NCBI GenBank assembly: GCA_030066685.1
Contig: JASJBF010000001.1
Coordinates: 62,001 to 126,000 of the forward strand
Direction of reading: 5' to 3'
From: Kiloniellales bacterium
GTDB lineage: Bacteria; Pseudomonadota; Alphaproteobacteria; Kiloniellales; JAKSBE01
Length of the DNA: 64,000 nucleotides
Shown here: one piece after another, positions 1 to 64,000 of the stretch
Layout of the letters: the number at the start of each line of letters is the position of its first letter
How positions within the stretch are numbered: the stretch's first letter is position 1
Translations under genes and position numbers: made by a program
The notes under the pieces: model-generated
What the model was told of the DNA's origin: nothing
What the model saw: only the letters and a program-made list of their open reading frames with translations
Database searches by the model: none

Positions 1-342
1 CACGCCGTCGATCAGGGTGAACTTGACGTCGGGATACTCCTTGGCGACCGTCTCGATGGCCGAGGTCTGGGAGAAGCCGACGCCGACGATGATGGTGGCC
101 CCCCGGCGCGCCATGCGGCGCAGCGCCTGCTCGCGCTGGGCCTCGTTGGTCGGCTCGAACTCCAGGTACGCGATCCCGGTCTTCTTCTTGAAGGATTCGG
201 CGCCGTTGTAGGCCGCCTCGTTGAAGGACTTGTCGAACTTCCCGCCCATGTCGAAGAGCAGGCCCGGCACCACCTCGGCCGCTGTGGCCGGGCCGGCCGC
301 GGCCCAGGCGACGACCACCAACCCCGCAAAAAGCTTGCGCAT
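1..342 (-). CDS. BMP family ABC transporter substrate-binding protein, N-terminal part
   Basis: Only the first 114 codons lie in the window; the gene continues off the left edge. The product begins with a signal peptide (MRKLFAGLVVV... ending near TAAEV) and then the BMP/PnrA-like stretch GGKFDKSFNEAAYNGAE, so it should be a periplasmic solute-binding protein feeding an ABC importer whose other genes would lie to the left. By eye about two thirds of the shared ~94 residues match the BMP protein at 28134-29129, so the two are paralogues. The ATG is preceded by a good Shine-Dalgarno (AGGGAGG). BMP proteins often bind nucleosides, but the sugar-acid context here leaves the ligand open. Confidence 0.85.
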   Translation of the reverse strand, partial: MRKLFAGLVVVAWAAAGPATAAEVVPGLLFDMGGKFDKSFNEAAYNGAESFKKKTGIAYLEFEPTNEAQREQALRRMARRGATIIVGVGFSQTSAIETVAKEYPDVKFTLIDGV

Positions 343-536
343 TTTCTTGTTCCTCCCTGAGAGCTGAAGCGCTTTGGCTCGTATTTTGTCCAGGCAGTCA
401 AACACCAATGCCGATCATCTGCAAGCGCAGGTGGTGCCGCCCACGGGGGCGCCGGCGTGCCACGGCATTGACCCCCGGCGGCCCCGGGCGCAGGCTCGCC
501 GGCGGGAGTTGAGATGCGGGCAGGGGAGGGCCGCAG

Positions 537-1289
537 ATGAACCGAATCGACCTGGAGGGGCAACACGCCATCGTCACCGGCGGGGCGCAGGGCATCGGCC
601 GGGCCATCGCCGAGCGCTTCCTGGCCAGCGGCGCCAGGGTCAGCCTCTGGGACCGGGACGAAGCCCTGGCGGCCGAGAGCGCGGCCGATCTGGCGGACCA
701 GGGCGAGGTCCTGGCCTTCGCTATGGACGTCACCGACGAGACTTCGGTCGCGGCGGCGCTGGCGGCGAGCCGCGACGCCCACGGCACGCCGGCCGTGCTG
801 GTCAACAACGCCGGAATCGCCGGGCCCGCCGTCCTGACCTGGGACTACCCGGTCGAGGACTGGCGCCGCGTCTTGGCCATCGACCTGGACGGCGTCTTCC
901 TCTGCTGCCGGGCCGTGGTCCCGGCCATGATCGAGGCCGGCTACGGCCGCATCGTCAACGTCGCCTCGATCGCCGGCAAGGAAGGCAACCCCAACGCCTC
1001 GGCCTACAGCGCCGCCAAGGCGGGGGTGATCGCGCTGACCAAGTCCCTGGGCAAGGAACTGGCCGACCACGACATCGCGGTCAACTGCATCACACCGGCG
1101 GCGGCGAAGACCCGGATCTTCGAGCAGATCACCCAGGCCCATATCGACTACATGCTCTCCAAGATCCCGCGCGGCCGCTTCGTCGAGGTCGGCGAGATCG
1201 CGTCCCTGGTCGCCTGGCTGGCCTCGAAGGAATGCTCTTTCACCACCGGCGGGGTCTTCGACATCTCCGGCGGCCGGGCGACCTATTGA
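537..1289 (+). CDS. SDR family NAD(P)-dependent oxidoreductase
   Basis: A 250-residue classical short-chain dehydrogenase. Visible landmarks are the nucleotide-binding TGGAQGIG (14-21), NNAG (90-93), catalytic Ser near 144, and Tyr157/Lys161 in YSAAK. The C-terminal FTTGGVFDISGGRATY resembles SDRs that act on sugar-derived acids or 3-oxoacyl groups, so an oxidation or reduction in sugar-acid catabolism is plausible; the exact substrate cannot be read from sequence. It is divergent from the BMP gene with about 195 bases between them, which suggests a shared control region. A small secreted protein follows 33 bases downstream. Confidence 0.85.
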   Translation: MNRIDLEGQHAIVTGGAQGIGRAIAERFLASGARVSLWDRDEALAAESAADLADQGEVLAFAMDVTDETSVAAALAASRDAHGTPAVLVNNAGIAGPAVLTWDYPVEDWRRVLAIDLDGVFLCCRAVVPAMIEAGYGRIVNVASIAGKEGNPNASAYSAAKAGVIALTKSLGKELADHDIAVNCITPAAAKTRIFEQITQAHIDYMLSKIPRGRFVEVGEIASLVAWLASKECSFTTGGVFDISGGRATY

Positions 1290-1322
1290 ACCGAGAGCAC
1301 GGAACGCGACGAGGAAAGGACG

Positions 1323-1778
1323 ATGCCCGGTCTCAAGCTTCCGCTTTCCGTGTTGGTCGTAGGTCTGGCGCTCTCCTCGTCGGCGCTCGGCAGCGAGGAG
1401 AAGTTCACCCTGGTCGACCGCATGCCGCAGGTCGAGGGTGAGCTGCAGCGCACGATCTCGGAGCAGGAGGAGTCCGGCCTGACCTTCACGCAGAAGGTCT
1501 ACCTCCAGGACTTCGGCGATGCCGCACTCTTCACCTACGTGACGGAAGCCAACTGTGCGGAGGGCGCGGCTGGGGTCGAAGCCTCCGCGCCCTTCATCGT
1601 CGCGCTCCGATACATCATCAAGCGGCCGCAGGACTTCTCGACCGCCGTCCTGCACGACATCTTCAAAGAGGTCTATGTCGAGGATCGCGAAGGCCGGGTC
1701 CGGCTCTACCAAGACCTGCGTGGCCCGCAGATGATCGAGCTGACGGAGAACTTCAAGCCGGCCTGTTCCGGGATCTAG
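1323..1778 (+). CDS. Secreted hypothetical protein
   Basis: A 151-residue protein that I do not recognise. It starts with a plain signal peptide (LPLSVLVVGLALSSSALGS), so export to the periplasm is likely. The mature part is about 127 residues, with only two cysteines (in NCAEG and near the C-terminal PACSGI) that could form one disulfide. There is no catalytic motif. The ATG is preceded by GAGGAAAGGACG, a good ribosome-binding site. It lies 33 bases after the SDR gene on the same strand and may be co-transcribed with it, though the functions look unrelated. Confidence 0.7.
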   Translation: MPGLKLPLSVLVVGLALSSSALGSEEKFTLVDRMPQVEGELQRTISEQEESGLTFTQKVYLQDFGDAALFTYVTEANCAEGAAGVEASAPFIVALRYIIKRPQDFSTAVLHDIFKEVYVEDREGRVRLYQDLRGPQMIELTENFKPACSGI

Positions 1779-1842
1779 CGCGAGGCCGCGCCTCGTGGCC
1801 GTCCTGTCGGTCAATTCGCATAGATTCTGAACTTTCATCTGT

Positions 1843-1871
1843 AAAACAATGTAAATACATACAAATATAAT
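1843..1871 (+). promoter_or_regulatory. Putative sigma-70-type promoter
   Basis: An AT-rich stretch (about 1830-1872) stands out in the GC-rich sequence. It contains a perfect TATAAT at 1866-1871 with a weak -35 candidate (AAAACA) 17 bases upstream. The downstream SDR gene starts at 1900, giving a short leader. Prediction from sequence only. Confidence 0.45.
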
Positions 1872-1899
1872 CGAAGCGAGCTTCTCTGGAGTGAATGCG

Positions 1900-2643
1900 A
1901 TGGCGCTTTCGGACTACAAGACGGCCCTGGTCACCGGCGCCTCGAGCGGGATCGGCGCGGCCTGCGTGCGGGCGCTGCGGGAGCGGGGCCTGGACGTCGT
2001 CGCCTCGGCCCGGCGGGAAGATCGTCTCGCCGCGCTGGCCGAGGAGACCGGCTGCCGGACCCTGACCCTCGACCTCGACGACACGGAGGCGGTTTACCGA
2101 GACCTCGGCGGGCTGGAAGTCGACGTCTTGGTCAACAACGCCGGCCTGGGGCGGGGCTTCGAAGGCTTCTTAAAGTCGAGTCCGGCGGAGATCGACGAGA
2201 TCCTCCGGATCAACGTGAGCGCAGCGATCCACGTCGTCCGCGCGCTGGCCGAAGGCATGGCCGGCCGTCGGCGCGGCCACATCGTCAACATCGGCTCGGT
2301 CGCCGGGCTGCACCCGGTCGGCTTCCCGGTCTACGGCGCGAGCAAAGGGGCGATCCACCTCTTCGCCCAGCACCTGCGCGTCGACCTTAAGGGCAGCGGT
2401 CTGCGTCTCACCGAGATCTGCCCGGGCCGAGTCGAGACCGAGTTCTTCGACACCGCCTTCAAGGATGAAGCCGACCGCCAGACCTTCCTGCGCGGCTTCC
2501 GGCTGCTGCAGCCGGAAGACATCGCCGCGGCCGTCGTCTATGCGGTCTCGGCGCCCTGGCACGTCAATGTGAGCACGATCGAGCTGACCCCGACCGAGCA
2601 GATCCCCGGCGGCGCCGTCATCGCGCCGGTGGAAGAGGGATGA
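1900..2643 (+). CDS. SDR family oxidoreductase, YdfG/serine-dehydrogenase-like
   Basis: A 247-residue classical SDR: VTGASSGIG at 11-19, NNAG near 79-82, Ser133, Tyr145 and Lys149 (YGASK). The end of the protein (VNVSTIELTPTEQ) is typical of the YdfG/serine-3-dehydrogenase group, which oxidise 3-hydroxy acids such as serine, allo-threonine or 3-hydroxypropionate with NADP. ATG 1900 is preferred over the in-frame GTG at 1891 because GGAG at 1888-1891 is correctly spaced only for the ATG. It has its own promoter-like sequence upstream and faces the LuxR-fused hydrolase gene tail to tail, 21 bases apart. Confidence 0.85.
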   Translation: MALSDYKTALVTGASSGIGAACVRALRERGLDVVASARREDRLAALAEETGCRTLTLDLDDTEAVYRDLGGLEVDVLVNNAGLGRGFEGFLKSSPAEIDEILRINVSAAIHVVRALAEGMAGRRRGHIVNIGSVAGLHPVGFPVYGASKGAIHLFAQHLRVDLKGSGLRLTEICPGRVETEFFDTAFKDEADRQTFLRGFRLLQPEDIAAAVVYAVSAPWHVNVSTIELTPTEQIPGGAVIAPVEEG

Positions 2644-2664
2644 CCCGGGCGCGCGGACCCGGCG

Positions 2665-3738
2665 TCAGGCCTCCCGGCCCTTGTAGAGGTAGACGATGGC
2701 CTCGGCGCGGGACTTGATGCCGAGCTTCCTGAAGATGTTGGTCGCGTGATTGCGGACCGTGCGCTCTGAGATCGCCAGCGCGGCGGCGATCTCCGGATTG
2801 CTCTTGGCCTCGCAGATCAGCGACAGGATCTCGCGCTCGCGCGGCGACAGGCACTTAAGGTCCGGGCCCAGCTGCGGATCGACGCCGGGCGTCCCGCCGG
2901 CGAAGTCGAGCACGGCCTCCTTGAAGCGGCTCCAGGCCGTTTCCTGCTTGAGGAGGATGTGGTTCCGGGACTCCAGGACGACGAGCTCGGCCTTCGGCAT
3001 GTGGCGCGCCAGGATGCGCGCTTCGGACATCGGCGTGATCTGATCCTGGTCGCTCTGAACCACCAGGGTCGGGACCGAGACCCGGGGCAGGAGGTCGAAG
3101 ACATCGACGTCGGCCCGCGCGTCGAGCAGGCGGGACGCGGTGGCCGACGACATGGTCCTGTGGCAGAGATCGTTGTACCAGCCGATCTGCTCGTCGCTGC
3201 CGTCGGGTATGAAGCGCGAGGTGAAGAGCTGGCGAAACACCGGGTTCTCCAGGTTCCAGCCCAGATCGAGAATCTCCACGATCGACTTGTAGAGCTTCGC
3301 CCCCTGGGGGTTGCCGCGCTTCCGCCAGCCGCGTGCATAACCGCCGTGCAGTATCAGCCCTGACACCTTGTCCGGGTGCTTGACGGCGTAGGCGATTGCA
3401 GCCGAGGCGCCCTGGGAGATCCCGAGCAGCAGGATCGGCCGCTCGACCTCGGCTGCGGCCACGACCGTCTCGAGGTCTTCGACCCAGCGCGCGAAGGAAA
3501 AATCCCTGGCGGAGCGATCGGAGAGGCCGCAACCGCGCTCGTCGTAGCGGATCAGATGGAAGTGGTCCGAAAAGAAGCGGACCCAGTGGGACCAGACCGG
3601 GCTCTCCAGGTCGTACTCCAGATGAGTCAGCCAGTTCGCGGCCTTGACCATCGGTACGCCCTGTCCGCTGCTCGCCCAGGCCAGGGCTATGCCGTCCGGC
3701 GAATGGGCGAACCTGACCCGCTGTTTCAGCGATTCCAT
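2665..3738 (-). CDS. Alpha/beta-hydrolase fused to a LuxR-type DNA-binding domain
   Basis: About 357 residues. The first ~260 form an alpha/beta-hydrolase with the nucleophile elbow GISQGA, an upstream YDERGCGLSD segment and a late His in ESRNHI. The last ~60 form a LuxR/FixJ helix-turn-helix (LSPREREILSLI ... ISERTVRNHATNIFRKLGI). It is therefore probably a one-component regulator whose hydrolase domain senses or processes a small ligand. I chose ATG 3738 (MESLKQRVRF) because family members begin this way; ATG 3771 is in frame 11 codons upstream but neither has a clear ribosome-binding site. Target genes are unknown; the neighbouring hydrolase/diiron pair is one candidate. Confidence 0.85.
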   Translation of the reverse strand: MESLKQRVRFAHSPDGIALAWASSGQGVPMVKAANWLTHLEYDLESPVWSHWVRFFSDHFHLIRYDERGCGLSDRSARDFSFARWVEDLETVVAAAEVERPILLLGISQGASAAIAYAVKHPDKVSGLILHGGYARGWRKRGNPQGAKLYKSIVEILDLGWNLENPVFRQLFTSRFIPDGSDEQIGWYNDLCHRTMSSATASRLLDARADVDVFDLLPRVSVPTLVVQSDQDQITPMSEARILARHMPKAELVVLESRNHILLKQETAWSRFKEAVLDFAGGTPGVDPQLGPDLKCLSPREREILSLICEAKSNPEIAAALAISERTVRNHATNIFRKLGIKSRAEAIVYLYKGREA

Positions 3739-4438
3739 CTCGAGACCGCCAACGCCTCCCCGAGTCGACATGGGACAAGCGTCCCACGGAAAAGGCCAGG
3801 AATCGATGCGATTGGGACCTTTGCCCGATTAACGCCTCCGCGCGACCGGGGGAACCTCGCAAAGAGGTTAACCCAAGCGTGGAGCGAAAGCGATGTCCAC
3901 CGGCTTTCGAGCCCGATCCGGCGGTCTGCGTTCGAGAGGGCCCAAGGATCGGGTTACCCAAACCGGTGACCGTCCGGTTGGAGCCGGGCCTGTGTGGGTC
4001 GTCCTCCCGCGCCGCCGGGGAGCGGGCGACGCCTGGCCGAACCCTCCGCGAGCCATCTTCGGGCCGCGACTCCGGCAAGGTCCTTGGCCGGTTATCGGCC
4101 GAGGAGTCGTCAGAAAAAAAGTCGAATTTCCTCAGGATTGCCCGGGCCGATGCCCGTATCGGAAACGCCACCGCACGGGCTCCCGGCCGTCGACAGGGTG
4201 GGAAGGGTCGAGGGGCGTTCGAGACGAGGCGTCAAGGAGAAGCAGGACGGCGACAGAAAAGGCTTGGAGACCGGCGGGTGGAAGCGCTCGCCTCCCGGTG
4301 CGGGCTTGGGGGAGGGGAGAGATCCATCGGCGCCTGAGCACGCAACGCTTCCAGGCACGCAAGAGCTGAAACCAGTTGACCAGCCGCGGGCGCGAAACCC
4401 GCGGCGAAGGGGGAATTTTGCCCGGATCATTCAATCTC
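3739..4438. other. Long intergenic region without a convincing gene
   Basis: Some 700 bases between two outward-reading hydrolase genes. All open frames here overlap one another in several phases and none resembles a protein family, so I call none. It holds a small hairpin AACCTC/GAGGTT at 3853-3869, a stronger one at 4384-4404, and an AAAAAAAG tract near 4115. It probably carries the control regions of both flanking genes. Confidence 0.5.
4384..4404. promoter_or_regulatory. Hairpin just upstream of the hydrolase gene
   Basis: A perfect 7-base-pair inverted repeat, CCGCGGG and CCCGCGG, around a 7-base loop, ending 34 bases before the start codon at 4439. No U-tract follows, so it is unlikely to be an intrinsic terminator. 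It could be an operator or a leader hairpin. Confidence 0.35.
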
Positions 4439-5332
4439 ATGCCGCGTCCGACGGGCCCGACGCTGTACAGCGCTTCCCGGTCGGACCGCCGGCCAGTCGT
4501 GGCCCTGCACTGCTCCGGCGCCGACGGCGGACAGTGGCGGCGCCTCGCGGCAGATTTGGGGGACCGCTTCGACCTCTCGGCGCCGGATTTTTTCGGTTGC
4601 GAGGGCGCGCCCCGCTGGCCTGGAGAGCATGCCTTCACGCTGGCGGAGGAGGCGCGCCCGATCCTGGCCGCCGTCGATGCCGCTTGGCGACCGGTGCATC
4701 TCGTTGGCCATTCCTACGGCGGCGGCGTCGCGCTGCGCATCGCCCTGGAGCGGCCGGAGCGGGTGGCGAGCCTGACGCTCTACGAGCCCTCGGCCTTTCA
4801 CCTACTGAGAGGAGAACAGGGCGAGACTGCGGCGGCTCTCGCCGAGATCCGCGCCGTCGCGCGCGCCTGCGTCGAAGCGGTCGCCATCGGGGACTGCCGC
4901 CGGGCCGCGGCCGGCTTCGTCGACTACTGGAGCGGCCCCGGCGCCTGGGCCGGGCTGCGGCCCGAGGTCCAGGCCAGGCTGGTCCGCTGGGCGCCCAAGG
5001 CCCCGCTCGACTTCCACGCCCTCATCGAGGAGCCGACGCCGGTCGGCGCCTTCAGAGAGCTCGACATGCCGGTCCTGATCCTGCGCGGCGAGCTTGCGCC
5101 GGCGCCGACCCGCCTGGTCGCCGAGCGGCTGCGGCAGGCCCTGCCCGACTGCCGCCTCGAGACCATCGCCGGGGCTGGCCACATGGGCGCGGTGACACAT
5201 GCCGAAGACGTGAATGCCTTCATCGTTGCGCATCTCACGGCGCTGGCCGCCGCCGGCGCGCAGGGCCTGCAGAGGCCCCCGCGTGATCCGAGCCAGTCCA
5301 CCAGGTACGCGGAAGACCTGCAAACCCAATGA
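4439..5332 (+). CDS. Alpha/beta-hydrolase
   Basis: A 297-residue alpha/beta-hydrolase. The oxyanion-hole region is ALHCSGADGGQW, the nucleophile elbow is GHSYGGG, and the late histidine is in AGAGHMGAVTH. It should hydrolyse an ester, amide or lactone; the substrate is unknown. I use ATG 4439; the frame stays open to a TTG at 4376, but the conserved part begins after 4439. The next gene, an AurF-like diiron protein, starts 22 bases downstream, so the two are almost certainly one operon and may act on the same metabolite. Confidence 0.8.
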   Translation: MPRPTGPTLYSASRSDRRPVVALHCSGADGGQWRRLAADLGDRFDLSAPDFFGCEGAPRWPGEHAFTLAEEARPILAAVDAAWRPVHLVGHSYGGGVALRIALERPERVASLTLYEPSAFHLLRGEQGETAAALAEIRAVARACVEAVAIGDCRRAAAGFVDYWSGPGAWAGLRPEVQARLVRWAPKAPLDFHALIEEPTPVGAFRELDMPVLILRGELAPAPTRLVAERLRQALPDCRLETIAGAGHMGAVTHAEDVNAFIVAHLTALAAAGAQGLQRPPRDPSQSTRYAEDLQTQ

Positions 5333-5354
5333 AATGAAGGGAAGGGAAACGACC

Positions 5355-6287
5355 ATGTCCATCCAAACCATCCAAGGCAACACGGAGCGCTTCGCGCGCT
5401 GCATCGAAGCCTCCAAGCGGGTCCGCTGGGACATCGAGGAGGACGTCATCCGAGGCCGCCGCTTCGAGCTGTCGCAGAAGTTCCTGCCGGACGGCCTCTC
5501 CGGGGTGGCCGACCTCGACTTTCTCTCGGCCAGGGAACGGCGCTACCTCAGCCAGATCCAGGGCCGGACCTACGCGAACGTCTTCGGCCTGGTCGAGCGC
5601 TTCATCAACGCCAAGGTGCTGGAGCTCAGCCGCGATCACTGGTTTGGCGATCAGGTCGCCCTGGAGGCCCTGGTCCGCTTCAGCGACGAGGAGATCAAGC
5701 ATCAGAAGCTGTTCCGCCGCATCGAGCGGCTCGCCGCCGAGCAGATGCCCGAGGGCTACGTCTTCGCCGCCGACCCCGACGCCGTGGCGCGGGCGGTGCT
5801 GAGCAAAGGGAACTGGGCGATCCTGGCGCTGACCCTGCACATCGAGCTTTTCACCCAGGCGCACTATCGCGAGAGCATCGAGCCGGACGACGAGCTCTCG
5901 CCGCTCTTCAAGGACGTCTTCCTGTTCCATTGGAAGGAGGAAAGCCAGCACGCGATCCTCGACGAACTGGAGTGGCGCCGCCTGCACGCCGGCCTCACGG
6001 AGGCCGAGCGCGATCGCGGCGTCGACGAATTCATCGAGCTGGTCGCCGCGGTCGACGGCCTGCTCCGGGCGCAGGCGGCCGCGGATGCCCGCTACTTCGC
6101 CGAGACCTGCGGCCGCGCCCTGGGCCGGCTCGATCGGGCGGCGCTCGGCAAGGGCGTCCTCGAAGCCTACCGCCGGCAGTACATCCTGTCCGGTGCCGAA
6201 CACCCCCACTTCGTCAAGGTCCTGACCGAGATGACCACGGAACCGCAGAGGCTCCGGGTCGAGACGGCCTTGGCGACACTGTCCTAG
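5355..6287 (+). CDS. AurF-like ferritin-fold diiron protein (putative N-oxygenase)
   Basis: A 310-residue, mostly helical protein with a full set of possible diiron ligands: Glu81, Glu113-xx-His116 (DEEIKHQ), Glu164 (HIELF) and His192-xxx-Glu196-xx-His199 (HWKEESQH). The HxxxExxH signature with three histidines is characteristic of the AurF p-aminobenzoate N-oxygenase type rather than of ordinary ferritins. The likely activity is O2-dependent oxidation of an amine or a C-H bond. Substrate unknown. ATG 5355 has an AAGGGAAGGGAAA ribosome-binding region. It lies directly behind the hydrolase gene. Confidence 0.7.
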   Translation: MSIQTIQGNTERFARCIEASKRVRWDIEEDVIRGRRFELSQKFLPDGLSGVADLDFLSARERRYLSQIQGRTYANVFGLVERFINAKVLELSRDHWFGDQVALEALVRFSDEEIKHQKLFRRIERLAAEQMPEGYVFAADPDAVARAVLSKGNWAILALTLHIELFTQAHYRESIEPDDELSPLFKDVFLFHWKEESQHAILDELEWRRLHAGLTEAERDRGVDEFIELVAAVDGLLRAQAAADARYFAETCGRALGRLDRAALGKGVLEAYRRQYILSGAEHPHFVKVLTEMTTEPQRLRVETALATLS

Positions 6288-6348
6288 TTCCGGCGAGAAG
6301 CTTCCGGGACCCTCGTTTCAATCGAACTTCGAAAGTCAGGAGAAAACA

Positions 6349-6993
6349 ATGCTCTGTCGATATCTCTTCGTATCTGCTCTCAGCGCCGTCGCGCTGGGCG
6401 CGACCGGCGCTGCGGAGGCGGACTCCGCTGCGCAGGCGCGCTTCTTCTCCAAGGAGAAGGTCAGCGTGGCCGCCGTCGTGGACCTGCCGGCGCTGCCCGA
6501 CGGGTCCTTCGCGGAACTCGATGGCACGACGGTGCTGACGCGCACCAAGACCGGCGTCGGCTTCACCTTCAATACGACGGATCTGGCTGCGGACGCGCCC
6601 TACACGGTCTGGTGGGTGACCTTCAATCGCCCGCGGCACTGCCTGGCGCCCTACCTCTGCGGCGCCGACGATTTCGGGAATCCGGCCGCCGAGCCCGGCG
6701 TGTTCTACGCCACCGGGCGCGTCTCCGACGCCTACGGTCAGGCCGAGTTCTCGGGCGAGGTCGACTACGGCGAGCTGCCCCAGGGCGAGGACCAGGTGCC
6801 TTTTCCGAGCCTCGACCGCCCGATCCGGCCGGGGGCCGAGGTGCACCTCATCGTCCGGGCCCATGGTCCGGCTTCGGAGGACCCCGAGGTCCTGGATGCG
6901 CAGCTGACCGAGTTCAACGGCGGCTGCCCGCCCTACGACTGCGTCGACGTCCAGGCCTCGCTGCATCGCAGTCCCAAGCTTCGGCTCTGGTAA
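6349..6993 (+). CDS. Secreted hypothetical protein
   Basis: 214 residues with a signal peptide (cleavage likely near ATGAAEADS). The mature part has a beta-rich look, with the segments NTTDLAADAPYTVWWVTFN, CLAPYLCGADDFGNP, VFYATGRVSDAYGQAEFSG and EVHLIVRAHGP and four paired cysteines (CLAPYLC, GGCPPYDC). This pattern recurs in a family of exported bacterial proteins of unknown function. The ribosome-binding site (TCAGGAGAAAACA) is strong. It follows the diiron gene by 61 bases on the same strand. Confidence 0.7.
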   Translation: MLCRYLFVSALSAVALGATGAAEADSAAQARFFSKEKVSVAAVVDLPALPDGSFAELDGTTVLTRTKTGVGFTFNTTDLAADAPYTVWWVTFNRPRHCLAPYLCGADDFGNPAAEPGVFYATGRVSDAYGQAEFSGEVDYGELPQGEDQVPFPSLDRPIRPGAEVHLIVRAHGPASEDPEVLDAQLTEFNGGCPPYDCVDVQASLHRSPKLRLW

Positions 6994-7016
6994 GCGCCGG
7001 CGCGCTGATTCGCATT

Positions 7017-7046
7017 CCGGGGGTCTCCCGACCGGGGGATCCCCGG
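7017..7046 (+). terminator. Possible hairpin between secreted protein and cysteine synthase genes
   Basis: CCGGGG at 7017-7022 pairs with CCCCGG at 7041-7046, with an inner TCCC/GGGGA match. There is no U-tract, so termination or a leader structure of the downstream gene are both possible. Confidence 0.3.
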
Positions 7047-7075
7047 ATCTTCGAAGATGAAAGGGAAACAGGATA

Positions 7076-8602
7076 ATGGGGCAGATCTTCGACAACATAC
7101 TCGAGACCGTCGGGCGCACCCCGGCGGTCAAGATCAACCGGCTGGCGCCGCCCGACATCGAGCTCTTCGTCAAGCTCGAGGCCTTCAACCCCATGGGCTC
7201 GGTCAAGGACCGTCTAGCCCTGGGCGTGATCGAGGATGCCGAGCGCCGCGGCCGCCTCTCGCCGGGACAGACGGTGATCGAGGCGACCAGCGGCAACACC
7301 GGCATCGGCCTGGCCATGGTTTGTGCGCAGAAGGGCTATCCGCTGGTGGTCACCATGGCGGAGAACTTCAGCGTTGAACGACGGCGGCTGATGCGCTTCC
7401 TGGGCGCCAAGGTCGTCCTGACGCCGGCCTCCGAAAAGGGCAGCGGCATGCTGTCGAAGGCCATCGAGCTGGCCGAGGCCCACGGCTGGTTCCTCTGCCG
7501 GCAGTTCGAGAACGAGGCCAACGCGGAGATGCACGTCCGCACCACCGCGCCGGAAATCCTCGCCGACTTCGACGGTCGGCGGCTGGACTACTGGGTCACG
7601 GGTGCCGGCACCGGCGGCACTCTCAAGGGCGTCGGCAAGGTCCTGGCCGACGCGCGGCCCGAGACCAAGATCGTCGTCTGCGAGCCCGACAACGCGCCGG
7701 TGCTGGCGAGCGGCCTGGCGCAAAGCCGCGCGGCCGACGGCGGCCCGGCCGAGAGCCATCCGCACTTCCGCCCGCACCTCATGCAGGGCTGGAGCCCCGA
7801 CTTCATCCCCAAGCTCACCGAGGACGCCGTTGCGATGAAGCTGATCGACCGCATCCTGCCGATCAACGGCGAGGAGGCCTTGAAGATGGCCCGGGAGCTG
7901 GCACGGCAGGAGGGCATCTTCTGCGGGATCTCCGGCGGCGCTACCTTCGCCGGCGCCCTGCAGGTCGCTCGCGAGGCGGCACCCGGCAGCAGCCTGCTCT
8001 GCATGCTGCCGGACACCGGGGAGCGCTATCTCTCCACGCCGCTCTTCGAGGACATCGCGGTCGAGATGACGGCGGAGGAGCGGGAGATCTCGCGTTCGAC
8101 CCCGAGCTGCCGCTTCGACGCGCCGGCCCCGGCAGTGCCCGCCCCGGCCGCGGCGGAGCCTCCGGCGGTCTCGGCGGCGGCGGCGGCCTTCGTTGCCGAG
8201 ACGATCCACGATCCGGAGCAGCCGGTCGTGATGTTCGCTCTGGAGTGGTGTGAGTTCTGCTGGTCGGTCCGCAGGATGTTCGCCAAGCTCGGCATCGCCT
8301 ATCGTTCGGTCGATCTGGATTCCGTCGCCTACCAGGCCGAGAACTGGGGCGGCGAGGTCCGGGCGGCGCTGACCGCGCGCACAGCCTGTCGGACCATTCC
8401 TCAGATCTTCGTCGGCGGGACCTTCATCGGCGGCTGCACAGAGCTCTTCGACGCCTACCGGGACGGCCGCCTGCAGCCGCTGCTCGAACAGGCCGGTGTC
8501 GACTGTGACGACGCGGCGGAGGTCGATCCCTACGGCTTTCTTCCGGCCTGGCTCCATCCGCGATCCAAGCCGGAGCCGGAAATCCGAGAGGCAACGCCCT
8601 GA
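7076..8602 (+). CDS. Cysteine synthase family protein fused to a C-terminal glutaredoxin
   Basis: 508 residues in two modules. Residues 1-~335 are a fold-type II PLP enzyme of the cysteine synthase/CBS family: PLP lysine K44 in GSVKDR, substrate loop TSGNTG (71-76), phosphate loop GAGTGGT, and GISGGATF near the end. An Ala/Pro-rich linker (~343-375) leads to a glutaredoxin domain with active site C392-EF-C395 and the TIPQIFVGG (cis-Pro) and GGCTEL glutathione-site segments. The pairing suggests that a thiol or sulfur product is handled together with glutathione-dependent redox chemistry. Ordinary CysK is ~310 residues and lacks the extra module. ATG 7076 follows AAAGGGAAACAGGATA. Confidence 0.9.
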   Translation: MGQIFDNILETVGRTPAVKINRLAPPDIELFVKLEAFNPMGSVKDRLALGVIEDAERRGRLSPGQTVIEATSGNTGIGLAMVCAQKGYPLVVTMAENFSVERRRLMRFLGAKVVLTPASEKGSGMLSKAIELAEAHGWFLCRQFENEANAEMHVRTTAPEILADFDGRRLDYWVTGAGTGGTLKGVGKVLADARPETKIVVCEPDNAPVLASGLAQSRAADGGPAESHPHFRPHLMQGWSPDFIPKLTEDAVAMKLIDRILPINGEEALKMARELARQEGIFCGISGGATFAGALQVAREAAPGSSLLCMLPDTGERYLSTPLFEDIAVEMTAEEREISRSTPSCRFDAPAPAVPAPAAAEPPAVSAAAAAFVAETIHDPEQPVVMFALEWCEFCWSVRRMFAKLGIAYRSVDLDSVAYQAENWGGEVRAALTARTACRTIPQIFVGGTFIGGCTELFDAYRDGRLQPLLEQAGVDCDDAAEVDPYGFLPAWLHPRSKPEPEIREATP

Positions 8603-8607
8603 GCGCC

Positions 8608-8639
8608 GGGCCGCGCGACCGGGGGAGGTCGCGCGGCCC
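8608..8639. terminator. Bidirectional hairpin terminator between convergent genes
   Basis: A perfect 13-base-pair stem (GGGCCGCGCGACC pairing with GGTCGCGCGGCCC) around a 6-base loop lies exactly between the stops of the cysteine synthase fusion (8602) and the methyltransferase (8657). There is no strong U-tract on either side, but the position and strength suggest termination for both strands. Confidence 0.6.
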
Positions 8640-8656
8640 TGGCTCGGGTCCGGGTT

Positions 8657-9616
8657 TCAGGCGACCTCGCGGGTCCTCTCGGTGACCGCGTCGGTGATCG
8701 CCGCGATGTGGCGGTCGTCGGTGCCGCAGCAGCCGCCGAAGACGTTGATGTGGCCGAAGCGGTGCCGCAGCTCGCCGTGCAGCCGACCGAACTCCTGCGG
8801 GTCGCCGGAGTCCAGCCCCTCGACCGCGTCGAGCGCGGCGTGGCTGAGCCGCGAGGCGTTGGCGCGCAGGCCGCGCAGCCTTTGCATCCAAGCTTCCCGT
8901 CCGGTCAGGGAGTGGGCGAAGTGGTCGGGGTGGGCGCAGTTGATCATGTAGTAGGCCGGCGCCGCCCGGGTCGCTTCGTCGACCCATTCGATCGCGTCCT
9001 TCAGGGTCTGGCCGGTCGGTAGGCGGCCATCGGTCTCGACCGTGAATGAGATGGCCACCGGCAAGCCGGCCGAGCTGGCCGCCCGGGCCAGGCCGATCGC
9101 TTCCTCGGCGTAGTTCATGGTGATCGCCGTCACCATGTCCGCGCCGGCTTCCGCGAAAACCGCGATCTGCCGGCCATGATAGGACTCGGCCTCGACCGAG
9201 GTCATCTTGTCCCGAGGATCGTAGCCGTCGCCGCGCGGCCCGACGCAGCCGCTGACCACCATGGGCGTTGCGGCGGTTTCGTAGGCGCGCCTCAGGTCGT
9301 GCAGCAGGGTGATCGCCTGGCGGTTGGCCTCCGCCAGATCTTCGGCCGAGTAGCCGAGCAGCTCGCCCCAATCACTGCTGGCGCGCCAGGTCGCGCTCTC
9401 CAAGATGAAGCCGAGACCCTTGGCGCGAGCGATCTCGGCATAGCGGGCGTAGTAGTCCCAAAGGGCGTCGCGGCCCTCGGGCCGCCGCAGAAGGTCGAAG
9501 GCGGCGAAGTAGGGCAGCTCGAAGCCCTCGTGGTAGATCAAGGTGGTCTCGATGCCCCCGTCGGTCAGGAACAGACCGCCGGTCAACTGCGGCAGGGCGT
9601 TCCGGTAGCGTGCCAT
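8657..9616 (-). CDS. Homocysteine S-methyltransferase family protein
   Basis: 319 residues with the features of the zinc-dependent homocysteine methyltransferase domain: N-terminal LTDGGIETTLIY, a middle NCAHPDH and the C-terminal GGCCGTDDRH with the paired zinc cysteines. MmuM-type enzymes transfer a methyl group from S-methylmethionine or S-adenosylmethionine to homocysteine. It faces the cysteine synthase-glutaredoxin gene, so two sulfur amino-acid genes lie tail to tail. The leader of this gene contains a stem-loop (9629-9661) whose 3' arm abuts the ribosome-binding site GGGGA. Confidence 0.85.
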   Translation of the reverse strand: MARYRNALPQLTGGLFLTDGGIETTLIYHEGFELPYFAAFDLLRRPEGRDALWDYYARYAEIARAKGLGFILESATWRASSDWGELLGYSAEDLAEANRQAITLLHDLRRAYETAATPMVVSGCVGPRGDGYDPRDKMTSVEAESYHGRQIAVFAEAGADMVTAITMNYAEEAIGLARAASSAGLPVAISFTVETDGRLPTGQTLKDAIEWVDEATRAAPAYYMINCAHPDHFAHSLTGREAWMQRLRGLRANASRLSHAALDAVEGLDSGDPQEFGRLHGELRHRFGHINVFGGCCGTDDRHIAAITDAVTERTREVA

Positions 9617-9628
9617 GATGGCGTTCCC

Positions 9629-9661
9629 CTAAGTCAGTGGCGTAGTCGCCCCCACTTAGGC
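9629..9661 (-). promoter_or_regulatory. Leader stem-loop next to the ribosome-binding site
   Basis: Read on the minus strand, CCTAAGT and ACTTAGG (7 pairs) enclose an inner GGCG/CGCC stem with an ACTA loop. The 3' arm runs straight into GGGGA, the likely ribosome-binding site of the methyltransferase gene (ATG 9616). It could tune translation. I do not recognise a known riboswitch consensus. Confidence 0.35.
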
Positions 9662-9739
9662 CGATCTCACGAGGCCGTGAAGTCCGGATGGCAGCGAGTG
9701 TGACCGCCGTCACCAAAAGTGCCGCTCAAATGGGAACGC

Positions 9740-10768
9740 TCAGCCGATCTCGACGCGGCGCCCGGTCTCGCTGGAGCGGTAGATCGCCTCTTCGATCTCG
9801 ACGTTGCGCAGGTAGTCGCGGCCGCTGTTGGCCAGCGGCGCCCCCTCGATCAGGTGCTCGAGGATGTGCCGGGTTAGCAGGTAGACGCTGTCGCCGGCGA
9901 AGCCGCGCTTTTCCCAGTCGTAGGGCTCCGGTCGCTCCGGCGCGCCCTGGGGCTTGAACCAGAGCCCGCCGTCGCCGTCGAGGCGCAGCACGCCGCCGCT
10001 GCCCTCCAGGTGCATCTCGCCCATGGTGAGGCGGCAATCCTCGGCGTCGTGGTCGTTGAGCCGGTTGCCGTCGAAGAGCCCGGTGGCACCACTCTCGAAC
10101 TCGAAGAGCACCTGGCCTGCGTCCTCGCCGGCGATGGCCGGGTTGAGGCGCCGCAGGCGTGCGGTCACGGCGATCACCTCGCCGAGCAGGTAGCGGAAGG
10201 TGTCGATGAAGTGGATCCCGGTCTCGTGGATCAGGAAGCGCGCCATCTTCTGGAAATAGGGCTGGCGGTTCAGGTAGGCCTCGGGGCCCTGGCCGTCGCC
10301 GGGGCGCAGCCGGAAGGCGATGCCGTGGGGCCTGCCCAGGCGTCCCGTCTCCAGCAGGGCCTTGGCATGGCGGTACCAGGGCTGGAAGCGGAAGTTCTCG
10401 TGCACGATCAGCGGCACCCCGGCGGCCTCGGCCATTTCGACCAGAGTGCGCGCCTCGGCGAGGCTGGGGGCCAGTGGCTTCTGGCAGACCATGGCCACGC
10501 CGCGGGCCGTCGCCGCGGCGACCATGGCCTCGTGGGTCTCGGGCGGGGTGACGATGTCGACCAGGTCTGGCTGGGTCTCTTCGAGCAGCGCCTGGATCGA
10601 CGAGCAGACCGCCGGGACCGCGAAGCGTTGGGCCATGGCCCGGCCGCGGCCGGCATCGCGCTCCGCTAGGCCGACCAGCTCGACCTCGGGGCAGCGCTGC
10701 CAGGCTTCGTACTGGAACTGGCTGAAGTAGCCTGCACCGACGACGGCGACCCGCAGGCGGTCGGTCAT
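9740..10768 (-). CDS. Gfo/Idh/MocA family NAD(P)-dependent oxidoreductase
   Basis: 342 residues with an N-terminal Rossmann motif (VAVVGAGYFSQF) and the family's CQKPLAP segment (usually EKP), followed by a C-terminal alpha/beta domain with the catalytic-region FLIHETGIHFIDTFRYL. Such enzymes oxidise or reduce sugars, inositols or sugar acids. The start ATG 10768 overlaps the stop of the upstream dehydrogenase gene by 4 bases, so it is the last gene of the minus-strand operon that begins with the tetronate kinase at 14120. Exact substrate not deducible. Confidence 0.88.
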   Translation of the reverse strand: MTDRLRVAVVGAGYFSQFQYEAWQRCPEVELVGLAERDAGRGRAMAQRFAVPAVCSSIQALLEETQPDLVDIVTPPETHEAMVAAATARGVAMVCQKPLAPSLAEARTLVEMAEAAGVPLIVHENFRFQPWYRHAKALLETGRLGRPHGIAFRLRPGDGQGPEAYLNRQPYFQKMARFLIHETGIHFIDTFRYLLGEVIAVTARLRRLNPAIAGEDAGQVLFEFESGATGLFDGNRLNDHDAEDCRLTMGEMHLEGSGGVLRLDGDGGLWFKPQGAPERPEPYDWEKRGFAGDSVYLLTRHILEHLIEGAPLANSGRDYLRNVEIEEAIYRSSETGRRVEIG

Positions 10769-11868
10769 GGAGCCTCCCGCTCGAGGGCCGCCAGGACCCC
10801 CTCGGTGATCTCGCGCAGGCCACTGCCGCCGCCCAGCTCGGTCGGCCGAAGGTTCCCGCCGGCAAAGGCCTGCTCGACGGCGCGGGCCAGCAGGCTGCCG
10901 GCCTCGATGCAGCACGGCAGGCCGTGCTGCTCGCCCAGCCAGTCGAGCATCATGGCTGCGGAGAGGACCATTGCCGTCGGGTTGGCCTTGCCGGTCCCGA
11001 CGATGTCGGGCGCCGTGCCGTGGCAGGGCTGGAAGACCGCCTGCGCCTCCCCGACGTCGGCGGAGGGCGCCATGCCCATGCCGCCCATCAGCGCAGCGCC
11101 GGCGTCCGAGAGGATGTCACCGAAGAGGTTCTCGGTGACCAGGACGTCCAGGTCCCAGGGGTTGCGGATCAGGTTCAGGGCCATGGCGTCGACGTAGCAG
11201 TGGGTCGCCTCGACGTCCGGGTTCCGGGCCGCGACTTCGTCGAAGATCTGGCGGAAGAAGCCGAAGCTGCCCAGCACGTTGGACTTGTCGACGCAGGTGA
11301 CCCGGCCCGGCCGGCCCTTGGCCCGGCGCCGGCGGGCGAGGTCGAAGGCGGCCTGGAACAGCCGCTCGCTGGCCCTGCGCGTGACCACCATGGTGTCGCG
11401 GGCGGTCTCGTCGCCGTCGAAGACGGTCTTGCCGCGCGCGGCGAAGAGGCCTTCGGTCGATTCCCGGATCAGCACGAAGTCCAAGTTCCGGGCGCGCGGG
11501 TCGGCGAGGGGGCCGGGCAGGCCCGGCAGGCTCTTAACCGGCCGCAGCCCGGCGAAGAGCTCGAAGGTCTCCCGTAGGTCCAGCTGCGGGGCGATCTCGC
11601 GGCCGTCCGGATAGCGCACCGAGGGCAGGCCCATGGCGCCCAGCAGGATCGCATCGGCCTCGCCGGCCCGGCGCAGGCTCTCCTCCGGCAGGGCGGTGCC
11701 GGTCTCGCGGTAGTGGTCGGCGCCGGCGGGCAGCGGCTCGAAGTCGAGGCCGAAGCCGCCGACCCGCTCTTCCACCCGTTTCAGGATCTCGAGGCAGGGC
11801 GGCATGATCTCGGTGCCGATCCCGTCGCCGGGCATCACGGCGATGCGAAAGCGCGAATTCTGCGGCAT
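10765..11868 (-). CDS. Isocitrate/isopropylmalate dehydrogenase family protein
   Basis: 367 residues with family signatures: VMPGDGIGTEI at the N-terminus, RESTEGLFAARG, VDKSNVLGSFGFFRQ, the metal-binding DILSDAGAALMGG and the nucleotide-binding HGTAPDIVGTGKANP. Enzymes of this family oxidatively decarboxylate 2-hydroxy acids with an adjacent carboxylate (3-isopropylmalate, malate, tartrate). Placed behind kinase and aldolase genes for four-carbon sugar acids, a tartrate- or tetronate-like substrate is more likely than leucine biosynthesis, but this is inference. It starts only 5 bases after the upstream small gene. Confidence 0.85.
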   Translation of the reverse strand: MPQNSRFRIAVMPGDGIGTEIMPPCLEILKRVEERVGGFGLDFEPLPAGADHYRETGTALPEESLRRAGEADAILLGAMGLPSVRYPDGREIAPQLDLRETFELFAGLRPVKSLPGLPGPLADPRARNLDFVLIRESTEGLFAARGKTVFDGDETARDTMVVTRRASERLFQAAFDLARRRRAKGRPGRVTCVDKSNVLGSFGFFRQIFDEVAARNPDVEATHCYVDAMALNLIRNPWDLDVLVTENLFGDILSDAGAALMGGMGMAPSADVGEAQAVFQPCHGTAPDIVGTGKANPTAMVLSAAMMLDWLGEQHGLPCCIEAGSLLARAVEQAFAGGNLRPTELGGGSGLREITEGVLAALEREAP

Positions 11869-11873
11869 GGGCC

Positions 11874-12161
11874 TCAGTCCAGAAGGGTCCAGGTCGTCAC
11901 GGTCTTGTCTTCGACCAGAGACGCAATATCGCTGTCGAAACTCCTGAAATGTCGTGTTTCGAGGTGGGCCTTGAAGGCGGCCTCGTCGCTGTAGATCTCG
12001 TAGAGGAAGATCCGCTCCGGGGCCTCCGGGTCGGCACAGACGTCGAAGCGATGGCAGCCCGGCTCGCGGTCCAGGGACTCAGCGGCCTGACGGCGCACGC
12101 GGTCGCGGAAGGCCTCCGCCTTGTCGGGTTTGGAAACGAAAATGACGGCGACGACGAACAC
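11874..12161 (-). CDS. Antibiotic biosynthesis monooxygenase (ABM) fold protein
   Basis: 95 residues of the dimeric alpha/beta ABM (YgiN/LsrG-like) fold, with the typical ESLDREPGCHRFDVCAD and IFLYEIYSDEAAFKAHLETRHF segments. Members include small monooxygenases and isomerases such as LsrG, which acts on a phosphorylated keto-sugar. Start: GTG 12161, chosen because AGGAG lies 10 bases upstream; the longer frame to 12218 has no such support. The gene sits inside the OtnK-OtnC operon where the isomerase OtnI is normally found, so an isomerase role is a possibility. Confidence 0.75.
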   Translation of the reverse strand: MFVVAVIFVSKPDKAEAFRDRVRRQAAESLDREPGCHRFDVCADPEAPERIFLYEIYSDEAAFKAHLETRHFRSFDSDIASLVEDKTVTTWTLLD

Positions 12162-12186
12162 GGAATCTCGGCTCCTAGGTTCTGGT

Positions 12187-12825
12187 TCAGTTGGGAAAGG
12201 CTTCGCGCAGCTCGGCAAGCTGCGCCGCGTCCAGGCAGCAGTAGCGGCGCTCGCCGAGCAGCAGGAAGAGCTTCGCGGTCTCCTCCAGCTCCTCGGCGGA
12301 ATAGACCGCAGCGTCCAGGGCCTTGGCCGAGACCACCGGGCCGTGGTTGGCCAGCAGCATGGCGTGATGGTCCTTGGCGACGCCGCGCACGGCCTCGGCC
12401 AGGGCCAGATCGCCCGGGCGGTAATAGGGCACCAGCGGCAGGCGCCCGATGCGCATGACGTAGTAGGCGGTGATCGGCGGCAACACGTCGGCCGGGTCGA
12501 GATCCTCCAGGCAGGAGACGGCCACCGAGTGGGTCGCGTGCAGGTGGACGACGGCGCGGTCCTCGGGCCGCTCCTGGTAGATCGCCAGGTGCAGGAAGGC
12601 CTCCTTGGAGGGCTTATCGCCGGCCAGGTGCCGGCCCTCCGGGTCGAGCTTGGCGATGCGCTCCGGCTCCAGCATGCCCAGGCAGGAGTTGGTCGGCGTC
12701 ACCAGAATGCCGTCCTCGAGCCGGACCGAGATGTTGCCGGAGGAGCCGCAGCCGTAGCCGCGCAGGAAGAGCGACTGGCCGAAGCGGACCATGGCCTCGC
12801 GCAGGCGGCCCTCCTGCGAGGTCAT
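12187..12825 (-). CDS. otnC: Class II aldolase/adducin family protein, OtnC-like (3-oxo-tetronate 4-phosphate decarboxylase)
   Basis: 212 residues of the class II aldolase fold, with SSGNIS at the phosphate-binding loop, the zinc-site HLHATHS and a later NHGPVV. OtnC removes CO2 from 3-oxo-tetronate 4-phosphate to give dihydroxyacetone phosphate, which enters glycolysis. The assignment rests on family plus context: its ATG overlaps the stop of the four-carbon acid sugar kinase gene by 4 bases, the classic otnK-otnC arrangement. An L-fuculose-phosphate-type aldolase remains possible on sequence alone. Confidence 0.85.
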   Translation of the reverse strand: MTSQEGRLREAMVRFGQSLFLRGYGCGSSGNISVRLEDGILVTPTNSCLGMLEPERIAKLDPEGRHLAGDKPSKEAFLHLAIYQERPEDRAVVHLHATHSVAVSCLEDLDPADVLPPITAYYVMRIGRLPLVPYYRPGDLALAEAVRGVAKDHHAMLLANHGPVVSAKALDAAVYSAEELEETAKLFLLLGERRYCCLDAAQLAELREAFPN

Positions 12826-14120
12826 GACAGCACCTCGAAGGCCCGGGTGAAGAAGTCGGGGCCGCCGAAGTTACCGGACTTCAGCGCCAGGGCGAGCGGC
12901 TCCTCGTTTAGGCTTACCGTCCAGGGCACGCCGGGGTCGATCTCGGGCCCGATCGCCAGGCTGCGGATGCCCAAAGCCGTGACCACCGCGCCCGAGGTCT
13001 CGCCGCCGGCGACCACCAGGCGCCGCACCCCGGCCCGGACCAGGCTCTCGGCGATCCGCGCCAGGGCCCGCTCGACCAGCCGGCCGGCACGCTCACGGCC
13101 CAGGTCCCCTTGCACCTTGGCCAGGGTCTCCGGATCGGCGGTGGAGTAGATCAGGATCGGGGCGCTGCCGAGGCCGTCGCGGGCCCAGGCCAGCGCAGCC
13201 TCGATCGCAGCGTCGCCTTCCGCCAGGGCTTCCGGGTCCAGGCGGAAGCTCGGATGGCGCCGGCGCATCTCGGCGACCTGGCGGTTGGTGGCCTCGGAAC
13301 AGCTGCCCGAGAGCACCGCCGCCGGTGCGTCCGCCGGCGGCCGGGGCAGGGGCGGGATCGGGTTCAGCTGCCCCCGATCCCGGAAGTTCGCCGGCAGGCC
13401 GACCGCCAGGCCCGAGCCGCCGGTGATCAGCGGCAGGCCCTCCGTCGCCCGGGCCAGGGTCGCGAGGTCGGCCTCGGAGAGGGCGTCGGCGATGGCGAGG
13501 CCGGTTCCACCGGCGCGGAGTTCTTCGATGCGTGCGGTGACGGCCGCCGGCCCCTTGGCGACCACGGCCTGCGGGATCAGGCCGACGCGGCCCGCGCTCT
13601 GGCGCTGCAGCACCCGGACCAGGTCGCTGTCGGTCATGGGGTTGAGCGGATGGTGCCGCATCCCGGTCTCGGACAGCAGGCGGTCGCCAACGAAGAGATG
13701 GCCCTGGTAGACGGTGCGGTTGTTCTCCGGCGCCGCCGGGCAGGCAATCGTGAAGTCGCTCTCCAGGGCGGCCAGCAGCGCCTCGGCGACCGGGCCGATG
13801 TTGCCCTCGTCGGTCGAATCGAAGGTCGAGCAGTACTTGAAGAAGACCCTTCGGCATCCCTGGCCACGCAGCCAGTCCAGCGCCACCAGTGACTGGGCGA
13901 CCGCCTCGGCGGCCGGTATGCTCCGGGTCTTCAGGGCGATGACCGCGCCGTCGGCCTCGGGCGCCGGGCCGGCGCCGTCGTCGGGCACACCGTTGTACTG
14001 GACGCAGTAGAGGCCCTGGCGGGTCAGCTTGTTCGCCAGGTCCGTGGCCCCCGTGAAGTCGTCGGCGATGCAGCCGAGAAGCACCCTATCTTCCCCCTCG
14101 ATGTCGGTTCCCGGGCCCAT
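12822..14120 (-). CDS. otnK: Four-carbon acid sugar kinase family protein, OtnK-like (DUF1537)
   Basis: 432 residues. The N-terminal domain has the family signature LLGCIADDFTGATDLANKL and FKYCSTFDST; the C-terminal nucleotide-binding domain has SGSCSEATNRQ and VVAGGETSGAVVTALG. OtnK phosphorylates 3-oxo-tetronates (from L-threonate or D-erythronate) on O4. Start ATG 14120 is used (MGPGTDIEGEDRVLLGC); the frame stays open to 14282 but that part would cross the regulatory palindrome at 14156. First gene of the minus-strand operon, divergent from the LtnD-like gene. Confidence 0.88.
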   Translation of the reverse strand: MGPGTDIEGEDRVLLGCIADDFTGATDLANKLTRQGLYCVQYNGVPDDGAGPAPEADGAVIALKTRSIPAAEAVAQSLVALDWLRGQGCRRVFFKYCSTFDSTDEGNIGPVAEALLAALESDFTIACPAAPENNRTVYQGHLFVGDRLLSETGMRHHPLNPMTDSDLVRVLQRQSAGRVGLIPQAVVAKGPAAVTARIEELRAGGTGLAIADALSEADLATLARATEGLPLITGGSGLAVGLPANFRDRGQLNPIPPLPRPPADAPAAVLSGSCSEATNRQVAEMRRRHPSFRLDPEALAEGDAAIEAALAWARDGLGSAPILIYSTADPETLAKVQGDLGRERAGRLVERALARIAESLVRAGVRRLVVAGGETSGAVVTALGIRSLAIGPEIDPGVPWTVSLNEEPLALALKSGNFGGPDFFTRAFEVLS

Positions 14121-14155
14121 CGCAGCCTCGTTTCGGATCTGGCCAGAACCTGAAA

Positions 14156-14169
14156 TAACGTATACATTA
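14156..14169. promoter_or_regulatory. Palindromic GntR-type operator, site 1
   Basis: TAACGTATACATTA, a near-perfect palindrome centred on GTATAC (consensus TAAYGTATACRTTA). The same 14 bases recur exactly at 21483-21496 and with a change at 32857-32870. It lies between the divergent starts at 14120 and 14227. FCD-type GntR regulators commonly bind palindromes of this shape, and a GntR/FCD gene is encoded nearby at 16079. Confidence 0.7.
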
Positions 14170-14226
14170 ATTTCTCGAGGATTGAAACTCTGATCGGGCC
14201 GCCGGGGCGGGAACGGCGGGGGAGCG

Positions 14227-15123
14227 TTGAACTTGGGACAGGACATCGGGTTCGTCGGCTTGGGGGCCATGGGCCTGCCCATGGCGGCCGGCTTGGCAGG
14301 GGCGGGGCATCGGCTCCGGGTTTACGACATCGATCCGGCGGCCCGGGAGCGGGCCGCCGCCGTCACCGGCATCGCCGCCGTGCCCGATCTGCCCGCGGCG
14401 GCGGCCGGGGCCGAGGTCCTTTTCACCTGCCTGCCAAACGACGCGATCCTGCGCGAGGCCTATCTCGGGCCGGCCGGGATCGCCGGGGCCCTGGCCAAGG
14501 GCGCGACCACGATCGACTGCTCGACCGTGAGCCCCAAGGCGACCCAGGAGATCTCGGCCGCCCTGCGGGACCGCGGCGTGGCCCACCTCGATGCGGCCAT
14601 GCTGGGTTCGGTGCCGCAGGCCGAGACCGGGGAGATCGGCTTCGTGGTCGGCGGTGAGCGCCAAGCCTTCGAGGCCGCGGCGCCGCTGCTCGACGTGCTC
14701 GGCCGCTTCCGGGTCTACGCCGGCGGCTCCGGGGCCGCCAACCGGATCAAGCTGATCCACCAGTCCCTCGTGGCGGCCAACGCGGTGGCCGTCGCCGAGG
14801 CGCTGGCGCTCTGCCGGGCGACCGACACCGATCTCGACTGCTTCTACGACGTGGTCTGCAATGGCGGCGGCTTCGCCTACTCCCGCTACTTCGAGAAGCG
14901 CCTGCCGCGGATGCGCACTGGCGACTTCTCGCCGCTCTTCATGCTGCAGCTGATGAAGAAGGATGCCGCGCTCGGCCGGGACCTGGCGTCGGAGGCGGGA
15001 CTGGTGACTCCGCTCCTGGACCAGGTGGTGCAGCGCTTCGAGGCAGCGCTGGCACAGGGCCTGGGCGCTGAGGACTTCTCGGCGGTCGCGCGGCTTTACG
15101 ACCGGGAAGGGGAGGAGGCGTGA
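14227..15123 (+). CDS. ltnD: NAD-dependent beta-hydroxyacid dehydrogenase, LtnD-like
   Basis: 298 residues of the 3-hydroxyisobutyrate dehydrogenase family: Rossmann FVGLGAMGLPMA, DCSTVSPKAT, GSVPQAETGEIGFVVGG and the catalytic-lysine segment NRIKLIHQSLVAAN. LtnD oxidises L-threonate to 2-oxo-tetronate, the entry step to the OtnI-OtnK-OtnC route, which fits the divergent otnK-otnC operon. Starts with TTG (14227, or TTG 14233) after a GGGGGAG ribosome-binding site; there is no nearby ATG. The stop overlaps the GTG of the lactonase gene. D-erythronate or another hydroxy acid could equally be the substrate. Confidence 0.8.
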   Translation: MNLGQDIGFVGLGAMGLPMAAGLAGAGHRLRVYDIDPAARERAAAVTGIAAVPDLPAAAAGAEVLFTCLPNDAILREAYLGPAGIAGALAKGATTIDCSTVSPKATQEISAALRDRGVAHLDAAMLGSVPQAETGEIGFVVGGERQAFEAAAPLLDVLGRFRVYAGGSGAANRIKLIHQSLVAANAVAVAEALALCRATDTDLDCFYDVVCNGGGFAYSRYFEKRLPRMRTGDFSPLFMLQLMKKDAALGRDLASEAGLVTPLLDQVVQRFEAALAQGLGAEDFSAVARLYDREGEEA

Positions 15124-16082
15124 CCTTGAGCCTCGAGGATCTGACCTTCCTTGGCCAGGGCCTGAAGCGCCCGGAGTGCGTGCTCTGCACCGCGGACGGC
15201 AGCGTCTTCGCCGCCGACTGGGAGGGCGGCGTGACCCGGATCGCCCCCGACGGCCGCCAAGCCCGGCACCTCGCCGAAGGCGAAGGTTGGGTCCGTCCGA
15301 ACGGCATTGCCCTGCGCCGGGACGGCAGCTTCCTGCTCGCTCACCTGGGCGAAGACAGTGGTGGCGTGTTCAGCCTGGACCGCAACGGCACCTTGCGTCC
15401 GGTCCTGACCGAGGTCGAGGGCTCGCCCTTGCCGCCGACCAATTTCGTCTTGGAGGACGAGTACGGGCGGCTCTGGATCACGGTCAGCACCCGTCTCCGG
15501 CCGCGCATCCGGGGCTGCCGCGCCGACGCGGCCGACGGCTTCATCGTCCTGTCCGACGACCGGGGTGCGCGCATCGTCGCCGACGGCCTGGGCTACACCA
15601 ACGAGGTCCAGTTCGATGCCGAGGGCCGGCACCTCTACGTCAACGAGACCTTCGGCCGCCGACTTTCGCGGTTCCGCGCCGCCCCCGACGGCACGCTCTC
15701 CGACTACGAGATCGTCGCCGAGTTCGGCCCCGGGACCTTTCCGGACGGCCTGGCCTTCGATGCCGAGGGCGCGATCTGGATCGTCAGCATCGTCAGCAAC
15801 CGGGTGATCCGCGTCCAGCCCGACGGGCGCCAGGAGGTGGTGCTGGAGGACAGCGACGCCGCTCATCTCGACTGGGTCGAGGCCGCCTATGCCGCCGGCC
15901 GATTGACTCGCGCCCATCTCGACAGGATCGAGAGCCGGCGGCTTCGCAACATCTCCAGCCTCGCGTTCGGCGGCCCGGATCTGAAGACGGTCTACCTGGG
16001 CTGCCTGCTGGGCGACAGCCTGGCCCGCTTTCCTGCTCCGGTCGCCGGCCGGCCGCCCCTGCACTGGGAGGTCGCGGCGTGA
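15120..16082 (+). CDS. SMP-30/gluconolactonase family protein
   Basis: 320 residues of the six-bladed beta-propeller lactonase family: repeated WEGGVTRI, WVRPNGIALRRDG, LYVNETFGRRLSRF, FPDGLAFDAEGAIWI and a late SSLAFGGPDLKTVYLGC. Members hydrolyse sugar lactones to aldonic acids in a Ca2+- or Zn2+-dependent way. Here it would open a lactone to feed the sugar-acid enzymes of this locus. GTG start overlaps the stop of the LtnD-like gene (GGAGGAGG upstream), and its own stop overlaps the GTG of the GntR gene, so the three genes are translationally coupled. Confidence 0.88.
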   Translation: MTLSLEDLTFLGQGLKRPECVLCTADGSVFAADWEGGVTRIAPDGRQARHLAEGEGWVRPNGIALRRDGSFLLAHLGEDSGGVFSLDRNGTLRPVLTEVEGSPLPPTNFVLEDEYGRLWITVSTRLRPRIRGCRADAADGFIVLSDDRGARIVADGLGYTNEVQFDAEGRHLYVNETFGRRLSRFRAAPDGTLSDYEIVAEFGPGTFPDGLAFDAEGAIWIVSIVSNRVIRVQPDGRQEVVLEDSDAAHLDWVEAAYAAGRLTRAHLDRIESRRLRNISSLAFGGPDLKTVYLGCLLGDSLARFPAPVAGRPPLHWEVAA

Positions 16083-16810
16083 CCGCGCGCACCAAGTCCG
16101 GCCCGGCAACGGCCGAGCCGAACAAGGCCGGAGCCAAGAAGGCCGCACCGCCGCGGGATTCGCTGGTCGACCGGGCCTACCGCGACATCAAGTCGCGGAT
16201 CATGGGCAACCTCTACCCGCCCAACCTCCAGGTCCTGGAGCAGGACTTGGCCCTGCAGCTCGGCATGAGCCGGACCCCGGTGCGCGAGGCCCTGATCCGC
16301 CTGGAGAAGGAAGGCCTGGTCGAGATCCTGCCGCGCCGCGGCATGCGCGTCGTGCCCATCGCGCCCGAGGACATGCGCGACATCTACGAGGTCCTGACCA
16401 GCCTGGAGGCCCGCGCCGCCGAGCGCCTGGCCGAACGGCGTCCGACGGAGGCTGATCTGGCGCCGATGATTGCCGCCGTGCAGCAGATGGAGAGCTCGCT
16501 CGACCGGGGCGACCTCGACGCCTGGGCCCGGGCCGACGAGGACTTCCACCGCCTGCTGCTCGAGCTCTGCGGCAATCGACGCCTGGCGACCATGGCCATG
16601 ACGGTCTTCGACCTGGTCCACCGGGCGCGCATGGTAACCCTCAGGATGCGGCCCCTGCCCAAGAAGTCGAGCCGCGACCACCGGGCGCTGATCGAGGCGA
16701 TCCTCGCCGGTGAGAGCCGCCGGGCCTACGAGCTGCACTACCAGCACCGCCACCAGGCGATGCAGCTCCTGACCGACATCCTGGAGCGCTACAACCTGCA
16801 GGAGCTGTGA
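16079..16810 (+). CDS. GntR family transcriptional regulator, FCD ligand-binding domain
   Basis: 243 residues. A Lys/Ala/Pro-rich N-terminal tail (to ~28) precedes a GntR winged helix (LVDRAYRDIKSRI ... QLGMSRTPVREALIRLEKEGLVEILPRRGMRVV) and an FCD all-helical sensor domain (EARAAERLAERR, DEDFHRLLLELCGNRRL, DHRALIEAIL, HYQHRHQAM). FCD regulators typically respond to organic or sugar acids through a metal-bound site (Asp, His, His). Last gene of the ltnD-lactonase operon. It most likely controls the three GTATAC palindromes at 14156, 21483 and 32857. Confidence 0.9.
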   Translation: MTARTKSGPATAEPNKAGAKKAAPPRDSLVDRAYRDIKSRIMGNLYPPNLQVLEQDLALQLGMSRTPVREALIRLEKEGLVEILPRRGMRVVPIAPEDMRDIYEVLTSLEARAAERLAERRPTEADLAPMIAAVQQMESSLDRGDLDAWARADEDFHRLLLELCGNRRLATMAMTVFDLVHRARMVTLRMRPLPKKSSRDHRALIEAILAGESRRAYELHYQHRHQAMQLLTDILERYNLQEL

Positions 16811-16845
16811 GGGGAGAGGACGTCTGGCACCCTGCCGACCTCGCC

Positions 16846-16919
16846 CTTCGACAGGGGGCGAAGCCCGGCGTTGCGCGTGGACGAGGTGCAAGGACGCGCT
16901 CATGCCGAGCCTGTCGAAG
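16846..16919. repeat. Intergenic inverted repeat (CTTCGACAGG/CCTGTCGAAG)
   Basis: Ten-base arms at 16846-16855 and 16910-16919 lie between the convergent GntR and permease genes. Arms of this sequence are common in intergenic repeats of high-GC alphaproteobacteria. It may act in transcription termination for both strands. Confidence 0.5.
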
Positions 16920-16972
16920 CATGAGGCTGCCGAAGCAGATCTCTCTCGGTGATTGGTGCGCGGCCGGCGCGA

Positions 16973-17869
16973 CTACTCCTTCACCGCGCCGGTCATCGAG
17001 GAGACGTAGTGCTCGACGAAGAAGGAGTAGAGGATGGCGACGGGCAGCGAGCCGAGCATGGCGCCGGCCATGAGGCCGCCCCAGTTGTAGACGTCGAAGG
17101 TGATCAGCTCGGTCACCGCGCCGACCGGGACGGTCTTGTTCTCGGCCGAAGAGATGAAGGTCAGGGCGTAGATGAACTCGTTCCACGACAGGGTGAAGGC
17201 AAAGATGCCGGCCGAGATCAGCCCGGGCACCGAGAGCGGCAGCACGATCTTGACCAGGATCTGCAGGCGGGTCGCGCCGTCGATCAGGGCGCATTCCTCC
17301 AGCTCGTAGGGGATCGAGCGGAAGTAGCCCATCAGCAGCCAGGTGCAGAAGGGCACCAGAATGGTCGGATAGGTCAGCACCAGGGCCCAGTTCGAATCGA
17401 AGATGCCCAGCCAATGAACCATGATCGCCAGCGGAATGAAGAGGATGGAGGGCGGCACCAGGTAGGCCAGGAAGATCAGCATGCCGACCGTGCGTGAGCC
17501 CTTGTAGCGCAGCCGCTCGATGGCGTAGGCGGCGCAGACCGCGCAGAAGATCGACAGAAAGGTCGAGGTGACCGTGACGAACATCGTGTTCCACAGCCAG
17601 CTCGGGTACTCGGTCTCGGTCAGCAGGTGGTAGTAGTTCTCCAGGGTCGGCTCGTAGACCCAGAGCGCCGCGAGGCCCCGGTAGGCGTGGAGCTCCTCGG
17701 TCGTCTTCACGCTGGTGATGCCCATCCAGTAGAAGGGAAACAGCAGGACGAAGACGAAGATCGCCAGGGGGATGTAGACCACCACGACCTTGCGCGGGAT
17801 CGACTCCAGGTAAGTCATGCCGCCTTCGCTGGCGACGGCCGCGGGCTTCTTGACGGCAACGTCAGTCAT
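16973..17869 (-). CDS. Carbohydrate ABC transporter permease, MalG type
   Basis: 298 residues with about six hydrophobic segments, starting with VVVVYIPLAIFVFVLLFPFYW. The EAA-type coupling loop EECALIDGATRLQILVKIVLPL is typical of the second inner-membrane permease of CUT1 sugar importers. It pairs with the permease gene directly upstream, overlapping it by 8 bases, and with the binding protein and ATPase of the same cluster. The position in the sugar-acid locus suggests import of a sugar, lactone or glycoside. Confidence 0.92.
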   Translation of the reverse strand: MTDVAVKKPAAVASEGGMTYLESIPRKVVVVYIPLAIFVFVLLFPFYWMGITSVKTTEELHAYRGLAALWVYEPTLENYYHLLTETEYPSWLWNTMFVTVTSTFLSIFCAVCAAYAIERLRYKGSRTVGMLIFLAYLVPPSILFIPLAIMVHWLGIFDSNWALVLTYPTILVPFCTWLLMGYFRSIPYELEECALIDGATRLQILVKIVLPLSVPGLISAGIFAFTLSWNEFIYALTFISSAENKTVPVGAVTELITFDVYNWGGLMAGAMLGSLPVAILYSFFVEHYVSSMTGAVKE

Positions 17870-18806
17870 CCTGGCCTCCTTGCTGCCACTTGCGGCGCTG
17901 CAGGCCGAAGTAGCTGAACAGGATGGCGGCCAGCAGGAAGGGGATCATCGCAGTGGCGATGGCCGCGCCCTCGCCGAGCGCGCCGCCGACGATGGCCCGC
18001 TGGTAGGACAGGGTGGCCATCAGGTGGGTCGCGTTGATCGGGCCGCCCCGGGTCATCACCCAGATCAGCTGGAAGTCGGTGAAGGTGAAGAGCACCGAGA
18101 AGGTCATGACCACGGCGATGATCGGGGTCAGCAGCGGAAAGGTGATGTGGCGGAAGCGCTGCCACTCGCTTGCGCCGTCTATGGTCGCCGCCTCGTAGAG
18201 CGAGGGCGAGATGGTCTGCAGCCCGGCCAGCAGCGTGATCGCGACGAAGGGGATGCCGCGCCAGATGTTGGCGGCGATCACCGAGGCCCGGGCGTTGTTC
18301 GGGTCGCCCAGGAAGTCGATGGTCTCGGTCAGCAGGCCGGCCTCGATCAGGATCCAGCTGATCACCGAGTCCTGCGAGTCGTAGATCCACCAGAAGGCCA
18401 GGGCCGAGAGCACGGTGGGCACGATGAAGGGCATCAGCACGATGGCACGGATGAAGGCCTTGAAGGGGATGTAGTGGTTCAACAGCAGTGCCAGCCAAAG
18501 GCCGAGACCGAATTTGATGATGCTGGCCACGACTGTGTAGAGGAAGGTGTTGAAGACCGAGAGCCAGAAGACGTGGTCCTCGAACAGCCAGATGTAGTTT
18601 TCCAGCCCGATGTATTCGCCGGGCCGGCCGACCTTGACGTCGGTCAGCCCGATCCAGACCCCGAAGAAAAGCGGATAGGTCAGGAAGACCAGCAGGAACA
18701 GGGCCGCCGGCAGCATGAAGATCAGGCCGAGGGCGTTGCGGTTGTTGCGCAGGCGGTCGAGCAAGCCAATCGGCTCGATGCTCCTGGTCTGGCTGGCTAT
18801 CGCCAC
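17862..18806 (-). CDS. Carbohydrate ABC transporter permease, MalF type
   Basis: 314 residues, six predicted membrane segments (first at LGLIFMLPAALFLLVFLTYPL), a periplasmic loop with GRPGEYIGLENYIWLF and the EAA loop YEAATIDGASEWQRFRHITFPLL. This is the first inner-membrane permease of a CUT1 sugar ABC importer. It lies 89 bases after the binding-protein gene and overlaps the second permease gene, forming one operon with the ATPase gene at 20341. Confidence 0.92.
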   Translation of the reverse strand: MAIASQTRSIEPIGLLDRLRNNRNALGLIFMLPAALFLLVFLTYPLFFGVWIGLTDVKVGRPGEYIGLENYIWLFEDHVFWLSVFNTFLYTVVASIIKFGLGLWLALLLNHYIPFKAFIRAIVLMPFIVPTVLSALAFWWIYDSQDSVISWILIEAGLLTETIDFLGDPNNARASVIAANIWRGIPFVAITLLAGLQTISPSLYEAATIDGASEWQRFRHITFPLLTPIIAVVMTFSVLFTFTDFQLIWVMTRGGPINATHLMATLSYQRAIVGGALGEGAAIATAMIPFLLAAILFSYFGLQRRKWQQGGQDD

Positions 18807-18895
18807 GTGGCCCTCGCTTCGTCAGGAGTCGGTGGTCTCGAGCCCCGGCCGCGGAGTTGCGACGGCCGGGGCCCGGGATGGCCGGTCTAAGCGCC

Positions 18896-20206
18896 TCAGG
18901 AGCGGTAGACCCGCTCGGCGCGGCGCTGCGCGTCGGCCGCGGCCTGCTTCGGGCTCTTCGCGCCGGTCGCCGCCTCCGCCACCATGTTGACCACGACGAA
19001 GTCGGCGAAGACCTCCGACGCGGCGTTGCCCAAGGAACCGGCGTGGGCGAAGGACCGCGTGCGCTTGGAAACGTCGCGGAAGACCGTGCGCTTCGGATCC
19101 TCGGTCCAGACCGGATGGTTCTCGTAGGCGGCCAGCGTGTGGCTCAGGTAGCCGACCGAGTCCTGCAGGAACCTGTCGTGCTGTTCCTTCTCCATCAGCC
19201 AGGACAGCAGCGCCTTCACCGCGTTGGGATACTTGGTGTACTTGTAGGGCATCATGGGGAAGCAGACGTGGAACTCCGTCGGCTCGCCGACCGGACCGAT
19301 CGGGTAGAAGGCGTGGTCCATGTCCTCGGCGACCTCGGTGTTGCCCTCGCGCACCGCCGCGGCATAGATCGAGATGCCGTTATTGGTCAGCGAGCAGGCG
19401 CCCTGCAGGAAGGCCTTGTTGTTGTGGCCGTCGAGCCAGGAGGCCGCGCCGGGGATGAAGGACTCGCCGAGCGCCTTGACGTACTCCAGGCCGGCCACGG
19501 TCTCCGGGCTGTTGACGACGACGTTGTCGTTCTCGTCGACCAGCTTGCCGCCGTGCGACCACATGATCCAGTGCGCCCAGCAGTTGCCGTCGCCGCTGGC
19601 GTTGCCCAGCGCGAAGCCGCCGGGGGTCCCGTTCTTCTTCAAGTTCACCATCAGCTTGAGGAAGTCGTTGGTGTTGTCCGGCACGGTCTCGAAGCCGGCC
19701 TTCTGGATGTGCGACTTGCGGTAGTTGATCAGGTTGCCGCCGATGGTGATCGGCAGGTTGATCCACTTGCCGTCGCGCTTGCCGTACTGCTCTGCGACGG
19801 GATACCAGCCGCCGTAGCTCGCGCCTAGGTGCTCGCAGACGTCGGTGATGTCCAGCATGGCATCGGGGTACTGATGGGCGTCGGCGTGGATACCCCAGAT
19901 AATGTCCGGGCCACTGCCAACGCTGGCCGCGACTGCGGCCTTGGGACGCAGGTCCTCAAAGCCTTCGCTGTCGACCCGGATCTTCACGCCAGTGGCCTTG
20001 CTGAAGGCATCCATCATGGCGAGAAAGCTCTCGCCCTCGGACTGGACGAAGCGCTTCCAGCGCAGCACCCGCAACTCGGCACCCTTTTCCGGCTCCCACT
20101 TCATGTGGTTGGCAGCCCAGGACTTGGCCGCCGCGACCAGGGCCGGGCCGGCAATGACGGCCGCCGCGCCTGCCTTCAGAATGTCGCGTCTCGTAAACAT
20201 GGTCAT
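18896..20206 (-). CDS. Extracellular solute-binding protein (family 1) of sugar ABC transporter
   Basis: 436 residues. The N-terminus FTRRDILKAGAAAVIAGPA looks like a twin-arginine signal (RRDILK followed by a hydrophobic stretch), so the protein may be exported folded. The mature part has the family pattern FSKATGVKIRVDS, GSGPDIIWG, and a late PYKYTKYPNAVKALLSWLM. It should capture the substrate in the periplasm for the two permeases encoded downstream. GGAGGAG precedes the ATG. Ligand unknown; a sugar or sugar acid is likely from context. Confidence 0.9.
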   Translation of the reverse strand: MTMFTRRDILKAGAAAVIAGPALVAAAKSWAANHMKWEPEKGAELRVLRWKRFVQSEGESFLAMMDAFSKATGVKIRVDSEGFEDLRPKAAVAASVGSGPDIIWGIHADAHQYPDAMLDITDVCEHLGASYGGWYPVAEQYGKRDGKWINLPITIGGNLINYRKSHIQKAGFETVPDNTNDFLKLMVNLKKNGTPGGFALGNASGDGNCWAHWIMWSHGGKLVDENDNVVVNSPETVAGLEYVKALGESFIPGAASWLDGHNNKAFLQGACSLTNNGISIYAAAVREGNTEVAEDMDHAFYPIGPVGEPTEFHVCFPMMPYKYTKYPNAVKALLSWLMEKEQHDRFLQDSVGYLSHTLAAYENHPVWTEDPKRTVFRDVSKRTRSFAHAGSLGNAASEVFADFVVVNMVAEAATGAKSPKQAAADAQRRAERVYRS

Positions 20207-20340
20207 GGCTTCTCCTCCGTGTTCCTTCTTGTTGTTCGTTGTCGTTCCTCGGTTCCCGCTGGGCGGCGGCCGGTCCTGCCTGATCCCGCCGTTGCTTCGA
20301 AAACCTCCCTCTTGCCACCAGCCGGATCGGCCACGGGGTT

Positions 20341-21414
<1,074 letters not shown>

Positions 21415-21783
21415 TGCCTCCCTTTCGGGCCTGCCTGCTGCACGCAGGGCCCGCTCTTTGCTCGGCGGGCTTGCCGTTGCATTAACGTATACATTAATCG
21501 GAGTTCGAGGCCGCGTCTACAGCAATTCTTGACCGAGCCCCGGCACCGAATTGTCGAAATGCACCGGGAAACGGCCAGCGAGCGCGCTCCGGGCGCTGGC
21601 CGGGCGCTCGCGGTGACGAGACAGAATATTGCACGACTACAAGGAATCAGAGAAGCATAGTTGCGAATTTCAACTCATTATTGGAATCGCAGGAATTTTA
21701 ACCATGATGTAGGATGCAATCTGGGCTGGAGGCAAGCACCGGATATACCCGGAATAATAGACTAAAGCGAACAGGAGAAGGCC
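21415..21783. other. Divergent control region of the transporter operon and the M36 peptidase gene
   Basis: About 370 bases without a gene. It holds the GntR-type palindrome at 21483-21496. The segment 21610-21780 is noticeably AT-richer than its surroundings and probably carries the promoter of the peptidase gene, but I cannot fix -35/-10 elements. Confidence 0.45.
21483..21496. promoter_or_regulatory. Palindromic GntR-type operator, site 2
   Basis: TAACGTATACATTA, identical over 14 bases to site 1 at 14156-14169. It lies 69 bases upstream of the ATPase gene start (21414) and is followed by AATCGGAG. Its flank TTAATCG is shared with site 3. Confidence 0.72.
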
Positions 21784-24480
21784 ATGCTGCTTCAGTCCAG
21801 ACGAAGGCCGCCCGCTTGCCGGGTTGGCGCCCCGTTCCGCCTCGGAACGGGCATTTCGATTCCCCTGACTCTCGCCGCGCTTTTGCTCGCGTCGAACGTG
21901 GGCGCCCAGGTGACATCCCGCGAAGCTGCGGTCAACTTCGACCGGCGCATTTCGATCATTCAGGCGACAGGCGCAGCCCGCGCCACGGCGTCGGCCGCGC
22001 AGAGCACTGCGCTCTCGGCACTCAGCTCGGCGCTGTCGGACTCGCTCCTGTCGTCCATCGACGCGCAGACCGGCGTGACGCGCTCGCTCTACAATCCCAA
22101 AGGCTTCCTGACCGAGGCGGCCCAGGGCGCGCCGCTGCAGATCGCCGACGGCTACCTGCGCGCCAACCTGACACTGCTGGGGCTGGACTCGGCCGATCTC
22201 GACGACTACGAGGTCACGGATTCCGTCTATTCCGCGGTCTCGGGCGTGACCCATATCTACCTGCGCCAGCGCCATCAGGGCCTGCCGGTCTACAACGGAC
22301 AGCTGCAGGTTCACATCGCGCGCGACGGCCGGATCTCCGGGATCAACAACGCCTTCGTGCCGGGGCTGGCGCGCCTGGCGAAGTCGGCGGTGCCGGTGAT
22401 GACCGCGGAGGATGCCGTCATGTCGGCCGCCGTGCATCTGAAGCGGCCCATGCTGCGTCGCCCGCAGCTCCTTGCGCCGGCCGAGGGGGCGGCGCAGACC
22501 ACTTCCATGAACGCCGCGACCCTGTCCCGGGAAACGGTCGAGGCGGAGCTGATGTGGCTGCCGGTCGGCGCCGACCTCCAGCTGGTCTGGCGCTTTCAGC
22601 TGCACATGCCGGACTCCCAGCACATCTACGACATCACCGTGGATGCGGAGGGCGGCAAGCTCGCGGACACGGCCGGCGAGCGGGTGATGACCCGCTTCAC
22701 CTGGTCGAGCTCCGCCAAGTTCCTAGTCTACGAGCAACCGGCGGAAAGCCCGAACCACATCAGCCCCCTGCCGCCGGATGACGCCAGGACCTTGGTCGTC
22801 GACCCGGAGGACGCGACGGCCTCGCCCTCCGGCTGGTTCGACAGCGGCCAGACCGACATGGACGGCAACAACGTCCGCGCCTACACCGACCGCGACGGGA
22901 ACAATAGCCCGGATTCCGGTCAGCCCAACTGCACCGCGGCGCTGGAATGCGATTTCCCGCTGAACCTGGGCGCCGATCCCGTGAACTACAAGAGCGCCGC
23001 CATCGCCAACCTGTTCTACTGGAACAACATCATCCACGACATCCAGCACCAGTACGGCTTCGACGAGGCCGGCGGCAACTTCCAGGAGAGCAACTTCGGC
23101 CGGGGCGGCCTAGGCAGCGACTCGGTCAACGCCGAGGCGCAGGACAACGCCGACGGCAACTCCCGTTGCAACGCCAACATGGCCACGCCGCCGGACGGCA
23201 GCAATCCAAGGATGCAGATGTACGTCTGCAACTATTCGAACCCCCAAGCGGACGGCGATCTCGACAACGGCGTGATCGTCCACGAATACGGCCACGGGAT
23301 CACCATCCGCCAGGTCGGCGGGCCCTCGAACTCGAGCTGCCTGAACAACAATCAGCAGCCCGGTGAAGGCTGGAGCGACTGGTTGGCCTTGGCCTACACG
23401 GCAAAGGTCGGCGATGCCGGGACCGACAGCCGCGGCATCGGCACCTACCTCTTCGGTCAGCCGCCCAACGGCGGCGGCATCCGGCCGCAGCCCTACAGCA
23501 CCGACCCGGCCGTCAATGACTACACCTACGCCAGCATAAATGGGCTTTCCGTGCCGCACGGCCTCGGCTCGGTCTGGGCGCAGGTGCTCTGGGAGGTCTA
23601 TTGGGCCCTGGTCGACAAGCACGGCTTCGATCCCGACCTCTACAACGCCCTGGGCGGGTCCGGAAACCAACGGGCCATGCTCTACGTCAACGAGGGCCTC
23701 AAGAACACCGCCTGTTCGCCGACCTTCGTCGAGACCCGCGACGGAATCATCCAAGCCGCCAACGGCTTCTCTGGCGGTGAGGACGTCTGCCTGCTGTGGG
23801 AGACCTTCGCGGCCTTCGGTCTGGGAACCGACGCCGTCAGCGGCGGCTCCAACAGCACCTCGCCGATCAACGGCTTCGCGCTGCCGGCGGAATGCACGGG
23901 TCCGACCCCGCCGCCTCCGGGCTGCAAGGCGGTCCTCTACGAGACCGACTTCGAGTCCGGCACTGCCGGATGGGAGGACGGTTCCGGCTTGAGCACCTGC
24001 ACGACGGGAAGCTGGGTGGTCGGCGATCCCAACCGCATCACCAGCGGGGGCGTCGTCACGCAGCTCGGCGACGACAACACACCGACCGGCGTCAACGCCC
24101 TCTTCACGCAGCCGAACACCAGTGCGGGGCGGGACGACGTCGACGGCGGCGTCTGCTCGGTCGAGTCGCCGGTCATCGACGCGACCGGCCTGACGAACGT
24201 TCTGGTCGAGCTCTACTTTTTCCACGGCCAGCGCGACGCCGGTGATCATCCCGGTGGCGACTTCTTCTCGATCGATGCCGAGACCGCGGCACCAGAGGCC
24301 TTCGAAACCAACCTCGTCTCGATCGGGGACGTCACCTCGAACGCCGCCTGGACCAAGGTGACGACCACCTTGGCGAACCCCGGCACGATCCAGCTGCGGG
24401 TCCAGGCCTCGGACGGTGCCGGCCCCGGCGACCTGGTCGAGGGCGGTATCGACGACGTCCGGATCTGTGAAGCGGAATAG
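21784..24480 (+). CDS. M36 family (fungalysin-type) zinc metallopeptidase, secreted
   Basis: 898 residues with a long signal region (IPLTLAALLLASNVGAQV), a propeptide of the FTP/PepSY type (HIYLRQRHQGLPVYNGQLQVHI), and a catalytic domain with the zinc motif H500-EYG-H504 and the third ligand E528 in GEGWSDW. After a PPPPG linker near 715 comes a ~180-residue jelly-roll-like C-terminal module with paired cysteines. It should be a secreted protease made as a zymogen. Gene context is unrelated sugar-acid functions. A strong terminator follows the stop. ATG 21784 follows AACAGGAGAAGGCC. Confidence 0.9.
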   Translation: MLLQSRRRPPACRVGAPFRLGTGISIPLTLAALLLASNVGAQVTSREAAVNFDRRISIIQATGAARATASAAQSTALSALSSALSDSLLSSIDAQTGVTRSLYNPKGFLTEAAQGAPLQIADGYLRANLTLLGLDSADLDDYEVTDSVYSAVSGVTHIYLRQRHQGLPVYNGQLQVHIARDGRISGINNAFVPGLARLAKSAVPVMTAEDAVMSAAVHLKRPMLRRPQLLAPAEGAAQTTSMNAATLSRETVEAELMWLPVGADLQLVWRFQLHMPDSQHIYDITVDAEGGKLADTAGERVMTRFTWSSSAKFLVYEQPAESPNHISPLPPDDARTLVVDPEDATASPSGWFDSGQTDMDGNNVRAYTDRDGNNSPDSGQPNCTAALECDFPLNLGADPVNYKSAAIANLFYWNNIIHDIQHQYGFDEAGGNFQESNFGRGGLGSDSVNAEAQDNADGNSRCNANMATPPDGSNPRMQMYVCNYSNPQADGDLDNGVIVHEYGHGITIRQVGGPSNSSCLNNNQQPGEGWSDWLALAYTAKVGDAGTDSRGIGTYLFGQPPNGGGIRPQPYSTDPAVNDYTYASINGLSVPHGLGSVWAQVLWEVYWALVDKHGFDPDLYNALGGSGNQRAMLYVNEGLKNTACSPTFVETRDGIIQAANGFSGGEDVCLLWETFAAFGLGTDAVSGGSNSTSPINGFALPAECTGPTPPPPGCKAVLYETDFESGTAGWEDGSGLSTCTTGSWVVGDPNRITSGGVVTQLGDDNTPTGVNALFTQPNTSAGRDDVDGGVCSVESPVIDATGLTNVLVELYFFHGQRDAGDHPGGDFFSIDAETAAPEAFETNLVSIGDVTSNAAWTKVTTTLANPGTIQLRVQASDGAGPGDLVEGGIDDVRICEAE

Positions 24481-24512
24481 CCGACGGCCTCCGAGCTTAG
24501 AAGACTGAAGTC

Positions 24513-24540
24513 GAAGCCCGCCCCCCTGGGGGCGGGCTTC
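24513..24540 (+). terminator. Rho-independent-like terminator
   Basis: A perfect 12-pair stem GAAGCCCGCCCC/GGGGCGGGCTTC with a CCTG loop begins 32 bases after the peptidase stop codon and is followed by TGCTTT. It may also serve the convergent gene that ends at 24582. Confidence 0.75.
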
Positions 24541-24581
24541 TGCTTTCGGCAGCGTTCGCCGCGTTCGATCCCAGGCGCGGG

Positions 24582-24974
24582 CTATGGCGTTTCAGCCATG
24601 ACGCGCAGCGTCGCCACGTAGTCGGAGGTCTCGATCCTTCGCTCGGCTTCGGTCTGCGGCTCGAGGGCGGTGACGGTTACGCTGTAGCGGGCGAAGCGCC
24701 GGGTGTCGCTGCCGCCCGGCGGCACCTTGAACAGCAGCTCCTCGAGCTGCGATCCCAGCTCGGCCTTCACCAGCACGTGGGCTTCGCCCGCGACGAGGCA
24801 TGCCGTGCCCTTGGGACAGCGGGAGTCCATCGGTACCTCCAGGAAGTGGAGGCGGAGTTCGGTGCCCTCCAGCCGTGACGCCTCGCCGACCCGAAGCGAG
24901 AAGGCCTCATCCAAGGCTGCACTCCCGGCGGCCAGAGCCGCGAAAAGCGAAACGATAAGATAATACTTCGCCAT
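24582..24974 (-). CDS. Secreted hypothetical protein
   Basis: 130 residues with a short signal peptide (YYLIVSLFAALAAGSAAL). The mature protein contains LEVPMDSRCPKGTACLVAGEAHVLV, a two-cysteine motif (RCPxxxxC followed by W/V-A-G) that recurs in small exported bacterial proteins of unknown function. ATG 24974 is preferred over the TTG directly before it. It converges on the M36 peptidase gene across the terminator at 24513. Confidence 0.65.
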   Translation of the reverse strand: MAKYYLIVSLFAALAAGSAALDEAFSLRVGEASRLEGTELRLHFLEVPMDSRCPKGTACLVAGEAHVLVKAELGSQLEELLFKVPPGGSDTRRFARYSVTVTALEPQTEAERRIETSDYVATLRVMAETP

Positions 24975-25178
24975 CAAGTTGCATTGAGCCTCTGGATGGT
25001 TGCGGCGTCAAGCGCGGCCGGTGGCAGGACCCGCGGTGCGCCGAGTCCGATTCCGGGGGGCGGGCAGGGGTGCCTTCCAGGCGTGGCGCCGATCGCGCCC
25101 GGTCCTGCGCGGCAAGAAGAAAGGACTGGAATACCTATGCGTTAGATGTGATTGTTCCCTTTCACTCGAGACGACCTT

Positions 25179-26840
25179 ATGGAATTCCTGATCAATCTCA
25201 TCGGCGGCGTCGCGCTGCTCCTCTGGGGCGTGCGGATGGTCCGCACCGGCGTCAACCGCTCCTTCGGCAGCGCCCTGCGCCGGGTGATCTCCAGATCGAC
25301 CGGCAACCGGTTTTCGGCCTTCCTGGCCGGGCTCGGCGTGACGGCAATCCTGCAGAGCAGCACCGCGACGGCCCTGATCGTGTCCTCCTTCGCCGGGCGG
25401 GCGATCATCCCGGCGGCGATGAGCCTGGCCCTGATGCTCGGGGCAGACGTGGGCTCGACCCTGGTCGTCCAGGTGCTGTCCTTCGACGTCACCTGGCTCT
25501 CGCCGCTGCTGATCGCGGGCGGCGTCTTCGGGTTCCTGTCCTCGGAGATCAGCGCGCGGCGCAACCTGTCGCGGGCCGTGCTCGGGCTCGGTCTGATCCT
25601 TTTGTCGCTGAAGCTCATCACCGCGGTCTCGGCCCCGCTCAGGGAGGCCGAAGCCCTGACGGTGGTGCTTCGGACCCTGGTCGACGAGCCCCTGCTGGCG
25701 GTCCTGCTCGTTGCCGTCATCACCTGGCTGGCGCATTCCAGCGTCACCATCGTGCTCCTGGTGATGTCCTTTGCCGCGGTTCAGACCATCGCGATCCAGC
25801 TCGCCTTCGCCATGGTCCTGGGGGCCAACCTCGGGGCCGCCATCACCGCCGTGGTCGTCACCCTGCGCGCCCCGGTGCTGGCCCGGCGGGTGCCCTTGGG
25901 CAACCTGATCATGCGCGGCGCCGGGGTCCTGGTGCTGGTGCCGCTCTTGCCCTGGCTGCAGCCCTATGTCGCCGCGCTGGGGGACGATCCCGCGCGCATG
26001 GTCGCGAACTTCCACACGGGGGTGAACCTGGCCCTGGCGATCGTCTTCCTGCCGCTGCTGGCGCCGGTCGCCAAGGCCGCGGCACGTTTGCTGCCGGAGG
26101 AGGAGGCAGCCGAAAGCCGCCCCGGCCAGCCGCGCTATCTCGACGCCAACGCCTTGGACACCCCGGCGGTGGCGCTCGCCGCGGCGGTGCGCGAGACCCT
26201 GCACATGGGCGACGAGCTGCGCGCCATGCTTGCCAAGGCGGCGGCGGCCTTTCGTGAGGACGGCGCCCAGCTGGTCAAGGAGGTCTCCGCCGCCGACGAC
26301 GTGGTCGACGACCTGCACGAGGCGATCAAGATCTACCTGACGCAGCTCTCGACCTCGGAACTCGACCGGGAAGAGAGCGAGCGCTGCATCGAGATCCTCA
26401 GCTTCACGACCAACCTCGAGCACATCGGCGACGTGATCGACAAGAACCTGATGGAACTGGCGGCCAAGAAGATCAAGAGCAAGTCCAGCTTCTCGCCCGA
26501 GGGCCAGCAGGAGCTGGAGAGCTACCACGAGCGCGTGGTCGCCAACCTCGACCTGGCGATGAACGTCTTTCTGACCCGCGAGAAGGCGCTGGCCCGGCAG
26601 ATGCTGCGGGAAAAGGCGGAGATGCGGGATCTGGAGCGCAGCCTGGTCGACCAGCACTTCGCGCGGGTCGCGGCCGGGCGCGCGGAGTCCGTCGAATCGA
26701 GCTCGCTGCACCTCGACGTGCTCCGCGACCTGAAGCGGGTCAACAGCTACCTGACCTCGGTGGCCTATCCGATTCTCGAGCGGAGCGGCGAGCTGGCGGA
26801 AAGCCGGCTGGTCGAGGACCACGCCCTGGATCCGGGCTGA
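25179..26840 (+). CDS. Na/phosphate symporter family protein with PhoU-like C-terminal domain
   Basis: 553 residues. Residues 1-~310 carry about eight hydrophobic segments and the QSSTAT motif of the NptA/PNaS family; the second repeat has HSSVT where QSSSA is usual. The C-terminal ~220 residues are helical and PhoU-like (LKEVSAADDVVDDLHEAIKIYL ... EHIGDVIDKNLMELA). Such proteins may move phosphate with sodium or export it; the altered second motif makes transport activity less certain. ATG 25179 is used rather than the TTG at 25152. The gene's stop lies 6 bases from the stop of the opposing gene. Confidence 0.85.
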   Translation: MEFLINLIGGVALLLWGVRMVRTGVNRSFGSALRRVISRSTGNRFSAFLAGLGVTAILQSSTATALIVSSFAGRAIIPAAMSLALMLGADVGSTLVVQVLSFDVTWLSPLLIAGGVFGFLSSEISARRNLSRAVLGLGLILLSLKLITAVSAPLREAEALTVVLRTLVDEPLLAVLLVAVITWLAHSSVTIVLLVMSFAAVQTIAIQLAFAMVLGANLGAAITAVVVTLRAPVLARRVPLGNLIMRGAGVLVLVPLLPWLQPYVAALGDDPARMVANFHTGVNLALAIVFLPLLAPVAKAAARLLPEEEAAESRPGQPRYLDANALDTPAVALAAAVRETLHMGDELRAMLAKAAAAFREDGAQLVKEVSAADDVVDDLHEAIKIYLTQLSTSELDREESERCIEILSFTTNLEHIGDVIDKNLMELAAKKIKSKSSFSPEGQQELESYHERVVANLDLAMNVFLTREKALARQMLREKAEMRDLERSLVDQHFARVAAGRAESVESSSLHLDVLRDLKRVNSYLTSVAYPILERSGELAESRLVEDHALDPG

Positions 26841-26846
26841 TCCGGA

Positions 26847-27179
26847 TCAGGCGTTGCCTTCCGCCAGGCGGTCGACCAGGCGGCCGACCTTGCGGACCGC
26901 GGCTCTGGGCGCAATCGTCCGGGCGCTGGCGATGGTCTTGAGCAACGCGGCCCGGTCGGCGGCTCCTCTCGGCGCGAGGACGACGCCGGCGGCCTCACCG
27001 TTGCCGAGGAACCCGAACAGGCGGCGCCAGCGCTTGCGGCGCAGGGTATAGCCCTGGCCGCGGTCGTCGAAGACGGCTCGAAAGCTCTCCTCAGTCTCGG
27101 ACGCGTCGATGTCGCGCACGGCATCTTCGGCGGAGTCGTAGACGTAGAGGACGCCGTCGTCCTGAAGCGTGATCAACAT
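26847..27179 (-). CDS. Hypothetical protein
   Basis: 110 residues, not recognised. It starts MLITLQDDGVLYVYDSAEDAVRDIDA, has a basic patch (TLRRKRWRRLFGFL) and an Ala/Arg-rich C-terminal helix; no membrane segment or signal. ATG 27179 is chosen because GGGGAAGGAAG lies just upstream; the frame stays open to 27302 but without a ribosome-binding site. It is convergent with the phosphate symporter gene. Probably cytoplasmic. Confidence 0.6.
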   Translation of the reverse strand: MLITLQDDGVLYVYDSAEDAVRDIDASETEESFRAVFDDRGQGYTLRRKRWRRLFGFLGNGEAAGVVLAPRGAADRAALLKTIASARTIAPRAAVRKVGRLVDRLAEGNA

Positions 27180-27368
27180 GCTCTTCCTTCCCCCTGTGAG
27201 ACCTCTCCGCACGGCACGCTTTCGGGCTTCGTCGAAGACATTGGCCCAGGTTGCGCCGGACAGCCGAATCCCCCTCCCAAACAAGAGGTGCTCCCGCCTC
27301 AAATGTCGCGCAGTAGCGTCAGGTATTCAACAGCTTGAGGGGTGGAATCCACCTAGATTATCAAATTG

Positions 27369-28112
27369 TCACAGGCATAGGCCGCCATCGATCACAAGAG
27401 CCGTCCCGGTGGTGAAGGCGGACTCGTCCGAGGCCAGGTAGACGGCCAGGGCCGCGACCTCCTCGGGCTGGCCCAGGCGGCCCATGGGCTGGCGGGCGAT
27501 GAAGGCCTTGCGGGCCGCCACGGGGTCGTCGAAGGATGCGATTCGTCCGTCAAGCGAGGGCGACTGCACCGTGCCCGGGCAGATCGCATTGCAGCGCACG
27601 CCCTGGCCGACGTAGTCCGCCGCGACCGACTTGGTCAGGCCGATCACCGCGGCCTTGCTGGCGCCGTAGACGCAGCGGTTGGGCAGGCCGCGCAGGGAGG
27701 AGGCGACCGAGGCCATGTTGACGATGGAACCGCCGCCCTTTTCCAGCATGCCCGGCAGGAAGGCGCGGATCGTGCGGTACATGGCCGTGACGTTGAGGGC
27801 GAAACCGAAGTCCCAGTCCTCCTCGCCGCTGTCGAGGACCGAGCCGTGATGGACGTGGCCGGCCACGTTCATCAGGCCGTCGATCGCCCCCAGCTCGGCG
27901 GCGCAGGCCGTGATCGCCGTCGGATCCAGCACGTCCAGGCGCCGAATGGCGACGCCCTCGACGCCGTCTAGCTCCGACTTGAGCAGGGTCTCGTTGACGT
28001 CGCTGGCCGTGACCTCGGCGCCCTCCGCGGCGCAGGCCCGGGCGATCGCCTGGCCGATGCCCTGCGCCGCCGCGGTGACCAGGATCCGCTTGCCCTTCAG
28101 TCTCTCCGCCAT
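27369..28112 (-). CDS. SDR family oxidoreductase, 2-keto-3-deoxy-aldonate dehydrogenase-like
   Basis: 247 residues: VTAAAQGIG nucleotide loop, NVAG in place of NNAG (82-85), Ser135, Tyr149 and Lys153 (YGASK), and the diagnostic CNAICPGTVQSPSLDGRI. This last segment is shared by BDH2-like SDRs that oxidise 2-keto-3-deoxy-L-fuconate or -rhamnonate to the 2,4-diketo acid. With an IlvD/Edd dehydratase upstream and an FAH hydrolase across the divergent promoter, this is the expected middle enzyme of a non-phosphorylating aldonate pathway. Last gene of the operon from 32811. Confidence 0.85.
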   Translation of the reverse strand: MAERLKGKRILVTAAAQGIGQAIARACAAEGAEVTASDVNETLLKSELDGVEGVAIRRLDVLDPTAITACAAELGAIDGLMNVAGHVHHGSVLDSGEEDWDFGFALNVTAMYRTIRAFLPGMLEKGGGSIVNMASVASSLRGLPNRCVYGASKAAVIGLTKSVAADYVGQGVRCNAICPGTVQSPSLDGRIASFDDPVAARKAFIARQPMGRLGQPEEVAALAVYLASDESAFTTGTALVIDGGLCL

Positions 28113-28133
28113 GGTCGGTGCTCCCCCTTAGGG

Positions 28134-29129
28134 TCAGTAGTCGCAGCTGTTCTGGGCGCTGTAGTCGGCGACCGCGATCTTGCCGGCGACGATCTCGGCC
28201 CGGGCGGCGCCGAGCCTGCCCTCCATCTCGGCGCTCACCAGTGGCCGGTTGTGCTCGTCCAGCGCCCAGCCGACGCCGTCCTCGGCCAGGCCCAGGACCG
28301 TGATCCCGGGCGCCCAGCTGCCGGCCTGGGCGGTCGCGAAGGCCTCGCGGACCGCGACGTCGACCCGCTTGACCATGGACGAAAGCATGGTCCCGGGGTG
28401 CAGGTGGTTCTGGTTGGAATCGACCCCGATGGCCAGCTTGCCCAGGTCCTTGGCCGCCTGGTAGACGCCGACCCCGGTGCCGCCCGCGGCGGCGAAGATG
28501 ACGTCGGCGCCGCGGTCGAACTGGCTGCGCGCCAGCTCGCCGCCCTTGGTCGGGTCGTTCCAGGCCTCCGGCGTGTTGCCGGTCATGTTGACCAGGATCT
28601 GGACCGCGGGGTCGACGTGCCTGGCGCCCTGCTCGTAGCCGCAGGCGAACTTGCGGATCAGCGGGATGTCCATCCCGCCGACGAAGCCGACCTTGCCGGT
28701 CCTCGACGCCATGGCCGCCAGCATGCCGACCAGGAAGGAGCCTTCCTCCTCCTTGAAGACCACCGACTGCACGTTGGGCGCCTCGACCACCGCGTCGATC
28801 AGGGTGAACTTGGTCTCGGGGTACTCCGCGGCCACGGTCTCGACAGAGGAGGCCAGGCCGAAGCCGACCGCGACGATCACGCTGGTCTCGCGCCGGGCCA
28901 TCTTGCGCAGGGCCTGCTCGCGCTGAGCCGCGGTCGTGATCTCGAACTCCAGGTAGTCGATGCCGGTCCTCGCCTTGAAGGCCTCGGCGCCGTTGTAGGC
29001 GGCCTCGTTGAAGGATTTGTCGAACTTTCCGCCGATCCCGTAGACGACCCCGGGCCGGAACTCGGCGGCGCCGGCGGTCGACAGCCCGGCCAGCACCAGA
29101 ACGGAGAGAGCGGTCATTACACGCAGCAT
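28134..29129 (-). CDS. BMP family ABC transporter substrate-binding protein
   Basis: 331 residues with a signal peptide (VMTALSVLVLAGLSTAGAA) and the BMP/PnrA-like periplasmic binding fold: GGKFDKSFNEAAYNGAE, GFVGGMDIPLIRKFACGYEQGA, FAAAGGTGVGVYQAAKDLG and GVDSNQNHLHPGTML. It should bind a small polar ligand, with permeases encoded elsewhere; none lies next to it. Closely related to the partial gene at the left edge. It sits between two SDR genes inside the sugar-acid operon, 21 bases from the downstream one, which suggests that its ligand belongs to that pathway. Confidence 0.9.
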   Translation of the reverse strand: MLRVMTALSVLVLAGLSTAGAAEFRPGVVYGIGGKFDKSFNEAAYNGAEAFKARTGIDYLEFEITTAAQREQALRKMARRETSVIVAVGFGLASSVETVAAEYPETKFTLIDAVVEAPNVQSVVFKEEEGSFLVGMLAAMASRTGKVGFVGGMDIPLIRKFACGYEQGARHVDPAVQILVNMTGNTPEAWNDPTKGGELARSQFDRGADVIFAAAGGTGVGVYQAAKDLGKLAIGVDSNQNHLHPGTMLSSMVKRVDVAVREAFATAQAGSWAPGITVLGLAEDGVGWALDEHNRPLVSAEMEGRLGAARAEIVAGKIAVADYSAQNSCDY

Positions 29130-29166
29130 GTCGTCTTCCTCCCCTGGCTCGAGGCTATGCCCTCGT

Positions 29167-29889
29167 TCAGATTTCTTGTGACTGCGGCAGTATCATCAGC
29201 CGCGGCAGCGCGACGTGATCGGGCCGGGTGAGGGCGAAGATCAGGAGTTCCGCGACGTCGGCCGGCCGCAGGGGTTGTTCAACGTTCTGAGTGACTTCCG
29301 GCCGAACGCTGTAGCCGCGATGCAGGTCGGTCACCACCAGGCCGGGCTCCAGGCAGGTGACCTTGATCGCCGATCCCGCGACCTCGAGACGCAAGGCTTC
29401 GGACAGCGCCTCGACGGCGTACTTGGTCCCGGCGTAGCCGCCGGCGAACTTGCGGACCTTGCTGCCGAGCACGCTGGAGGTGTTGACTAGGTGCCCGGCC
29501 CCAGCGCTGCGGAACTGCTTCATGGCGAGGTAGGCGATGCGGTAGGCCGCCTCGACGTTGACCCGGACCATCTCGCAAAGCGCATCGACCTCGACCTCCT
29601 CGATCGGACCTGTGTGGATCAGCCCGGCGTTGTTGAAGACCACGTCGAGGGCGCCGAACTGGCTCAGCGCCGCCTGGAAGAGCGATTCTGCATAGCCCGG
29701 ATCGGTCATCTCACCCGGCACCGCGATGCAGTCGGGCAGGCGCCTCGTGTGCTCCTGCAGGATCTCGGCCCGCCGGCCGGCCAGCACCAGCTTCATGCCC
29801 GCGCCCGACATCGCCTCGGCCCCAGCCAGCCCGATCCCGCTGGTCGCCCCGGTGACGATCCCGACCTTGCCCTGGAGGGAGACGGCCAT
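29167..29889 (-). CDS. SDR family NAD(P)-dependent oxidoreductase
   Basis: 240 residues of a classical SDR: VTGATSGIG (12-20), FNNAG (85-89), Ser139, Tyr152 and Lys156 (YAGTK). The C-terminal part lacks a long substrate loop. Substrate not deducible, but the position directly behind the dehydratase gene (18-base gap) in the sugar-acid operon suggests oxidation of a sugar, aldonate or keto-acid intermediate. It differs from the SDR at 27369, so the two probably catalyse different steps. Confidence 0.85.
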   Translation of the reverse strand: MAVSLQGKVGIVTGATSGIGLAGAEAMSGAGMKLVLAGRRAEILQEHTRRLPDCIAVPGEMTDPGYAESLFQAALSQFGALDVVFNNAGLIHTGPIEEVEVDALCEMVRVNVEAAYRIAYLAMKQFRSAGAGHLVNTSSVLGSKVRKFAGGYAGTKYAVEALSEALRLEVAGSAIKVTCLEPGLVVTDLHRGYSVRPEVTQNVEQPLRPADVAELLIFALTRPDHVALPRLMILPQSQEI

Positions 29890-29907
29890 CGCCGCGGCCT
29901 CCGACGG

Positions 29908-31638
<1,731 letters not shown>

Positions 31639-31706
31639 GATCTCTCCCTGAAGGCGACCAGGCGCGGGAGGCCCGCGGCGGTCCGAAGCTCTCTGTTTCT
31701 CTATTC

Positions 31707-31793
31707 TGTCATTGCCGGACTTGATCCGGCAATCCATCGGGGTCGCGGTTCCGGCCTGGCCATGGATCCCCGGGGCGAGCCCGGGGATGACGA
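31707..31793. repeat. Dispersed double-hairpin intergenic repeat, copy 1
   Basis: Two short palindromes in tandem: TTGCCGGA/TCCGGCAA around CTTGA, then CCCCGGG/CCCGGGG. It starts TGTCAT and ends ATGACG. The first half matches a second copy at 47662-47738 at about 29 of 31 bases. It lies between the DenD-like and dehydratase genes of one operon. Confidence 0.7.
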
Positions 31794-31824
31794 CGGTGCG
31801 GAAGGCTTGCTTGGAAGCGCCGCG

Positions 31825-32811
31825 TCACGCTTCCAGATAGTCCGCGATGTAGTAGGCGACGATCTCGTCCAGGCTTTTTTCGCGGGGCAGGCCGAGGGCG
31901 AGGGCGCGGTCGTAGTAGGTGTCGAGCGGCCAGGTCTTGACGATTTCCTCGATGAAGGGGTCGGGCTCGACCGTGATCTTGCCGAGCGGGCGCTCGCCGG
32001 CGACCCGGTGCAGGGCCTCGATCATCTCGGCCACGGTCACGGTCAGCGCCGGCAGGCTGACCGCCCGGTCGCCGCCGAGCTTCTCGCCGGGCAGCTCGTG
32101 GAGCGCGACGATGCCGTCGACGATGGCGCGGTAGCCGAGCAGCGGCATGACCGTCTCGGTCCTGACCGGCAGGGCCATGTCGACGCCGTCAAGCGGCTCG
32201 CGGAAGACACCGGAGACGAAGCTGGAGGCGGCCAGGTTCGGCTTGCCCGGCCGGATGATGACCGTCGGCAGGCGCGCCGCCCGGCCGTCGAGGAAGCCCT
32301 TGCGGGTGTAGTCGTTGATCAGCAGCTCGCCGACCGCCTTGGTCATGCCGTAGGTGGTCTGCGGGGTCTGCTTGGTCGTGTCGCCGACGCTCTCCGGCAT
32401 GGCCGCGCCGCCGAAGACCGCGATCGAGCTGGCGAAGACCAGGCGGGGCACAGACCCACGGGCGCGCAGGGCCTCCAGGACGTGGAGGTTGCCGTCCAGA
32501 TTGACCCGTATCGCCAGGTCGAAGTCCTGCTCGCCGCCGCCGCTGACCACCGAGGCCAGGTGGAAGACCGAGATGTCGTCCCGGTCGATCAGGCCCGCGA
32601 CCGTGGTGCGGTCGCTGATGTCGCCGGCGACGAAGCGGGCCTCCTCCGCCAGGGCCGGGGGCAGGGGGTCCGGAACCGCCTGGTCGAAGAGCAGCATCTC
32701 GTCGATCGCCGCCTTCTCCCCCGAAGGCGCCGTGATCGCGCCGATGTCCAGCAAACGCCGCGCCAGCCGCTGCCCGATGAAGCCGGCGCCGCCCGTGATG
32801 ACCACTTTCAT
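31825..32811 (-). CDS. denD: NAD-dependent epimerase/dehydratase fold protein, DenD-like
   Basis: 328 residues of the extended SDR type: TGGAGFIG at the N-terminus, HLASVVSGGGEQDFDLAIRVNLDG, FASSIAVFGG and the catalytic YGMTK. The pattern matches D-erythronate dehydrogenase (DenD), which makes 2-oxo-erythronate for the OtnI/OtnK/OtnC route. That ties this operon to the otnK-otnC operon 18 kb away. ATG 32811 begins the conserved MKVVITGGAG; the frame also runs back to a TTG at 32853. The palindromic operator at 32857 lies 46 bases upstream. Confidence 0.85.
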   Translation of the reverse strand: MKVVITGGAGFIGQRLARRLLDIGAITAPSGEKAAIDEMLLFDQAVPDPLPPALAEEARFVAGDISDRTTVAGLIDRDDISVFHLASVVSGGGEQDFDLAIRVNLDGNLHVLEALRARGSVPRLVFASSIAVFGGAAMPESVGDTTKQTPQTTYGMTKAVGELLINDYTRKGFLDGRAARLPTVIIRPGKPNLAASSFVSGVFREPLDGVDMALPVRTETVMPLLGYRAIVDGIVALHELPGEKLGGDRAVSLPALTVTVAEMIEALHRVAGERPLGKITVEPDPFIEEIVKTWPLDTYYDRALALGLPREKSLDEIVAYYIADYLEA

Positions 32812-32856
32812 GCTTTTCTTGTCCGTCCCGTCTTGGCCTCCGCCTTTGCCCAAGGC

Positions 32857-32870
32857 TAATGTATACCTTA
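32857..32870. promoter_or_regulatory. Palindromic GntR-type operator, site 3
   Basis: TAATGTATACCTTA, matching sites 1 and 2 at 12 of 14 positions and sharing the GTATAC core and the right-hand flank TTAATCG with site 2. It lies almost midway between the divergent start codons at 32811 and 32919. Confidence 0.65.
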
Positions 32871-32918
32871 ATCGAGCGCGAGCCTTTCCTGGCGCGCCAC
32901 CTGGTACAAGGGGGAGAG

Positions 32919-33866
32919 ATGAAGCCCGAGATCGTCCTGACGGGCGGCATGATGCCGCATGTCATGGAAGCCCTGGAGGCCGCCTACGTCGTGCACCGCT
33001 ACGACCAGGCCACCGACAAGGCGGCCTTTCTCGCGGAGGTCGCGGACAAGGTGCGTGGCATGGCGAACGGCGGCCATCACGGCAACCTGGACAATGCCTT
33101 GATAGACGCCCTGCCGAAGCTGGAGATCATCTCCTCCTTCGGGGTCGGCGTGGACCACATCGACGTCGGCTACGCCACGGGCAAGGGCGTGGTCGTGGCC
33201 AACACCCCTGGCGTCCTCAACGACGAGGTCGCCAACCTGGCGATCGCCTTGATCCTAATGTGCAGCCGCCAACTGGTCGCCGCCGACCGCTACGTCCGCA
33301 GCGGCCAGTGGCGTGACGGCGCGATGCCGCTGCAGCAGGCGATCCGCGGCAAGACTGTCGGCATCCTGGGTCTCGGCCGCATCGGCAAGGACATCGCGAC
33401 CAAGCTCCAGGTCTTCGGCTGCGAGGTGGTCTACAACGGCCGCCGCGAGCAGCCGGACCAGCCCTACCGTTTCTACCCGGACCTGACCGCCATGGCGCGG
33501 GACAGCGACTACTTGGTCGTGATCTGTCCCGGCGGCCCCGAGACCGAGGGCATCGTCGACCGCCCGGTCCTCGACGCCCTGGGGCCCGAGGGCACCCTGA
33601 TCAACGTCGCCCGCGGCTCCGTGGTCGACGAGCCGGCGCTGGTTGCGGCCTTGGTCGAAGGCCGTCTCGGCGGCGCCGGCCTCGACGTCTTCGCCGATGA
33701 ACCCAAGGTGCCTCAGGACCTCATCGACCTCGACCATGTCGTGCTGCTGCCGCATGTCGGCAGCGCCACGGTCCAGACCCGCAAGGCCATGGGCGACCTG
33801 GTGGTCGACAACCTCGCGGCCCACTTCGCCGGCAAGGGCGCGCTGACGCCCGTCACCGCCGGCTGA
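32919..33866 (+). CDS. D-isomer-specific 2-hydroxyacid dehydrogenase
   Basis: 315 residues: substrate-domain FGVGVDHID, the NAD-binding GILGLGRIGKDIA, NVARGSVVDEPAL with the catalytic arginine, FADEPKVP with the glutamate, and LLPHVGSAT with the histidine. These enzymes reduce 2-keto acids such as hydroxypyruvate or glyoxylate to D-hydroxy acids. In a sugar-acid locus it could reduce glyoxylate or hydroxypyruvate produced by cleavage. ATG 32919 has GGGGGAGAG upstream. First gene of the plus-strand operon divergent from denD. Confidence 0.9.
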   Translation: MKPEIVLTGGMMPHVMEALEAAYVVHRYDQATDKAAFLAEVADKVRGMANGGHHGNLDNALIDALPKLEIISSFGVGVDHIDVGYATGKGVVVANTPGVLNDEVANLAIALILMCSRQLVAADRYVRSGQWRDGAMPLQQAIRGKTVGILGLGRIGKDIATKLQVFGCEVVYNGRREQPDQPYRFYPDLTAMARDSDYLVVICPGGPETEGIVDRPVLDALGPEGTLINVARGSVVDEPALVAALVEGRLGGAGLDVFADEPKVPQDLIDLDHVVLLPHVGSATVQTRKAMGDLVVDNLAAHFAGKGALTPVTAG

Positions 33867-33896
33867 CAAGAAACGAACGAGAGGGGAAGCCGAGAA

Positions 33897-34742
33897 ATGA
33901 AGCTGTTGCGTTATGGTCCGAAGGGGCAGGAGAAGCCCGGTCTTCTGGATGCCCAGGGCGGCATACGGGATCTGTCAGGCCAGGTCGACGACATCGCGGG
34001 CGAGGTCCTGAGCGATGCCGGGCTGGATAAGCTACGCGCGCTCGATCCCGAAAGCCTGCCGCTGGTTCCGGGCGAGCCGCGCATCGGGCCCTGCGTGGGG
34101 CGGATCGGCAAGCTGGTCTGCATCGGGCTCAACTACCGCGACCACGCCGAGGAGTCAGGCCAGCCGGTCCCCGAGGAGCCGGTGATCTTCATGAAGGCGA
34201 CTTCTTCGCTTTCTGGGCCGGACGACCCGGTGGTCCTCCCGCGCGGCTCCGAGAAGACCGACTGGGAGGTCGAGCTGGCCTTCGTCATCGGCAAGGAGGC
34301 GCGCTACGTCGAGCAGGCCGACTGGGCCGACTACGTCGCCGGCTACTGCGTCTGCAACGACGTCTCGGAGCGGGCCTTCCAGCTCGAGAGCACCGGGCAG
34401 TGGGTCAAGGGCAAGAGCGCCGACAGCTTCGCACCGCTCGGTCCCTGGATGGTGACCCGCGACGAGATCCCCGATCCCCAGGCGCTCGACGTCTGGCTGG
34501 ACGTTGACGGCACCCGGCGCCAAAGCGGCAACACCCGGACCATGATCTTCCCGGTTGCCGAACTGCTCGCCTATGTATCCCGCTTCATGAGCCTGCAGCC
34601 GGGCGACGTGATCTCGACCGGTACGCCGCCGGGCGTCGGCCTCGGGCACAAGCCGCCGATCTTCCTGGCGCCCGGCCAGGTCATGACCCTGGGCATCGAA
34701 GGCCTGGGCGCCCAGCGGCAGGAGGTCGTGGCGTCGGAGTGA
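33897..34742 (+). CDS. Fumarylacetoacetate hydrolase (FAH) family protein
   Basis: 281 residues with the family core IGLNYRDHAEESG, the metal-binding DWEVELAFVIG, CNDVSERAFQ, GKSADSFAPLGPW and the C-terminal STGTPPGVGLG. Related enzymes split 2,4-diketo-3-deoxy-L-fuconate or -rhamnonate into pyruvate and lactate. With the SMP-30 lactonase (15120), the dehydratase (29908) and the SDR (27369), all steps after sugar oxidation of a non-phosphorylating aldonate pathway would be present. GAGGGGAAG precedes the ATG; the gene starts 30 bases after the hydroxyacid dehydrogenase gene. Confidence 0.9.
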   Translation: MKLLRYGPKGQEKPGLLDAQGGIRDLSGQVDDIAGEVLSDAGLDKLRALDPESLPLVPGEPRIGPCVGRIGKLVCIGLNYRDHAEESGQPVPEEPVIFMKATSSLSGPDDPVVLPRGSEKTDWEVELAFVIGKEARYVEQADWADYVAGYCVCNDVSERAFQLESTGQWVKGKSADSFAPLGPWMVTRDEIPDPQALDVWLDVDGTRRQSGNTRTMIFPVAELLAYVSRFMSLQPGDVISTGTPPGVGLGHKPPIFLAPGQVMTLGIEGLGAQRQEVVASE

Positions 34743-34783
34743 GGCGCCCGAAGCAGGCGAGAGACTTTGCGTTGAGAGGTTTT

Positions 34784-34884
34784 CCCCTCACCCGCTCGCT
34801 CCGCTCGCCGCCCTCTCCCGGGGGAGAGGGCTGTGAAGGCTTGGCGAGGCAATTGTCGAGCCCTAGCCGGAGCTGGGTGAGGGG
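34784..34884. repeat. Long intergenic inverted repeat (CCCCTCACCC/GGGTGAGGGG)
   Basis: Ten-base outer arms at 34784-34793 and 34875-34884 enclose a second palindrome CCCTCTCCC/GGGAGAGGG. This layout is a common dispersed repeat in high-GC proteobacteria. It separates the FAH and the second HIBADH-family gene. Confidence 0.65.
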
Positions 34885-34918
34885 ACTCACAGGAACGAAT
34901 TCGGACAGGGAGGACACT

Positions 34919-35893
34919 ATGGCGAGACAAGGAGCGGCCAAGGGGCCGGCAAAGAAGGCCGCGGCCAAGAAACCGGCGGCCAATACGGCGCCGGCGAAGA
35001 AGGAACGGGTGGGCTTCATCGGCGTGGGCCTGATGGGCCACGGCATGGCCAAGAACATCGTCGAAAAGGGCTACCCTCTGACCGTCATGGGCCACCGCAA
35101 CAAGAAGCCGGTCCGGGACTTGGTCAAGCGCGGCGCCGTGGAGGCCAGGAGCCCGGCCGAGATGGCCCGGCGCAGCGACGTGATCTTCCTCTGCGTCACC
35201 TCCTCGGTGCAGGTCGAGGACCTGATGCGGCGCAAGGACGGGCTCCTCGCCGGCGCGAGCAAGGGCCTGATCCTGGTCGACTGCTCGACCTCGGACCCCA
35301 ACTCGACCCTGGCCTTGGCCGAGGAGCTCAAGGCCAAGGGCATCAAGCTGATCGACGCGCCGCTGGGCCGCACGCCCAAGGAGGCGGAGGAGGGCCGGCT
35401 CAACGCCTTCGTCGGCGCCGACAAGGCGACCCTCAAGGCCCTGATGCCGCTGCTCCAGACCTGGGCGGAGAACATCATCCACGTCGGCCCGGTCGGCACC
35501 GGTCACAAGATGAAGCTGATCAACAACTTCGTCGCCATGACCTATGCCGCGCTCTATGCCGAGGCCTTCACCGCCTGCAAGAAGACCGGGGTCAGCATCC
35601 AGACCTTCCACGACGTCATCGCCGCCGGCGGCCTCAACAACATCTTCTTTCAGAACTACTGCAAGTGGGTGCTGGGCCGCGATCCCAAGGCGCACGAGTT
35701 CACCATCCGCAACTGCGCCAAGGACATGGGCTACTACAACAACATGGCCGACGCGGTCGGGCTGACCACCATCATCGGCGCCGCCGCCAAGCAGAGCTAC
35801 ACCCTGGCCATGACCCAGGGCGCCGGCGACAAGTACATGCCGATGATGGCCGACGCGATCGGCGCGGTGAACGGGGTCAAGTTCGGGAAATAG
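34919..35893 (+). CDS. NAD(P)-dependent beta-hydroxyacid dehydrogenase with Lys/Ala-rich N-terminal tail
   Basis: 324 residues of the 3-hydroxyisobutyrate dehydrogenase family: FIGVGLMGHGMA, DCSTSDPNST, GRTPKEAEEGRLNAFVGA and the catalytic lysine in GHKMKLINNFVAM. Before the Rossmann fold there is a ~28-residue basic tail (ARQGAAKGPAKKAAAKKPAA) unusual for this family. The strong ribosome-binding site AGGGAGGACACT points to ATG 34919, so the tail is probably translated; a GTG near 35008 would give a normal-length enzyme. Oxidation of a tetronate or similar 3-hydroxy acid is likely from context. Confidence 0.85.
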   Translation: MARQGAAKGPAKKAAAKKPAANTAPAKKERVGFIGVGLMGHGMAKNIVEKGYPLTVMGHRNKKPVRDLVKRGAVEARSPAEMARRSDVIFLCVTSSVQVEDLMRRKDGLLAGASKGLILVDCSTSDPNSTLALAEELKAKGIKLIDAPLGRTPKEAEEGRLNAFVGADKATLKALMPLLQTWAENIIHVGPVGTGHKMKLINNFVAMTYAALYAEAFTACKKTGVSIQTFHDVIAAGGLNNIFFQNYCKWVLGRDPKAHEFTIRNCAKDMGYYNNMADAVGLTTIIGAAAKQSYTLAMTQGAGDKYMPMMADAIGAVNGVKFGK

Positions 35894-35985
35894 CCGGTTA
35901 ACAATCGGTTACGGCCGGCTTTTAAGGTCATTTTAAGGCCGGGGCGGGACCCTGCGGGCGAATCGAGCCCCCCAGGAGACCGCCC

Positions 35986-36555
35986 ATGCGCCGCCCGATT
36001 TCCCTCGCCCTCGGCTGCCTTGCAGTCCTGCTGGTCGCCGGCTGCATGAGCCCGTCGGGCGACACCCCGGCGCAGAAGCGCCAGGCCGCCGCCGAGATGC
36101 GCCGCGACACCCTGGCCAAGCTCTACGCGATCCGGCCCAGCGCCCGGGCCGAGATCAAGCGGGCGGTCGGCTACGGGGTCTTCAGCAACGTCGGCGTGAA
36201 TCTGATCTTCCTTTCGGCGGGCAACGGCTATGGCGTGGTGCGCGACAACCACAGCCGCCGCGACGTCTATATGAAGATGATCACCGGCGGCATCGGCATC
36301 GGTCTCGGGCTCAAGGACTTCCGCGGGGTCTTCGTCTTTACAACCCGCGAGGCCCTGAACCGCTTCGTCGAGTACGGCTGGGACGCCGGCGCCCAGGCCG
36401 ACGCCGCGGCCAAGAGCAGCGACAAGGGCGGCGCCTTCGCCGGGGCGATCAGCGTCGCGCCGGGCATCGAGCTCTATCAGATCACAGAGAACGGCCTCGC
36501 CCTCCAGGCCACCATCCAGGGCACCAAGTACTGGCGCGACGACGACTTGAGCTAG
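35986..36555 (+). CDS. YSC84/SYLF-domain lipoprotein
   Basis: 189 residues. The N-terminus has a lipoprotein signal with lipobox LLVAGC, so Cys20 should be lipidated. The mature part matches the SYLF (YSC84) lipid-binding domain: RPSARAEIKRAVGYGVFSNVG, GNGYGVV, GGIGIGLGLKDFRGVFVFT and VSVAPG-like VAPGIELYQITENGLALQA. Function in bacteria is unclear; an envelope role is likely. CCAGGAGAC precedes the ATG. About 90 bases separate it from the dehydrogenase gene and it is probably an independent unit. Confidence 0.85.
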   Translation: MRRPISLALGCLAVLLVAGCMSPSGDTPAQKRQAAAEMRRDTLAKLYAIRPSARAEIKRAVGYGVFSNVGVNLIFLSAGNGYGVVRDNHSRRDVYMKMITGGIGIGLGLKDFRGVFVFTTREALNRFVEYGWDAGAQADAAAKSSDKGGAFAGAISVAPGIELYQITENGLALQATIQGTKYWRDDDLS

Positions 36556-36773
36556 ATCCGCCTCAGCGCGCCGCCTTCGGGCGACGCACGGCGCAAGTCA
36601 GCGACACCCGACGGCAGATGATGCCTTTTGCCGGCGAGGCGCCGTGAAGCCTGGCTGAAGCCGGAGGCTAAGCGGTCTCGCTGCTTGGACCGAAAGCCGA
36701 GTGCACGCGTCCCGCGCTCGTCTGGAAGCGGTTTCGCTTGCCTTCACTCGGCCTTGGCGTGCAATAACGCCCC

Positions 36774-37418
36774 ATGAAAAACGTGACCCTCTACGGCGCC
36801 ACCTACAGCGTCTTCACCCGTATTGCCCGGCTGGTGTTGGAGGAGGCGGGGGTGGGCTACCGGCTGATCGAGATCGACATCTTCGATCGGGAGGCGCTGC
36901 CGGCCGGCTACCTGCAACGGCATCCCTTCGGCAAGATCCCGGCCTTCGCGCACGACGGATTCCGGCTCTTCGAGACCGACGCCATCGCCCGCTACGCCAT
37001 CGAGACCGCCGGCGCCGAGGGCCTGGTGCCGGAGACCACGGCCGCGCGGGCGCGCATGACCCAGATCCAGCGGATCGTCGACAACTACGCCTATCCGGTC
37101 CTGGTCTGGGGCGTCTACGTCGGCGAGACGCGCGGCAAAGGCCCGCTGCCGCCGGAGACCGTCGAGCAGGCACACAAGGTCCTCGCGGTCCTGGAGGAGC
37201 TCTGGGAAGGGCCTTTTCTTCTGGGTGAGCGGCTCACGCTGGCCGACCTCTGGCTGGCGCCGGTCCTGGCCTTGTTCCGCTGCGCGCCGACCGGACAGGC
37301 GCTGCTCTCGGAGTTCCCGGAGCTGGAGAGCTGGCTGCAGCGCCTCCAGGCGCGATCCTCGATGCAGGCGACCCGCTTCCCGGTCGAGCTGGCGCCGGCA
37401 GGTGGGGCTTCAGGCTAG
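36774..37418 (+). CDS. Glutathione S-transferase family protein
   Basis: 214 residues with an N-terminal thioredoxin-like domain (VTLYGATYSVFTRIARLVLEEAG, HPFGKIPAFAHDGFRLFETDAIARYA) and a helical C-terminal domain (LLGERLTLADLWLAPVLAL). The SNAIL-like ETDAI and the cis-Pro KIPAF mark the glutathione site. Substrate unknown. No strong ribosome-binding site is visible before ATG 36774. An acetyltransferase gene follows 20 bases downstream. Confidence 0.85.
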   Translation: MKNVTLYGATYSVFTRIARLVLEEAGVGYRLIEIDIFDREALPAGYLQRHPFGKIPAFAHDGFRLFETDAIARYAIETAGAEGLVPETTAARARMTQIQRIVDNYAYPVLVWGVYVGETRGKGPLPPETVEQAHKVLAVLEELWEGPFLLGERLTLADLWLAPVLALFRCAPTGQALLSEFPELESWLQRLQARSSMQATRFPVELAPAGGASG

Positions 37419-37438
37419 CCGCCCTTACCTTCGTGCCC

Positions 37439-37945
37439 ATGCTGATCGAGACCGCCCGGCTCCGGCTTCGGCCCTTCATCCCGAACGATCTTCCCGAGCT
37501 CGCCCGGCTTCTGGCCGATCCGGATTTCATGGCCTGGTCGGTCGCCGGGCCACTCGGAGAGGCCGAGGCGCGCCGAAAGCTCGAGGCGGAGATCGCCTGC
37601 TTCGCCGTCCATGGCTTCTCGAAACTGGCGCTGTCGCTGCAGGACGATCCCCGGCTGATCGGCTATTGCGGTCTCGGCCGGGAGACGATCGAGGGCGCGC
37701 CGGTGCCGGAGCTCGGCTTTCGCCTGAGCCCGCCTTACCGAGGCGAGGGCTTGGCCACGGAAGCGGCCGAGGCCGCGATCGCGGATGCCTTCGGCCGGCT
37801 CGCGCTGCCCGAGATCTACGCCTTTGCGGCGCCGGGCAACGCGCCGTCGCGCCGGGTCATCGCCAAGCTGGGCATGACCTACCTGCGCGACGTCCGGCTC
37901 TACGGCCGCGATTGGCGGCTCTACCGCCTTTCGCGGCCGAGATGA
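37439..37945 (+). CDS. GNAT family N-acetyltransferase, RimJ/RimL type
   Basis: 168 residues beginning LIETARLRLRPFIPNDLPELARLL, a typical start of the RimJ/RimL-like acetyltransferases, with the acetyl-CoA-binding loop PPYRGEGLATEAAEAAI and the late GNAPSRRVIAKLGMTYL. It should transfer an acetyl group to an amino group of a protein or small molecule. ATG 37439 is used; GTG 37433 is two codons upstream. Likely co-transcribed with the glutathione transferase gene. Confidence 0.85.
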   Translation: MLIETARLRLRPFIPNDLPELARLLADPDFMAWSVAGPLGEAEARRKLEAEIACFAVHGFSKLALSLQDDPRLIGYCGLGRETIEGAPVPELGFRLSPPYRGEGLATEAAEAAIADAFGRLALPEIYAFAAPGNAPSRRVIAKLGMTYLRDVRLYGRDWRLYRLSRPR

Positions 37946-37951
37946 GCCGCC

Positions 37952-38311
37952 TCAGTATTTGAAGGCCGGCTTGACGGCCTGGTTGCTCGCCAGCGGCGTA
38001 TCCAGGCTGCTCGGATTGGCCCCGGCACCTTCGGCGAACTGGTTCTGCACCTTCATGCCGGTGGTCCAGATCCCGACCAGTTCCTGCGCGCAGTGCGTGC
38101 GGCTGATCATGCCGGCCTGGACGTAGGGGTCGAAGGTTTCCTGGGCCAGCGAGCGCGCGGCGACCTCGCCGGTCCGCCCGCCGTGCATGCGGCCCTGGAT
38201 GAGCATCTCCTGCCGCACCATGTTGCAGGGGTCCAGGGAGCCGTAGCGGCCGATGAAAACCGCCGTGAACATGAGCACACCCAGGACGAGGACTGATACC
38301 AGGCTTTTCAT
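37952..38311 (-). CDS. Small membrane-anchored or secreted hypothetical protein
   Basis: 119 residues, not recognised. One hydrophobic N-terminal segment (LVSVLVLGVLMFTAVFIG) could be a signal anchor. The rest is soluble, with cysteines in LDPCNMVRQE and THCAQELVG that may pair outside the membrane. ATG 38311 is preceded by AAAGGAAC; longer versions of the frame have no ribosome-binding support. The stop is 7 bases from the stop of the opposing acetyltransferase gene. Confidence 0.65.
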   Translation of the reverse strand: MKSLVSVLVLGVLMFTAVFIGRYGSLDPCNMVRQEMLIQGRMHGGRTGEVAARSLAQETFDPYVQAGMISRTHCAQELVGIWTTGMKVQNQFAEGAGANPSSLDTPLASNQAVKPAFKY

Positions 38312-38601
38312 CCAATGTTCCTTTCGGGCGGTTCGGGCCTTTTTGGGCCCGTCCTTCGGGCGCCGCTGTTCTTGCGGCGTTCGAAGACGTGGACGGTCCG
38401 CGGTGCTGATCCACGGGTCCGTGTCGCGGTTTCTCGTCATGTCGTGAGGCATCACTTGTCTTGTTTGCGGCGGTCAGCCGCGTGTCCTGGTCGCGCCCCC
38501 GCGCCGACCCTCCCGAGTACTTCTGCCGAGAGGCAAAGTACCGCCTTTACGCTAAGCTAATTCACCGCCACGGCGCATGAGCATTTTTGGGCATTTTCGG
38601 G

Positions 38602-41316
38602 TTATACTTTGGCGTCTTCTTGCAGCGTCAGGGTGACACGGACGATGCTGGGCTCCTCCGCATCGTTGCGCCGGGTGAAGCCGAGGATGTCGCAAAGCTT
38701 CAGCATGGTGCGGTTGTCGCGCAGAACGTCGCCGAAAAGCTCTTTGATTCCACGGTTTCGCGCGTAGTTGATGATTCGGCGCATCAACAGCATGCCCAGG
38801 CCCTGGCCGGTCATTTCGCCGCCGATGATGATGGCGTACTCCGCGCGTTCGTTGTCGGGATCGGCGCTCATGCGCACGACGCCGTAGACCTCGGTCTGGC
38901 CGGGGATGCCGGGATCGGTCAGGACCAGGGCCATCTCGCGGTCGTAGTCGATCTGCGTCGCACGCGCCAGGGCCTCGTGCGATATGGTCCGCATCGGGAC
39001 GAAGAAGCGCAGCCGAATCTCCTCCGGCGTCAGCTTTGCGAAGGCGCGCTGGAAGGCGGGTTCGTCCTCCGGCACCACAGGGCGCAAGAGGAGCCGGCGC
39101 TCGTCGGCGAGCGGGATCTCCTCCTCCAACTCGGAGGGGTAGGGCCGGATCGCCAGCCGGCTCTTGGCCGCCGAATCCGATGCTTCGACTCGGACCCTGG
39201 CATCCAGGGCCATCACGCCGTATTCGTCGGCCAGAAGCGGATTGATGTCGAGCTCCGCGACGCTCTCCAGGTCGACGACCAGCTGCGACAGCTTGACCAG
39301 GGTGAAGGCGACGGCGTCCAGGTTCGTCGGCGGTAGGCCCCGGTAGCCCTGCAGAAGGCGGTAGATCCGGGTCCGCGCCATGACGTCGCGGGCCAGCTTC
39401 ATGTTGAGCGGCGGCAGGGCCAGCGCCTTGTCGTCGATCACCTCGACCCCGGTGCCGCCTTCGCCGAACAGCAGCACGGGGCCGAACTGGCGGTCGCTGA
39501 GCACCCCCATGATCAGCTCGTAGGCGCCGGGCCGCCGGATCATGGGTTGCACGGTGAAGCCGTCGATGCGCGCTTCCGGCCGCTTCTCCGCGACCCGGGC
39601 GGCCATGGCCGCCGCCGCCTCGGCGACGCTGCCGGGGCCGCGCAGGTCGAGCGCCACGCCGCCGACGTCGGTCTTGTGGGTGATGTCCCGCGACAGGATC
39701 TTGAGTGCCACCGAGCCGCCCAGCTCGGCAGCCACCGCCGCCGCCGACTCGGGCGTCTCCGCCACCCGCGTGGGGCTGACCGGGATGTCGTAGGCGGCCA
39801 GTACCTGCTTGGCCTCGGGCTCGGTCAGCCAGTCACGTCCGTCGGCCAGCGCCGCCCCGATCACCGCCTGCGCGGCCTCCCGGTCCGGTGTGAAGCCCTC
39901 GGGTATGGAAGGCGGCGTCTGCATGAGCTCCGTCTGGTTGAGCCGGTAGGTCACCAACTCGGTGAAGGCGCCGACCGCCTTCTGCGGCGTCTCGTAGGTC
40001 GGGACCGAATGCTCGGCGAAGAGCCGCCGGGATTCGAGCGCGGCGTCTTCGCCGACCCAACTGGTCAGGATCGGCAGCTTCTTCGTGCTCTTGATGGACT
40101 CGACCACGGCCTGAGCCGCCTCGGTCGAAGAGGCGACGGCCGTCGGACAGTTGAGGACCAGCAGGCCGTCGATGCCGTTCTCCTTTCGGCTCGCGGCCTG
40201 GACGAGGATCTCCAGCGCCTTGGCGTAGCGCAGGCCGTCCGCATCGCCGATGATGTCGACCGGGTTGCCGCGCGACCAGGTCGGCGGCAGCACGGCCTCG
40301 AGTTCAGCCAGGACTTCCGGGCTCAGTTCGGCGAGGCGGCCGCCGTAATCGATCAGCGCGTCGGTGGCCATGACTCCGAAGCCGCCCCCGTTGGTCAGGA
40401 TCGCCAGGCGGTTGTCCTTGGGCAGGCGGGCCTTGCCCACGGTCTCCACCGCATCGAAAAGCTCGTCCAGGTTCATGACCCTGAGCATGCCGGCGCGCCG
40501 GAAGGCGGCGTCGTAGACCTCGTCGGCGCCGGCTAGGGCCCCGGTATGGGAGGCCGCGGCCTTGGCGCCTTCGGCATGGCGGCCCGCCTTGACCACGATC
40601 ACGGCCTTGCTGCGCGCCGCGGCGCGCGCGGCCGAGAGGAACTTCCGCGCGTCGCTGATCGCCTCGATGTAGAGCAGTATCGAGCGGGTCTGGATGTCGT
40701 TGGCGAGGTAGTCGAGCATGTCCCCGAAATCGACGTCGGACATATCGCCCAGGGACACCACGTAGGAAAAGCCGATGCCGCGGCTGCTCGCCCAGTCGAC
40801 CACCGAGGAGACCACCGCACCTGACTGGGCGACGAAGGCGAGCCGCCCGGTCTCGGGCTCGCGCGCCGCGAAGCTGGCGTTGAGCCCCTGGCTCGGCACC
40901 ATGATGCCCAGGCAGTTCGGACCGGCGATCCGCAGCAGGTGGGGGCGAGCCGCATCGAGCATCTCCTGGCGCAGGCTCGCGCCCTCGGCCCCGGCGCGCC
41001 GGCCCAAGCCGGCCGAGATGACCACTGCCGCCTTGGTGCCGCGCGCACCGAGCTCGTCGATCAGGCCCGGGATCGTCGCCGGCGGCGTGGCGATAACCGC
41101 GAGGTCCGGTCCTTCGGGAAGATCGGCGACACTCCGAAAGGCCGGAATCCCCTCGACCTCTTCGTGCGTCGGGTGGACCGGGTGGACCTTCAGGCCGCCC
41201 TCGCGGTTCAGGAGATTGCGGGCCAGGACCGCGCCGACGGAGCCCTGGCGCTTGCTGGCGCCGATCAGGGCGATCGACTTCGGCTTGAAGAGGAAATCGA
41301 GGTTTCGGATCGTCAT
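38602..41316 (-). CDS. Pat-like protein: acyl-CoA synthetase (NDP-forming) domains plus GNAT acetyltransferase
   Basis: 904 residues. Order: CoA-binding domain (PKSIALIGASKRQGSVGAVLARNL), succinyl-CoA-ligase-like domains (GPNCLGIMVP, AQSGAVVSSVVDWA, KAGRHAEGAKAAASHTGALAG), an ATP-grasp region (TEPEAKQVLAAYDIPV ... LFGEGGTGVEVIDDKALALPPL) and a C-terminal GNAT domain (GQGLGMLLMRRIINYARNRGI). This is the architecture of PatZ/Pat protein lysine acetyltransferases that silence acetyl-CoA synthetase. Divergent from an Acs-like gene, which fits that role. ATG 41316 (GGAG 10 bases upstream) is chosen over the ATG at 41343. Confidence 0.88.
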   Translation of the reverse strand: MTIRNLDFLFKPKSIALIGASKRQGSVGAVLARNLLNREGGLKVHPVHPTHEEVEGIPAFRSVADLPEGPDLAVIATPPATIPGLIDELGARGTKAAVVISAGLGRRAGAEGASLRQEMLDAARPHLLRIAGPNCLGIMVPSQGLNASFAAREPETGRLAFVAQSGAVVSSVVDWASSRGIGFSYVVSLGDMSDVDFGDMLDYLANDIQTRSILLYIEAISDARKFLSAARAAARSKAVIVVKAGRHAEGAKAAASHTGALAGADEVYDAAFRRAGMLRVMNLDELFDAVETVGKARLPKDNRLAILTNGGGFGVMATDALIDYGGRLAELSPEVLAELEAVLPPTWSRGNPVDIIGDADGLRYAKALEILVQAASRKENGIDGLLVLNCPTAVASSTEAAQAVVESIKSTKKLPILTSWVGEDAALESRRLFAEHSVPTYETPQKAVGAFTELVTYRLNQTELMQTPPSIPEGFTPDREAAQAVIGAALADGRDWLTEPEAKQVLAAYDIPVSPTRVAETPESAAAVAAELGGSVALKILSRDITHKTDVGGVALDLRGPGSVAEAAAAMAARVAEKRPEARIDGFTVQPMIRRPGAYELIMGVLSDRQFGPVLLFGEGGTGVEVIDDKALALPPLNMKLARDVMARTRIYRLLQGYRGLPPTNLDAVAFTLVKLSQLVVDLESVAELDINPLLADEYGVMALDARVRVEASDSAAKSRLAIRPYPSELEEEIPLADERRLLLRPVVPEDEPAFQRAFAKLTPEEIRLRFFVPMRTISHEALARATQIDYDREMALVLTDPGIPGQTEVYGVVRMSADPDNERAEYAIIIGGEMTGQGLGMLLMRRIINYARNRGIKELFGDVLRDNRTMLKLCDILGFTRRNDAEEPSIVRVTLTLQEDAKV

Positions 41317-41473
41317 GACGGCGCGGCTCCGGATCCATTTCATACTGCCGCAGGATAGCGGCGTGCGGGCTGCGCAAGATCAAGGCGCGTTTCGCAGATG
41401 CAGCATAATTGCCTTGTTTCGAGGTCGGCAATGAAGCTTTCATTGCCGGGGCGCGGAGGATCGGGAGACCACC

Positions 41474-43228
41474 ATGGCCTGGGATCGGATCTCCAAGTCG
41501 GAGGGCGGACAGCGAGCGTCGGACGCGGCGTCTTACGAGGCCGCGTGCCGCAGCTTTACCTGGGCGGAGGCGCGCGCGGCCCTGGACGGCCTGCCCGAGG
41601 GCCGCGGCCTGAACATCGCCCACGAAGCGGTCGACCGCCACGCTGTGGGGCCGCAGGGCGCGCGAGTCGCCCTGCGCTGGCTCGGCAAGGACGGCGCCCG
41701 GCGGGAGCTCAGCTATGCCGAGCTCGCCGCGCTCTCGAACCGCTTCGCCAATGCCCTGCGCGCGCTCGGCGTCGGCGAGGGCGACACCGTCTTCAGCCTG
41801 CTGGGGCGAGTGCCGGCGCTCTACGTCTCGGTCTTGGGCGCCCTGAAGAACGGCAGCGTCTTCTGCCCCCTGTTCTCCGCCTTCGGGCCGGAGCCGATCC
41901 AGTCCCGCATGGAGATCGGTTCGGCCAAGGTGTTGGTAACGACGCCGCAGCTCTACGCGCGCAAGGTCCGGCAACTGCGCGCCGCGCTGCCCCACCTCGA
42001 GCGGGTGCTGCTGGTCGGCGGCGACGCTCCGGAGGCCGGTTGCCGAAGCTTCGAGCGGCTCGTCGAGACGGCCCCGGAGGATTTCACGATCCCCCCGACC
42101 GACCCGGAGGACCTGGCGCTGCTGCATTTCACCAGCGGCACCACGGGCCGGCCGAAGGGCGCCCTCCACGTCCACGAGGCCGTGGTCGTCCATTCCGCCT
42201 CGGCCCGCTTCGCCCTGGATCTCGGGCCGGGCGACGTCTACTGGTGCACGGCCGACCCGGGCTGGGTGACCGGCATGTCCTACGGCATCATCGCGCCCCT
42301 GGTGGTCGGCGCGACCCTGGTCGTCGACGAGGCCGAGTTCGACCCGGAGCGCTGGTACCGCGTCCTCCAGGACGAGGCTGTCCGGGTCTGGTACACGGCG
42401 CCGACCGCGATCCGCATGCTGATGAAGCACGGGCCCGACCTGGCCCGGCGCTTCGACCTCTCGGCGCTGCGCTTCGCGGCCAGCGTCGGCGAGCCGCTCA
42501 ATCCCGAAGCCGTAATCTGGGGGCAGGAGGTCCTGGGCCGGCCGTTTCACGACACCTGGTGGCAGACCGAGACCGGCGGGATCATGCTTGCCAACTTCGC
42601 GGCGACGGACATCAAGCCGGGGTCCATGGGCCTGCCGCTGCCGGGGATCGAGGCCGCCATCGTTCGCCGCCGGGAGGATGGCGGCGTCGAGGTGATCGAG
42701 GAGCCGGAGCGGGACGGGGAGCTCGCGCTGAAGTGCGCCTGGCCCTCGATGTTTCGCGGCTATCTGAACGAGGCGGCGCGCTACCGCAAGTGCTTCGCCG
42801 CCGACTGGTACCTGAGCGGCGATCTGGCCCGGCGCGATCCCGAGGGCTACTACTGGTTCCTCGGACGGGCCGACGACATGATCAAGTCGGCGGGCCACCT
42901 GATCGGCCCCTTCGAGGTGGAGAGCGCGCTCATGGAGCACCCGGCCGTCGCCGAGGCCGGAGCGATCGGCAAGCCGGATCCGGTCGCCATGGAGACGGTA
43001 AAGGCCTTCGTCGCCTTGAAGCCGGGCGTCGAGCCGAGCGATGCCTTGCGCCGGGAGATCCTGGGCCTGGCGCGCGAACGCCTCGGCCCGGCTGTCGCGC
43101 CGCGCCAGATCGACTTCCTGGACGACTTGCCGAAGACCCGCAGCGGGAAGATCATGCGCCGCCTGCTGAAGGCGCGGGAGCTGGGACTGGCGGAAGGCGA
43201 CACCTCGACGCTCGAAGCCGGGAGTTGA
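41474..43228 (+). CDS. Acetyl-CoA synthetase-like AMP-forming acyl-CoA ligase
   Basis: 584 residues of the ANL superfamily: [17 protein letters not shown] (P-loop), [37 protein letters not shown] and the C-terminal catalytic lysine in [10 protein letters not shown] (Lys559). It is shorter than ordinary Acs (~650). It should activate acetate or a short acid with ATP and CoA. The lysine motif is the usual target of Pat-type acetylation, and a Pat-like gene is divergent from it. An acyl carrier protein gene follows 52 bases downstream, so the acid might instead be passed to a carrier. ATG 41474 is used. Confidence 0.9.
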
Positions 43229-43280
43229 GGCGCAATATGTCGTTCTCCGGACAACGTTCTGAATTTCTTGGAGGAAGAGC

Positions 43281-43538
43281 ATGAACGAGGCTGAGATCAA
43301 GGCGATGGTTCAAGACGTTCTGACCCAGGTTGCACCCAACATCGACACCGCCAGCCTGGACCCGGAGACGGCCTTCCGTGATCAGGTTGAGTTCGACTCC
43401 CTCGACTTCCTGAACTTCGTCATCGCCTTGGGCGAGCGAAGCGGAAGCGAGATCCCTGAGATCGATTATCCCAAACTGGCCAGCTTGCAGGGCTGCATCG
43501 GCTACTTCACCGCGCGATCGAAGGCCGTCGTCGACTAA
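43281..43538 (+). CDS. Acyl carrier protein-like protein
   Basis: 85 residues of the ACP fold with the phosphopantetheine attachment serine at Ser40 (EFDSLDFLNF). The usual DSL is intact, so the protein should carry a 4'-phosphopantetheine arm. GGAGGAAGAGC gives a strong ribosome-binding site. It follows the Acs-like ligase gene, suggesting that the ligase may load an acid onto this carrier; it is not next to fatty-acid genes, so it is not the housekeeping AcpP. Confidence 0.85.
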   Translation: MNEAEIKAMVQDVLTQVAPNIDTASLDPETAFRDQVEFDSLDFLNFVIALGERSGSEIPEIDYPKLASLQGCIGYFTARSKAVVD

Positions 43539-43781
43539 CACCAAGGAGCGCTGCCAGCACTGCTACCGCAAAGCAGTCAGGATCGGGGCTTGAAAGCCTG
43601 CTATAGTGGGACGGGCTGGGGTCGAGACCCGGGCCGTGCAGGCCCGAAAAGGGGACGTCGGCGACGGAGATCAGGCTCTTTGATCCGGACTCCATCTTGT
43701 CGGTTTCGGGCCGTCGCTTGCGCCGAGCCAATCCCCGGCCCGCCCTGCAATGTTAGGATTCACCGTCTTCGAGGTACCACG

Positions 43782-44453
43782 ATGACCAGCGAGGAGGTCG
43801 AGGATCAGGCCGCGGAAACCGTACGCTCGCTCCCTGAGACGGCCAGAATGGTCCTCCTGCAGCCCGTGGCCTTCTTTCGGACCATGCCCAAGTCCGGCGG
43901 TTTCCTCTCGCCGCTGATCTACCTCCTGGTGATGACCGCGATTGCCTCGGTGATCTCGGTGGTTGCCGCCACGATCTCTGCGGCCGAGGTCGCTGGGGCG
44001 GCCCTTTTCGGGATCCTCCTCGCGCTCATACTGCTGGTGATCGGCGCCTTCATAGCGTCGGCTATTCTCTGCGTGATCTGGATGATGCTGGGCTCGAAGG
44101 AGAAGTTCGAGACCGCCTTCAGGGTCGTTTGCTACACCTCGACGATCCTGCCGATCGCGGCGCTTCTCGACATCATCCCCTACTTCGGTACCGCGGTCTG
44201 GGTGGTCTGGGGCACCTGGCTGATTATCCTCGCCAGCGTTCATGCCCACGAGCTGGCGCGAAAGCAGGCCGGCACCGTGTTCGGGATCATAGGCGCGGTC
44301 TTTCTCCTCGGGGCCTTCGGCTTCCAGTATGCCGGCCAGCAGTCGATGAAACGGCTGGAGGAGATCCAGGGCCAGTTCGAGGGCCTGGACGCGGACAACC
44401 CCGAGGACGCCGCCAAGATTCTCGAGATGATGAAGGATTTGCAGCGGCAGTAG
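43782..44453 (+). CDS. Yip1-family-like integral membrane protein
   Basis: 223 residues with about five hydrophobic segments (LIYLLVMTAIASVISVVAATI, ALFGILLALILLVIGAFIASAILCVIW, PIAALLDIIPYFGTAVWVVWGTWLIILA, TVFGIIGAVFLLGAFGF) and an acidic C-terminal helix. The pattern fits the Yip1 family of membrane proteins of unknown bacterial function. ATG 43782 (MTSEEVEDQ) is chosen. About 240 bases separate it from the ACP gene; nothing is recognised in that gap. Confidence 0.75.
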   Translation: MTSEEVEDQAAETVRSLPETARMVLLQPVAFFRTMPKSGGFLSPLIYLLVMTAIASVISVVAATISAAEVAGAALFGILLALILLVIGAFIASAILCVIWMMLGSKEKFETAFRVVCYTSTILPIAALLDIIPYFGTAVWVVWGTWLIILASVHAHELARKQAGTVFGIIGAVFLLGAFGFQYAGQQSMKRLEEIQGQFEGLDADNPEDAAKILEMMKDLQRQ

Positions 44454-44472
44454 GCCGCCGTAGTCCCCGTTT

Positions 44473-45267
44473 TCAGCGACGCCAGCTCGGATCGACGCGG
44501 TCGAGCATGCGCAGGTAGGCCGGCCATTCCGGCAGGCGGACTTCGGCGCCGGCCTGGGCTGCGCCGTCCTCGAACTGGCTGCGGGTGCGCGCCATCACCG
44601 CGCGGCTCGGCAGCTTGAGGGTGCCGCCCGAGGCCATGACCTTGAGCTGGATCGCGGCGTTGTCCTCGAAGTGGTAGAGACGGCTGAAGGCCCAGGCGAC
44701 CGAGGGCCCGGTGGTGATCAGGCCGTGGTTGTAGAGCAGCAGGGTGTGATTGTCCGGCCCGAAGTCGGCGACCAGGCGCGCGCGCTCGTCGAGGTCGAGA
44801 GCGATCCCTTCGTACTCGTGGGTGCCGATACGCTCGTGGAACATGAACCCGGTCTGGGTCATGGGGACGAAGCCTTCCTCCAGGCAGGAGACCGCGACCG
44901 CGTTCTGGGAGTGGGTGTGCAGCACGCAGGAAATGTCCGGCCGCGCCCCGTGGATCGCCGAGTGGATGACGTAGCCGGCCCGGTTCACCGGGTAGGGGCT
45001 GTCGTCCAGCTTGTTGCCCTCGAGGTCGATCTTGACCAGGTTGGAGGCGGTGATCTCGTCGTAGGTCAGGCCGAAGGGGTTGATCAGGATCGCTTCCTCG
45101 CTGCCCGGGACCCGCGCGGTAATGTGGTTGTAGACCTGCGAAGTCCAGCCATGAAGATGCACCAGCCGGTAGCAGGCCGCCAGGTCCAGCCGGACCTGCC
45201 ACTCCTGGGCGCTGAAGCCGCGAGGCGCGTCAATTGAGTGAGGGTTCTCTTTTGCTGCCATACCCAT
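44473..45267 (-). CDS. Class II aldolase/adducin family protein
   Basis: 264 residues of the class II aldolase/adducin fold, with YNHITARVPGSEEAILINPFGL, the metal-site HTHSQNAVAVSC and a later YNHGLITTG. The long insert and length resemble the subgroup often annotated only as class II aldolase, and differ from the OtnC-like protein at 12187. Activity and substrate unknown. ATG 45267 has GAGGGAAA upstream; the frame extends to 45360 without support. It converges on the Yip1-like gene. Confidence 0.85.
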   Translation of the reverse strand: MGMAAKENPHSIDAPRGFSAQEWQVRLDLAACYRLVHLHGWTSQVYNHITARVPGSEEAILINPFGLTYDEITASNLVKIDLEGNKLDDSPYPVNRAGYVIHSAIHGARPDISCVLHTHSQNAVAVSCLEEGFVPMTQTGFMFHERIGTHEYEGIALDLDERARLVADFGPDNHTLLLYNHGLITTGPSVAWAFSRLYHFEDNAAIQLKVMASGGTLKLPSRAVMARTRSQFEDGAAQAGAEVRLPEWPAYLRMLDRVDPSWRR

Positions 45268-45457
45268 GTCAATTTCCCTCGGCTGCGAACGCCAAACTAA
45301 ACATAGCATTGGTTTGCGGTAGAGCAGAACCGCCCATGTTGCTAGGGCAGTCTCATTCACTTCCGCAAAAGGGGTGGCTTGCGTAGCGCCGCCCCCCTCC
45401 GTGTCTGCCTGTGTTTGCGAAATTCCGCATTTCTCGCGGTATGGGCAAACAATCTCA

Positions 45458-45486
45458 TTGACAGAAGGTTAGGCGGGCATTAATCA
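45458..45486 (+). promoter_or_regulatory. Putative sigma-70-type promoter of the low-GC patch
   Basis: A perfect TTGACA at 45458-45463, a 17-base spacer and TAATCA at 45481-45486 lie 34 bases upstream of ATG 45521. The -10 is imperfect. Prediction from sequence only. Confidence 0.4.
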
Positions 45487-45520
45487 GAATGTGGTGGCAG
45501 CAGCGAATGGAATCTGGGCA

Positions 45521-46330
45521 ATGAATGTTGAGTCTTTGTCGAGCGCAGAAAATGCCGAAGCTCCGGATGCGGGTCCGGAACGCCAGCGATCAACGATCGG
45601 ATTTCCTTACATTGGTCTCAGCGAAGCAATTGGGGTCGCTCAGGCTTTGCATGCACATGTCGGGTCCGGCGCGTGTGATGACAATCAGCTTGCGTCATGG
45701 CTGAACCTTAGTGCGAAGAGTAGTGGTTTTCGCGTTCGAATTTCGGCGGCACGCATGTTTGGTGTCATAGATTCGGTGTCGCCTGGAAAGTACCAGCTAT
45801 CATCTCTGGGTATGGCCATCGTGGATCGCGACCGTGCCGAGCGTGCCAAAGTGGAAGCCTTCCTAAGGGTTCCATTATTTGATGCAGTTTATGAGAAGTG
45901 GGGTGGGAGGCAGCTCCCACCACGGACTGGTTTTGAGCGCGAGCTAGTTGGCCTGGGGGTCGCAGAGAAGCAGAGCGACCGAGCACGACAGGTCTTAGAA
46001 CGATCAGCACAGTCTGCAGGTTTCTTTCACGCAGGTAGAGACCGGCTCGTCAAACCAGGAATTAAGCCTGAAGAGGAGCGTCATTCGGATCAAGGTGGTG
46101 GTACCGCGAAAGTAGACGACAACCTACCGGAGCACCTTGATCCAGTGATTAAGGGACTTATCGACAAACTACCAAGGCCTGGGTCTATTTGGCCTGAGAA
46201 GGAAAGGGCTCTTTGGTTACAAATTCTCGAGAATAGCTTCAAGCTTGTCTACGATGAGGAGGCCGAACCGAAAGGCCATTCTATTAGGGAAGCTGGGACC
46301 GCCAATTCAGATGACGAGGGCTGGTCGTGA
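45521..46330 (+). CDS. Hypothetical protein of a low-GC accessory patch
   Basis: 269 residues, not firmly recognised. The N-terminal half (FPYIGLSEAIGVAQAL ... LASWLNLSAKSSGFRVRISAARMFGVID ... YQLSSLG) reads like a winged-helix-type domain of the DUF5343-like kind. The C-terminal part is acidic and ends with a helix (EKERALWLQILENSFKLVYDEE). Codon use and base composition are clearly less GC-rich than the neighbours, suggesting transfer. ATG 45521 is used; GTG 45491 is possible. The stop overlaps the GTG of the next gene (GTGA), so the two should be made together. Confidence 0.65.
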   Translation: MNVESLSSAENAEAPDAGPERQRSTIGFPYIGLSEAIGVAQALHAHVGSGACDDNQLASWLNLSAKSSGFRVRISAARMFGVIDSVSPGKYQLSSLGMAIVDRDRAERAKVEAFLRVPLFDAVYEKWGGRQLPPRTGFERELVGLGVAEKQSDRARQVLERSAQSAGFFHAGRDRLVKPGIKPEEERHSDQGGGTAKVDDNLPEHLDPVIKGLIDKLPRPGSIWPEKERALWLQILENSFKLVYDEEAEPKGHSIREAGTANSDDEGWS

Positions 46331-46530
46331 CAGAGGAAGAGTACTATTCGGTAGTGGCAAAGCTAGGTCTCCGTCCGACCCAAGTGCCGACAGTATATGT
46401 GACTGGCCAGGGAGATCTCTATAACGTACCTATTGCAGCTCGATACACTGCCGAACAGCGCGCCGAAATCATCGAGCGACTTAAGATGAGGATGGGAATA
46501 ACTTGGGGGGGCGCCTGGGATGCGGACTAG
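46327..46530 (+). CDS. Small hypothetical protein coupled to the preceding gene
   Basis: 67 residues, not recognised: TEEEYYSVVAKLGLRPTQVPTVYVTG followed by a helix (TAEQRAEIIERLKMRMGI). The GTG start overlaps the preceding stop by 4 bases. No signal or membrane segment. Base composition matches the preceding gene. The tight coupling suggests the two proteins act together. Confidence 0.6.
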   Translation: MTEEEYYSVVAKLGLRPTQVPTVYVTGQGDLYNVPIAARYTAEQRAEIIERLKMRMGITWGGAWDAD

Positions 46531-46551
46531 GCGCCCTATCGCCAAGTCAGC

Positions 46552-46830
46552 CTAGTTAGTGTTTAGAGCAGCCCGTGCAATCTCTGCAGGAAATGCAACC
46601 CAAGGCCGTAGGCCATCTTCTTCGGATTCGACCTTCGATACGACAACGCCAATACCAGAAGCACGATACAGATCGGCAATTGCCAAAGGAATGGCATCTT
46701 CGAGCGCGTCCATCGTAGGCTCAGCGACCAACAGGCCTGGCAAATCGGGGCTTGTTGCGTAGAAAAGGCCCGTTTCGCCTTCCTCTGTTCTCACTCGAAC
46801 GATCTTTGCCTTGCTCGTGGGTCGATGCAT
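46552..46830 (-). CDS. HicB/DUF1902-like small protein
   Basis: 92 residues. The core GLFYATSPDLPGLLVAEPTMDALEDAIPLAIADLY is the HicB-like partial RNase H fold seen in HicB antitoxins and DUF1902 proteins. No adjacent HicA-type toxin is visible and no DNA-binding C-terminal domain follows, so it may be a solitary antitoxin-like protein or a remnant. It lies in the low-GC patch, tail to tail with the coupled pair. Confidence 0.65.
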   Translation of the reverse strand: MHRPTSKAKIVRVRTEEGETGLFYATSPDLPGLLVAEPTMDALEDAIPLAIADLYRASGIGVVVSKVESEEDGLRPWVAFPAEIARAALNTN

Positions 46831-47015
46831 GGTTCCCTTCCTATGACACCACTCAGCATACAGTGTGTGAGTGAGTGACTAAACTATCCATTAATCTGAC
46901 GTGTGATGCATGCCAAATCAAGACACTGGGTTGCAATGCAGCATTGTGACTAGGGTCTATTGACTGCGGCGCTCTGAATTTCAATTCCGCCATACCATGT
47001 ATAGGCGCGTCAGAT

Positions 47016-47519
47016 TCAGCTGCTCCGCTGCGGAAAGATTTCCGGTGGGATGCGGGTCTCGGCCTTGATCCGGCGCAGGACGAAGTGCGAGCGCACGTGG
47101 TCGACGTAGGGCAGGTCCAACAGGAAATCCTGCAGGAAGCGGTCGTAGGCCCGGACGCTGGGCGCTAGGACCCGCAGCATGTAGTCCTCGTCCCCGGTGG
47201 TGGCATAGCAGTCCAGGACCTCGGGGCGGCTCATGACGGCGGCCACGAAGTCCTCGGTGTTGGCCTTGAGGTGGCGGCCCAGGCGCACGTTGGCGAAGAC
47301 GCAGTCGGTCAGGCCGACCCGCTCCGGGTCGACCTTGGCGACATAGCCCTGGATCACGCCGCTCTCCTCCAGCGCCCGGACCCGGCGCCAGCAGGCCGAG
47401 GGCGAGAGGTTGACCCGCTCGGCGAGCTCCTGGTTGGACAGCCGGCAGTCCTTCTGGAGCTCGTCCAGGATGCGCAACTCCTGGGGACCGATCTCGGGAG
47501 AATCGACACGATTCTTCAT
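47016..47519 (-). CDS. Lrp/AsnC family transcriptional regulator
   Basis: 167 residues: N-terminal helix-turn-helix (LRILDELQKDCRLSNQELAERVNLSPSACWRRVRALEESGVI) and C-terminal RAM ligand-binding domain (VLDCYATTGDEDYMLRVLA). Such regulators respond to amino acids and often control a divergent amino-acid catabolic gene. The divergent neighbour here is the indolepyruvate oxidoreductase gene, followed by an amino-acid dehydrogenase. A palindrome TTTCTAG/CTAGAAA sits in the shared region at 47551. Confidence 0.92.
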   Translation of the reverse strand: MKNRVDSPEIGPQELRILDELQKDCRLSNQELAERVNLSPSACWRRVRALEESGVIQGYVAKVDPERVGLTDCVFANVRLGRHLKANTEDFVAAVMSRPEVLDCYATTGDEDYMLRVLAPSVRAYDRFLQDFLLDLPYVDHVRSHFVLRRIKAETRIPPEIFPQRSS

Positions 47520-47550
47520 TGAAGCTCTGTTCAGTGGTGAGACTTACCAT

Positions 47551-47575
47551 TTTCTAGCAGATTCTCGCCTAGAAA
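47551..47575. promoter_or_regulatory. Candidate Lrp-type operator
   Basis: TTTCTAG and CTAGAAA (7-base inverted arms, 11-base spacer) begin 32 bases upstream of the Lrp-family start codon. Lrp/AsnC sites are typically AT-rich imperfect palindromes of this size. Confidence 0.4.
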
Positions 47576-47661
47576 GGAATATCTGACCAAAGCGCTTGGG
47601 TTAGAATTCGAGCTTGTGCAGTCCTCGTGCGGCAAGCGTGATGCTTAACGCCTCTTCAAGC

Positions 47662-47738
47662 TGTCATCGCCGGACTTGATCCGGCGATCCATGGTCGGGT
47701 GGCGCGGTGGATGCCCGGATCAAGTCCGGGCATGACAG
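47662..47738. repeat. Dispersed double-hairpin intergenic repeat, copy 2
   Basis: TCGCCGGA/TCCGGCGA around CTTGA, then TGCCCGGA/TCCGGGCA around TCAAG, bounded by TGTCAT and ATGACA. Nearly identical in its first half to the copy at 31707-31793. It lies upstream of the indolepyruvate oxidoreductase gene. Confidence 0.7.
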
Positions 47739-47795
47739 CGGGGCAGAAGCGGAAATGCGCCGACGCATCTGGACGAAAGCCAACGGAGAGTCCCG

Positions 47796-50700
47796 ATGCG
47801 TCCAGCCCCGATCGCCGTGCCCGACCCGACACCGGAGATCGACTGGGACTATCGACTGAACAGCCGCTACGAAGCCGAGCGCCGCCGGGTCTTCCTGACC
47901 GGCACCCAGGCGCTGGTGCGCCTCCTTCTCGAACAACGTCGCCTGGACCGCGCCGCCGGCGTGAAGAGCGCCGGCTTCGTCAGCGGCTACCGCGGCTCGC
48001 CGCTGGCCGGGCTCGACCTCTCCCTGTGGCAGGCCGAGGATCTCCTCAAAGAAGAGGACATCCGCTTCCAGCCGGCGGTCAACGAAGACCTCGCGGCCAC
48101 CGCGATCCTCGGCACCCAGCAGGTGGAAAGCGATCCACGGCGCCAGGTCGAGGGCGTCTTTGCGCTTTGGTACGGCAAGGGCCCCGGGGTCGATCGTTCC
48201 GGCGACGCCCTGAAGCATGGCAACGCCCTGGGCTCCTCGCCCCGCGGCGGCGTGCTGGTCGTGGCCGGCGACGACCACGGTTGCATCTCCTCCTCCATGC
48301 CACACCAGTCGGAGCAGGCCTTCCAGGCCTGGTCGATGCCGGTGCTCAACCCGGCCTCGGTCGCAGACTACGTGAGCTTCGGGCTCTACGGCTTTGCCTT
48401 ATCGCGCTTTTCCGGTACCTGGGTCGGCTTCAAGGCGATCTCTGAAACGGTCGAGAGCGGGGCCGCGGTGGTCCTGCCCGAGCCGCCGGCCTTCGTCACC
48501 CCGCGGGACTACGCACCCCAGGGCGACGGCCTGCACTACCGCTGGCCCGATCTGCCGAGCCTCAGGATCGAGCAACGGCTCTTCGACAAGCTAGCGGCAG
48601 TGCAGGCCTTCGCGCGGGCCAATCCCATCGATCGGCGGGTCTTCGGGGCCCGACATCCGCGCCTGGGCATCGTCACCACCGGCAAGGCGCACCTCGACCT
48701 CATGGCGGCCCTGCGGGACCTGGGCATCGACCGGCCGGTGGCCGAGGACCTGGGGATCTCGGTCTACAAGGTTGGGCTGTCCTATCCCCTGGCGCGCGAT
48801 GGCATCCTCGAGTTCGTCCGCGGGCTCGACGAGGTGCTGGTGGTCGAGGAAAAGCGGAGCTTCGTCGAGAGCCAGCTCAAGGAGCTGCTCTACAACCTGC
48901 CCGCCGAGCGGCGGCCGCGCCTGCTGGGCAAGCGCGACTTCCGGGGCGCGCCGCTGATCCCGGAACTGGGCGAGCTTTCGCCGGCCCTGCTGGCGCCCGT
49001 CGTGCGGCGCTGGGTCCTCGAACACGACCCGAACTGGGATCGCCTGCTGCCGGGCCTCCCCGAACCCGACGCCGAGGCGGCGCCGGCCTTCGATGTCGCC
49101 AAGCGCCTGCCGTACTTCTGCGCCGGCTGCCCGCACAACACCTCGACCGTGGTGCCCGAGGGCAGCCAGGCCTTCAGCGGCATCGGCTGCCACTTCATGG
49201 CCAACTGGATGGGCCGCGAGACCGAGGGCCTGGTCCAGATGGGCGGCGAGGGGGTCAACTGGATCGGGCGCGCGCCCTTCACCAGCGACGGCCACGTCTT
49301 CCAGAACCTGGGCGACGGCACCTACTATCACTCCGGCACCACCGCGATCCGCCAGGCCATCGCCGCCGGCATCAACATCACCTACAAGATCCTCTTCAAC
49401 GACGCCGTCGCCATGACCGGTGGCCAGCCGGTCGACGGCCAGGTCTCGGTGGCCGGGATCGCCGCCCAGGTCCGTGCCGAAGGGGTCGCGCGCATCGCGG
49501 TGGTCAGCGACGACCCCGGGCGTGCCGGCGCCCAGGGCGAGCTGCCGCCAGGGGCGACCCTGCACCACAGACGCGAGCTGGACGCCGTGCAGCGCGAGCT
49601 GCGCGACACCGAGGGCGTCACGGTCCTGATCTACGACCAGGCCTGCGCCGCCGAGAAACGTCGCAAGCGCAAGCGCGGGCTGGTCGCCGATCCGCCGCGC
49701 CGGGTGGTGATCAACGAGGCGGTCTGCGAGGCCTGCGGCGACTGCTCGGTGCAGTCCAACTGCGTCGCCGTGGTGCCCAAGCCGACACCCTTCGGGGTCA
49801 AGCGCCAGATCGACCAGAGCGCCTGCAACAAGGACTTCTCCTGCCTCGAGGGCTTCTGCCCTAGCTTCGTGACCGTCGAAGGCGCGGCGCTGCGCCGCGG
49901 CCCGGCGCCCGAGACGCCGGCGCTCGACCTCCTGGCCGAGGCAAACAAGCTGGCCCTGCCGGCCTGCATGCCGCTCAGCCGCACGCGCGAGATCCTGGTC
50001 ACCGGGGTCGGCGGCACCGGCGTGGTGACCCTGGGCGCGCTGCTGACCATGGCGGCGCAGCTGGAAGGCAAGGGCGCCAGCGTGCTCGACTTCATGGGCT
50101 TCGCCCAGAAGGGCGGGGCGGTGCTCAGCCACGTCAAGCTGATGCCCGAAGCCGGCGCCGAGGGCCCGACCCGGATCGACCGCGACAGCGCCGACCTGCT
50201 GCTCGCCTGCGACGTGGTGGTCGCGACCAGCCCCGAGGCGCTGGCCGCCCTGGCGCCGGAGCGGGCCCGGGTGGTCGGCAACCTCGCCGAGACCCCGACC
50301 GCCGACTTCGTCCTGCGCGGCCAGGCCGATCTCCAGGCCGGCGAGCGCCGTCGCGCCCTGCGCGCCCGCGCCGGCAAGGGCCGCTGCAGCTTCTTCGACG
50401 CCACGGCCCTGGCCAAGGCGCTCTTCGGCGACGCCGTCTACGCCAACCTCATGGTCCTGGGCCAGGCTTGGCAGCAGGGTCTGATCCCGCTGAGCCTGGA
50501 CTCGATCGAACGCGCCGTCGAGCTCAACGGGGTCAAGGTCGCGGAGAACCGCCAGGCCTTCGCCGCCGGCCGCCTGGTCGCCGCCGATCCCGGCTTCCAG
50601 CAGCGGGTCCTGGGCGGTCCGGAGGCGACGTCCGCGCCCGAGAAGGGTCTCGCGGAGATCGCTGCCCGGCGCCGCGCCTTCCTGGCCGACTATCAGGACG

Positions 50701-51302
50701 CCGCCTATGCCGAGGCCTATGCCGGCTTCGTCGCCCGGGTCGAGGCGGTCGAGAAAGAACAGGTCGGCCGGGCCGGGCCGCTGAGCGAGACGGTCGCCCG
50801 CAACCTCTTCAAGCTGATGGCCTACAAGGACGAGTACGAGGTCGCTCGGCTGTACAGCGACGGGTCCTTCCTGGCCAGGCTCGGGGCCGAATTCGAGGGC
50901 AAGCCGCGCCTGACCTTCCACCTGGCGCCCCCGGTCTTCAATGGCGGCAAGGACGCCCGAGGCCGGCCGGTCAAGCGGCGTTTCGGGCCCTGGATGCTGC
51001 CGGCACTGCGCCTGCTGGCCAAGGGCCGGCGCCTGCGCGGCACCGCCTTCGACCCCTTCGGCTACCTGGCGGAGCGGCGCGAGGAGCGGCGCCTGATCCG
51101 GGACTACCGCGCCCTGGTCGAGCGCCTGCTGGCCGGCCTGACGGTCGATAGCCTGCCGGCGGCCGTGGCGGTCGCCGGCGCGGCGGATCGGATCCGCGGC
51201 TTCGGTCCGGTCAAGGCCGAGGCCATCGCCGCCTACCGCAAGGACCTCTCCGAAAAGCTCGCGGCCTTCGAAGCCGCGGCCATGAACAGGGACGCCGCGT
51301 GA
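47796..51302 (+). CDS. Indolepyruvate ferredoxin oxidoreductase, fused alpha and beta subunits
   Basis: 1168 residues, the one-chain form found in many aerobic proteobacteria. N-terminal: pyrimidine/core domain (SAGFVSGYRGSPLAGLD). Middle: thiamine diphosphate region (CAGCPHNTSTVVPEGSQAFSGIGCHFMANWM, NLGDGTYYHSG) and a ferredoxin-like segment with cysteines at ~640-690 (CEACGDCSVQSNC ... CNKDFSCLEGFC). C-terminal: gamma/beta part (LVTGVGGTGVVTLGALL). It oxidises indolepyruvate or phenylpyruvate to the aryl-acetyl-CoA. Next to an Lrp regulator and an amino-acid dehydrogenase. Confidence 0.93.
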   Translation: MRPAPIAVPDPTPEIDWDYRLNSRYEAERRRVFLTGTQALVRLLLEQRRLDRAAGVKSAGFVSGYRGSPLAGLDLSLWQAEDLLKEEDIRFQPAVNEDLAATAILGTQQVESDPRRQVEGVFALWYGKGPGVDRSGDALKHGNALGSSPRGGVLVVAGDDHGCISSSMPHQSEQAFQAWSMPVLNPASVADYVSFGLYGFALSRFSGTWVGFKAISETVESGAAVVLPEPPAFVTPRDYAPQGDGLHYRWPDLPSLRIEQRLFDKLAAVQAFARANPIDRRVFGARHPRLGIVTTGKAHLDLMAALRDLGIDRPVAEDLGISVYKVGLSYPLARDGILEFVRGLDEVLVVEEKRSFVESQLKELLYNLPAERRPRLLGKRDFRGAPLIPELGELSPALLAPVVRRWVLEHDPNWDRLLPGLPEPDAEAAPAFDVAKRLPYFCAGCPHNTSTVVPEGSQAFSGIGCHFMANWMGRETEGLVQMGGEGVNWIGRAPFTSDGHVFQNLGDGTYYHSGTTAIRQAIAAGINITYKILFNDAVAMTGGQPVDGQVSVAGIAAQVRAEGVARIAVVSDDPGRAGAQGELPPGATLHHRRELDAVQRELRDTEGVTVLIYDQACAAEKRRKRKRGLVADPPRRVVINEAVCEACGDCSVQSNCVAVVPKPTPFGVKRQIDQSACNKDFSCLEGFCPSFVTVEGAALRRGPAPETPALDLLAEANKLALPACMPLSRTREILVTGVGGTGVVTLGALLTMAAQLEGKGASVLDFMGFAQKGGAVLSHVKLMPEAGAEGPTRIDRDSADLLLACDVVVATSPEALAALAPERARVVGNLAETPTADFVLRGQADLQAGERRRALRARAGKGRCSFFDATALAKALFGDAVYANLMVLGQAWQQGLIPLSLDSIERAVELNGVKVAENRQAFAAGRLVAADPGFQQRVLGGPEATSAPEKGLAEIAARRRAFLADYQDAAYAEAYAGFVARVEAVEKEQVGRAGPLSETVARNLFKLMAYKDEYEVARLYSDGSFLARLGAEFEGKPRLTFHLAPPVFNGGKDARGRPVKRRFGPWMLPALRLLAKGRRLRGTAFDPFGYLAERREERRLIRDYRALVERLLAGLTVDSLPAAVAVAGAADRIRGFGPVKAEAIAAYRKDLSEKLAAFEAAAMNRDAA

Positions 51303-51324
51303 ACCACCTGTCTGGGATTTGAAC

Positions 51325-52374
51325 ATGAACCTGCGCACCCACCCCGACTTCGACGACCACGAGGAGATCACCTTCTTCGCCGATCCGGCGAGCGGCCTGA
51401 AGGCCATCGTCGCCCGGCACCGGGTCTGGAACAGCCCCTCGGTCGGCGGCTGCCGGATGCGTGACTACGCCGGCGAGGACGAGGCTTTGGCCGACGTCTT
51501 GCGCCTGTCGCGCGGCATGACCTACAAGTCGGTCATGGCCGGGCTCGACTACGGCGGCGCCAAGGCGGTGATCCTGGGCGTGCCGCCGGCCGAGCGGCGC
51601 GAGGCCCTGTTCCGGGCCATGGGCCGCGCGGTCAACCGCTTCCGCGGCGGCTTCCGCACCGGGGTGGACGTCGGCCTGACACCGGACGACGTCGAGGTCA
51701 TGAAGACCGAGACCCGCTTCGTCGCCGGCATCGGCGCCATGGCGCCGGCGGAGGCCACCGCCCTGGGGGTGCAGGAGTCGATCAAGGCGAGCCTGTCCAA
51801 GCGCCTCGGCTCGGGGCACCTGCGCGGCCGCCGAGTCGCGCTACAGGGCCTTGGCAAGGTCGGCCGCCGCCTGGCCGAGCTCCTGGTCGCCGACGGCGCG
51901 GCCGTGGTCGGCGCCGACGTGAACGGCGAGTCCGTGGAGCAGGCACGGCGCGATCTGGGCATCGAGATCGTCGCCCCGGAGGCCATCCACGCAGAGGCGG
52001 CCGAGGTCTACAGCCCCTGCGCCCTGGGCGCGGTGATCAACGACGCCTCCATCGGCGAGCTCCGAGCTAAGGTGGTCGCCGGCTCGGCCAACAACCAGCT
52101 CGCCGAGGCGCGGCACGGCGCGGCCCTGGCCGAGCGCGGTGTCCTCTACGCCCCGGACTACATCGCCAACGCCGGTGGCCTGATCGCCGTCGCCGCCGAC
52201 CTGGAAGACCGGCGCGAGGACTGGATCTGGCAGAAGCTGCGCGGCCTCGGCCCCAGCCTGACCCGGGTCTTCGAGCGCGCCGAGGCCCTGGGACTGCCCA
52301 CAGCGGAGGCCGCCGACCGCCTGGCCCGGGAGCTGATCGCCGAGGCCGAGCCCGCGCAGCGCAGCGCGGCCTGA
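51325..52374 (+). CDS. Glu/Leu/Phe/Val dehydrogenase family protein
   Basis: 349 residues: substrate-binding GGCRMRDY and catalytic lysine in GLDYGGAKAVI, NAD-binding VALQGLGKVGRRLAELL, and the C-terminal GSANNQLAE and YAPDYIANAGG. The size (~350) fits leucine/phenylalanine dehydrogenases better than glutamate dehydrogenase (~450). It deaminates an amino acid to the 2-keto acid with NAD. Its start lies 22 bases after the indolepyruvate oxidoreductase gene, so phenylalanine or another aromatic/branched amino acid is a reasonable substrate. ATG 51325 used. Confidence 0.9.
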   Translation: MNLRTHPDFDDHEEITFFADPASGLKAIVARHRVWNSPSVGGCRMRDYAGEDEALADVLRLSRGMTYKSVMAGLDYGGAKAVILGVPPAERREALFRAMGRAVNRFRGGFRTGVDVGLTPDDVEVMKTETRFVAGIGAMAPAEATALGVQESIKASLSKRLGSGHLRGRRVALQGLGKVGRRLAELLVADGAAVVGADVNGESVEQARRDLGIEIVAPEAIHAEAAEVYSPCALGAVINDASIGELRAKVVAGSANNQLAEARHGAALAERGVLYAPDYIANAGGLIAVAADLEDRREDWIWQKLRGLGPSLTRVFERAEALGLPTAEAADRLARELIAEAEPAQRSAA

Positions 52375-52468
52375 GCGGGGTCGGCTCTTGACGCGGACTC
52401 CGAGGTTTCACTTGCCGGAAAAGTCCGGGCCTTCCCATCATGCGGGGCCTCAGTCCGGAGCCCGCCCC

Positions 52469-53938
52469 ATGACCGAAGCTCTTTCCGGCGTCGCGCGGAA
52501 CCTCGAAGCCTTCAGCGACGCGGAGGCCGCGCTGGCGCGGCTGGGCGAGATCTACGCCCGCGGGGCGGCCGCCCTGCGCGACCGCTTCGACCGCTTTCTG
52601 GCTGGAAAGGCGATCGAGCCCGACTCCTGGCCCTGCTATCCCTACCTCGGCATCGAGATCGAGCCGACGGATGTCAGCCGAAGCGGCGGGCTGTCCTACG
52701 GCAAGCTGCCGGGGGCGGGGGCCTACGGCACCACTCTGACCCGGCCCGACCTCTTCCGCGACTACTACCGGGCGCAGCTGGAGCTGCTGCTCGGCAACTA
52801 CGGCAAGCCGGTCTGGGTCGGGACCAGCAGGCGGCCGATCCCCCTGACCTTCGCCGTGGAGGAGGCGACGGCCGACCTCACGGCCGAGAAGGTCCACGAA
52901 CTGCGCGGCCTCTTTCCGCTGCCCGAGCTGTCGCGGATCGACGATTCCATCGCCAACGGCACCTACCGCCAGCCGTCGCACGCGCCGAAGCCCCTCGCGC
53001 TCTTCACCGCCGAGCGGGTCGACTACTCCCTGGTACGCTTGGCCCACTACACCGCGACCCTGCCGCGCTGTTTCCAGCGCTTCGTTCTCTTTACGAACTA
53101 TCAGCGCTATGTTGATGAATTCATTGATTTCGGACGCAAACAAGTGGCGGAAGGCGAGGACTATCTCGCCTTCGTAGAGCCGGGCAATCTGGTGACCCCC
53201 AACCCGCGCCTGTCTTCCGATCCGGCCTCGGGCCGGGCCCCGGAGCACCTGCCGCAGATGCCGGCCTACCACCTGGTTCGCGAGGACCACGAGGGCATCA
53301 CCCTGGTCAACATCGGGGTCGGCCCGTCCAACGCCAAGACCATCACCGACCATCTTGCGGTCCTGCGGCCGCACTGCTGGGTGATGGTCGGTCACTGCGG
53401 CGGGCTGCGGCTGTCCCAGCGGCTCGGCGACTACGTCCTGGCGCACGCTTACGTGCGCGACGACAACGTCCTCGACGTGGACCTGCCCGACTGGGTGCCG
53501 GTGCCGCCGATCGCCGAGATCCAGATCGCCCTGACCGAGGCGGTCTCGCGGGTCACCGGCCTGGCGGGCCGCGAGCTCAAGGTGCGGCTGCGCACCGGCA
53601 CGGTCTTCACCACCGACGACCGCGACTGGGAGCTGCGCCACGACGAGCTGGCCCGGCGCTTCAACCAGTCGCGGGCCATCGCGGTCGACATGGAATCGGC
53701 GACCATCGCGGCCAACGGCTTCCGCTTCCGCGTGCCCTACGGGACCTTGCTCTGTGTCTCCGACAAGCCGCTGCACGGCGAGATCAAGCTGCCCGGTATG
53801 GCCGACGCCTTCTACCGCGCCCGGATCAGCCAGCACCTGCGGATCGGGATCGAGACCCTCTGCAGCCTGCGCGACGCCGGCGTCGAATCGCTCCACTCCC
53901 GCAAGCTGCGCAGTTTCGACGAGCCGGCTTTCCGCTAA
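52469..53938 (+). CDS. amn: AMP nucleosidase
   Basis: 489 residues, close to the usual ~484. The N-terminal regulatory domain includes SWPCYPYLGIEIEP and RSGGLSYGKLPGAGAYGTTLTRPDLF; the C-terminal purine-phosphorylase-like domain has GITLVNIGVGPSNAKTITDHLAVL, MVGHCGGLR and VDMESATIAANG with the catalytic-site Glu. The enzyme splits AMP into adenine and ribose 5-phosphate, regulating adenylate levels. ATG 52469 (GGAG 9 bases upstream) is chosen over the frame's earlier TTG at 52388. Unrelated to the flanking amino-acid genes. Confidence 0.93.
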   Translation: MTEALSGVARNLEAFSDAEAALARLGEIYARGAAALRDRFDRFLAGKAIEPDSWPCYPYLGIEIEPTDVSRSGGLSYGKLPGAGAYGTTLTRPDLFRDYYRAQLELLLGNYGKPVWVGTSRRPIPLTFAVEEATADLTAEKVHELRGLFPLPELSRIDDSIANGTYRQPSHAPKPLALFTAERVDYSLVRLAHYTATLPRCFQRFVLFTNYQRYVDEFIDFGRKQVAEGEDYLAFVEPGNLVTPNPRLSSDPASGRAPEHLPQMPAYHLVREDHEGITLVNIGVGPSNAKTITDHLAVLRPHCWVMVGHCGGLRLSQRLGDYVLAHAYVRDDNVLDVDLPDWVPVPPIAEIQIALTEAVSRVTGLAGRELKVRLRTGTVFTTDDRDWELRHDELARRFNQSRAIAVDMESATIAANGFRFRVPYGTLLCVSDKPLHGEIKLPGMADAFYRARISQHLRIGIETLCSLRDAGVESLHSRKLRSFDEPAFR

Positions 53939-53947
53939 ACTTCGCTC

Positions 53948-54682
53948 ATGGCGAAGGTTCAACCGCAGAAGGTCGCTCTGGTCGTCGGCGCCGGCGACTT
54001 CCTCGGCGGCGCCATCGCCCGGCGCTTCGCTCGGGAGGGCTTCCACGTGGTGGCCACGCGGCGGCGCGGCGATCTCGCGCCACTGGTCGCTGCGATCGAG
54101 GCGGACGGCGGCCGGGCCCGCGGCCTCCATTCCGACGCCCGCGACGAGGCCCAGGTCCAGGCCTTGGTCGAAGAGGTCGAGCGCGACCTCGGCCCGATCG
54201 AGGTCGCGGTCTTCAACGTCGGCGGCAACGTCCGCTTTCCAGTCGTTGAGACCACGGCGCGGGTCTACCGCAAGGTCTGGGAGATGTGCGCCCTCGGCGG
54301 GTTCCTGGTGGGCCGCGAGGTCGCCCGGCGCATGCTGCCGCGCGGCCGGGGCACGATCCTCTTCACCGGTGCCACCGCGAGCCTGCGCGGCGCCGCCGGT
54401 TTCGCCGCCTTTTCCGGCGGCAAGCAGGCCCTGCGCGCCCTGGCCCAGAGCCTGGCCCGGGAGCTCGGGCCAGAGGGTATCCACGTCGCCCACGTGGTGA
54501 TCGACGGCCCGATCGACACCGAGTCGACCCGGGCGCTCTTCCCGGACTGGTTCGCCGCCCGCCCCGCGGACGGCATCATGCAGCCCGCCGACCTCGCCGA
54601 GATCTACTGGCAGCTGCACTGCCAACCCCGCTCCGCCTGGACCTTCGAGACCGACGTCCGCAGCTACCTGGAGCCCTGGTAG
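53948..54682 (+). CDS. Atypical SDR family protein lacking the catalytic tyrosine
   Basis: 244 residues with a Rossmann start VVGAGDFLGGAIA instead of TGxxxGIG, NVGG (90-93) instead of NNAG, and FSGGK where YxxxK is expected: the catalytic Tyr is Phe155, while Lys159 is kept. Ser145 lies in FTGATAS. It resembles a known branch of SDR-fold proteins with the same Phe and GIHVAHVVIDGPI. Either the chemistry differs or the protein binds a nucleotide without classical oxidoreductase activity. It begins 9 bases after the AMP nucleosidase stop. Confidence 0.85.
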   Translation: MAKVQPQKVALVVGAGDFLGGAIARRFAREGFHVVATRRRGDLAPLVAAIEADGGRARGLHSDARDEAQVQALVEEVERDLGPIEVAVFNVGGNVRFPVVETTARVYRKVWEMCALGGFLVGREVARRMLPRGRGTILFTGATASLRGAAGFAAFSGGKQALRALAQSLARELGPEGIHVAHVVIDGPIDTESTRALFPDWFAARPADGIMQPADLAEIYWQLHCQPRSAWTFETDVRSYLEPW

Positions 54683-54828
54683 AGCCTCCGAACCAGGTTG
54701 CGTCGCATTGCGCTACGCGCGCAGACGGGGAAGATTGCGATGCGGAAGCTGATTCACCAGACGGGAGACGATGCCGTGTTCTGCAACTAAAGTGCGTCTT
54801 GCCTTGACCCTTGGAAATCGCACCGCCG

Positions 54829-55599
54829 ATGTTCTGGAACCGAGCCAAGAGCCCGATCGATGAGGAGACCGAGGACTGGCTCATCGAATGCTGGAGCTGG
54901 CTTCTGGCGAACCTGATCGGGTTGGAGCAGCTTCGCGAACTCCCTCTGGTCCTGCCGACGCCCGAGTTCTTTCCGCCGAGCGACGCGGTCGGCCACGACC
55001 GCGCCGACCACGTCTTCCGCAGCGTCGCGGCCTGGAGTTGGACTCAAGACTGGCCATTCGTCTTGGTGCCCCAGGAGGAAGGCTTCAACCCGGTCCTTGG
55101 CCCGATGGCCGTGGTCCAGAACGTCGAATCCGAGCCCGCGGGAACCTTTTTCCTCGGACCGGGGGAGCCGATGCGAATCACCTACGATCCGGCCTTGCTC
55201 GACCGGCCGATGAGTCTGGTCGCCACCTTCATCCATGAAATCGCCCACGCCATCCTCCTGGGCATCGGCAAGGATGTGCCGGGCGGGCCGGAGTTCGAGG
55301 AATGGGCCACGGACCTGACCACGGTGTTCCTGGGCTTTGGCATCTTCGGCGCGAACTGCGCCGTCGAGTTCCAGCAGTTCCACGACGTTGGCGGCGGCGC
55401 CCAGGGCTGGTCCCTGCGGCGAAGCGGCTACCTGAGCGAGTCAGAATGGGCCTTCGCGCTCGCCCTCTTTCTGTCATCGAGAGGGGAGAGCATGGAGGCA
55501 GCCGCACCCTGGCTAAAGCCCACGCCGCTGACGCTGCTCAAGAAATCGCTACGATACTTCGAACGTTATCCGGAACGGCTGGCGGCCTTAGGACGATAG
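54829..55599 (+). CDS. Putative zinc-metallopeptidase-like hypothetical protein (HEIAH motif)
   Basis: 256 residues, not assigned to a family. It contains HEIAH at 136-140, the HExxH zinc-binding signature, followed by EEWATD (Glu158, Asp162) at the spacing expected of a third ligand in some metallopeptidase-like proteins. There is no signal peptide, so it is likely cytoplasmic. ATG 54829 (MFWNRAKSPIDEE) is chosen; TTG 54811 is in frame. A 64-residue gene follows 31 bases downstream. Confidence 0.6.
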   Translation: MFWNRAKSPIDEETEDWLIECWSWLLANLIGLEQLRELPLVLPTPEFFPPSDAVGHDRADHVFRSVAAWSWTQDWPFVLVPQEEGFNPVLGPMAVVQNVESEPAGTFFLGPGEPMRITYDPALLDRPMSLVATFIHEIAHAILLGIGKDVPGGPEFEEWATDLTTVFLGFGIFGANCAVEFQQFHDVGGGAQGWSLRRSGYLSESEWAFALALFLSSRGESMEAAAPWLKPTPLTLLKKSLRYFERYPERLAALGR

Positions 55600-55630
55600 A
55601 ACCCGAGGCCCAACAAAGTGGGCTCGTCAG

Positions 55631-55825
55631 ATGACTGAAGATCAGGACAGCTGGCGCGTCATGCGCCAGGACGACAACGGCAACAGGTTTCTGGTCGAGA
55701 GCGGACTCTCGGCAGATCGGGCCAAGGCGCTGGTCGATGAGCTATCGGCTCGTGGACACAAGCAGACTTATTGGGTTGAACGCGAGACCGAAGTTGGTCC
55801 TCGAAATGGCCGCGCTCACTTCTAG
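55631..55825 (+). CDS. Small conserved hypothetical protein
   Basis: 64 residues: WRVMRQDDNGNRFLVESGLSADRAKALVDELSARGHKQTYWVE. This short pattern (DDNG, GLS, RGHKQTYW) recurs in small soluble proteins of high-GC bacteria; no function is known to me. The 3' end overlaps the 3' end of the convergent HMG-CoA reductase gene by 4 bases. It probably shares a transcript with the HEIAH protein gene. Confidence 0.7.
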   Translation: MTEDQDSWRVMRQDDNGNRFLVESGLSADRAKALVDELSARGHKQTYWVERETEVGPRNGRAHF

Positions 55826-57108
55826 CGGCCTTCTGGATTCCCTGCTCGCAGCTCCTTCAGCAACCTCTCCGCCACATCCTGGCGGACCTCGCCGGCTTCG
55901 ATCAGGGCGGCGGCCAGGGTGTCGACCTCCTCGCCCAGGGCGCCGGCCAAGAGGGCGACGTTCTGGGCGTGCAGGGCCATATGGCCCTTCTGGATGCCGG
56001 TGGTGGCGAGGGCGCGCAGGGCGGCGAGGTTCTGGGCCAGGCCGACCGCGCCGATGACCCGGGCGAGGCCTTCCGCAGTCTCGACGCCGAGGACCTTGAG
56101 GTTCTGCTGCGCCGTCGGGTGCAGCCGGGTGGCGCCGCCGACCAAGCCGACGGCCAGCGGCATCTCCAGGACCCCGACCAGATCGTCGGCGGCGTCGGTC
56201 TCCCAGCGGCTGAGGCTGCGGTAGCGGCCGTCGCGGGCGGCGAAGGCGTGGGCGCCGGCCTCGACCGCCCGGGTGTCGTTGCCGGTCGCCAGGACCACCG
56301 CGGTCACGCCGTTCATGATCCCCTTGTTGTGGGTCGCGGCGCGGTAGGGGTCGGCCTCGGCGAAGCGGTAGGCCGAGAGGATGCCGTCGCGCACCTCGGC
56401 GCCGCCGATCTCCGCCAGCGGCCAGAGCGCGCGGGCGCGCACCAGGCGCCGGTCGGCTAGGTTCGAGAGGATGCGCAGGTGGGTCCGGGCGCCGGTCCAC
56501 TCGGCGAGGCGCGGCGCCACGGCCTCGGCCATGGTGTTGACCGCATTGGCCCCCATGGCGTCGCGGGTGTCGACGATCAGGTGGGTGATGACCATGGGTC
56601 CCTCGGCGGTCTCGATGACCCGGACCTCGAGGTCGCGGAAGCCGCCGCCCAGGTCGCACAGCACCGGGTCGGCCGCATCGCAGATGGCCTTGATGTCGGC
56701 GCGCCGCTCCAGGACCTTGAGGCGGACCTGCGCCGGGTCCGGCATGCCGAGCTGCTGAATCTGGGCGATCATCTCATTACCGCTACTGGCTGTGGCGAAG
56801 CCGCCGCTCGCCCGGCAGCGCTTGGCCGCGTTGCCGATCGCGGCGATCACCGAGGACTCCTCGGTCGCCATGGGCACCAGCACGTCGCGGCCGTCGATCA
56901 GCAAGTTGGTGGCGATTCCGAGCGGCACGTTCATCGTTGAGACCGCGTTCTCGACCAGATGGTCGGCCAAGGTCAGCTGATCGCCGGCCGCAGCGGCGTA
57001 GTGCGCCGCCAGTTCCGGCCCGAGCCCGGCCAGCGCCGCAGTCCGCTCGGCACGCTCGACCGGCGTCAGCTTGTGGAAGCCCGAAAGCCGTGAGGTCGTT
57101 TCTGCCAT
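55822..57108 (-). CDS. mvaA: Hydroxymethylglutaryl-CoA reductase, class II (degradative type)
   Basis: 428 residues: catalytic Glu in ENAVSTMNVPLGIATN, VPMATEESSVIAA, the substrate/cofactor segment DTRDAMGANAVNTM, catalytic Lys in THNKGIMNG and the mobile C-terminal His in QKGHMALHA. This is the class II form, used either to oxidise mevalonate for carbon or for the mevalonate pathway. No other mevalonate genes lie next to it. It is transcribed alone on the minus strand. Confidence 0.93.
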   Translation of the reverse strand: MAETTSRLSGFHKLTPVERAERTAALAGLGPELAAHYAAAAGDQLTLADHLVENAVSTMNVPLGIATNLLIDGRDVLVPMATEESSVIAAIGNAAKRCRASGGFATASSGNEMIAQIQQLGMPDPAQVRLKVLERRADIKAICDAADPVLCDLGGGFRDLEVRVIETAEGPMVITHLIVDTRDAMGANAVNTMAEAVAPRLAEWTGARTHLRILSNLADRRLVRARALWPLAEIGGAEVRDGILSAYRFAEADPYRAATHNKGIMNGVTAVVLATGNDTRAVEAGAHAFAARDGRYRSLSRWETDAADDLVGVLEMPLAVGLVGGATRLHPTAQQNLKVLGVETAEGLARVIGAVGLAQNLAALRALATTGIQKGHMALHAQNVALLAGALGEEVDTLAAALIEAGEVRQDVAERLLKELRAGNPEGR

Positions 57109-57427
57109 CGTGGCACCCTCCCCAGGATCGCGGGGAGCTTAGCGCCGGCAGGGCGGTGCAGAAAGGGGCGGGCTTCCGAGCGGCCATGCAGAAAAGAGAG
57201 CGGGCCGCCCGGCCTGACGGCCGTGGCGGCCCTTCTCCATCCGGCCTTCGAAAGCTGCGCGCGGGGCGGTCCTGTCTGCGGCAGCCCCTCGGGGCGGATC
57301 CAGCGCGGTCGGGTTTTCCCGCTCGCTACCCTCTTGAACATCGCCGAGCCGATTTCCTTCCCCGACCGCGGCGCGAGGCGCCGTGGCAATTCGGTGGCGA
57401 GGGTGGCGGCCCGGCCGCAGCCGCGGC
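57109..57427. other. Intergenic region between HMG-CoA reductase and PAS-protein genes
   Basis: About 320 bases with no convincing coding region and no clear repeat; the open frames seen here are not supported by codon pattern or ribosome-binding sites. It should contain the promoter of mvaA. Confidence 0.4.
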
Positions 57428-58024
57428 TCAGAGCAGCAAGCGGAAGGTTTCCTGATAGGCCGAAGGAATCGGCGAGAGGGGCGGGCAATAGGAGAGATCG
57501 GTCACCGTCTTGAAGATCTGCCCGGACAGAACCATCACGACGTCGTTGCTCTCAGAGACCAGCGGCATCATCAGGCGCTTTGTCAGCCGCTCCGGCTGCG
57601 TGCCGTGCAGGGGATAGAGGGACTCCGTATAGAGGGCGCAGCGTTTCCCGATGATCTCGGCGTAAAGCGCAAGGACATAGTCCCGGTAGGGCGGGCGCAG
57701 CAGCTCGTCGAGATACTGCCCGCTCAGGCTCTGGCCGGTGACGGCCTCGACCACGGTGCCGGCGAGGCGGTAGCGCAGGCGACCGTCCTCCAGGATATCG
57801 GTCAGCATGATGTGCGGTAGGATCTCGGGACCGATTTCGACCGGATCGATGTCCTTCCGGGAGGGCAGCTCGCGCCCGGCCTTTTTGCGGGACCAATAGA
57901 GAAAGAGCCGCTGCAGGAGCGGCTGATCGATGCCCGCTGGCGGCCGGGCGGATTCCCCGGCGTCATGGCTTTCGGGGTCGTACCCGAAGGCCCCGCGGGG
58001 TCTCTTCATGCCGATCGTCGTCAC
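57428..58024 (-). CDS. PAS_5-type PAS domain protein
   Basis: 198 residues. The central part (LLQRLFLYWSRKKAGRELPSRKDIDPVEIGPEILPHIMLTDIL ... LRYRLAGTVVEAVTGQSLSGQYLDELL) is the PAS_5 domain typical of alphaproteobacteria. It has no output domain, so it may be a stand-alone sensor or adaptor. ATG 58024 is used; ATG 58009 (MKRPRG) is also possible. It is divergent from paaX with about 180 bases between. Confidence 0.85.
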   Translation of the reverse strand: MTTIGMKRPRGAFGYDPESHDAGESARPPAGIDQPLLQRLFLYWSRKKAGRELPSRKDIDPVEIGPEILPHIMLTDILEDGRLRYRLAGTVVEAVTGQSLSGQYLDELLRPPYRDYVLALYAEIIGKRCALYTESLYPLHGTQPERLTKRLMMPLVSESNDVVMVLSGQIFKTVTDLSYCPPLSPIPSAYQETFRLLL

Positions 58025-58202
58025 GGGCAGGCCCTATCCGGAATGCGCGCAGAGGGTGCGGTCATCAAGAGGCCGATGGTCTGAGCCGTCGGTAAAGAAA
58101 ACCTGAAGAGCCGCCGCAATCCGAGCCGGCTGATTCCGGGGCCGGCGCTCGGGCCGGAATCCGGCTGGACCTGCGTGGCCCGAGCCCCTAAACCCTCGGC
58201 CC

Positions 58203-59147
58203 ATGTCGATCTCCTCCCAGAGCGCCCTGGCCGAGGGCTTGGTGCGCGATTTTGCGGCGCAGCAGCCGATCCGGGCCGGTTCCTTCATCGTTACGATCTA
58301 TGGCGATGCCGTGGCGCCGCGCGGCGGCACCCTGTCCCTGGTCAGCCTCCTGGCCTTGATGTCGGAGGTCGGGGTCAGCGAGAGCCTGGTGCGCACCGCG
58401 GTCTCCCGCCTCGCCGCGGACGGCTGGCTCAGGGGCAGCCGGCAGGGCCGCCACAGCTTCTACAGCCTGACCGAGGACGGCAGCCGGCGCTTCGAGGCGG
58501 CGACCCGCCGGATCTATCTCGGTACGCCTCCGCCCTGGGCGGGGACCTGGGAGGTCGTGCTGCTCCCGGGCGGGGCCGGAGAGGGCCGGGAGGTCCTGCG
58601 CAAGGCCCTGCGCTGGCTGGGTTTCGGCCAGGCCGGCCCGGCGGTGATGATCCACCCGCAGCCCGACCGCGAGGCACTGGCCGCGGTCCTGGGCGAGCCC
58701 GGAGCCGCCGCGGCGGCCCTTCTGGTCTCGGGCACGGCCGGGATCTCCGGCAAGTCGGCCGTGTTGACGCGTCTGGCGGCCGAGAGCTGGGATCTCGAGG
58801 GCCTGGCCGCCGGCTATCGCCAGTTCCAGGACCGCTTCGGGCCGCTGGGCGACGCCTTGGCCGTCGGCAGCGAGCTGACGCCGCTCGAGAGTCTTCTGGT
58901 CCGGCTGCTGCTGATCCACGAGTACCGCAAGGTGATCCTCCGGGATCCGGCCCTGCCGGCGGCGCTGCTGCCGGAGGACTGGCCGGGGCGCGCCGCGCAG
59001 GCCCTGTGCCGGCGGATCTATGCCGGCGTAGTGGAAGGGGCGGAGACCTGGGTCTCCGGGACCCTGCGCGGCGACGACGGGGCCTTGCCGCCGCCCAGCC
59101 CCGATTTCTGGTCGCGCTTCGGCGGCCTGCGCCCGGGAAACCCCTGA
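58203..59147 (+). CDS. paaX: PaaX family phenylacetate-responsive transcriptional repressor
   Basis: 314 residues: N-terminal winged helix with RAGSFIVTIYGDAVAPRGG and VSESLVRTAVSRLAADGWLRGSRQGRHSFYSLTEDG, followed by the PaaX dimer/ligand domain (TWEVVLLPGG, LRWLGFGQ, LLLIHEYRKVILRDPALPAALLP). PaaX represses paa genes and is released by phenylacetyl-CoA. It lies directly upstream of paaABCDE in the same direction, with ~120 bases in between, and so is probably a local regulator of the paa operon. Confidence 0.92.
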   Translation: MSISSQSALAEGLVRDFAAQQPIRAGSFIVTIYGDAVAPRGGTLSLVSLLALMSEVGVSESLVRTAVSRLAADGWLRGSRQGRHSFYSLTEDGSRRFEAATRRIYLGTPPPWAGTWEVVLLPGGAGEGREVLRKALRWLGFGQAGPAVMIHPQPDREALAAVLGEPGAAAAALLVSGTAGISGKSAVLTRLAAESWDLEGLAAGYRQFQDRFGPLGDALAVGSELTPLESLLVRLLLIHEYRKVILRDPALPAALLPEDWPGRAAQALCRRIYAGVVEGAETWVSGTLRGDDGALPPPSPDFWSRFGGLRPGNP

Positions 59148-59267
59148 TTCCCGCCAGGGCTGCGGCCTGAACATTACAGGAATTCATTGTTTTTCGGGGA
59201 ATCTTGTGCCATATCATCGGGTAGAGCCGATCGGCCGGCCACACAGCCATCGGGAGCGACGGCGCGC

Positions 59268-60269
<1,002 letters not shown>

Positions 60270-60290
60270 GCCGGCCGAGGAGACGATCCC

Positions 60291-60578
60291 ATGAGTTCAC
60301 GCGACTGGCCTCTCTACGAGGTCTTCATTCGTTCGCGCAACGGCCTCAGCCACAAGCACGTCGGCAGCCTGCACGCCGCCGATGCCGAGATGGCCCTGGA
60401 GAACGCGCGCGATGTCTACACCCGCCGCGCCGAGGGGGTCAGCATCTGGGTCGTGCCCTCGGCCGAAATCGTCGCCTCCGACCCGGGTGCGAAGGACGCC
60501 TTCTTCGATCCGACGGCGGACAAGATCTACCGCCACCCGACCTTCTACGACATCCCCGACGACGTGAAGAACATCTGA
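60291..60578 (+). CDS. paaB: 1,2-phenylacetyl-CoA epoxidase subunit PaaB
   Basis: 95 residues, the same length as known PaaB: WPLYEVFIRSRNGLSHKHVGSLHAADAEMALENARDVYTRRAEGVSIWVV. PaaB is a structural subunit of the multicomponent epoxidase. ATG 60291 has GAGGAG upstream. It lies 21 bases after paaA and 18 before paaC. Confidence 0.96.
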   Translation: MSSRDWPLYEVFIRSRNGLSHKHVGSLHAADAEMALENARDVYTRRAEGVSIWVVPSAEIVASDPGAKDAFFDPTADKIYRHPTFYDIPDDVKNI

Positions 60579-60596
60579 GCGGCAGAGGCAGAGACG

Positions 60597-61361
60597 ATGA
60601 CCGACATCGCCAGGGACCAGCTCTTAGAATACCTGCTCCGGCTCGGTGACAGCAGCCTGATCCTGGGCCAGCGGCTTTCGGAATGGTGCGGCCACGGCCC
60701 GGAGCTGGAAGAGGACATCGCGCTGATCAATGTCGCGCTCGACCTCATCGGCCAGGCGCGGAGCCTGCTGACCTACGCCGGCGAGGTCGAGGGGCGAGGC
60801 CGCGACGAGGATGCCCTGGCCTTCCTGCGCGACGGCACGGGCTACTGCAACCTTCTGCTGGTCGAGCAGCCCAATCAGGACTTCGCCTACACCATCGCCC
60901 GGCAGTTCCTTTTCGACGCCTTCCATCTGGAGCTGCAACGGGCGCTCTTGGGCTCGGGTGACGAGCGGCTCGCGGCCATCGCCGGAAAGAGCGTGAAGGA
61001 GGTGACCTACCACCTGCGCCACAGCTCGGAATGGCTGGTCCGCCTAGGCGATGGCACACCGCTCAGCCACGACAAGATGCAGACGGCGCTCGACGACCTC
61101 TGGATGTACAGCGGCGAGATGTTCGAGATGGACGCCCTGGAGACCGCGCTGGCCGAGGCCGGCGTGGCGCCCGACCGCGCCGCGTTGCGTCCGGCCTGGG
61201 AGGCGCGGGTCTCGGCGGTGATCGAAGAGGCGACCCTGCAGCGGCCCGACGACGGCTGGATGCAGAGCGGCGGCCTGCGCGGCCGCCACAGCGAGCACCT
61301 AGGCCACATCCTGGCCGAGATGCAGCATCTGCAGCGGGCCCATCCGGGAGCCCAGTGGTGA
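60597..61361 (+). CDS. paaC: 1,2-phenylacetyl-CoA epoxidase subunit PaaC
   Basis: 254 residues of the ferritin-like structural subunit that pairs with PaaA: LLRLGDSSLILGQRLSEWCGHGPELEEDIALINVALDLIGQARSLL, EQPNQDFAYTIARQFLFDAFH and the C-terminal GRHSEHLGHILAEMQHLQRAHPGA. It supports substrate binding but is not the oxygen-activating subunit. The stop overlaps the GTG start of paaD by 4 bases. Confidence 0.96.
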   Translation: MTDIARDQLLEYLLRLGDSSLILGQRLSEWCGHGPELEEDIALINVALDLIGQARSLLTYAGEVEGRGRDEDALAFLRDGTGYCNLLLVEQPNQDFAYTIARQFLFDAFHLELQRALLGSGDERLAAIAGKSVKEVTYHLRHSSEWLVRLGDGTPLSHDKMQTALDDLWMYSGEMFEMDALETALAEAGVAPDRAALRPAWEARVSAVIEEATLQRPDDGWMQSGGLRGRHSEHLGHILAEMQHLQRAHPGAQW

Positions 61362-61900
61362 CCGCGACCCGGCCGGCTACGGACCTTTCTTCCGACCGTG
61401 TGGCCGGACCCAGGACCGCGGAAGAGGCCAAGGTCTGGACACTGCTTGAGGACGTCACCGATCCGGAGATCCCGGTCCTGACCGTGGCCGACCTCGGCGT
61501 GCTGCGCGAGGTCAGGACCGAAGGCGACACGGTCGAAGTGGTGATCACGCCGACCTACTCGGGCTGCCCGGCCATGGACACCATCGAGTCCGACATCCGG
61601 CTTCGGCTCGAAGGCGCCGGCTATCGGGACGTCAAGGTCACCACCGTGCTGGCGCCGGCCTGGACCACCGACTGGCTGAGCGAAGCCGGCCGGGCCAAGC
61701 TCGCCGCCTTCGGAATCGCGCCGCCGGCCGAGGCCAGCGGCAGCAAGCGCGCGCTCTTCGGCGAGGAGCCCGTGGTCGCCTGTCCGCACTGCGGCGCCCG
61801 CGAGACCGAGTGCGTCAGCCAGTTCGGCTCGACCGCCTGCAAGGCGCTCTACCGCTGTCGCGCCTGCCTGGAGCCCTTCGACTACTTCAAGTGCATCTAA
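61358..61900 (+). CDS. paaD: 1,2-phenylacetyl-CoA epoxidase maturation protein PaaD
   Basis: 180 residues. The DUF59/MIP18-like domain (LLEDVTDPEIPVLTVADLGVLREV, TPTYSGCPAMDTIE) is followed by a zinc-ribbon-like tail (CPHCG ... CRAC, FDYFKCI). PaaD is needed for iron-sulfur or diiron assembly in the epoxidase. GTG start overlaps paaC. Slightly longer than E. coli PaaD (~165) because of its N-terminal region. Confidence 0.94.
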   Translation: MTATRPATDLSSDRVAGPRTAEEAKVWTLLEDVTDPEIPVLTVADLGVLREVRTEGDTVEVVITPTYSGCPAMDTIESDIRLRLEGAGYRDVKVTTVLAPAWTTDWLSEAGRAKLAAFGIAPPAEASGSKRALFGEEPVVACPHCGARETECVSQFGSTACKALYRCRACLEPFDYFKCI

Positions 61901-61941
61901 GCGCCGCCGAGCGCCACGTATTCAAAGACACCAGAGGTCCC

Positions 61942-63024
61942 ATGGCCCGCTTCCACGCCCTGACGATCGCCGAGGTCGCGCGCGAGACTGAGGACGCGGT
62001 CGTCGTCACCTTCGATCTGCCGCCGGAGCTGGCCGAGGCCTATGCCTACGTCCAGGGCCAGCACCTGACCCTGCGCCGTGACATCGACGGCGAGGATGTC
62101 CGGCGCAACTATTCGATCTGTAGCGGCGTCGACGAGGGCCGGCTCAGCATCGCGATCAAGCGGGTCGAGGGCGGCCGTTTCTCCAGCTTCGCCAACGACG
62201 CGCTCAAGCCCGGCGACAGGCTCGAGGTCATGACCCCGACCGGCTCCTTCCACACGGCCTTGGATCCGGCCCAGGCCAAGACCTACGTCGCCTTCGCCGC
62301 GGGCAGCGGCATCACGCCGATCATCTCGATCATCAAGACCACCCTGGCGCACGAGCCCGATAGCCGCTTCCTTCTGTTCTACGGCAACCGCAGCGTGGCC
62401 TCGATCATCTTCCGCGAGACCCTGGAGGATCTGAAGGACCGCTACCTGGAGCGCTTCTCGCTCTATCACGTGCTCAGCCGGGAAAAGCAGGAGGTCGAGC
62501 TCTTCAACGGCCGCCTGGACGCCGAGATGGCCGAGGCGCTGCTCTCCGCCTTCTGCCCCGTGGAGTCCATCGACGAGGCCTTCATCTGCGGCCCCGGGAC
62601 CATGATCGAGGCGGTCAGCGGCAAGCTGACGGACCTGGGCCTGCCGGAAGCCAGGATCCACTTCGAGCTCTTCACGACCGAGGTCCAGCGCGCGCCCGAG
62701 TTGCGCCCGGTCGCGCATGGCAAGGTCGAAGGCAGCGGCGACGCGGCCGAGATCACCGTGATCCTCGACGGCGTGCGGACCCGCTTTGAGCTGCCCTACG
62801 ACGGCGAGAGCCTGCTCGACGCAGCCTTGAAGGAAGGCCTCGACCTGCCCTTCTCCTGCAAGGGCGGTGTCTGCTCGACCTGCCGGGCCAAGCTGGTCGA
62901 GGGCAAGGTCGACATGACCGTCAACTACGCTCTGGAGGACGCCGAGGTAGACGCCGGCTTCGTCCTGACCTGCCAGTCGCATCCGCTGACCGAGCGCATC
63001 GTCCTCGACTACGACGAGGCGTAA
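61942..63024 (+). CDS. paaE: 1,2-phenylacetyl-CoA epoxidase reductase subunit PaaE
   Basis: 360 residues: an FAD-binding domain (RRNYSICSGVDEGRLSIAIKRVEGGRFSSFAND), an NAD-binding domain (FAAGSGITPIISIIKTTL, FICGPGTMIEAV) and a C-terminal plant-type [2Fe-2S] domain (FSCKGGVCSTCRAKLVEGKV ... LTCQSHPL). It passes electrons from NADPH to the diiron site of PaaA. Last recognisable gene of the paa operon; paaG, paaZ, paaK and paaJ are not in the window. ATG 61942. Confidence 0.95.
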   Translation: MARFHALTIAEVARETEDAVVVTFDLPPELAEAYAYVQGQHLTLRRDIDGEDVRRNYSICSGVDEGRLSIAIKRVEGGRFSSFANDALKPGDRLEVMTPTGSFHTALDPAQAKTYVAFAAGSGITPIISIIKTTLAHEPDSRFLLFYGNRSVASIIFRETLEDLKDRYLERFSLYHVLSREKQEVELFNGRLDAEMAEALLSAFCPVESIDEAFICGPGTMIEAVSGKLTDLGLPEARIHFELFTTEVQRAPELRPVAHGKVEGSGDAAEITVILDGVRTRFELPYDGESLLDAALKEGLDLPFSCKGGVCSTCRAKLVEGKVDMTVNYALEDAEVDAGFVLTCQSHPLTERIVLDYDEA

Positions 63025-63042
63025 CGCCGCAGCGTGCAGGGG

Positions 63043-63435
63043 TCAACAGGCGTCGGCGGCCTTCGAAGATATCAGGATGCAGCCGGTATCGCGGCGGTAG
63101 GGGCTGAAGGTGCCGATATAGACCTCGTCTTGCGCCGGGCCCGTGCCCGCTCGCGTGTGGTCGGCCTGGTCCTTGCCGATGTGGCCGCGCGGCGTCGGGT
63201 CGCCGGCGAAGCCCCAGGTTGCGGTGTCGGGATCGATCCAATAGCGGCCGCTGGGCACCGGGCCGCCGGCAAGTTCGTCGAGCAGCGCAAGCTGCTTTTC
63301 CGACAATGCCTGGCCGTTGACGATAACCAGACGTTCCTGCGCATTCCCGTCCAGGGCGGCGAGGCCGACCAGAAAGGCGATGATCGCCAAGGTCAGAGCG
63401 AGACGTCCCAAGGTCGGTCGGTTTACCATGTGCAT
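63043..63435 (-). CDS. Secreted hypothetical protein
   Basis: 130 residues with a hydrophobic signal (LALTLAIIAFLVGLAALDGNA). The mature part contains LVIVNGQALSEKQLALLDEL and GRYWIDPDTATWGFAGDPTPRGHIG, a short segment that also occurs in other exported bacterial proteins of unknown function. ATG 63435 has GGAG six bases upstream; ATG 63429 is alternative. It converges on paaE, with its stop 18 bases from the paaE stop. Confidence 0.65.
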   Translation of the reverse strand: MHMVNRPTLGRLALTLAIIAFLVGLAALDGNAQERLVIVNGQALSEKQLALLDELAGGPVPSGRYWIDPDTATWGFAGDPTPRGHIGKDQADHTRAGTGPAQDEVYIGTFSPYRRDTGCILISSKAADAC

Positions 63436-63799
63436 CCTGATCTCCGTTCGGACGCCGCCGGCTCCTGCAGATGACGGCGGGCGCTCAGTTCGAATCCGGC
63501 CCGCGACCGGATCCGACCTGCGAGATAGGGCCTTGCGTGCAAACCGCATGTGATTATTCGCACAGGGCCTGGCCGACCAGGCTTTCGCCGAAGGGGCCGG
63601 CCCCGACGAAAAGAAGGGCCGGCCTCTGATGAGGCCGGCCAAGGCATGATTTGGCGGGAGGTTCGGTGAGAGGGAGCCGGGATCGCCGCCGGCACTGCGG
63701 CATCCGTCTCGCTGTCTCACACCAAGAAATGGTGCGCCCCGAGGCGCCGAAAAGTGACGGTCGTCACAGTTCCCACAGTCCAGGCGCCGAGATGGCGCC
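63436..63799. other. Intergenic region with a hairpin at its centre
   Basis: About 360 bases between the secreted protein gene and the gene cut by the right edge. Apart from the terminator-like hairpin at 63617-63640 I see no gene or repeat in it. Confidence 0.4.
63617..63640. terminator. Hairpin, probable terminator of the gene at the right edge
   Basis: A perfect 10-pair stem GGCCGGCCTC/GAGGCCGGCC with a TGAT loop, 160 bases past the stop of the minus-strand gene that enters from the right. On the minus strand it is followed by CTTCTTTTCG, a weak T-rich run. Confidence 0.5.
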
Positions 63800-64000
63800 T
63801 CACTGCCGGGTCTTGAGCGGCGAGAGCTGGACGATGGCGATGGTCACGAGCGGCGCCATGAGCGTGATCAGGGCCACGGAGATCAACAGCCAGCCGAGTT
63901 CGCCGTAGTCGGCGGCGACCTCGACGGCGCCCGTCGCCCGGTCGACGACCTCGCGCGTCACGACGTAGATCTGGTTCATGTACTTCGTGCCGAGACTGGC
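63800..64000 (-). CDS. Membrane protein, C-terminal part (partial)
   Basis: The gene enters from the right edge; 66 residues and the stop lie in the window. The visible C-terminus has a soluble part (MNQIYVVTREVVDRATGAVEVAADYGEL) followed by a membrane segment (WLLISVALITLMAPLVTIAIV) and a short tail. I cannot assign a family. An in-frame ATG near 63979 could make a very small protein, but the open frame continues to the edge. Confidence 0.55.
   Translation of the reverse strand, partial: ASLGTKYMNQIYVVTREVVDRATGAVEVAADYGELGWLLISVALITLMAPLVTIAIVQLSPLKTRQ

Follow-up and report, generated by a model that had tools for sequence, protein, structure and literature searches.

What kind of genetic unit is formed by three genes in a short low-GC patch between a class II aldolase gene (44473-45270, minus strand) and an Lrp/AsnC regulator gene (47016-47519, minus strand)? 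The patch lies in a window of 64,000 nucleotides (C1:62001-126000, from a 5.96-Mb genome of 73 contigs), whose numbering is used throughout. Gene A (45521-46330, plus strand, ATG start) encodes a 269-aa protein with a predicted winged helix and a further helical domain. Gene B (46327-46530, plus strand) encodes 67 aa and is a putative partner of the HicB-like protein. The HicB-like (DUF1902-like) gene (46552-46830, minus strand; 92 aa) is convergent with B, 21 bp apart. The first-pass annotation of this DNA correctly described A and B, with these lengths, as coupled through a GTG start of B that overlaps the stop of A. It regarded them as acquired orphan genes, possibly a toxin-antitoxin or defence module, and the HicB-like gene as one without a HicA partner.

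Composition and site of the low-GC patch

The G+C content at 45401-47005 is 0.526, compared to a mean of 0.684 in 590 stretches of the same length elsewhere in the window (sd 0.0215, lowest 0.632; z -7.3). GC3 is 0.489 in A, 0.544 in B and 0.484 in the HicB-like gene, compared to 0.887 (sd 0.059, lowest 0.674) in 49 other window ORFs picked by script. With the G+C of the patch and the GC3 of its three genes both deviating, the genes look like a single acquired block. The change in composition reported at first pass is thus borne out: the patch is unlike its flanks in both G+C and codon profile (GC3 of about 0.5 versus 0.89).

The site was compared with that of two genomes of the same genus, G001 and G002. 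Their flanks are 78-89% identical to those of the window, and in place of the segment between the conserved flanks (45226-47018) there are ~130 bp in G001 and ~1080 bp of other DNA in G002. The G002 segment (G002:C245:3621-4700, in L077) contains a different ORF of 203 aa. By eye, a stretch near 45376 resembles intergenic DNA of G001. As the aligner gave no clean junction, the insertion point is placed only between 45226 and 47018. A palindromic repeat of ~80 bp is found at 47660-47741 of the window; it is present many times over in G001, G002 and G006, and a few other genomes of the order contain copies as well.

A is found in 4 of 142 other relatives (one match being weak and partial), B in none and the HicB-like gene in one; none of the three is found in either same-genus genome, and they are not core genes of the relatives. 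The foreign composition, together with a site that is empty or otherwise filled in G001 and G002, supports the earlier proposal that the patch is acquired DNA.

Signs of a mobile element were looked for as well. No significant transposase is found at 42-50 kb of the window (best E-value: 0.065), an inverted repeat, a target duplication and a tRNA were looked for without success, and the RNA model of the A family (see below) has no match above chance in the window. Transposases of the IS1 and IS1595 types were not found in the genome itself (the control of one search gave 1/14, and the other search had no positive control). A reading of the patch as an intact or decayed insertion sequence is not supported, the copy of A in the window being without transposase, repeats, RNA and tRNA.

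The family of gene A and its mobile-element neighbours

The designation of A as an orphan is not upheld. As a single query A has no match in genome contigs, nor does it have one in plasmids and phages; a four-row alignment fetched 46 related loci, 41 from named genomes and five from viral contigs. Their titles include Pseudomonadota, Actinomycetota, Acidobacteriota and Chloroflexota. Some of these titles may be wrong, since many of the loci come from metagenome bins and two such bins yielded apparent copies of one locus, L034 and L035; the latter was omitted, leaving 45 loci for the counts below. A 44-row A profile matches 4 of 60 other genomes of the order (two of them partially) and 8 of 384 other genomes of the class, where at most six candidates were scored per genome; three of the eight matches are full length, one of these with an internal TAG.

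A matches no family of Pfam, PHROGs, PADLOC or NCBIfam at E-values up to 1. Among 44 family members, seven Pfam families are matched at E-values up to 0.1; MarR is not one of them, and the commonest weak match occurs in five members. The similarity of A to its family extends over the protein as far as the C-terminal LP..W part, and A keeps the conserved residues. The N-terminus of the family is predicted to be a winged helix. In the AlphaFold2 model of A (pLDDT 85), the winged helix comprises residues 31-106, with further helices to about 180. Residues 31-106 align with MarR-type winged helices (Z 6.0-6.8, mostly over 65-71 residues) and residues 27-180 with the recognition part of FokI (Z 8.0), although A has no sequence match to either and a Z of 8 or less may reflect a common arrangement. 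Foldseek found no match to the A model in the PDB at an E-value of 0.001 or better; a methyltransferase fold, present in its top rows with TM about 0.2, was taken as chance. DUF5343, considered for its similarity, was also rejected, being absent among the Pfam matches; a literature search returned no paper holding that word.

Many relatives of A adjoin a transposase gene. A divergent IS1-type transposase is located 80-527 bp upstream of A in 22 of the 45 loci (by search with reference proteins), an IS1595-type transposase within 0.64 kb of A in five, and a transposase fragment near A in L038. Neither type is in range in 17 loci, of which L060, L065 and L071 end too close to a contig edge to judge; L045 has an IS1595-type transposase at 1.5 kb. 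Five example transposases are named DDE_Tnp_IS1 or DDE_Tnp_IS1595 by Pfam. A 19-base repeat is found on both sides of A in 9 of the 45 loci (raw count, up to 5 mismatches), and by eye the outer flanks also repeat in eight of these (L041, L044, L047, L058, L063, L067, L068 and L074). The end repeats of L047 and L063 were recovered without the consensus too. L038 has repeats at both ends beside its transposase fragment, with flanks that do not match. In L059 both ends carry a divergent repeat, and in L054 only one end carries a repeat; no inverted repeats were found in the Bradyrhizobium-type loci.

The distances among A proteins correlate with those among their transposases (Mantel r 0.414, reached in 0 of 5000 permutations; 19 of the 22 loci). 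Transposase-bearing and transposase-less loci are intermingled on the tree, with at least 8 changes over the 39 rows (of 44) that remain once five rows, edge cases or fragments, are omitted. The IS1 label requires 13 changes, a number as low in 96 of 500 shuffles and so hardly beyond chance clustering. The A protein of the window belongs to a supported set of 22 rows, 11 of which are IS1-linked. Genes for PemK/MazF toxin, Fic and Abi_2/HEPN proteins (L038:6415-6840; L040:8884-9534; L056:5004-5690) are found near transposase-less or rearranged A loci.

The loci of A relatives also include a conserved RNA of ~113 nt, on the minus strand upstream of A (e.g. L070:7735-7850). The rows of its model are 15 loci (L031-L034, L038, L039, L041, L042, L044, L046, L050, L052, L059, L070 and L073), and changes on both sides support 6 of the 10 predicted pairs of the hairpin. 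Outside these rows the model matches L075, L083 and L090 and, weakly, the transposase-less L040 (E-value: 0.0027), as well as 5 of 367 class genomes (L098, L099, L100, L101 and L102). In L100 and L101 the RNA lies beside an IS1-type transposase, a small KGGKAR...RW protein, a tRNA and a winged-helix-type ORF (by profile match in L100 and by eye in L101), and in L098 the RNA locus has an IS1595-type transposase. No such neighbour accompanies the matches in L099 and L102, which were set aside. Distant winged-helix-type proteins in L083, L090 and L100 (profile E-values: 5e-8 to 2e-4) adjoin the same transposase type and the RNA.

Rfam, searched at gathering scores with eight source loci, matched only tRNA, in four of them. 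ARAGORN predicts tRNA genes between the transposase and A in 10 of the 22 IS1-linked loci (L031, L039, L041, L042, L044, L046, L047, L070, L073 and L075). L047 and L101 contain one tRNA each whose anticodon, TTA, would decode the stop codon UAA, and some tRNA copies apparently have an odd anticodon arm (by eye). A small protein with an end of the KGGKARA..LTPEQRAEIAKKAA..RW type is encoded convergently to A in L041 (L041:8719-8964), L044 (L044:8735-8968), L047, L054, L068 and L100 (L100:868-1101); the L044 copy has no Pfam match. Among titles and abstract openings, with subscription papers outside the scope of the search, no mention was found of the A family, of its RNA or of the association with tRNA genes.

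The comparison with passenger genes of IS1/IS1595-type elements is two-sided: elements that have such transposases and inverted repeats contain relatives of A, whereas in the window neither a transposase nor an inverted repeat or target duplication was found. Elements of the IS1595 type are reportedly known, from a 2009 paper on the family, to carry passenger genes. A might be the stranded passenger of a vanished element of this kind, with the small genes unrelated to it and no working system present. The bare window (no tRNA, inverted repeat, target duplication, significant transposase at 42-50 kb or above-chance RNA match) is as expected of such a relic, and neither transposase type was found in the genome (one search being without positive control). 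The scatter of transposase-less loci over the tree and the weak RNA match kept by the transposase-less L040 agree with it as well. However, all three ORFs are open, B overlaps the stop of A, and A retains both the conserved residues and the promoter words of its family; this explanation is considered rather unlikely.

Gene B and the HicB-like gene

The HicB-like protein matches DUF1902 below threshold (20.1 bits, cut-off 22) and has no DNA-binding domain in Pfam. Neither A nor B nor any of six other ORFs examined in the patch has a Pfam match to HicA (PF07927), and B matches no Pfam family even at an E-value of 10. The model of B is poor (pLDDT 62) and was rejected as evidence. The earlier statement that the HicB-like gene lacks a HicA partner is thus accurate for recognizable HicA matches in the patch. 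It is probably misleading otherwise, because the nearest relative of the HicB-like protein, which is the one found among the 142 relatives and lies in G103, a genome of another family, adjoins a homologue of B: a 70-aa ORF follows in tandem, 16 bp on (to the ATG). B is similar to this ORF with an E-value of 8e-6 (26.2 bits, 30% identity); among 2000 shuffles 330 aligned, the best with 20.0 bits. The G103 homologue has only PASTA in Pfam (E-value: 0.19), and by eye there is no A among the ORFs listed around it.

A two-row profile of the HicB-like protein has matches in 4 of 346 other class genomes (G103, L104, L105 and L106). The relatives in L104 and L106 adjoin a PF07927 HicA gene, which comes first in L106, where the HicB-like match spans a stop; the relative in L105 adjoins a 74-aa ORF without identification. 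PMC10865869 describes hicA as juxtaposed to many DUF1902 genes. B thus stands in the place that HicA takes beside other relatives. Together with the HicB-like gene it has the appearance of a divergent HicAB-type pair, in a tail-to-tail arrangement in the window and with B coupled to A, and the HicB-like gene is probably not partnerless.

The pair resembles type II HicAB modules (PF07927 with HicB_lk/DUF1902) in that a DUF1902-like protein adjoins a 67-aa protein and in that a PF07927 HicA gene lies beside two of the three further relatives. It differs in that B has no PF07927 match and a separate winged-helix gene is coupled to B. Because B has no HicA match, the HicAB reading concerns a possible mode of action and not membership. 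Several observations stand against the pair: B has no Pfam match and a poor model, its link is to one genome, at 30% identity, the relative in L105 adjoins neither a HicA gene nor a recognized B, and B and the HicB-like gene are convergent and not in one operon (they are in tandem in G103).

The toxin-antitoxin character suggested by the first-pass annotation is retained through this synteny, with B paired to the HicB-like gene and not to A. On the original proposal A and B themselves form a toxin-antitoxin or defence pair, which would make the HicB-like gene a bystander. The GTGA overlap fits it, as do other small genes next to A: one overlaps the end of A in L040 (a similar one is found in L071), and another begins at the stop of A in L030 and has a relative 58 bp after A in L051 (E-value: 9e-17). 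The partners nevertheless vary among loci (B, the L040/L071 type and the L030/L051 type), and in the transposase-linked loci, inspected by eye, no coupled partner was seen to recur; several of these loci have a terminator-like repeat or a convergent small gene after A. The homologue of B, moreover, adjoins a HicB-like gene, with no A seen by eye among the ORFs around it. As to defence, PADLOC 2.0.0 gave no family at E-values up to 1 for A, B, the HicB-like protein and eight related or neighbouring proteins, so the phage-defence claim is not sustained. An A-B pair is accordingly judged quite unlikely.

Searches of mobile DNA were negative for both small genes. B has no match in plasmids, phages or viral contigs, also when aligned with its homologue, and the homologue has none in plasmids. 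The HicB-like gene is not found in plasmids, its G103 relative is not found in plasmids or phages, and their two-row alignment has no match in viral contigs. Two weak class-level matches to B (E-values: 0.0069 and 0.0088) lie inside long ORFs and were dropped.

The promoter of gene A and a model for the patch

A -35-like hexamer, TTGACA (45458-45463, plus strand), is located 63 bp before A. Because a sigma-70 consensus scan lists no site there, only the -35 hexamer of this promoter is good; of the promoter claimed for the pair at first pass, the hexamer stands and a full sigma-70 site does not. Farther upstream are the words TGTCTGC, TGTTTGC, TCCGCAT and GCAAACA (45402-45451, plus strand), common to the promoters of A relatives, and the operator-like word TTCCGCAAA (45361-45369, plus strand).

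Words were counted in the 160 bases before A at 44 loci including the window, with at most three counted per locus. TTATCCAA occurs 12 times (0.1 expected), CGCAAACA 11 times (0.3 expected) and TCCGCATT 7 times (0.4 expected), counts that are inflated by the relatedness of the loci; the highest count of any 8-mer in shuffled promoters is 7. The short word TTTGCG by itself shows no enrichment, occurring in 10 of 44 loci compared to a mean of 7.3 in shuffles. When left out of training, the window promoter contains 4 hits of the top twenty 7-mers. At least as many occur in 7 of 2000 shuffles and in 8 of 1596 other 160-nt stretches of the window, some of which overlap the promoter. Internal repeats number 379 in the 44 promoters pooled, compared to 221.6 in shuffles, whereas the window promoter is not richer than its shuffles (6 versus 5.2). 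A single TATCCATT word, frequent in A promoters, is found ~60 bp upstream of the HicB-like start (46885-46892, plus strand); as 21 of 100 window shuffles also contain one, its presence there is weak evidence. Because the window promoter still carries the promoter words of the family, A is most likely an autorepressor.

Words common to distant loci could also mean that A acts in trans, as an immunity repressor silencing incoming IS1/IS1595-type elements that have the same operators. In L058, L063, L068 and L074 the gap between A and the transposase is 80-136 bp, such that one operator region would serve both promoters. No such element was found in the genome itself, however, and this role appears very unlikely.

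The proposed model, offered tentatively and with somewhat less than even confidence, is as follows. The patch is an acquired, transposase-less cassette in which A is an autorepressor controlling B, and B and the HicB-like gene form a HicAB-type pair. A would bind the TGTTTGCG/TCCGCAT sites and repress its own promoter and hence B. B would be a small toxin in the position of HicA, and the HicB-like protein would neutralise it. A would thereby supply the transcriptional control that is given in classical hicAB operons by the C-terminal domain of HicB. Three-component toxin-antitoxin systems with a separate regulator exist. The patch resembles them in having a regulator gene and two small genes, and differs in that the antitoxin-like gene is convergent and the function putative.

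A broader proposal, which should be regarded as unlikely, is that IS1/IS1595-type mobile elements include an undescribed class in which a winged-helix repressor, the conserved ~113-nt RNA and tRNA genes accompany a transposase, with A as the protein component. The window would then contain a derivative reduced to the protein, which has been recruited as a separate transcriptional regulator for a divergent HicAB-like pair with an antitoxin that lacks any recognizable DNA-binding domain.

A family without a match in Pfam, NCBIfam, PHROGs or PADLOC is now given a home and tied to mobile elements, and its RNA- and tRNA-bearing members may be the weightier lead. For the patch itself, the model provides a candidate mode of regulation for HicAB-like pairs without a DNA-binding antitoxin, a question raised in PMC10865869.
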